From NCBI GenBank assembly GCA_009602725.1, contig WELB01000220.1:194784-228101 (forward strand): a stretch of DNA of 33,318 bases. Direction: 5' to 3'. The notes beneath the pieces are model-generated. The model saw only the letters and a program-made list of their open reading frames with translations. It searched no databases and had not been told where the DNA came from. Of the stretch, positions 1 through 33,318 are shown piece after piece; position 1 is the stretch's first letter; each line of letters begins with the position of its first letter. A program made the translations under genes and the position numbers. The DNA comes from Spirogloea muscicola. Its lineage: Eukaryota > Streptophyta > Zygnematophyceae > Spirogloeales > Spirogloeaceae.

Positions 1-80
1 GGGCTGGCGCCTGCCGGCGGCCTCATGCCGCCGGCGGCGGCGGGCGGCGTCGGCGGCGGCGGCGGCGATGGCGGCGGTAC
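1..80. repeat. GC-rich trinucleotide tract
   Basis: A GGC/GCC-type trinucleotide tract that would encode mostly Gly or Ala in the open frames. Similar tracts occur near 21560-21830 and at the right edge (33300-33318). I see no gene here; it may be the edge of one outside the window. Confidence 0.6.
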
Positions 81-119
81 AACATATGAATGCCGCTACT
101 TTTCCAATTTAGCGCGCCC

Positions 120-345
120 TCAAGCTTGTGCCTGGCAGCGGAATAAAGCGGAAGCCCTCAAAAAGAAGAAGTGGCACTCCCAATGGGGGCAAAGGGCTGC
201 GAAAAGCCAGCCCAAAAAGAATTCACAAAGGTTCAGAGGGGCCTAAGAGCGGTGAGCAGCTACAAAGGGGCCTGAGGATGCAATGGTAAAACAGGGGGAG
301 GATGGATCACTCAATAAGTACGAGTGAGGAGCCTCAGATCCGACA
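120..345 (-). mobile_element. Family C RLE retroelement, 3' end and tail
   Basis: Read on the minus strand this is the last few codons of a family C endonuclease ORF, a stop codon and a 3' UTR. It matches the plus-strand segment 20225-20395 closely. The stop sits beside a perfect stem (TCACTC/GAGTGA at 307-312 and 322-327, 9-nt loop). The tail has a second hairpin of the GGGCTG...CAGCCC type (194-213). Everything upstream of the last codons is missing, which fits 5' truncation during target-primed reverse transcription. Confidence 0.7.
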
Positions 346-497
346 GACTAGCTGCCGGGAAAAGAGAGAAAGCAAGACTCGTCGATTGGAGGTCGATGGC
401 TGTGGTTGGCCAGCCCACGAGAAGGACAAGCAGCGGATTCGTGCTTGTGTCAGTCGCCTGGCCCGCCGTGTCGGGGACGGTGCCGCCTTCCCAGATG

Positions 498-1278
498 CCG
501 CCTTCCCTTCACTCTCCCGGACGAGGTATTCCGCAGTGCCGTCCACCGGCTCCTAGGCCTACCGCCGCCATGTCTCCAGGGTGTGCGTCAATATGAGTGT
601 GGCGAGCGCGGGGCCGAGCCTGGAGAGCTGGCTGCGCATGTTCTGCGCTGTTCCCACGGCGGAGAGCGGACAGCGGCCCACGACCGCCTCCGCGACGCGA
701 TGCATGGCATCCTGTTGGAGGCTGGCTTCTCCGTGGCAGCGGAGCACTCCGGCATCATGCCGATCCAGGAAAGGGCCGACGGTCTCCACGCCCGGCGTGT
801 GGACCTGGTGGCCACCCCACAGGCCGGCGGGCCACGTCTTTTCCAGGACGTGGTGACCACTGATGCCTACGACCGCTCACACCCAGCTCAATGTGCCACC
901 AAGGCTGGGTATGCGGTCGCCTGCGCTGCGCGGGCTAAAGAGCTGAAGTACGCAGACCATCCGCGGGAAGACGAGTTCTTGCCGTTGGCCATTGATACCC
1001 ATGGGGCGCTGGGCGCTCGGTGGCTCGAGCTGCTCACCCAGCTCGCCCGCCACACCATCGCCCGTCGCTTCCATGGGGAGCCGGTAGACTTTCCTGCAGC
1101 CGGGTCGCTGGCGCAAGTGTATCGAATGCGCCTGGCCGTCTCGCTGCAGAGGTCTATGGCCCGGGCGATGCACCTTCGTGCCGGCAGAGCCCTCGCTGCT
1201 GCCTCTGGCTCTGGCCAGAGGACCCACTTCAACGAGCCTAGCATCTCCGACCTGCGGCTGCTTAGCAGAGGTTACTGA
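498..1278 (+). pseudogene. C-terminal zinc finger plus restriction-like endonuclease domain of a non-LTR retrotransposon (family A)
   Basis: The frame is open for about 260 codons to TGA at 1276. In order: a helical stretch (LPDEVFRSAVHRLLG); a Cys/His finger region in which the first Cys of the usual CxC pair is Tyr (YECGERG) and HVLRC completes it; ATHD-type residues; then RVDLVATP, FQDVVTTD and KELKYADH. These correspond to the R/K-P-D-L, D and K positions of R2-type restriction-like endonucleases. A conserved block (PLAIDTHGALGARWLELL), a basic helix with SLQRS, and the terminus LLSRGY follow. The reverse transcriptase is absent. The copy is a dead 3' fragment, though the domain itself is nearly intact. 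The clade (R2, CRE, NeSL, or Dualen/RandI, known from green algae) cannot be told without the RT. Confidence 0.75.
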
Positions 1279-1398
1279 GTGATTCGTAGCTGCTTTGTGT
1301 CTGTTTCTTAGCGCTTCCCCTGGCCCCCTTCTCGTACTCTGTTCATTCTTTTTCGGGCTGGTTTTCCAGCCCCTATTCTCAATGGGCGAGCACTTTCT
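498..1398 (+). mobile_element. Family A RLE non-LTR retrotransposon, 5'-truncated copy
   Basis: The longest uninterrupted family A copy. It is flanked by CCCAGATG at 490-497 and again at 1399-1406, a target-site duplication. It contains the C-terminal endonuclease ORF (stop 1276-1278) and a 3' UTR with the hairpin GGGCTGG/CCAGCCC (1355-1372), ending GGGCGAGCACTTTCT with no poly(A). Loss of the 5' part and direct flanking repeats are hallmarks of target-primed reverse transcription. A second short copy follows at the same target (1408-1484). Confidence 0.8.
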
Positions 1399-1407
1399 CC
1401 CAGATGG

Positions 1408-1484
1408 CCCCCTTCTCGTACTACGTTCATTCTTTTTTGGGCTGGCTTTTCCAGCCCCTATCCTCAATGGGCGAGCACTTTCTT
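1408..1484 (+). mobile_element. Family A tail, 77-bp insertion with 9-bp target duplication
   Basis: Only the last 77 bases of family A are present: the C/T-rich run, hairpin GGGCTGG/CCAGCCC (1439-1457) and the end GGGCGAGCACTTTCTT. It is bounded by CCCAGATGG at 1399-1407 and 1485-1493. The same target word also flanks the preceding copy at its left end, so two insertions share one site. Confidence 0.85.
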
Positions 1485-1700
1485 CCCAGATGGGTATGCC
1501 GGCAGCCTATCTGTCATTTTTGCGACGTCGAGTGTCAGCTTGTCTGCAGCTCAGCCTCCTCCCCGGGGCCAGCGGCGTGGCTTCAGGCCCTCCCCATTGA
1601 TGACGCCCTCACTCTTTCCGATGAGGTATTTCGCACTGCCGTCCACCGGCTCCTGGGACGGCCGCCTCGGGTGTACACAGGTTTGGGTGTACACAGTCCC
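1485..1700 (+). pseudogene. Fragment of a family B endonuclease-region ORF
   Basis: After the duplicated target word, the frame reads a short helical block (MPAAYLSFLRRRVSACLQ) and then the linker and helix preceding the Cys finger (AAWLQALPIDDALTL, DEVFRTAVHRLLG). The first block is shared with 9587-9650. The frame then runs into unrelated sequence near 1680. It is the host element into which the two family A copies went. Confidence 0.6.
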
Positions 1701-1734
1701 TTACCAGCTCAAGGAGCTGCGGGCGTGGAAGTTG

Positions 1735-1905
1735 TGCGGCGTGTTCGAAACAAACGCGGCCAAATGGCCAATAAATTACAAAGGCAAGCACATCTGAAGA
1801 CCTACTTAACATTTAGCAAATTGACCCGCTCAGTAATCACGGGTCAAAACATGAAGGTCACTATCCGATGCCTGAATACTAGATGTCAGATATGAAGCCC
1901 GCGGG
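1735..1905 (-). mobile_element. Family B 3' tail
   Basis: On the minus strand: the end of the ORF, the stop-codon stem TTGACCCG/CGGGTCAA (1821-1828, 1840-1847) and the B tail with the GGCC-ATTT-GGCC palindrome. The same tail occurs at 1930-2040 (-), 9776-9880 (+) and 19916-20024 (+). Confidence 0.7.
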
Positions 1906-1929
1906 CGTGGGGGCTCGGCGATAGGAGGG

Positions 1930-2040
1930 ATCGTGTATTAGAAAGAAATGTAGGCCAAATGGCCAGGTACAAAGGCAAGCACATCTAAAAATCTACATAA
2001 CCTACAGCAGATTGACCCGCTCAATAACCACGGGTCAAAA
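1930..2040 (-). mobile_element. Second family B 3' tail
   Basis: A second minus-strand B tail with perfect stem TTGACCCG/CGGGTCAA (2012-2019, 2031-2038) around the stop codon, then the conserved 3' UTR, the GGCC-loop-GGCC palindrome and TAATACAC near the end. It lies head-to-tail with the copy at 1735-1905. Confidence 0.75.
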
Positions 2041-2059
2041 CCGGGCGATACAGCTACGA

Positions 2060-2528
2060 GAATTACGGCGGAATCAGCGGCCAGCGACAGGTCGCCCGCT
2101 CACGTCCAGCTGGCGATGCCGCTTCCGAGAAGGGACCGCGGCAATCAACGCGGCCGGGCTCGTGAGGTAGTGTGCACAATTCCGGATGTCATCAACAGCG
2201 ACATGCCGACATTTGACATGTAGCAGTGGCGGCAGGGCCGCCGCCGCCCGGAGACTGGGTTGCCGCAATCTGGAATACTCTACTGTCGGCTGGGAAGGTA
2301 GCCGCCACGTAAGCAACGCACTTTGTCCAGCCCTTCGCGAGCTCGTCGTGCCATTCCACAATCACAGACGGCCCCAATATGTCGATATTCCAAATAAATA
2401 AGGCATCGGTACTGCGCACGCCTGGCGCAAATCCGCCCGCGTGTGCTGGGCGCATGAGTCCGTGGATCCGCGTGGCTAGGCCACCGCGCCACGGGATCCG
2501 CTCACCTGCAAGGCCTTGACCGGGGGCC
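2060..2528 (-). pseudogene. Repeated ORF fragment of unknown family
   Basis: Read on the minus strand, this encodes a stretch containing GERIPWRGGLATRIHGL and then an EWHDELAKGW block. A diverged relative lies at 9926-10370 (-) with GEQIPWRGGLATRVRRL and LARRGREWLDKL, and another at 10640-10760. I do not recognise the protein. Being repeated and embedded among retroelements, it is probably part of a mobile element. Frames are broken in every copy. Confidence 0.4.
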
Positions 2529-2534
2529 CTTGCG

Positions 2535-2961
2535 AGTTCTTCCCGTTGGCCATCGACACACATGGGGCGCTGGGCGCTCGGTGGCTCGAGCTGCTCACCC
2601 AGCTCGCCCGCCACACCATCGCCCGGCGCTTCCATGGGGAGCCGGTTGACTTCCCTGCAGCCGGGTCGCTGGCGCAAGTGTATTGAATGCGCCTGGCCGT
2701 CTCGCTGCAGAGGTCCATGGCCCGGGCGCTGCACCTTCGTGCCGGCAGAGCCCTCGCTGCTGCCTCTGGCTCTGGCCAGGGGACCCACTTCCAGGAGCCC
2801 AGCATCTCTGATCTGCGGCTGCTTAGCAGGGGTTACTGAGTGTCTCGTAGCAGCTTTGTTTCTGTTACTAAGCGCTTCCCCTGGCCCCCTTCTCGTATTC
2901 TGTTCATTCTTTTTCGGGCTGGTTGTTCCAGCCCCTATTCTCAATGGGCGAGCACTTTCTT
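2535..2961 (+). mobile_element. Family A retroelement, 5'-truncated, with target duplication
   Basis: A 427-bp insertion flanked by CTTGCG (2529-2534 and 2962-2967). It begins inside the endonuclease domain at the FFPLAIDTHGALG block and ends GGGCGAGCACTTTCTT. The ORF has an internal TGA where other copies have an Arg or Leu codon after AQVY (near 2684), then continues to SRGY and the stop at 2837-2839. Hairpin GGGCTGG/CCAGCCC at 2916-2934. The duplicated segment at about 10740 has the corresponding empty site, so the insertion post-dates that duplication or is polymorphic between copies. Confidence 0.85.
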
Positions 2962-3869
2962 CTTGCGGGCTGTTGACCGAGGAAGCCACCCCGTGCCTCC
3001 CCCGCCGCAATGCGCACCGGCTTGCCCCCCCTTCGGAACGTAGCTCCTTCACCGATCCTTTAATATTAGCAGCCGCATTCTCTCCTTCACCACCTTATCG
3101 ATTATTTTCGGGCTGGCCTTTCACAGCCCTCGCTCCTCTTCTCATCACCTAATACACACTCAACTCCCCCTTTGGCCAGGTGTACATCTGTCAATGGTGC
3201 TTGCCTTTTGTACTTGGCCACTCAGGCCCTCCATCAATCAATAAACACCACTCCTTTAAGCTGGCCTCTCACAGCCACCTGTCAATTTGGAAGCGCTGAT
3301 TCCTTTGTCAGAGCACTTCTTATTCTTCAGTCTTGACCGTCTGGCCAGCCGGCCAGGACTGCTGGGGCCGTGTACTTGAGCACCCCAATGCTAGTTCACT
3401 TTAGAACCCCACTGCCAGTCCAAGCGCAGTCCGCTCCTGCGCCCGCCCCCCTTGCGTCCCACCCGGCTCAAGCAATCCAGCGCCCCAGGTACGTGCGCCC
3501 ACGCCCTCATGCAAGCGGCGTCGACAGTCGGTGTCCCTATGCTTGATGCTCTGCTTTGACAACAGTCTCGCAAGCAGTGGGGAGTTACGGTGCGCTTCGA
3601 CTAGCGATTGCTATGGTATTATGATCGTCTTCCGTATGCATGGGCTGCTAGCTCGACACACCTGGTGGCAGTGTCTATCGAGCTGTCAATGTTGAGGAGA
3701 TACCCAAACCTGAGGCCCTCAGTGTTGAAATGATACAAATTCATCTGCTCGATTATCAGCTGCAAGGTCGCTCCAGAAGCAATGCATCTGTCGCAGCAGT
3801 CCGAGTTGCATCCATTGCCACTTACCTTCTCAAGGGGCACAGTGATTGGCTTGGAGGCATTCTACAAAG

Positions 3870-4729
3870 ATGGCGACTCGAGTAATCTGCCTGGGGCTTC
3901 TGGCCATCCTGCTGGCATGCATGACACTGCTCGGTGAGTGCTCGGTGGCTGGCACATGCACGGAGATCATCAAGAGCAGAGTAGAGACACCTATGCCCTG
4001 CGGCATAACGTCGGCCAAGGCTGCCATTGTTAGTGTGCATATGGAACCTTGATAGGGGTCTTGTAGAGATCTCGGATAGCTTGCACTCTGAGGCCAAATG
4101 TTTGATCAGTGATGGGTAGGGCCAAGTGCAACAGCAGTGAAACGTACTTGGTGAACTATAGTATGGCTGGTAGAGAAGCACTTCTTTCCTACCCATTGCA
4201 GGTGGAATCAGCACGGTTGATGCTGCAAAAGGTGGCATCCATCATGGTGAGGCTCCAGACTCTAGCCACGTCGGACATGCAAATTGTCACCTGTTTCTTT
4301 GCTTAGCAATGAGATTATTCCTCCAGGAGTGCACATTGCAGCTCTTGATCAAATGCTTAATGTGTTACTTGATGGCTTGTATGGCTATGATCAGGTGGAG
4401 GCAAGAGTATGCCTGGCATGCACCTCACTCCCCACAATGGCACACGCAATGGGACCAAGTTAAAGGGAACTGCTCACAACGTGACCGCTGGACTCCCGCA
4501 CAACCATACTCTTTCCCATAAGCACCCAATTCGACCCAAGAATCGCACACTCCCCTTCAAACTACCTCAACACAATGTCACGGCTGGAGTCCGCAGAAAT
4601 CACACACTTCCACTCAATCACACACTGGTACCTCCTAAAAACCACACAGTTCCCTTAAATCACACTCATGGCAAGAAGACTGTGGAAGGAATGCATCATG
4701 GAGGCAAGAAAGGAGGCAAGCGTGGTTAG
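3870..4729 (+). CDS. Small secreted protein, rich in N-glycosylation sequons and histidine (copy 1)
   Basis: Three exons are proposed: 3870-3933, 4202-4246 and 4395-4729, giving 147 residues. Both introns are GT-AG with GTGAGT/GTGAGG donors, and both split a Gly codon in phase 1. Residues 1-21 form a typical signal peptide (MATRVICLGLLAILLACM...). Exon 2 is a short Gly-rich linker. Exon 3 holds ten N-x-T sequons (NGT, NVT, NHT, NRT) within about 75 residues, spaced by His, Pro and Leu, and ends in a basic Gly/Lys tail (GGKKGGKRG). There is no Cys after the signal peptide. I do not recognise the family. A heavily glycosylated wall, mucilage or surface protein, possibly metal-binding, is inference only. 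The duplicated copy keeps the same exon borders, which supports the model. Confidence 0.6.
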
Positions 4730-5575
4730 GGCAGCGTATACCAAGCAACTGTCAACACCTCAACTCATCGCATCCTTTAGTCTTTGTTTGGTCGTGATGC
4801 ATGTGTGCCGCATCTAGATTGTGAACAACGCATCTCTGTTGTGTCTTTCACAAGGCACTTGTGTGCCGCTGACAATCTCGTTGGCACGAGAGACTTTGCG
4901 TGTTATTTCCAGTCAGACTTGAAAGTGAGTCATGCACTTGACTAATTCATGCACACGAAGAGAAGCTATCCCCATACAGCAGCTTGCCAGATTGTAGGAT
5001 CCTGCACTGTGAGAGTTGTACCGAAGATCTTGCACCGAAGAGATTGTATCTTGTTGTGCAGTGATCTAGGAAAGTTAGGATCAAAACTAGCTTACATGGC
5101 AGGTAATTGAGGTGACTGTTTATTTGCATGTTACACATCTGCTGTCTACGTGTTTGTACATGTCCTGTGTAAGTAAAGAATCATGACATGTGAAGGGACA
5201 CATTTTGCTATTGATGACAACTATCGACTACTTTTATCACAAACGTAGCGCCTGTCACTCTAACTTATTAGCCAAACATGCTGCCTTTACCAATCTAGAA
5301 TAATACATGTTGAAGTCCTTCGAGAGGTTCGACCAACGTGTCTACTATCTACGCAAAATCCATATGTGCAGCAGTCCTGAATTTACAAAGAGGACGTCGG
5401 AAAGGCGTGCCCCATGGACACAGTCGGATGCTGATGGTGGGCAGGCTTGACGGGCATGACAAGGTTGAAAGGGACTGCCATTGCATCTGACTTCTGCGAG
5501 CTCAATAACTTGCAAAAGCAAAATTACACATAAATATATGAAGACTACTCATAACTTGTCAATTTACAGAAGTCC
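4730..5575. other. 3' flank of the secreted-protein gene
   Basis: AT-richer sequence with no convincing ORF, conserved in order with 12330-13190 in the duplicated copy. It probably contains the 3' UTR of the gene at 3870-4729. Confidence 0.4.
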
Positions 5576-5742
5576 TGCAAATGGAGACGAAGAGAACATT
5601 CTGATATGGCCTTTGCCATGCTCGACTAGCACCTACTACTCCGGCTTTGCTTCATCAAGTAGTGTGTATTTACATCCATCTTCAATGCCGTCCTTCAAAA
5701 ATTTTGCGAGCATGGAGCTCGACTTCCTCTTTAAGTACCTGT
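5576..5742 (+). other. Conserved segment of the duplication, possible exon
   Basis: An open stretch reading DEENILIWPLP...STSTYY matches 13196-13350 in the other copy, where most differences are substitutions that keep the frame. It follows an AG-like junction. The other copy continues the homology into sequence that in this copy has been displaced to 7570-7795 by the inserted LTR element and other insertions. The strand and coding status are uncertain. Confidence 0.3.
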
Positions 5743-5820
5743 TGTAGAGAACCTCGCCCTACACACGCAGTCAGGGTGAGCAGTCCTTATTGAGTTCGGC
5801 TGTAGGGGGTTTAGGGACCA
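5743..5820 (-). repeat. 3' LTR of the short LTR element
   Basis: This 78-bp repeat is the downstream LTR on the minus strand. It interrupts a stretch that is continuous in the other duplication copy (near 13350). Confidence 0.7.
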
Positions 5821-5847
5821 GAGAGGTCAACGGTGGGTTGCCGAGAA

Positions 5848-5883
5848 GCGTCTGACTCGTCAAGAGCTTGACGAGTCAGACGC
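5848..5883. repeat. Perfect 17-bp inverted repeat, 2-nt spacer
   Basis: Arms 5848-5864 and 5867-5883 are exact reverse complements with only AG between them. It lies next to the 3' LTR, inside the element. Confidence 0.85.
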
Positions 5884-5991
5884 AGTCCTGCAGCCCGCAC
5901 TCCAGAAGCAATCAAGGCAGCCAACGCATCAGCGCCGCGCATGTTGCGACTCACAGGGTCCACAACACTAAGCCGTCCAGGGTGAGGCGGC

Positions 5992-6437
5992 TCAGCGGAA
6001 GCGCCGGGTGCGGAGTCATCCTTGCGCAGTGTGTCAGCAACGACCAACGCCAGATTGACCGACTGATCCTTGAGGACCACTTGCTGTGTTCGCTTCTTTT
6101 GAGGTGTGGCTTGAGCCTGCAGCCTTTGTGTGGTAAGGTCCGTCGCAGGCAGTGGCTGCTGCGGGGCAAGCCCTTGAGGGGCACGCCGAGCTGGGAGCCG
6201 AAGGCCACGAGGGCTTGTCGGCTGGGGAGGTGCAGCGCATGGCCTTCCTCACGCAGGATCTGGCAGCAGCCCAGCCTACGACGGACCTTACCACACAAGA
6301 CTGCTCAAGCCACACCTCAAAAGAAGCCAACGCAGCAAGTGGTCCTCAAGGATCAGTCGGTCAACCTGGCGTTGGTCGTTGCTGGCTCACTGCGCAAAGA
6401 TGACTCCGCACCCGGCGCTTTCGCTGAGCCGCCTCAC
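5992..6437. repeat. Long foldback inside the LTR element
   Basis: The arm 5992-6162 is the reverse complement of 6263-6437 with scattered mismatches. The roughly 100-nt loop contains a further short pairing (CAAGCCCT/AGGGCTTG). Each arm encodes the same peptide in opposite orientations (KDQSVNLALVVA), so the inversion duplicated part of an old element ORF. A transcript would form a long double-stranded RNA. Confidence 0.8.
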
Positions 6438-6571
6438 GGACCAATGTCTGGCAAGCACTATCTTTAACAGCAAAAGGTCAGGCCGGCATATCAGGGTGAT
6501 CCTTGCATCATCAGCGGCGAGCACAATAAGTGACAAGCACGATGGATGCAAGACCGCCTCTGATACCAGAT

Positions 6572-6649
6572 TGTAGAGAACCTCGCCCTACACACGCAAT
6601 TAGGGTAAGCAGTCCTTACTGTGTTCAGCTGTAGGGGGTTTAGGGACCA
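6572..6649 (-). repeat. 5' LTR of the short LTR element
   Basis: 78 bp, matching 5743-5820 at 72 of 78 positions. The primer-binding site is at 6557-6568, just inside it. Confidence 0.7.
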
Positions 6650-6890
6650 ACCCACTACACAGGGAAAGCACTAGCGCATCGGCGCAGCGGAAGAAAGGCC
6701 CTGTGGCGCCGCCGTCCGGCGGCGACTCAACCTCCTGGGCGCAGGCCGGCGCAGCAGGCCCCGCAGCAGAGTGCGGCGGCGGCTGCGGTGGTGAGCAGCG
6801 GCAAGGCTGCTGCTGGGCTTCACCGCTTCGAACTCCTGTCGAACATCAGCCCCAAGGCTAATGATGCTTCTCCGTGCCACCCCCCCTCCA
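6650..6890. other. GC-rich spacer between inserted elements
   Basis: GC-rich sequence with a perfect hairpin (CGCCGCCG/CGGCGGCG, near 6710-6727). There is a minus-strand ORF (6671-6970) of low complexity that I do not regard as a gene. Confidence 0.35.
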
Positions 6891-6894
6891 GGTA

Positions 6895-7010
6895 AGGCGT
6901 GTGTATTAAGAGATGGGGAGGCCATGTGTGGCCAAGTACGAAGGCAAGCACATTGACAAATGCACGTCACCTGCTGCTAAGCCGACCCGCTCAGTAACCA
7001 CGAGTCAGCA
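6895..7010 (-). mobile_element. Family B-related 3' tail (subfamily B')
   Basis: Minus-strand tail with the stop-codon stem GACTCG/CGGGTC (6984-6989, 7001-7006; one T-G wobble when read on the coding strand) and the palindrome GGCC-ACACAT-GGCC. It matches 19180-19310 on the plus strand. Confidence 0.7.
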
Positions 7011-7111
7011 CATAGAGGTCGCTAACTGATGCTCGAATACCGGATGGCAATCGACAAGCTCTCGAACTACCAGCCAAGGCTCGACCAGCTTTCTAATGAC
7101 CAGGGGTGTGA

Positions 7112-7200
7112 GCTTCCCCTGGCGCCCTTCTCGTACTTGGTTTATTCTTTTTTGGGCTGGCTTTTCCAGCCCCTATCCTCAATGGGCGAGCTCTTTCTTT
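7112..7200 (+). mobile_element. Family A tail fragment
   Basis: Contains the C/T-rich run, hairpin GGGCTGG/CCAGCCC (7154-7172) and GGGCGAGCTCTTTCTT. No target duplication is evident. Confidence 0.7.
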
Positions 7201-7284
7201 CAAGCGGGTCGCCCCATGGCCCGCCATGCAGCAGGCCAAAGGTCCTCCCTGGAACGGGCAGATCCTGGCGAGGGGTATTTTAGG

Positions 7285-7426
7285 GGGTTAGCAGGGGTTA
7301 CTGAGTGTCTCGTAGCAGCTTTGTTTCTGTTACTTAGCGCTTCCCCTGGCCCCCTTCTCGTACTCTGTTCATTCTATTTCGGGCTGGTTGTTCCAGCCCC
7401 TATTATCAATGGGCGAGCACTTTCTC
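7285..7426 (+). mobile_element. Family A tail, 142-bp insertion with 9-bp target duplication
   Basis: Starts just upstream of the stop codon and runs through hairpin 7381-7399 to GGGCGAGCACTTTCTC. TATTTTAGG flanks it at 7276-7284 and 7427-7435. Confidence 0.9.
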
Positions 7427-7569
7427 TATTTTAGGACAGGCGGGGCCCCGCACCAGGGCGGGCCACTTGCCCGGCCAGCCAGCCCGCCACCTGGCGGGCC
7501 ACTTAGCCCAAATAGTCGGTCATGTAACCACAAACGAGCCGTGTGGCTAAACCAAACGGCCGGTTCATG

Positions 7570-7795
7570 CACCTGTTGCAAGAACAGTGTCTGGACTCCC
7601 ATGAGTACTGTCTCTTGACAGTCAGATAGCGTCATACGGCAATGCATCCTGTCTATAGAAGTGGCCTAGAGCTTGATAGGTCCGTCAATGCCATCATTTA
7701 GGACACGAGCTGTTGCTGCATCTCAACCTCTGAAAGCAGAGCATGCATTGAGTCGACCAGTGTGCATTTGAGCTGCTAGTGATATAAGTATCTAC
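7570..7795. repeat. Segmental duplication, copy 1 (right part)
   Basis: Resumes homology with 13350-13480 of copy 2, including the shared words GTCAGATAG, CATACGGCA and AGTCGACCAGTGTGCATTTGA. It was separated from 5742 by the LTR element and the tails at 6650-7440. Confidence 0.75.
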
Positions 7796-8560
7796 AACGA
7801 CCAGAATACTGGCTATTTCTTGACGTACTTGTCATAGTAAATAAGACTTATCAGCCTAGCTGCTGCATAAGGTCAGCTTAGGAGCGTCTCAGCACAGGAG
7901 CCTACCACGCCCAGCTCGAGGACTGAGATTAAGGGCTATTGGCTTAACAAAGGCACTAGCATGCATGCTGACTTCGCCAGCAAGAAGCTGTGCCACAGTG
8001 GTCTCTGTGGCTGCAGGTGCGCAGATGGTGGTGCAGGCAGAGCGCATGGTGGCGGACCCAGGAAAGGCAACAATATATGAAGAGTCTAGGAAGATACTTA
8101 CACATAAGAGAGAGCTGCTAAGCGAGAAACTCTGTAAGCGAGCACATTGTATGCAAGTTGCCCCAAGCTCCCGCGTCATGCACATGCGCCAATGCAGAGG
8201 CCCCAAGCTGCTGATAAGCTATGTGATAATGTCATAGACTCACGAAGATAGTCTGCCGAGCCTGTCTAATCACAATCCACTTTGCTTGCCCAGCATCGAG
8301 TGTCGCGCCTCCCAGAATTATATTGGAATTGCCCTTCTGGCTCCGCATATACTTTCTCCCTTACTTGGACTGAGCGGTTCGTTTGCGGATGCCTATCGAC
8401 CTTGCAAGTCTACTGCTGCTGCGGATCGTTGCAACCACACGGTTTTGAGCAGAGAAGCAGGAGCCCTGTAGTAGTGCAGAAGGAGGTCCGGCTGCTTACA
8501 CGATGAGTCCAAACAAGACGCGGCACTAAGTTTGGATTTGCTGCTGGTTGCCATGGCACC
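7796..8560. other. Mostly non-coding, one weak candidate exon
   Basis: No recognised gene. A possible plus-strand exon lies at 8017-8133, between a CTGCAG acceptor and a GTAAGC donor. It encodes 38 charged residues including ADPGKATIYEESRKILTHK. Nothing recognisable joins to it, so it is a weak candidate only. Confidence 0.25.
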
Positions 8561-9143
8561 TTCCTGGAGGCCAGCTACACCGTGGCAATGGAGCATTTAA
8601 GCATGATGCCCCTGCAAGCTGGGGCGGATGGTCGTCTCCACGCCCGTCGTGCCGATCTCGACGCAGCGCGCTGGGCCCCCGGAGCATTGTAGACCACCGA
8701 CTGCTGTGAGTCCAGGAGCTCCAAACGATCGGTGGAGGAGGCAAGCTATGTAGTTGGCCGAGCGGCGCGCGCCAAGGAGGGAGTACGAACTTTGGGTGAG
8801 CACTTTCTTCTTTGTACTTGGCCACACGTACGCAGACCACCTGCCAGCGACGAGCTTGCAGTCGACGTCCACGGGGCGTTTGGGATTCGGTGGCTCGACC
8901 TACTTCAGCGACTTGCGCGGCGTGCTGTGTACCGCCGCCAAGGACAGCAGAGCAAGCAGCTCGGCTTCAATGCCGCCGGGTCGCTTGCTCAAGTGTACGG
9001 GATGCGCCTGGAAATATCCTTGCAGCGGTCCTTCGCATCTGCCGGCCATTTGCGGGCAGGCCGCGCCTTGCTCTGCTACCTCCGGGTTCCGTCAGGGCGA
9101 CACTTTTCCGCCCTCTATATTTCTGAGTTGCAGTGGTTATTGA
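8540..9143 (+). pseudogene. Family D RLE endonuclease remnant
   Basis: Shows the same domain order as family A but diverged: TFLEASYTVAMEH, RLHARRADLDA, then an in-frame interruption near 8796-8850 that looks like pieces of A and B tails (GAGCACTTTCTT and TTTGTACTTGGCCACAC). DELAVDVHGAFGIRWLDLLQRLARRAVYRR, FNAAGSLAQVYGMRL and SLQRS follow. The end corresponds to SGY plus TGA at 9141-9143 in another frame. Frameshifts and a stop near 8690 mark it as dead. Confidence 0.65.
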
Positions 9144-9279
9144 GCGCCTCTTGCTGACGTCTTGTAACTAGTATCCTTGTTTTGGCGCCATCTGGCCCTT
9201 TCAGCATCCGTCTTTATCATTACGTTTGCTGGTGTGTACTCTTTTTTTCCCGGCACCGTTTTGTGGCCTTTGTGGCCCC

Positions 9280-9412
9280 GCATTTTCTTTAGGCTGGCCT
9301 CTTTGCAGACCTGTACATTCCTTTTGGGCTGGCCTCTCATAGCTGTTGCCGTCAAATGAAGAAGTGCTCGCCCATAGAGAAGAGGGCTGGCAAAGCCAGC
9401 CCAAAAAGAATG
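9280..9412. mobile_element. Mixed retroelement tails
   Basis: Two plus-strand tail motifs (GGCTGGCCTCT... at about 9292 and 9330) are followed by a minus-strand family A tail (9361-9412) with hairpin GGGCTGG/CCAGCCC at 9384-9402. Confidence 0.55.
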
Positions 9413-9586
9413 GACAAATGAAGGGCTGTTTCTTCCTTCCCTAGCTAGCTCATTTCCTTAGCTAGCTCGTTACCCCGAAACAGGACATTCGTTGGCCTCC
9501 CTTTCAATGTCATGCGCACCGCGCGCCTTCTTCAAAACATTGCCAATCTAGGCTACACTCAACGTGCAGGGTGTGTTTCCGGCTGA

Positions 9587-9880
9587 GATGGGCTTGCCAG
9601 CTGCATGTCTGTCGCACTTGCGACGACGAATTTCGGCCTGTTTGCAATGTGCTCAGGCTAGTGCCTTGCATCAGAAAGCTGGGCGAGCTCTAGTTGGTGG
9701 CAGAAGGGCTCCGTTTCTGGCATCTAGTATTCATGCATCGATTAGTGGCCTTTATATTTTGACCCGTGGTTATTGAGCGGGTCAATCTGCTGTAGTTTAT
9801 GTAGATCTTCAGATGTGCTTGCCTTTGTACTTGGCCATTTGGCCTACGTTTGTTTCCAGTACACGAAATTTCTTCTTCCG
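9587..9880 (+). mobile_element. Family B retroelement 3' end
   Basis: A short ORF fragment (MGLPAACLSHLRRRISACLQ, then a deletion to ISGLYILTRGY; stop 9774-9776). A perfect 8-bp stem around the stop follows (TTGACCCG 9759-9766, CGGGTCAA 9778-9785, 11-nt loop), then the B tail with GGCC-ATTT-GGCC and ACACGA near the end. Confidence 0.75.
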
Positions 9881-9925
9881 AGCAGGGGTCGCGACCGCGG
9901 CATGCCGGGCTCGGTGGCGAGTGTG

Positions 9926-10430
9926 TTACGGAGTGCATAGAGTCGAGCGACAAGCCATAATCTGCGATGTTCTGCTGCCGGCGCAAGCGACGCCGCCCGG
10001 ACACTGGGTTATATGGCTGGCTTTTCCAGCCCATATCCTCCATGGGCGAGGCGAGCTCCCTCTCCATGTCATAGCGATCTTGAACACCTCATTGACAGCT
10101 GGGCAGTATGAAGCCGCCACGTTAGCAGCGGACAACTTGTCCAGCCATTCGCGGCCTCGTCGTGCCAGTTCGATCAGAGACGGCAATACAGGTCGGGGCT
10201 CCCGAATGACGAGAACTTCGATACTTTGCACACCTACCGCGCAAATTTGTGCATCCGCCCAAGCACTGCCGTACGAGTCTGCGAACCCGCGTAGCCAGCC
10301 CGCCGCGCCACGGGATCTGCTCCCCCGCCGGGCCTGGACCGGAGGCCTTGCCCGATAGCTGTTGTCCGAGGAAAGCCACCCCGTACCTCCTCCCGCAAAA
10401 GAAGAAGCGCAAGCGTAAAAGCGCTGCACC
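9926..10430 (-). pseudogene. Second copy of the unknown repeated ORF
   Basis: Diverged relative of 2060-2528 (-), with the IPWRGGLATRVRRL block and LARRGREWLDKLSAANVAASY. It is interrupted near 10010-10065 by a family A-like tail (hairpin GGCTGG/CCAGCC at 10015-10031) that is absent from the other copy. The protein family is not recognised. Confidence 0.4.
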
Positions 10431-11508
10431 GGCTGCCCGCTTTCTCTTTGGGCTGGCCTCTCCTAGCCACCAGGCAATGTGGCCGCGCTTGCCTCTTCTT
10501 CAGGGCTGGCATTCACAGCCGTGCCCCACTTTCCATTCACTCAACGCGCTGTCCGTTTCCCGCCCGACCTTCAAATTCATTCTGACCTGCAAATTTCTCA
10601 AATATACACGAAAAGTTCTTGGGCGGAAGCGTATCTACGCATCCGCCCACGCGCTGGCCGCATGAGTTCGTGGATCTGCGTGGCCAGCTCGCCGCGCCAC
10701 GTGATCTGCTCACCTGCCGGGCCATGACTGACCGGCGGCCTGCAGGCTGTTGACTGAGGAAGCCACCCCGTACCTCCGCCACCGCCAAGCGCACCGGCTT
10801 GGCCCCTTGGACAATCAGCTTCTTCACCGCCTTGTCGCCCCCTTTTACATCACTCAATACACACTCCACTCCCCCTTTTGCCAGGTGACGTACATCTGTC
10901 AATGTGGTTGCCTCTGTACTTGGCCACTCAGGCCCTCCATCACCCAATACACACCACTTCATTGGCCAAGCTCATATCTTATTCTTCAGTCTTGACCGGC
11001 TGGCCAGCCCGCCAGGACTGCTGGGGCCGTCTACTTAAACATCCCACTGCCAGTCCAAGCGCACTTCGCTCCTGCGCCCCCCCATCTCCTGTCGCACCCG
11101 GCTCAAGCACCCCCGCGCCCCAGGTACGTGCGCTCACGCTTTTTGCAAGCGGCGTCGGCAGTCGATGTCCTGATGCTTGATGCTCTGCTTTCATAGCAGT
11201 CTCGCTAGTAAGGGAGTCATGATGCGCTTCGACTGGCGTTTCTAACGTGTGCTATGATCATGGGCTGCTAGCTCCGTATACATGGGCTGCTAGCTCGGCA
11301 CCCCTGGTGGCAGTGTGTGTTGAAAGCTGTCAAGGCATTGAGCAGATATGCAAGCGTGAGGCTCAAGTTGAAGGGTTTCAATTCCACCGGCTCGATCATC
11401 ATCTGCAAGGTCGCCCAAGAAGCAATGCATCTGTTGCAGCACTCCAATCGTTCATTTCCACTTATTTTCTCAAGGGCACGGCGATCGGCTTGCAGGCTTC
11501 TTGCGAAG

Positions 11509-12300
11509 ATGGCGACTCGAGTAAGTTGTGTAGCGCTCCTGGCCATCCTGCTGGCATGTATGATACTGCTTGGTGAGTGCTCGGTGGCTAACAGGCCTGC
11601 ACGGATCAATCAAGAGCACCTATGCTCTGCGGCATAACGTCAGCCAAGGCTGCCATTGTTAGTGTGCATACGGAACCTTGATAGGGGTCTTGTAGAGATC
11701 TCGGGTAGCTTGCACTTTGAGGCCAAATGTTTGATCAGTGATGGGTAGGGCTAAGTGCAAAAGCAGTGAAACGTACTTGGTTGAATATAGTATGGCTGGT
11801 AGAGAAGCACTTCTTTCCTACCCATTGCAGGTGGAATCAGCGCGGTTGATGCTGCAAAAGGTGGCATCCATCATGGTGAGGCTCCAGACTCTAGCCACGT
11901 CGGACATGCAAATTGTCACCTGTTTCTTTGCTTAGCAATAAGATTCATCCTCCAGGAGTGGCACATTGCAGCACTTGATCAAATGCTTAATGTGTTACTT
12001 GATGGCTCGTATGGCTATGATCAGGTGGAAGCAAGAGTATGCCTGGCATGCACCTCACTCCCCACAATGGCACACGCACTGGGACCAAGTTGAACGGAAC
12101 TGCTCATAACGTGACCACTGGACTCCCGCACAACCATACTCTTTCACATAAGCACCCCATTCGACCCAAGAATCGCACACTCCCTTCAAACTACCTCAAC
12201 ACAATGTCACGGCTGGAGTCCGCAAAAACCACACACTTCCACTCAATCACACACTCCCCTTCAACCACACTCATGGCCAAAAGACTACGGAAGGAGTGTA
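11509..12300 (+). pseudogene. Secreted sequon-rich protein, copy 2, frameshifted
   Basis: Same three-exon layout as copy 1: 11509-11572, 11831-11875 and from 12025, with identical exon lengths and phases for exons 1-2. The signal peptide is conserved (MATRVSCVALLAILLACM). In exon 3 one C is missing from a run of C near 12180-12186 relative to copy 1. This shifts the frame after the NRT sequon and replaces the rest of the sequon-rich tail with an unrelated reading that stays open to 12671. It is either a recent pseudogene or a single-base assembly error; the abandoned frame downstream still encodes NHT sequons. Confidence 0.6.
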
Positions 12301-12309
12301 TCATGCAGA

Positions 12310-13190
12310 AAAGAAAGGAGGCAAGCGTGGTTAGGGCTGTGTATACCAAGCGATTGTCAACACCTCAACTCATAGCATTCATTGGTCGTGATGCATGTAT
12401 GCCCCATCTAGCTTCATGGACCACGTATCTCTATCATGTCTTTTACAAGGCACTTGTGTGCCGCTGTCAAACTCGTTGCCTCGAGATTGTCCTATTTTCC
12501 CCCGTCAGACTTGAAGTGAGTCTTGCTCCTGACCGGCTCATGCACAAGAAAGAAGAGAAACACTCCCGTACAGCAGCTTGCCAAAATGTGAGATCCTGCA
12601 CTGTGAGAGTGGCAACTCTTGGCACCGAAGATCTTGCAGCTTGGTTTTGCAGTGATCTAGAAAAATCATGATCTGAACTAGCTTACATGGCAGACAATTG
12701 GGGGACCGTTTGTTTGCATGTCAAATACGTGCTGTCTACATGATTGCGTGATTGCAATGTAAATTGACATTTCAAGACATGTGAAAGGATACATTCTGCT
12801 ATCAATGCCACTTACAGATTACTTTTGTACAAACGTAGTACTGTCACTCTTGTATGATATCCAAAGTAAACTCAAGTACCGTGACCAACCTAGAATTACA
12901 CAAGTTGAAGTCCTTCGAGAGGGTCCGACCAACGTGTCAATCAAAAGCAAGATCGATGTGTGCAGCTGTCCTAATATATGAAGAGGAAATAAGAAAAGCG
13001 TACCCTGCAAAGCCACACATCTTTGGACATAGTCGGCTGCTGATGATGGGCACGCTTGACGGGCATGACAAGGTTGAAAGGATCAGCCAACGTGTCTGGT
13101 TTCTGAGGGCTCAAAGGCTTGCAAGAGCACATGTACAAATTAATATTTATTCTCTGAATTCTACTTATGACCTGATGACTTGCAAACCTC
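12310..13190. other. 3' flank of copy 2, no gene seen
   Basis: Follows the same order as 4730-5570. ORFs here are short and not conserved between the two copies. Confidence 0.4.
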
Positions 13191-13499
13191 GTGCAGATGA
13201 AGACGAAGAGAACGTTCTGATATGGCCTTTGCCATACTCGACTAGCACCTACTACTTCGGCTTTGCTTCATCAGGTAGTGTGTATTTACATCTATCTCCA
13301 TATTCTGCCTCGTAAATTGCTGAGCATGGATTTCGACTTCCTCTATCAGTATCTGTTGCAAGAAAAGTCACTTGAATCCCATGACTATTGTCCCTTTGAT
13401 AGTCAGATAGCCTCATACGGCATCCAAAAGCAGAGCATGCATCAAGTCGACCAGTGTGCATTTGAGCTGCGAGTGTTTGAAGGGGCCACATTACGTAGG

Positions 13500-13795
13500 G
13501 GCCTAAAGCGCTATTTCAGAACGGGTGTAGGATGGACCACTCAATCACAACGAGTGAGGAGCCTCAAATGCGACAGACTAGCTGCCGGAAAACAATCCCC
13601 CTGGCGAAAGCCAGAGGCTGCACCGAGAGCACAGCCAGCACGCAGATGCAAGGCCTGGGCCATGGACCGCTGCAGGGAGATGGACAAGCGCATGCGGTAG
13701 ACCTGGGCCAACGAGCCAGCGGCGTTAAAGTCAGCCTGCTCACCTAGCCTGCGGGACACAGCACGCCGCGCAAGCCTGAAAGGTGGGAAAGGGCA
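13500..13795 (-). pseudogene. Family C RLE endonuclease C-terminus
   Basis: On the minus strand: FNAAGSLAQVYRMRLSISLQRSMAQ, ALHLRAG, FRQGDCFPAASLSHLRLLTRCD and a stop at 13541-13543. The stop-region stem is CACTC/GAGTG (13538-13542, 13552-13556), plus a T-G wobble at the next position. Only the last part of the domain is present. Confidence 0.65.
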
Positions 13796-13799
13796 GCCC

Positions 13800-14226
13800 A
13801 AAACGAATGGACAAGGACCGAAGAGCCAAAATTGCCGAGAATAAGCACAGCTAGACACAAGACGACCGCAGAAAGAAGCTTAGTACCCACGAGTAAGCAG
13901 CAGCAAGTCCGAGTCACTCGTAGCTGGGAAAGGGGCACTCCGTTAAGACCCAGATGCAGCAGCCATGGCTCGGCCTGCTCGCCAGCGGACTGCGTGAGCC
14001 AGAGAGCACTGGAAAGCGACTGACAGCCGCACGCAAAAGACCTGTGCAAGCGATCCGGCAGCGCTGAAGCCGGGCAGCTCCCCTGGCTGACCCGGCCACA
14101 GATGGATGGCCTGTTGGGCAAGGCGCTGGAGAAGGTCCTGCCAAAAGCCCCGTGGACGTCGATTGCAAGTGCCGCGAATACATCACCAGCAGGGTGATTA
14201 GCATACTTATTTACGCTCCTTGCCAC
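13800..14226 (-). pseudogene. Family F RLE endonuclease remnant
   Basis: On the minus strand: NKYANHPAGDVFAALAIDVHGAFG, then frameshifts, and the C-terminus SDLLLLTRGY with a TAA stop (13880-13882). The stop lies in the stem GCTTA/TAAGC (13878-13882, 13894-13898). The copy at 20380-20487 is a close relative that ends in TGA instead. Confidence 0.6.
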
Positions 14227-14279
14227 GGGCCGCCAGGCCGACCGCGTGCCCTGCAGTCGAAGCCGATCTGGTGGGGTTG

Positions 14280-14480
14280 GTGAAGGGCTGGGGCCTGGCG
14301 GAGAGATGCTTCCAGGAGAGGCTGTGCAGGCTGAGCAAGATTAGCACTCTGGAGCATGCAATCAATTTGGCCCCTTCGAACTTTGTTCATTCTTTTCTCT
14401 GGGCTGGCCTCTCCCACTCTGAAGTAGCGCTTTGGGCCTACAAGAAACAAGACACAGCCAGACACAAGACGACGCAACGG
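14280..14480 (+). mobile_element. Degenerate retroelement tail
   Basis: Carries GTTCATTCTTTT followed by GGGCTGGCCTCTCCC, a weakened version of the terminal hairpin, joined at 14480 to the minus-strand family A copy. Confidence 0.45.
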
Positions 14481-14485
14481 GACAC

Positions 14486-15545
14486 TCAGTAACCCCTGCT
14501 AAGCAGCCGCAGGTCGGAGAAGCTAGGCTCCTGGAAGCGGTTGCCCAGGCCAGAGCCAGAGGCGGCAGCGAGGGCACGACGGGCACGCAGATGCAACGCG
14601 CGAGCCATGGACCTCTGCAGTGAGACGGACAGGCGCAGTCGATACACCTGTGCGAGCGAGCCTGCGACATGGAAGTCCACCGGCTCCCCATGGTAGCGGC
14701 GGGAGATGGCGTGGCGCGCGAGCCGGTTTAGCAGCTCGAGCCACCGAGCACCCACTGAACCGTGGGTGTCGATGGCGAGAGGAAAGAACTCGTCCTCTCG
14801 TGGATGGTTCGCGTGTTTCAACTCCTTGGCCCGGGCTGCACAGGCCACCGCATACCCAGCCTTAGAGGCACATTGCAAGGGGGAGCAAGCGGTCGTAGGA
14901 GTCCATTGTCACCACGTCCAGAAAGGCCTGCCAGCCAGTGAGGTGGCCAAAAGCTCGACGCGGCGGGCGTGGAGACCGTCCGCCCGCTGCTGCAGCGGCA
15001 TGACCGCGGAGTTCTCGGCGGCCACAGCGCAAAACATGGGCCACCAGCTCCCCAGGCTCGGCCCCTCGCTCGCTACATTCGCATTGAAGCACACCCTGGA
15101 GACATGGCGCCATCAGACCCAGGAGCTGGTGGACGGCACTGCGGAATACCTCGTCCGGGAGGGTGAGGACGTCGTTGAGGGGGAGGGCCTGGAGCCACGC
15201 GGCTGCCCCCGAGGAAGAGGCCGAGTGGAGTCGTGCGCGCCCACGCAGGTCGGCCTCCGGGTGCTGCTGCAAGGCGGTGGTGAAGGCTGCCCTGTCCATT
15301 GTGGCCGCAAAGCGCGCTTGGACGCGCAGGTCGGCGGTGTGCGCGAGGTGTTCAAACGAGACCGCCTGGCCAGGAGCTGCTCGCGGCGCACCCGGATCTG
15401 GCGGGCCAGGCGGTCTCGTTTGAGCACCTCGCGCACACCGCCGGCCTGCGCGCCCAAGCGCGCTTTGCGGCCGCAATGAGGGGAAGCGGCTGCTGGTATG
15501 CAAGAATCGGCTGTAAACTGCCAGCAGATGCATACAGGTGTTCAT
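14486..15545 (-). pseudogene. Family A RLE endonuclease, long minus-strand copy
   Basis: Reading down the minus strand from 15545: VSFEHLAHTADLRVQARFA, an ALQQHPEADLRGRARLHSAS linker, PLNDVLTLPDEVFRSAVHQLLG, the finger CECSERG...HVLRC, the RLE block FLDVVTMDSYDR, then a frameshift near 14870. It continues through KELKHANHPREDEFFPLAIDTHG, SLQRS and LLSRGY to the stop at 14486-14488. This is the most complete view of the region upstream of the finger. A deletion removes the HGGERTA segment. Confidence 0.7.
15297..15478. repeat. Inverted repeat, 75-bp arms, 32-bp spacer
   Basis: 15297-15371 and 15404-15478 are reverse complements with about 4 mismatches. Each arm encodes the same family A segment (SFEHLAHTA...QARFAA) in opposite orientations, so part of the element was copied back in reverse. 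Confidence 0.8.
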
Positions 15546-16215
15546 GACGGAGCCAAAGGCTAGGCAGACAGGGCGCCCTCAATACCCCCGTGTCAGCAGT
15601 AGGAAGTCAGATGAGCTGAGGGGAGGAAGAGCGACCCCGCTGCGCAAACCAGAGGCTGCTGCAAGGGCGCGACCAGCCCGGCGATGCAAAGCAATCGCCT
15701 GGGACCGCTGTAGGGACATAGACAAGCGCATACGGTAGCAGGACACAAGACCCAAAGGCACCGAGCCACCGGGAAGGGCTGCACCCCGTTCCCGGCGCCG
15801 CTGGTCAGCTTGAGAGGCCAGCAGCGAAAGTAACGAGGACCACCGACCCCCGTAACACCCATGGATGTCCATGGCCAGGGGGTAAAAGGTATCACCCGCC
15901 GGGTGGTCCTTGTACTTGCTCAACTTCTTCTGTTTGGCCACCTTCACAGCAGGGGTTACTGAGTGTCTCGTAGCAGCTTTGTTTCTGTTACTTAGCGCTT
16001 CCCCTGGCCCCCTTCTCGTACTCTGTTCATTCTTTTTCGGGCTGGTTGTTCCAGCCCCTATTCTCAATGGGCGAGCACTTTCTTCACAGTATAGCCGGTC
16101 TCAGAAGTAATGGGGCCCTTCGTCCGAAAGCTGTCGGTTAAGACGACGCCCATGAGGAGCCGCTTGCCCCTTGCTGGCTTTTCACAGCCGATTCTTTCAT
16201 ATCAGCAGCCGCTTC
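15480..16215 (-). pseudogene. Family E RLE retroelement, interrupted by a family A tail
   Basis: On the minus strand: remnants of the RLE core (about 16090-16170, matching 18090-18190), then KKLSKYKDHPAGDTFYPLAMDIHG, LLSLLASQADQRRRERG, YRMRLSMSLQRS and FLLLTRGY with stop at 15579-15581. The E-type tail runs to about 15480. Positions 15950-16081 are a plus-strand family A insertion. The E tail sequence recurs at 17570-17665 (+). Confidence 0.7.
15950..16081 (+). mobile_element. Family A tail inserted into family E, with target duplication
   Basis: 132 bp from just before the stop codon to GCACTTT(CTT), hairpin 16039-16057. CTTCACAG flanks it at 15942-15949 and 16082-16089, of which CTT may be shared with the element's own end. 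Removing it restores the E sequence seen at 18170-18200. Confidence 0.9.
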
Positions 16216-16224
16216 CCCCTTGCC

Positions 16225-17200
16225 ACCTCCCAGGGGGACGCCAACCAGATCGACACGCCTCGTCCGAGGGACCCCATTGCGGAGCTGGACGCGCAATGAA
16301 GAGGGCAGCCTTCACCACTGCCTTGCAGCAGCGCCCGGAGGCCGACCTGAGCTGGTGCGCACGACTCCACTCGGCCTCTTCCCGGAGGGCAGCGGCGTGG
16401 CTCCAGGCCCTCCCCCTCAATGACGCCCTCACTCTCCCGGACGAGGGATTTCGGAGTGCCGTCCACCGGCTCCTGGGTCTGCCGCCGCCATGTCTCCAGG
16501 GTGTGCTTCAATGCGAATGTGGCGAGCGAGGGGCCGAGCCTGGGGACCTGGCCGCCCATGTTTTGCGCTGTTCGCACGGCGGAGAGTGGACAGCGACACA
16601 CGACCTCCTCCGATAGGCGATGCATGGCATCCTCGTGGAGGCAGGCTTCCCGGTGGCCGCCGAGAACTTCGCAGTCATGCCGCTCCAGCAACGGGCGGAC
16701 GGTCTCCACGCCAGTCGCGTCGACCTTGTGGCCACGCCACAGCCGGCGGGCCACGTCTCCTCCTTGACGTGGTGACCACTGACCCATACGACCGCTCACA
16801 CCCCGCCCAGTGCCACCAAGGCTGGGTATGTGGTAGCCTGCGCCGCTCGGGCCAAGGAGCTAACATACGCAGATCACCAGCGGGAAGACGAGTTCTTCCC
16901 GCTCGCCATCGACACGCACGGGGCGTTGGGCGCTCGGTGGCTCGAGCTGCTCAACTAGCTCTCACGTCACGCCATCGTCCGCCGCTTCCATGGGGGGCCG
17001 GTGGACTTTCATGCAGCCGGGTCGCTAGTGCAGGTGTACCGTATGCGCTTGGCCGCCTCGCTGCAGAGGTCCATGGCTCGCGTGCTGCACCTGCGTGCTT
17101 GACGAGCCCTCGCCGCTGCCTCTGGCCCTGGCCAGAGGACCCGCTTCCAGGAGCCAAGTTTCTCTAAGTTGAGGCTGCTTAGCAGGGGTTCCTGCGAGTT
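16225..17200 (+). pseudogene. Family A RLE endonuclease, decayed plus-strand copy
   Basis: Covers the linker, the finger (CECGERG...HVLRCSHGGE), RLE core (SRVDLVATP, then a frameshift), KELTYADHQREDEFFPLAIDTHGALG and SLQRS. Nonsense codons occur at about 16614, 16957 and 17101, and the terminal TGA region has changed to a CTGCGAG-type sequence. It fuses at about 17205 to a family E fragment. Confidence 0.7.
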
Positions 17201-17209
17201 TCGTAGCTG

Positions 17210-17665
17210 CTGGCCGAACAGAAGAAGTTGAGCAAGTACAAGGACCACCCGGCGGGTGATACCTTTTACCCCCTGGCCATTGCATACATGGGTGTTGCGG
17301 GGTTCGGTGGTCCTCGTTACTTTCGCTGCTGGCCTCTCAAGCTGACTAGCGGCGCCGTGAACAGGGTGCAGCCCTTCCCGGTGGCTCGGTGCCTGTGGGT
17401 CTTGTGTCCTGCTACCGAATGCGTCTGTCTATGTGCCTACAGCGGTCCCAGGCGATTGCTTTGCATCGCCGGGCTGCGCGCCCTTGCAGCAGCCTCTGGT
17501 CTGCGCAGCGGGGTTGCTCTTCCTCCCCTCGGCTCATCTGACTTCCTACTGCTGACACGGGGGTATTGAGGGCGCCCTGTCTGCCTAGCATTTGGCTCCG
17601 TCATGAACACCTGTATGCATCTGGCTGGCAATTTACAGTCGATTCTTCAATATCAGCAGCCGCAT
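17210..17665 (+). pseudogene. Family E endonuclease C-terminus and tail
   Basis: KLSKYKDHPAGDTFYPLA..., with frameshifts, to FLLLTRGY and stop at 17567-17569, then the E tail. Nearly identical to the minus-strand copy at 15480-15920, so the two form a wide inverted pair. Confidence 0.7.
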
Positions 17666-17689
17666 TCTGAGTTTCGTAGCTGCTTAGTC

Positions 17690-18366
17690 TATGGGCGAGC
17701 GCTTCTTCGTGTTATTACCAAGGCGGCAAGAAGAAGAGAGCGATGGCTCCATAACAAAGTAACGAAGTGCTCAAACCGACCTGCGGGCCCAGACCCGCTA
17801 CACTGCGCTTGTGGACAAAGCGGCCTACGACCAGGTGGTGGAGCTCCTCCGCCGCACGACATCCGAGGGCGCGCCCGGCTCCTCTCCGCCTCCTCCCCTG
17901 GGGCGGCGGCGTGGCTATCAGCACTCCCCATCTACGCGGCGCTGACTATTCCAGACGCGGTATTCAGGACGGCGGCCCACCGGCTCCTCGGCCTCCTCCC
18001 TCCCTGCGTTGGAGAGCACTGGGGTGATGCCCATCCTCCTCCGCAATGGGGTCCCTCGGACGAGGCGTGTCGATCTGGTCGGCGTCCCCCTGGGAGGTGG
18101 CAAGCGGCTCCTCATGGACGTTGTCCTCACCGACAGCTTCCGGACGAAGGGCGCCATTACTTCTGAGACCGGCTACGCTGTGAAGGTAGCCGAACGAAAG
18201 AAGCTGCACAAGTACAAGGACCACCCGGCGGGTGATACCTTTTACCCCCTGGCCATGGACATCCATGGGTATTACGGGGGTCGGTGGTCCTCGTTACTTT
18301 CGCTGCTGGCCTCTCAAGCTGACCAGCGGCGCCGGGAGCAGGGTGCTGCCCTTCCCGGTGGCTCGG
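17690..18366 (+). pseudogene. Family E endonuclease, second plus-strand copy cut by the gap
   Basis: Starts with DLRAQTRYTALVDKAAYDQVVELLRR, then a frameshift to RGRARLLSASSPGAAAWLSALPI. A deletion removes the finger, and the RLE core follows (TRRVDLVGVPLGGGKRLLMDVVLTDSF, KVAERKKLHKYKDHPAGDTFYPLAMDIHG) until the run of N. Confidence 0.7.
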
Positions 18367-19111
18367 NNNNNNNNNNNNNNNNNNNNNNNNNNNNNNNNNN
18401 NNNNNNNNNNNNNNNNNNNNNNNNNNNNNNNNNNNNNNNNNNNNNNNNNNNNNNNNNNNNNNNNNNNNNNNNNNNNNNNNNNNNNNNNNNNNNNNNNNNN
18501 NNNNNNNNNNNNNNNNNNNNNNNNNNNNNNNNNNNNNNNNNNNNNNNNNNNNNNNNNNNNNNNNNNNNNNNNNNNNNNNNNNNNNNNNNNNNNNNNNNNN
18601 NNNNNNNNNNNNNNNNNNNNNNNNNNNNNNNNNNNNNNNNNNNNNNNNNNNNNNNNNNNNNNNNNNNNNNNNNNNNNNNNNNNNNNNNNNNNNNNNNNNN
18701 NNNNNNNNNNNNNNNNNNNNNNNNNNNNNNNNNNNNNNNNNNNNNNNNNNNNNNNNNNNNNNNNNNNNNNNNNNNNNNNNNNNNNNNNNNNNNNNNNNNN
18801 NNNNNNNNNNNNNNNNNNNNNNNNNNNNNNNNNNNNNNNNNNNNNNNNNNNNNNNNNNNNNNNNNNNNNNNNNNNNNNNNNNNNNNNNNNNNNNNNNNNN
18901 NNNNNNNNNNNNNNNNNNNNNNNNNNNNNNNNNNNNNNNNNNNNNNNNNNNNNNNNNNNNNNNNNNNNNNNNNNNNNNNNNNNNNNNNNNNNNNNNNNNN
19001 NNNNNNNNNNNNNNNNNNNNNNNNNNNNNNNNNNNNNNNNNNNNNNNNNNNNNNNNNNNNNNNNNNNNNNNNNNNNNNNNNNNNNNNNNNNNNNNNNNNN
19101 NNNNNNNNNNN
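18367..19111. other. Assembly gap (N run)
   Basis: 745 undetermined bases. Open frames crossing it are artefacts. Confidence 1.
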
Positions 19112-19315
19112 GCTGCTGGCACAAGAGCTAGTCAATTGCCGTCCGGTATTCGAGCGTCAGCTAGCGACCTCTATGTGCTGACTCGTGGTTACTGAGCGGG
19201 TCAGCTTAGCAGCAGGTGACGTACATTTGTCCAATGTGCTTGCCTTTGTACTTGGCCACACATGGCCTCCCCATCTCTTAATATACACGCATTTCCTGCC
19301 TCATCGGGGTCTAAC
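19112..19315 (+). mobile_element. Family B' 3' end
   Basis: Last codons SDLYVLTRGY with TGA at 19193-19195, stem TGACTCG/CGGGTCA (19179-19185, 19197-19203; one T-G wobble), tail with GGCC-ACACAT-GGCC, matching 6895-7010 in inverse orientation. Confidence 0.7.
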
Positions 19316-19690
19316 AGTGCGAGTGCGGTGCCCGCCACGATGACCCTGCGGCGTTGGCGGCCCACATGCTCCGCTGCGCACACGGGGGCGAGCGGACAGG
19401 TTCGCACGACCTCCTGCGAGACGCCATGCAGGGTGTGTTCCTGGAGGCCGGCTACAAGGTGGCAGTGGAGAACTCCACGATAATGCCCATCCTGCGGGGC
19501 AACGATGGACAGCTTCACACCCGCCGCGCGGACCTCGTTGCCATCCCGCTCGGAGGAGGTCCGCGCATCATCGCTGATGTGGTAACTGCCGATTGCGTTG
19601 ATCGGCCAACCCCGCGAAGTCGGCGACGCTCGTCGGGCACGCGGTCGCTCTGGCGGTCGGAGTAAGGAGCGCAAGTACTCTGACCTTGGA

Positions 19691-19765
19691 ATAGAAGAAA
19701 GTGCTCGCCCATTGAGAATAGGGGCTGGAACAACCAGCCCGAAAAAGAATGAACAGAGTACGAGA
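19691..19765 (-). mobile_element. Family A tail inserted in family C ORF
   Basis: Minus-strand tail with hairpin 19722-19740 and end motif AAGAAAGTGCTCGCCC on the plus strand. Only a short GACC/ACC repeat is visible at the borders. Confidence 0.7.
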
Positions 19766-19915
19766 CCACCCTCCAGGCGATGCCTTCGCGGCACTGGCCA
19801 TTGACGTGCACGGGGCCTTTGGCAGTGGCTGGTTGGATCTCCTCCAGCGGCTTGCCCGGGAGGCCATCAAACGGCGGCAGGGTTCGCCAGGCTTCAATGC
19901 TGCAGGCTCCCTCTC

Positions 19916-20024
19916 CGTGGTTATTGAGCGGGTCAATCTGCTGTAGGTTATGTAGATTTTCAGATGTGCTTGCCTTTGTACCTGGCCATTTGGCCTACAT
20001 TTCTTTCTAATACACGATCTTTTG
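19916..20024 (+). mobile_element. Family B tail inserted in family C ORF
   Basis: Begins within the stop-codon stem (CGTGGTTATTGAG) and ends after TAATACACGATCTTTTG. CCTCTC flanks it at 19910-19915 and 20025-20030. Removing it restores the reading AGSLSQVFRMRL. Confidence 0.8.
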
Positions 20025-20379
20025 CCTCTCGCAGGTCTTTAGGATGAGGCTGGCGGTCTCGCTACAGCGCTCTTTGGCTTTCTGGGCTCAGGTATATCGG
20101 ATGCGCCTCTCTGTATCCCTGCAGCGGTCCATGGCCCACGCTCTGCATCTGCGAGCTGGCCGTGCTCTCGCTGCGGGCTCTGGCTTTCGTCAGGGTGATA
20201 GCTTCCCGGCAGCTAGTCTGTCGGATCTGAGGCTCCTCACTCATACTTATAGAGTGATCCATCCTCCCCCTGTTTTACCATTGCATCCTCAGGCCCCTTT
20301 GTAGCTGCTCACCGCTCTTAGGCCCCTCTGAACCTTTGTGAATTCTTTTTGGGCTGGCTTTTCGCAGCCCTTGCCCCCA

Positions 20380-20500
20380 TTGCCACGCGCGGGCTGTGCT
20401 GTGGCTGCTGCTTCCGGGTCTCGGCAGAGTGCCACTTCTCCTGCTCCGAGTTACTCTGATCTGCTGTTGCTCACACGTGGATACTGAGCAGCCATCTGCA
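20380..20500 (+). pseudogene. Family F C-terminal fragment
   Basis: Reads AVAAASGSRQSATSPAPSYSDLLLLTRGY with TGA at 20485-20487. Stem GTTGCTC/GAGCAGC (20466-20472, 20486-20492) with one wobble. Relative of 13800-13900 (-). Confidence 0.6.
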
Positions 20501-20529
20501 TCTGCACCGTCTTGCACTTTTTCAGCACC

Positions 20530-20840
20530 TCTTTCTTCGGCTTTGAACATTGTCCATTCTTTTTGGGTTGGCTTTGCCAGCGCCAGTAAATCCTCAATGG
20601 GCGAGCCCTTTCAATTTGAACAAAGAACGAGAAGGGGGCCAGAGGAAGCCAGAGGAAGCGCTAAGAAACCAAAGCACACAAAGAAAGAAAGCAGCTACAA
20701 ATTACTCAGTAACCCCTGCTAAGCAGCCGCAAATCAGAGAGTTCATTCTTTTTTGGGCTGGCTTGTCCAGCCCCTATCCTCAATGGGCGAGCCCTTTCTT
20801 CTTTCAATTTGCCAGCCCCTCTTCTCATTAAGCGAGCACC
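20530..20840. mobile_element. Head-to-head and tail-to-tail family A tails
   Basis: A plus-strand tail (20545-20630), a minus-strand tail with the stop-codon region (about 20635-20740) and another plus-strand tail (hairpin 20755-20773) are packed without spacers. Confidence 0.65.
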
Positions 20841-20851
20841 TTCCTTCCTTC

Positions 20852-21069
20852 GGCAGAGCCCTCGCTGCTGCCTCTGGCTCTGGCCAGGGGACCCACTTCC
20901 AGGAGCCCAGCATCTCTGATCTGCGGCTGCTTAGCAGGGGTTACTGAGTGTCTCGTAGCAGCTTTGTTTCTGTTACTTAGCGCTTCCCCTGGCCCCCTTC
21001 TCGTACTCTGTTCATTCTTTTTCGGGCTGGTTGTTCCAGCCCCTATTCTCAATGGGCGAGCACTTTCTT
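20852..21069 (+). mobile_element. Family A tail, 218-bp insertion with 13-bp target duplication
   Basis: From GGCAGAGCCCTCG to GGGCGAGCACTTTCTT, containing the last ORF codons and hairpin 21024-21042. It is bounded by CCTTCCTTCCTTC at 20839-20851 and 21070-21082. The repeat is simple, so its exact length is uncertain. Confidence 0.8.
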
Positions 21070-21084
21070 CCTTCCTTCCTTCTG

Positions 21085-21430
21085 CTCGCCCCTAGAGAAG
21101 AAGGGCTGGCAAAGCCAGCCCAAAAAGAATGGACAATGTCCAAAGCCAAAGCAAGAGGTGCCGAAAAAGAAGAAAGAAAAAGTGCGCTGCACCTTCGTGC
21201 CGGGAGAGCCCTCGCTGCTGCCTCTGGCTCTGTCCAGGGGACCCACTTCCAGGACCCTAGCCTCTCTGATTTGCGGCTGCTTAGCAGGGGTTACTGAGTA
21301 ATTTGTAGCTGCTTTCTTTCTTTGTGTGCTTTGGTTTCTTAGCGCTTCCTCTGGCTTCCTCTGGCCCCCTTCTCGTTCTTTGTTCATTCAAAGAAAAAGG
21401 ACTTCACTTTAAACACTTGGACCTTGTCCA
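21085..21430. mobile_element. Further family A tails in both orientations
   Basis: A minus-strand tail (hairpin GGGCTGG/CCAGCCC at 21103-21121) is followed by a plus-strand copy from ALHLRAGRALAAASG to SRGY and TGA at 21295-21297, with a decayed 3' UTR. Confidence 0.6.
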
Positions 21431-21671
21431 TTGTTTTCGAGCTGGCCCTCACCTCGCCTCGCCCTCAACAGCCCTCGCCTCCTTTTGCTCTTCGGAAGAG
21501 CCACTTCCATGTGTTCCAATATCAGTAGCCGCATTCCACCGTCCGTCGTTGCCGGCCTCGGCAGTCGCGCGGCGGCGGCGTTCATGGCTGCGGCGCCGCC
21601 GCGGCCGTGCGGCGGCGCCGTCGGGCGGGCCTGCGGCCGGTGAAGCAGCCGCGGCGACGGCCGCGGCAATA

Positions 21672-24657
21672 ATGCGGATGGCGCTGGCGCTGGCAGCGCT
21701 GGCCGCCGTGTTCCTGGCCGGCTGGGCCCTTGGAGGCCTCCTCCACGGCGGCGGCGGCGGCGGCGGCGCCCGGGCTGGGCGGCTCGTTGGCGGCAGCGGC
21801 GGCGGCGCCGCTGCGAGCGTGGATCCGCAGCGGCGGCAGCCGCAGCTCCGTCGGGAGCTGGTGGAGCGGCTGACGACCGATCGCGGCGGCGTCACAGGCA
21901 CGCCGAACCCCAATCACCACTGGGCCAAGGTGTGCCCGGCGCCGCTCCTCTTCCTCCCCCTCCACCGTTTTCCCAAATCTCTGTCTTTTCACCTCCGTCC
22001 TCCTTCTCACCCTCTACCTCATGTCTGTGTCACTCGCTTTCGCTACACATGAAAGGAAAATGGAACACTTTGAGGAGCCCAATTGTGTATGTAAGATTTG
22101 CGTGGGAGACTAATGGATTGCTCTACAGAGGGGGTCTCTCACCTCCTCTTGCTCCCGCTCGGTCAAAGTCCCACCCCCTGGTACGCTTCATCTCAGGTTT
22201 TCGAGAAAGAGGGGTCCCCCGTCTTTGGCCGCACCCACTGGCGCTCTGACCGCCGCTACGAGCGCTACGCATTCACGCGCATCGACGGCTCGCGCGTGCA
22301 TTCCACTCCTGACCTCGCGCACGTGAGCACCCCCCGCACCACCACAAGACCTTTCCGCGTCCATGAGGCAGCTCCTGTGCCCACTTGGCTCTATTGCCAC
22401 CATCAGTTGTTCAGCTAGCAACTCACTTCCCCGTTACACCGGTGTCAGCTACTGCAGCAACCACCAGAGTGACCACCGCTGCCAAGGTGGACTCAGAGCA
22501 CTGGCTGCAGTCTGTCCTGGATGCTCATCTGCCACATGCTGCAGTGGTGATGGGTGCCAATGAGGTGGCAGCTGCTGGCGAACAAGCGCGTGGCGCTGCT
22601 AGGGGACTCGCTATCAGACCAGGTGTACACGATGTTCCTCATCTCGCTCCAAAAGGCGGGTTATGAGGAATACATCACCCAGCTCGGGCGCATGTGCGTC
22701 TGCACCCCCCCCTTTTGGCCGCCCTTCTCTACTCTCCTGATCCTCATGTTTTCCGTCAATATCTCATTCCTCTTCCCCTCCCGTTGCCCCACTGGCCTCT
22801 CTTATCTCCCATTCACATATCCTCCAATCACCTCTCTCACTTTACTCACCTACTGCCTTAGTCCAGCTCGCACCCTGCAAGCACAGGTACTCGTGCAATG
22901 GCACCATGCATGACACGGCGGAGGAAACACTGCGCAAGTTCTGGCCGCTCGACCTGAGTCATAGTGATGAGGTTATCAATTGGCACGATCGCAATTGCGA
23001 CACGTGGATCCAGACATCCCTCATTGGTGGGCCATTCAATATCACGTGGAAGTACTGGCGCAGTGAGCCAAGCGCCCCCCTTCTCCCTTCCGTCCCCCTC
23101 TCCTCCCCTGCCCCACACGCCCCTTCTTCCAATTCCTTGCCTGTTGGCCCAAAGCTGAAGAACCCAAAGGTGCAGCATCAGCTCCAATGTATCTCTTTCA
23201 GTAGTGTAGTCTCTTGATGTTGATCACTTGTAGCTGCGCTCTGCCGCAGCATACAAGCTGCCAACAAAGGAGGGAATAAAGAACACGAAATACCTTCTGT
23301 GGCCGGGCGTTCTGGACTACCTGTTTGAGAATTCGGACATCGTGAGAATCCTTCGCTGCCCGGATGCCCCTCTAGCATCAAGCGGTCCTTTATATGATTT
23401 CTGAGCTCAACCTTATGTCAGATGCAATTCATCTTACTGTTGTTGCAGGTCATATATGTATTGACTGTAAGACCAAGATTATGGTCCAAATACCAGTATT
23501 GTATGAGGCATTTCCCAAGCTGAGACGATGTGTGTCTGCTCCTTGATAATCTGAAGCCTTCCACCCTCAGGTTGGCCAGCATATGCACGAATTCTCTTCA
23601 TTGATGAAGAGTATGCCATTGCGCGCACTCACTTCCAATGTGCAGGTAGTTGTCAACCTGGGAGCACATTACGGCGAAGCAGACCAGGAGGAGCTAGCAC
23701 TTCACTACGAGCAGCTGGCTGTGCGCATGGAGGCTTTCAACAGGCGGCCGGGCCGCCTGGCCTTCTTCCGCCAAACACTCACGCAACATTTTTATTCAAC
23801 AGATGGCACAGGACGGTACAGGGGGATAAAGGGCCACGTGCCCAATGAGTTGACCAACTGCCACGCTGCGCCCAATGTCTTCTGGCAGGTTTGTTGCTCA
23901 ATGCACTGCTGCTACACCAGCGGCCAGTTTATGGTCAATACTTGGAGCTGGAACCCTGAGTCGGACCCCAGAAGCCTAATCTGTACAAGCCTAATGTCGA
24001 GAGGAGCACGCCCTTGTTGAACATTGAAATGTCTGGCCCCACAAGCTCTCTGGTCAATCCTGCAGGCGTAGCGTCGCTGCACTGTGGCCTGTCAATACTG
24101 TCACTTGCAGCAACATTTGCAGACCAGCGAGTGCCTTGTGCTTTGCCTGCTTATCAGATTAGACAAGCTTCAAAGCTGGCGGAATCAGTCAAGGTCAGAG
24201 ATGCAGACAAATATTGAGCGTCTAGGAGTGCAGATCAGGATTAGGGCCCAGCATTCAGGTGATTAGCTTTAAGGGGTCAGTTGTAGCATGTAGAGTGTGA
24301 ATCGTAGCATTGGCTTCTCAGAGGCTGCCTTTGTAGTCACAAACACAGCAGCTTGGTTCTGATTGCGGCTTGCATGGGCATGGACAGCTGTTCCGGCATC
24401 GGCTGATGGCGGCGGCGGCAGAGCTACGCGGCATTCGCATTCAGCCCGCATTGCTGGAGATGAACATGCCCAATTTCCACTTTCTGTTCGAATTGAAGTT
24501 GATTAGGCGCGACTGCACACATTTTGCGTACATTGTCGCCAGGTGGGCACCCGTATTTGACACCATGTACCGTACTGCTGTTGAGGGCATGTGCGCCAAG
24601 GGCATGGCGCCTGAAAGAGCATGTCCCAAGCCTCTTAGTGGTGGCGTCGTTGAGTGA
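21672..24657 (+). CDS. PC-esterase-like (TBL/SGNH fold) type II membrane protein
   Basis: A seven-exon model with every phase consistent: 21672-21929, 22197-22322, 22572-22693, 22887-23062, 23250-23341, 23646-23888, 24388-24657 (428 residues). The N-terminus has a hydrophobic anchor (MALALAALAAVFLAGWALGG) followed by a Gly-rich linker, typical of Golgi type II proteins. Exon 3 carries the nucleophile block VALLGDSLSDQ (Ser of GDS). Exon 6 starts VVVNLGAHYG. Exon 7 carries RRDCTHF, fitting the Asp-x-x-His of the PC-esterase/TBL family, whose plant members O-acetylate wall polysaccharides. The usual WCLPG after DCxH is missing, and the N-terminal Cys-rich TBL domain is not obvious, so a divergent subfamily is likely. 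Sequons NGT and NIT are present. The borders of exons 2 and 3 are the least certain. Confidence 0.65.
21750..21830 (+). repeat. GGC trinucleotide tract within exon 1
   Basis: Encodes the Gly-rich linker after the membrane anchor. It is likely to be length-variable. Confidence 0.7.
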
Positions 24658-24659
24658 GC

Positions 24660-25019
24660 AGCCGCCAGAGTCGCACTGCCATGCACGCACCAGTCGCCTT
24701 GACCTGGTACTGTGCTGACTTGCTGTCGAAGCTGGCAAAGTAGGAATTCTGCCCCAAAGTCCCTGCTGCAGACAGGTGCACATTGCACCTCTGGCATTCC
24801 TACTTAGCAAACCAGCAGGCACTACCCGTAAGGGAGATTATAAGACTTTTTGCTGGTTCCAAGCTCTAGCAAGTGCTCCAGCAATTATCAGGAGGAGCAT
24901 TCAAGACTCTGAGCCTCGCTTCAATTCAAGAAGCACCTAGTCTCTTACTACTGCACCGTGAAGGACATCAGCAGTCCAGTGGTCAACCGCCTTTGATGCC
25001 AGTGCCTCAGTGTGTCTGT
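24660..25019. other. Intergenic between convergent genes
   Basis: Probably holds the 3' ends of the PC-esterase-like gene (+) and the acidic-protein gene (-). No further coding signal. Confidence 0.4.
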
Positions 25020-25644
25020 CTATGTCCTCAGTGCCTTTTGAGTGTGGCGCTTCTCCTCGCTGAGGAGGTCGGCCAACGCCTCCTCTTCATCCTGAGATGC
25101 AAAGATCAGGAGTTAGCATGAGACTAGATGTATCACTAAGTACAACATGTGAAACATCACATCTACACATTGACCATACAGTGACTCAGGGAGAGGAACA
25201 TGCGAAAAGGTGTGATCTGCAGATTGATCCACGCACTACCAGACAAGGGCCTGCCAACCTTGCGCTTTGGATCAGATAGTGCGAGTTACTCACAACGAGC
25301 TCTTGGAAATCATTTTCCTCCTCAATCGCAGAGATCACTGCCTCGTTTTCCAGCAGTTCCTTGAGAATGCATACATTTGCAAGTCAGGCGAAAGGTCAGG
25401 CGAAAGAAGCAGGTGCTGCTCAAGTATTGGTTGAGCATAGCCTGCCAGGCATCCACAATGCACAGGTCAGGTAACGGGCTTGTACCCACAATCAAACGCC
25501 ACAATTAAGCAAAACAAGTTCTTCTCAAAAGGCATGGCTGTGCATGGACGGACATGCTTGATGCTCGATGTAAGTAGTATCTAGGACACAAACTAGTATT
25601 CATTATACCTCGTCCGCCAGCCCTATCTCCCCTGTATCAACATC
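25020..25644 (-). CDS. Unrecognised acidic protein, last three exons
   Basis: Minus-strand exons 25609-25644, 25294-25359 and 25020-25091 (stop TAG 25020-25022). All are phase 0, preceded by CAG or AAG acceptors and followed by GTATAA or GTGAGT donors. Joined, they encode 57 residues rich in Glu, Asp and Leu, for example LLENEAVISAIEEENDFQEL and DEEEALADLLSEEKRHTQK, likely helical or coiled coil. Three short exons, each open in the same phase and similar in composition, argue for a real gene. Upstream exons must lie beyond 25644 but I could not identify them. The family is unknown. Confidence 0.45.
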
Positions 25645-27150
25645 CTGGCAGAAAAGAAGGTGGACAAGCCAGTAGTGTGAGGCCTACTCAAGCTAGGCCC
25701 CCCGGGCCCCCACTTTCACGTCGAGAATAATTACTGACAAGCTTCGGTCTAGGCAGTTGACCGGGTAAGAGAAGCACAAGGAGCAAGGAGGACACATTGA
25801 AGTAGCTAAGACTTTAAGGAGTGGGAAATGTGGCTGTTTATGTGACCCTTATAGGCCACGGTCAGTCCTTGCTAGTTGAGTTCGATGTGTTCAAAGATAA
25901 TTTCTGATTGCACATCCAAAACATTCATTACACGATCGTGTAATGACAAGGAGCAGGCACTTGCTGCAATTCAGTAGGTCATGTAAGCACAGTCAGGCGA
26001 ACGGCTGGGTATGAGACTTGCAGGAAGACTACTGCTCTGTTTGGCAGCTTGCAATTGCACATACCCTCTGGACAACAAACATAACAGGGTTGAACGGGGT
26101 GAAGATGAGGTACTCTCTCCCCTTCTGACTCCACATCAACATATGAAGTCGTACATGTTACGGAAGTGTTGTGTCAATCTCTATTCTGAAGAGGGTGTCT
26201 GGGCCCCAGGCCTACTTGGACGAGGACACAGCAACAAGCATAAGCAAAACAGGAGGTGCAACGGCGTTGACTTATGTCGGGTATGTCAGGTTGACTTCGG
26301 TGATTGGCAGCATGTCGAGGGACTTGAAACAAGCCTGTGATTTGAAAGCTCAAGAACATGAGTCTTGATATCAGGAGCACACCACTTGGAACCTGCATAT
26401 CTCCACTCCCTCTGTCAACGAGCCTCCCAAGGACATTCCAAGCTCTGCAGTAATTGCGAGGTTGTACAGGAGGTCACAAAACCTATTAAGACTGTCTCTT
26501 TATCAGCAGAACTTTGATGGGATGAGCCGTAAACAACAATCTATGTGCACTTTTGTCTGCCTTGCCAATACAGTTGCTGCTTGCAGGAGCAGTAGAATTG
26601 TGGATGACAAAGAGAGGCCCTTGGAAATGATGTAGTGGAACAACGTTCGCACTTGGCCTTCTTGAATACTCGGACTTGCACATACACGGCTGCATATAAT
26701 GTCTTTAACACATGCTCAACATTGGCATGATCGGCTTCATGAGTTGCTCCTGCTGGACCTACAACCTTTTCCTCAACACCTTATGACATCCTCATGACAA
26801 ACCCCATGCCCTCAGCACATGACATGTTTTGACCCTGTACTCTGGACCTCATTTTGAGTCTAGAGACTGACCTGTTTGTAGGTCGGTTACATTGTCAGGA
26901 GAGTAGCAAAGTGCTCCCCTTGCCGTCAGGCAAAAGCTGCACCAACGCACAGAGACAAGTCATGAGGAAGCCAAGGTGCAGGTGATATGACATGCAGGCT
27001 CATAGACTTGACCTCAAGTCTTGACAGTGAACCTCCGTATCAGCACGCCCCATCTGACGTGCTCGACAGGCACTGCCACTTGAAGTAACACTACATGCAC
27101 GTGGCTTCAATCTGACTATAACAGGGGGTGCATTCTCTGTGCTTCTTTCA
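25645..27150. other. No clear gene
   Basis: May contain introns and upstream exons of the acidic-protein gene. A plus-strand open stretch at 26171-26368 is not recognisable. The only strong structure is the palindrome at 25926. Confidence 0.35.
25926..25945. repeat. Perfect 20-bp palindrome
   Basis: CATTACACGATCGTGTAATG is exactly self-complementary with no spacer. Confidence 0.9.
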
Positions 27151-28720
27151 TCACGCAAGTAAATAGTCAATCAGCTCCTCCAGATGTGCCAAAGGCCCTG
27201 CACTTACCCAGTGTGGAGGAGGTGCATACTTTTCTTGGCCATTGCGTAGGCAGCACCTGGGAGGACTCCTTTGAGCTCCTCGTCTCCAAGCTGGAAACAG
27301 CATTGGCGGCTCGAAGTGATCCCATCTCAGCACGCAGACATGCAACGACTCTGAGCGGCACTGATTGTTCTTCGGTGCAGCGTGAGATGACATATGAGAC
27401 TGAAGGCTGACCACAACACACCTCAGTGGCCACATTTTCGCCACCCTCAATAGCAAATATCTGCAGCGGCCTTCACAGGAAGACTGGCACAGCGTCATCG
27501 ACTGAGAACTGTCCTTGAAGCATAGGCTAGATGGCCAACAGGAGGCTCCGCCTGCCTTCCCAGCTGACTTGCCAGCTTTTATTCGTGACGACGAGTAGAG
27601 TAGATGTAAGTGACAGTGCAGACACCTCACATATTGACAGTCCGCTTTGGCAACTTCCAGTCCTCACAAGCAGCAAGTCGACAGAAGTCCAGAGATTATG
27701 CTGTTGACATCCCAGCACTGACCTCATGCCAGATCTATGAAAGTCCATTGCGTGTGCAACAAGGGGTCAAGATTGTTTCTATCAAGTGCGTGATAACTCA
27801 TGTGCAGACAAGTCGAAGTCATGAAGTGGGCGCCTACACGTCAAGGGGCAGAACGAGCAGGAGTTGTACGCCGCTGCTGGAGGCAAAAGAACGCCTGACG
27901 ACACACTCTAGGGGCCAGCCTGTCGCTGGATCAACCTGCAGTTGGAGAGGAGCAGGAGGAGCACTTAATCGAACCTTCAAGAGCCGTCAACCGGTTCATT
28001 GCCATCCACTTCTGCAGGCTCTGAGGCATTTGAATTTAAGGTGTACAAATCCCTAGACCCAGGTAATGACCGTCATAACTGGGGCGCTTTCTGAGAAGCT
28101 CAGTCTCGGCTCATGGTGATGGAAACCATGACAAGCGGGCGGGCTAGCTCACCAGAGTCACGACCCTCTTCTCAGCAGGCGCGACGAGGACAACCTCCCC
28201 TGCACTGTCCAGGATGAAGCCTGCCGGCGGGGCTGGGAGGAGCAGCTGAGCAAGGCTTTGGCCCTGAGGCGAAGGGCAGTTTGACAAGCTTGGCGCTGCA
28301 ATTAGTGGTCATTCAGCATCAACAACAACAACAGAGCATGGCTTTAGGAGAGAGGGAGGCAACAAGGCTAGCGAACATTTGAGTCTCCGGAGTCCAATTG
28401 ATTCAGGTGTTCAGTCATCTCTGTCGGAGACAGGGCCTTCCATAAGACCGCCATAAGCTGCAGCTATCAGCACCCTCACCGCATCCGCGTCCCAGTCCTT
28501 GACCGCGCGTGCCCACAGGTCACCAGTATGTGCCTCGCCCAGTCTGGCCGCCCCTCTCAACCTGACCGCCCTGGCCCCACCTTGTCCTTGTTGAGCCCTG
28601 CAAACGACAGCTCTTGAGAGAAGCAGGTCACACAGAGGCGCTTCTCACCTGCCCTCGAGGTTTGGCATGTGGACTTCAACACCATGTGGGTAGCAACCCG
28701 CAAAGGTTGCGCACTTGCAG
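27151..28720. other. Anonymous sequence, possible exon
   Basis: A plus-strand open stretch at about 27190-27410 includes VEEVHTFLGHCVGSTWEDSFELLVSKLETALAA written here only in part (VEEVHTFLGHCV, FELLVSKLETALAA). It looks protein-like, but no flanking exon can be tied to it. The rest shows no recognised feature. Confidence 0.25.
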
Positions 28721-28721
28721 A

Positions 28722-28761
28722 TCAGGGTCGACGGTCGACGGTCAGGGTCGACGGTCAGGGT
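28722..28761. repeat. Short tandem repeat of GGTCGAC/GGTCAGG units
   Basis: About 40 bp built from CAGGGTCGACGGT-type units, with three GTCGAC words. Confidence 0.75.
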
Positions 28762-28769
28762 GTGTCCAA

Positions 28770-29440
28770 CGAGTCGGTCAGGACTTGCCACAGTGGGAAG
28801 GTGCCGTCTGATACCCTCACCATACAGCAGCCACCAATGCTTAACTATGGGGGAGGAGGTTCTGATCAGTTTGCCAGACATATCTGGGCATGCCTTCCAG
28901 AGACCTCAGTCCTAAAGCTAAGTGTGTGTGGGTGACAACAACGTCGGCGTCGGGGCAGCTCGCACCTTCTCAGAAGGTAGAAGGTGCAGCCAGCGGCAGG
29001 AGGAGACCCCTTGCGTCGGCCTCGCACACCCAAAGGCCGAGTACGGCTGCCACCTCCTCTTGCAGAGTTGCAGCGAGCCTGCCGACGAGCGGCCACAGAG
29101 ATGTGAACGTGCGTGGTTGTGGACGTTGACCATCTTGAGGTCCATCTCCGCGGCCCGCCTGAGCTTGTAGCGCGGTCGGGCTCAGAACGTCCAGCGGTTT
29201 CGCTGTACAAGGTGGCGGTCGCAGGCCACGCCGCGGTGCGGCCAGTGGCGAGGTGCACGCAAGCCGCAGACGGCGGCGCCCAAATGCAAGCCGGCATTGA
29301 TGGCGGCTCCCGCAGCAGCACGAGCAGTCTAGAGCTTGCAGACACACGGGCGCAGGCACAGAGAGCCAGCTGCAGCTGCAGAGACACGGCACAATCACTG
29401 GGTGTGTACATTCCAGGGCTCTTTACGTCCGCATCGATAG
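28770..29440. other. GC-rich stretch, no gene recognised
   Basis: Overlapping long ORFs on both strands are low-complexity and mutually shadowing, so none is supported. Confidence 0.35.
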
Positions 29441-29444
29441 CATT

Positions 29445-29480
29445 CTTGCTGCTAGTCGAATAGCAGCGACTAGCAGCAAG
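29445..29480. repeat. 14-bp perfect inverted repeat, 8-bp spacer
   Basis: Arms CTTGCTGCTAGTCG (29445-29458) and CGACTAGCAGCAAG (29467-29480). Confidence 0.85.
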
Positions 29481-29499
29481 CAAGGCACAACGTTCAAAT

Positions 29500-29830
29500 G
29501 AACATTCAGAGCGCCTCCCTTAGTCAACTCAATTCCCCGTTACCTTGACATTTGTAAGGCTAGGATTGGCCTTCATCTTCAACTTCACCATGCGCACCGC
29601 GCGCCTTCTCAAAGCTCATCCATTTGGCTTTGTTGAGCTGCATCGCAGCCCCTCTTCTTCCAGGCCTTGTTCATTTCCTTGGGCTGGCCCTGGAAGAGTC
29701 TCTTTCTCTTTCAGAAGAAAACGCAGCTTCTCCAAGGGGGCGAGGGCTGTGAAAAGCCGGCCAACAAAAGGTGGAATAAGGTCCAAAGTAGCCTGGAAAT
29801 GTAGTGACCACTAAGAGTGCCTGCTCAGTA
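29500..29830 (+). mobile_element. Degenerate retroelement-tail cluster
   Basis: Shares CATGCGCACCGCGCGCCTTCT with 9512-9532 and contains GGGCTGGCCCTGG and AAAAGCCGGCC relics of the terminal hairpins. Ends near a GCTCAGTAACCC word resembling an inverted stop-codon region. Confidence 0.4.
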
Positions 29831-29918
29831 ACCCTTGTCCATCCTTGTAACTGGTCTCTTCTCTGTGTCAAGCACGCACTGATCTGCATATACAGACGTG
29901 GCAATTCTCTTCCTTCAG

Positions 29919-30805
29919 ACTTCGGAACACTGGACATTGGCCTTCAACAAAGAGCCAGACACGCACTAGCAGCACAGGATTTGTCGCACATGGTAAAGGC
30001 TGACGCCCATGGGTTCAAATGTAAGTGCGGAGCATGCCACACATGCATGCTGGAGTGCGTTGCGATCAATGAGGTCGCCATGAAGGGCGCTGCTTTCAAG
30101 TATTGATACATCCTTCGTTGGCAGCGGTCATCTCCAATGGACAGTAGCAGAACCGACTACCCTGAGTCATAAGTCGTCAGTAGAGCAACCCACCAAGTAT
30201 CATATCTGGTTGCGCAGGGAGCAAAGAGTGCAGATGCTACAGGTACAACCTTCGAGCGGGTGCAAGAGAGTGTCTGAATAACAGCGGTACTTGTCTTCAC
30301 ACTGCTTCTGAGAGTTATCTTATCAACCACATAGAGGAGGTCTGCTTAAGCCCTAATGACAGGGCCCTGACAGCCACCTTCCCTGAAGAGGGCGACACTT
30401 TGAGCCCAATTGACTGTGCGCTACTATGGGTGCAGATGTAGTACTCTCCGAAGCTCTCGATTGTGTAGCACTCTCTGGCACCAGAATCATGGTCAAGGAG
30501 CTGAGCCTAAACACTGTGCCCTATGTCTCACTATCAGACGTAACCGAGATGTTCCAGTCACATGACAGGGAGGACCTTGTCAACAAGTGGTGCATTATGG
30601 GCACTGACTACAATTTGGGAGCAAAGGGTATAGGGCCCGGCATCTATCTACTAGCTCCATCAGATTGCTGGGTAAGCAACTGCTGCGCTACAACAGAGTT
30701 GGTGGCTAGCCACAGACAGAAAGGATGAATTCGACTGGCTCACACGACCTGGTCAGATGAAGGAGTACAGATTTGGTGTGCCGGTCTCGTGCAAGAGGCT
30801 TGTGA
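29919..30805 (+). pseudogene. XPG/FEN-type nuclease core, partial and probably decayed
   Basis: Exon 29919-30020 (after TTCAG, before GTAAGT) reads GLQQRARHALAAQDLSHMVKADAHGFK. It joins in phase to 30436-30671, which reads VVLSEALDCVALSG, SLSDVTEMF and WCIMGTDYNLGAKGIGPG before a GTAAGC donor. The last motif matches the GTDY...GIGP helix-hairpin-helix entry of FEN1/XPG nucleases. VLSEALDC occupies the SED-x-D metal site with the first Asp changed to Ala, and the upstream paired Glu residues (EAEA) are not kept. An open Cys-rich stretch (about 30220-30425) lies between and may be an extra exon or intron. A further open stretch begins near 30725 (DEFDWLTRPGQMKEYRFG). It is either a degenerate gene or a divergent, catalytically altered one. 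The N-terminal half is not found. Confidence 0.45.
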
Positions 30806-30914
30806 GTCTGCTATGCACTTGACAGAGCTGGTGTAATAATCAAGAATTGCTGAGTATGAGGAAGCTTGCGCTGGTTGTAAGCCCTACGGAGCTCTAGCTC
30901 ATCTAGCGTTCACC

Positions 30915-33172
30915 TTAGCTTACTCTCTGGACTACCCGAGTAGGTGTCCTCTGCAATGACCCGTTTGCAAGGCCACCTGCATGCTGAGCCCTACGGTCTG
31001 AGCTGGAGATCAGTCCCTGCACAGGCGGCATGATGGGTTTCGCATAGTCCGTCAAGTCCTGGAGGGGCTGCAGCGTGGCGACAACGTCGCTCATGAGCGG
31101 GCGCGACTTGGGGTCGCGGTTGATGCAGTGACCCGCCAGCGATGCTGCCTTCTGCAGGCCACGCACGGAGTACTGCCCCTCCAGAGCACGGTCGACGAGC
31201 TGATGGACCTTCTTGCGGTCATTGAGCAGCGGCGCCACCCAATCCACCAGGTTCTGCTCGTTGCGTGGCCGACGCATGTCAACCGCCTGCAGCCCCGTGA
31301 GGATCTCAAGGAGCACCACTCCAAAGCTATACACATCGCTCTTGGAAGTCAAGTGGCCTGGCAGGCACCAAGATAAAGGCGGCCCCAGTGAGTACAAGCA
31401 CCATCAAACAAGACAATAGAGGGGGACTAGAGACAACACACCATCGCTCCAAATATCCTAGCTACCTTAGTGCATTTCAGCTTTAGATTGTGTCGCCTTC
31501 GCACTTGTGCCCTGCTTCCTACCTGTCAGCATGTAGTCCGGAGCAGCATAACCTACAGTCCCCATGATGCGCGTGGAGACGTGCGACTTGTCACCCACGG
31601 GCCCGTCCGTTGCCAACCCAAAGTCGGACAGCTTTGCCGTCCAGTCCTGCATGGCTCATGCAGGACTGTGTGGTCAAGTTGCAGAGGTGCAGATTAAAGA
31701 TGCTGCTAGATAGCTGGCTTGCATTTGCGGCAGTCATTGCCAAATCTGGCCCAATGATGACTGCAAGCTTGGTGCCAAAGGCTAGCGCAATGCCGAAGCC
31801 CCAAAGACCTCGTGCTCACTGTGTCAAGGAGGATGTTGGACGTCTTAAAGTCGCGGTAGATGACGGGCGGATCGGCCTCCTCGTGCAGGAATGCCAGGCC
31901 CTTTGCAGCCTCCAGAGCAAGCTTCAGCCGCAATGACCACGACAGCGGCTGCGGCATTTCTGTAGACAGAGCAAGCACAGAGCATGGGCACGAGGCCTGC
32001 AGAAGCAGAAGCTGGTCGATGGGCTGCAGGAACCTCCCGCTCTTGTTTGCATGCGGGCCCCTCTACATGTTTCTTACAGTTACAGGTTATCTGTCTGCCA
32101 CAGAGAAGCTCCACTTATCCTTCACATTGATTACACTTCAAGTCCCTCACAAAGGTCTTGTGTCTGAAAGCGCTCTTGCATCGACTGCCCACAATGCAGG
32201 GGAGCCGAGACAGCAGCTGAATGAGCCAGCGCCCACAAGCCAGCAAGTCAGCAAAGGCTTGGCCGAGCTCATGCACAGACACAACACAGGGAGTTACTGG
32301 GGATGCTCACTTCCTGAGAACAGGGCGAAGTCCAGGCTCCCGCGCGACATGTACTGGTACACGAGCATCTTGTGCTCATTCTCCGCACAGTAGCCGATGA
32401 GCCGGACGACGTTTGGGTGCTGCAGCTGCCCCAGGTAGCAGACCTCCGCCTGCCAGTTGGCAGGCCGAACAACATGCGAGCCGGGGCAGATCAATGGCCG
32501 AGCGCCGCCCCATGCTGGCATACTGACATGGCATGACAAAGTCGCTCCTAGACTGGAGTTGGCGGCGAAAAGAGGCAAGGCAGCTGTGAAACCTCCACGC
32601 CCGCGCACAGCTGAGCGAGGGAGGACGCAGTCCACTGGCCACGGCCTGTTTGTGAATCACTCGTTAAATTACTGAGTCTTACCAGCCACTCCTTGTTGCC
32701 CTGAATGCCTGCTTGGTTGAGCCGCTTGACAGCGACATCCAGGCGCTTGCCATGGTCGTCGACGAAGCCATGGAAGACGGGCCCGAAGCCGCCCTCCCCG
32801 ACCAGGTTCCTGAGGTTGAAGTTCTTGGTGGCCACTTTCATCTCGAGGTAGGAGAAGCTGCGCAGGAGGCCGCCGCCGGCACCGCCAGGGCCGCGCTCCT
32901 CGCCGCCCTCGCCGCCCGGCGCGTCCCCATGCTGGCCCAACGAGCTCTCTGGGTGCCCACAATCGCGGCCCCAGCGGAGCGAGCAGCATTGGAGCTCTGC
33001 CTGCCGCGTCGGGCCAGCGGCGCTGCTGCAGGACCGAGCGAGGAGGGCGGCGCTCACCGCCGTTGTGGATGGGCGGCGGCACCTTGGTCCCGCTGTGCCT
33101 CACCTTCTCCTTGGGCTCTGGGAGCGGCGCATTGCGCAAACGAAAGCGCGGCTGTTCAACTCCCCGCCCCGC
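30915..33172 (-). CDS. Receptor-like cytoplasmic kinase, RLCK-VII/PBL type (5' end unresolved)
   Basis: Minus-strand exons 32683-32948, 32311-32449, 31820-31959, 31523-31646 and 30915-31357 (stop 30915-30917). All phases match. A 5' coding stretch ending at 33058 also joins in phase and is open back to 33172, but it has no ATG, so the start lies in another exon. Motifs in order: [13 protein letters not shown], glycine loop [16 protein letters not shown] (Lys), [35 protein letters not shown] catalytic loop, DFGLA, activation loop ending [32 protein letters not shown]. The sequences GNKEWLAEV and IYRDFK mark RLCK-VII, which acts beneath plasma-membrane receptors in plants. The APE Glu is Asp (APD), a mild change. 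The tail after the kinase domain is Ser-, Arg- and Gln-rich. No N-terminal acylation motif is visible in the part seen. Confidence 0.85.
31642..31668 (-). repeat. 12-bp perfect inverted repeat across a kinase splice acceptor
   Basis: CAGTCCTGCATG (31642-31653) and CATGCAGGACTG (31657-31668) with a 3-nt loop. The AG of the acceptor for the DFG exon (31647-31648) lies within one arm, so the splice site would be base-paired in the pre-mRNA. Confidence 0.8.
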
Positions 33173-33299
33173 CTAAGTCTATTCAATCTACAGACTGCAA
33201 CTCTGGCGAATCTTGCTGGCGATGCGCGCCCGGCAGGCGCCGCTGTACGAGGGGGGCGCCGTCGCGGACCTGCAGGCGGGGCCTTGAGCGGCTCCGCGC

Positions 33300-33318
33300 C
33301 GCCGCCGCCGCCGCCGCC
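33300..33318. repeat. GCC trinucleotide tract at the window edge
   Basis: Pure GCC repeat running off the right end. On the minus strand it would encode Gly and could belong to an upstream kinase exon. Confidence 0.6.

Follow-up and report, generated by a model that had tools for sequence, protein, structure and literature searches.

In non-LTR retrotransposons, recognition of a stem-loop in the 3' tail by the reverse transcriptase (RT) is established for LINEs of fish (PMC4176376), and in plants LINEs of the L1 clade carry a conserved 3'-end hairpin with compensatory changes (PMC3747384). SINEs from Chlamydomonas (SINEX) share the tails of RandI/Dualen LINEs (PMC3747384), and the RLE clades have been outlined in PMC4640811. 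A literature search, which left many subscription papers outside its reach, brought up no stop-centred hairpin described for non-LTR elements. For the window studied here, by which we mean the whole stretch of 33,318 nt from Spirogloea muscicola (contig C220, positions 194784-228101), a preliminary description had proposed that the stop codons of several retroelement families sit in a stem whose arms covary. Our analysis leads to a narrower picture, in which we place about even confidence: in F0, the commonest family of our sample, the stop codon lies within an auxiliary 3'-UTR hairpin, and elsewhere the stems are largely chance complementarity. The claim of covariation across families fails.

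The C-terminus that the families were said to share was confirmed and proved to be abundant. Genome-wide pattern searches (153 Mb, 471 contigs) gave 7,378 matches for LTRGY-stop versus 6 for the reversed control pattern, 3,952 versus 7 for SRGY-stop, and 419 versus 10 for LTRTY-stop. There are thus about 11,700 retroelement 3' ends, counted as pattern matches, with a nearly invariant C-terminal peptide despite UTRs that are unrelated between families. The families appear to be non-LTR retrotransposons from a single lineage, and the end of their protein, L-(T/S)-R-G-Y-stop, is strongly conserved. The main sample comprised 100 LTRGY-stop places among the matches listed, all of them on contig C1, of which 51 belong to F0. 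Further copies came from 34 of 100 listed LTRGY-stop places with A or T at +4, chosen to enrich rare families, as well as from 13 of 100 listed LTRTY-stop and 13 of 100 listed SRGY-stop places, and 15 of the 16 matches within the window were added, the remaining one having no flank. A hairpin-independent sample was built from a 25-mer of the F0 UTR with 1,889 genome matches, whereby 40 of 100 listed places were fetched and joined with 24 C1 copies already sampled; the resulting 64 copies represent all C1 and C2 places among the matches listed.

Broken 3' ends of retroelements are numerous in the window. It also holds two copies of a segment of about 2.3 kb, 7.6 kb apart (3318-5684 and 10977-13300, pieces 80-96% alike), each with a histidine/asparagine-rich ORF (at 4409 and 12039), and an N run lies within a retroelement region at 18367-19111. 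All eight stems listed in the preliminary description are present as letters, five of them on the minus strand (Table 1). For their comparison we use the register, i.e., the sum i+j of the positions of two paired bases, counted from the first base of the stop codon.

Table 1. Stop-adjacent stems and related features, with positions in the window or, for family F8, the copies concerned.
Feature	Position or copy	Strand	Detail
F0 clade b hairpin GCTGACTCGT/GCGGGTCAGC, 10 bp with two G-U, register -4	19177..19205	+	stop 19193-19195 in loop
F0 clade a hairpin TTGACCCG/CGGGTCAA, 8 bp (9 with G-U), register -4	9759..9785	+	stop 9774-9776 in loop
F0 clade a copy, 5' truncation just upstream of stem, register -4	2012..2038	-	
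F0 copy with LTRDY-stop replacing LTRGY-stop, same stem, register -4	1821..1847	-	
F4 (LTRTY-stop) stem TCACTC/GAGTGA, register -8	307..328	-	
F4-like copy (LTRCD-stop), CACTC/GAGTG, register -8	13538..13558	-	UTR-shuffle P 0.030
Stem GTTGCTC(A)/(T)GAGCAGC, 8 bp with one G-U, register -12	20466..20492	+	stop TGA 20485-20487 in 3' arm
Stem GCTTA/TAAGC, 5 bp, register -12	13878..13898	-	2/5 pairs codon-fixed (Leu, Thr, stop); recoding P 0.91
3'-UTR hairpin GGGCTGG/CCAGCCC of SRGY-stop copy (family A, F5); occurs in UTRs of several families	2916..2934	+	
F8 stem, stop codon as triloop of GGGGATAT-TRA-GTGTCCCC	L117, L105		UTR-shuffle P 0.056, recoding P 0.024
C-terminal peptide copies in the window	1261, 2822, 9759, 17552, 19178, 20470, 20930, 21280	+	others on -

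Folding of the stems in a 66-nt context separated them. The 9759 hairpin is part of the minimum-energy structure (z -1.97, 7/200 shuffles as good), that at 19178 appears in both the minimum-energy and the centroid structure (z -0.51), and the 307 hairpin is found in the minimum-energy structure as well (z -1.59). The stem at 20466 is absent from its fold (z +1.13), 179 of 200 shuffles folding at least as well, and absent are also those at 13878 (z 0.09) and, from the minimum-energy fold, at 13538 (z -1.21). The GGGCTGG/CCAGCCC hairpin in the copy at 1261 gave a P of 0.010 against shuffles, and Rfam yielded no match in the window at gathering score.

In F0 the UTR starts with GCGGGTCA(A/G), which is complementary to the L-T-R codons, and sequence and predicted fold give a hairpin of 9-10 bp with the stop codon in the loop. 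The pairs from -14 to -7 are standard in 86-92 of 92 aligned copies; since most of these copies were picked for LTRGY-stop, the 5' arm is partly kept by the choice of copies, from which the 3' arm is free. Pair -10/+6 is C-G or T-G at about equal frequency among the 92 copies. Two clades split at -15/+11 (T-A versus C-G), a pair that is broken in several sublineages of clade a, and at -16/+12 four copies have A-T for G-C, but 38 of the 92 have T-T. Clades a and b have the same 3' arm, GCGGGTCA (8/8), whereas the UTR beyond it matches only at scattered positions. In clade a this arm is less variable than the ten bases that follow (0.031 versus 0.070), in clade b it is not (0.037 versus 0.023). 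In two copies of the L143 lineage (L143, which is the same place as L232, and L233) the stem is longer by two pairs.

Covariation within F0 was assessed with 30 of the 92 copies, 26 of them distinct. Double-changed cells numbered 13 compared to 5.5 in shuffles (reached in 0/500), and the covariation score was 0.151 compared to 0.130 (10/500), whereas the number of pairs with a double change showed no excess (3, with 2.2 expected from shuffles; 166/500). A raised double-change count without more changed pairs is what one clade split would give. The consensus folding that had been suggested as a check recovered the stem, since RNAalifold returned nine pairs as the alignment consensus for F0, but its covariation term is only -0.09 kcal/mol. 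F0 covariation thus amounts to about one clade split, with wobbles and a single compensatory pair that distinguishes the two clades, and no repeated compensatory change across lineages was seen in the 30 copies. A spike of truncations at the hairpin was an impression from copies selected for LTRGY, and it was gone in the 64 copies picked on the UTR 25-mer alone, where four truncation points fall in -30 to -15, four in -15 to +12, one in -60 to -30, and 20 in -150 to -60.

The main competitor, to which we give a considerable but clearly lower than even probability, is that all stems including that of F0 are chance complementarity of a protein-fixed codon string and short UTRs, with nothing selected at the RNA level. 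The absent truncation spike and the small covariation term speak for it, and so does the lack of enrichment at registers -4, -8, and -12 (see below), whereas the 8/8 conservation of the F0 3' arm between clades speaks against it. Chance was addressed by three kinds of controls. When the best stop-crossing hairpin was compared with shuffles of 18 UTR bases in 12 copies picked by eye, P was 0.003 for F0 clade b, 0.004 for F0 clade a, and 0.0004 for L143, three F0 copies of different lineages that speak against chance alone. For F4 (L138, another copy of the family of 307) and for another copy (L046) of the family of 20466 it was 0.010 each, followed by F8 (0.056), F3 (0.082), and five others (0.19-0.69). 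An F0 stem with a P of 0.003 among about ten superfamilies is only moderately surprising family-wise. The nine families without F0 still gave a Fisher P of 0.0016, which likewise runs counter to pure chance, as does the Fisher P of 0.005 for 26 non-F0 copies among 33 group representatives; five of these 26 had P < 0.05, whereby the 26 are partly related and three of the five belong to superfamily F4. In the comparison region from +40 to +150 of the UTR, the best hairpin reached P < 0.05 in 11 of the 33 representatives, several of them of the GGGCTGG/CCAGCCC type.

In a second control, own ORF/UTR pairs were compared with natural UTRs exchanged between families. For 21 families picked by eye, the contiguous stem gave a P of 0.076 and the minimum free energy a P of 0.012. 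With duplex energy the wide window gave 0.0002 with F0, 0.006 without F0, and 0.013 without F0 and F8, the narrow window 0.0009, 0.022, and 0.049, respectively. With objective clusters (medians of 20 picks, two windows; 21 of 174 copies dropped for want of a partner), the median P including F0 was 0.0000 for 66 groups, 0.003/0.0000 for 33, 0.025/0.013 for 14, and 0.12/0.016 for six. Without F0 it was 0.03/0.009 at the finest grouping (51 groups), and at coarser groupings 0.36/0.17 (26 groups), 0.09/0.14 (12 groups), and 0.24/0.17 (five groups). A swap based on a hairpin statistic (medians of 30 picks, with seven further copies left out as chimeric, decayed, or odd) gave 0.0000 (27 groups) and 0.015 (10 groups) with F0, and without F0 it was not significant (0.20 for 22 groups, 0.09 for nine). 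The swap signal is thus clear when F0 is included and largely vanishes when it is left out; the five non-significant groupings without F0 speak for chance complementarity, and the hand-picked set without F0 (0.006-0.022) and the 51 groups argue against it.

Codon-preserving controls had also been asked for, and synonymous recoding gave P 0.07-0.09 for F0. Among 14 non-F0 copies there was an excess in copies of F2 (0.013 twice), F8 (0.024), and F4 (0.032), two F1 copies gave 0.05 and 0.08, and the remaining eight ranged from 0.25 to 0.91. The F0 values and the eight copies above 0.2 fit the assumption that nothing is selected, the copies of F2, F4, and F8 do not. The codon frequencies for recoding were pooled from 97 copies, among which F0 probably has too large a share, and because of this and of the protein fixing most of the 5' arm the test has little power. 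In F7 (L020, L135) and F5 (L151, L152) no stem was better than the controls; in F2 no contiguous one was, its recoding P of 0.013 resulting from a bulged pairing. As finer clustering, the hand-picked set, and the UTR shuffles give some excess, there may be a weak general tendency to stop-adjacent pairing outside F0.

We return to the reading that we prefer, an auxiliary hairpin in F0, and to the element that carries it. One F0 copy (L218) lies in an open frame of 1,267 aa, the last 786 residues of which were read. Pfam identified RVT_1 at residues 73-271 of this piece (E 4.5e-19), and PDB matches comprised the reverse transcriptases of group II introns, R2, and LINE-1. Downstream of the RT, C-x-C...H-x4-C and R-x-D...DV stretches were seen by eye, which we take to resemble the knuckle and the endonuclease of RLE-type elements; the C-terminal part gave neither a Pfam match nor a PDB profile match, and its predicted model (mean pLDDT 42.7) was too poor for use. 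As in a LINE, the F0 ORF encodes an RT domain, and the copies share their 3' end but differ in 5' truncation, the truncation points of the 64 copies being spread over ORF and UTR. Depending on the family, the common 3' end lies some 90 to 150 nt behind the stop codon, and F0 homology ends about 90-105 nt behind it in most copies. Of 150 scored F0 matches, nine fall in a frame that is open for exactly 1,267 aa, and many show no difference across the 80-aa query, so that F0 looks recently active. On contig C1, near 1556679, a truncated F2 3' end (L071/L175) stands head-to-head at the Leu codon with an F0 tail on the opposite strand.

Three of the 64 copies (L165, L176, L198) turned out to be a different, non-autonomous element, here called G, in which the similarity to F0 is confined to the part from about +36 onwards. 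The F0 hairpin lies about 25 nt upstream of this tail of about 60 nt. A search with the core of element G led to nine loci, eight of which read likewise (L223 is the copy L176, and L226 was not placed by the motif), so that G is represented by L223-L225, L227-L231, L165, and L198, with a C-rich repetitive upstream part. Its 70-nt core is spanned nearly or fully by 24 of 40 scored matches (134 candidates). Just upstream of the shared tail G has a 9-10 bp hairpin of its own, TAGCAGCTCC...GAGCTGCTA, in nine of ten folds, the exception being L165, which is truncated at the G hairpin and folds differently. Hence the F0 hairpin is not within the tail shared with G, and the upstream hairpin of G is unrelated to it in sequence. 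Because G shares only the last ~60 nt, these are likely the recognised tail, and it is likely this tail and not the stop hairpin that is the recognised part.

In the mechanism that we propose, the F0 hairpin would form an auxiliary, 5'-bordering part of a folded 3' UTR, and this folded UTR would be the template for the element's own reverse transcriptase in target-primed reverse transcription. That the hairpin spans the stop codon would be no more than a consequence of the short UTR, which measures about 100 nt. The hairpin may have a role in RT recognition, and against such a role speaks that element G has the tail without the F0 hairpin sequence. Between families, the stems would be mostly local complementarity of the fixed codon string with whichever 3' UTR follows, and the apparent stems at register -12 would be helped by two codon-fixed pairs. 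It could also be that a hairpin of any sequence and register is needed about 25 nt upstream of the RT-recognised tail, which F0 would build with its terminal codons and the beginning of the UTR, G with unrelated sequence, and the other families loosely. The position would then be conserved instead of the pairs and would overlap the coding end; we regard this as unlikely.

Somewhat less likely still, in our view improbable, is the model of the preliminary description, namely a stop-centred RNA element conserved across families by covariation and serving RT binding, stop-codon control, or end protection. That the RT of fish LINEs recognises a stem-loop in their 3' tail (PMC4176376) lends it some plausibility, and the weak general pairing excess over shuffled UTRs, and over swapped UTRs in some groupings, agrees with it. 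However, arms that differ yet stay complementary imply homologous pairs, and the named stems fall in three registers that differ between families: -4 (1821, 2012, 9759, 19178), -8 (307, 13538), and -12 (20466, 13878). Their pairs are therefore not homologous, and since the bases of different families do not correspond, the differences between arms are no covariation. In none of these three registers did pairing exceed that obtained with permuted UTRs. Registers -1 to +2 gave P 0.013-0.053 with 33 groups, before correction for 38 registers, and with 14 groups no register reached a z of 1.5.

The comparison of 13878 with 20466, put forward as the cleanest pair because the Leu wobble base and the middle base of the stop codon change together, does not hold either. 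Two pairs of register -12, -14/+2 and -12/0, are Watson-Crick in 174/174 copies, as dictated by the codons (Leu YTN, Thr ACN or Ser AGY, stop TRA) and by search patterns derived from these codons; the Leu T pairs with the stop A and the Thr A with the stop T. The inner pair that remains free, between the Leu wobble base and the middle base of the stop, shows no association (Fisher P = 1.0 over 33 groups, copy-level P = 0.33; group-level counts C-G 13, C-A 5, T-G 6, T-A 2), CTC with TAA and CTT with TGA occurring about as freely as the reverse. Only among copies with GC after the stop, mostly of superfamily F1, do the counts lean towards the proposed model (C-G 18, C-A 1, T-A 1, T-G 1). Moreover, neither 20466 nor 13878 folds as proposed, F7 and F5 lack a stem above controls, and F2 lacks a contiguous one, though its bulged pairing stands out upon recoding. 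Of the stop-centred element there thus remain the plausible F0 hairpin and a weak tendency elsewhere, whereas the form that covaries across families is lost. That the F0 hairpin modulates translation termination (readthrough or 3'-end protection) and not reverse transcription is suggested by nothing but its position, with the stop in the loop, and is very improbable given that other families with the same C-terminus have no significant stem.

If the F0 hairpin works in template recognition, part of a retrotransposon RNA signal would lie inside coding sequence, and a conserved C-terminal peptide would be linked to RNA structure. If it does not, the case would be a warning: with a conserved terminal peptide and a stop codon, some pairs arise automatically and few positions stay free, so that stems found by eye around the stops of repeat families look more convincing than they are.

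Among known systems, R2-type/RLE elements resemble F0 in having one long ORF with an RT followed by stretches that resemble the knuckle and RLE, and R2 proteins are among the PDB matches; unlike them, the C-terminal part of F0 is without a Pfam or PDB match. Plant L1-clade LINEs and SINEs and the RandI/Dualen-SINEX pairs of Chlamydomonas are comparable with regard to their 3' hairpins and, in a green alga, to the sharing of tails between LINE and SINE. In these cases the hairpins are at the 3' end, whereas the F0 stem spans the stop codon and showed no repeated compensatory change in the copies sampled. In the stringent-type LINEs ZfL2-1, ZfL2-2, and UnaL2 the recognised stem-loop is in the 3' tail (PMC4176376), whereas the predicted hairpin of F0 spans the stop and is upstream of the shared tail. 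These three LINEs and F0 are all non-LTR elements whose 3' UTR contains a stem-loop and which have a tail in common with a non-autonomous element, in the present case G.
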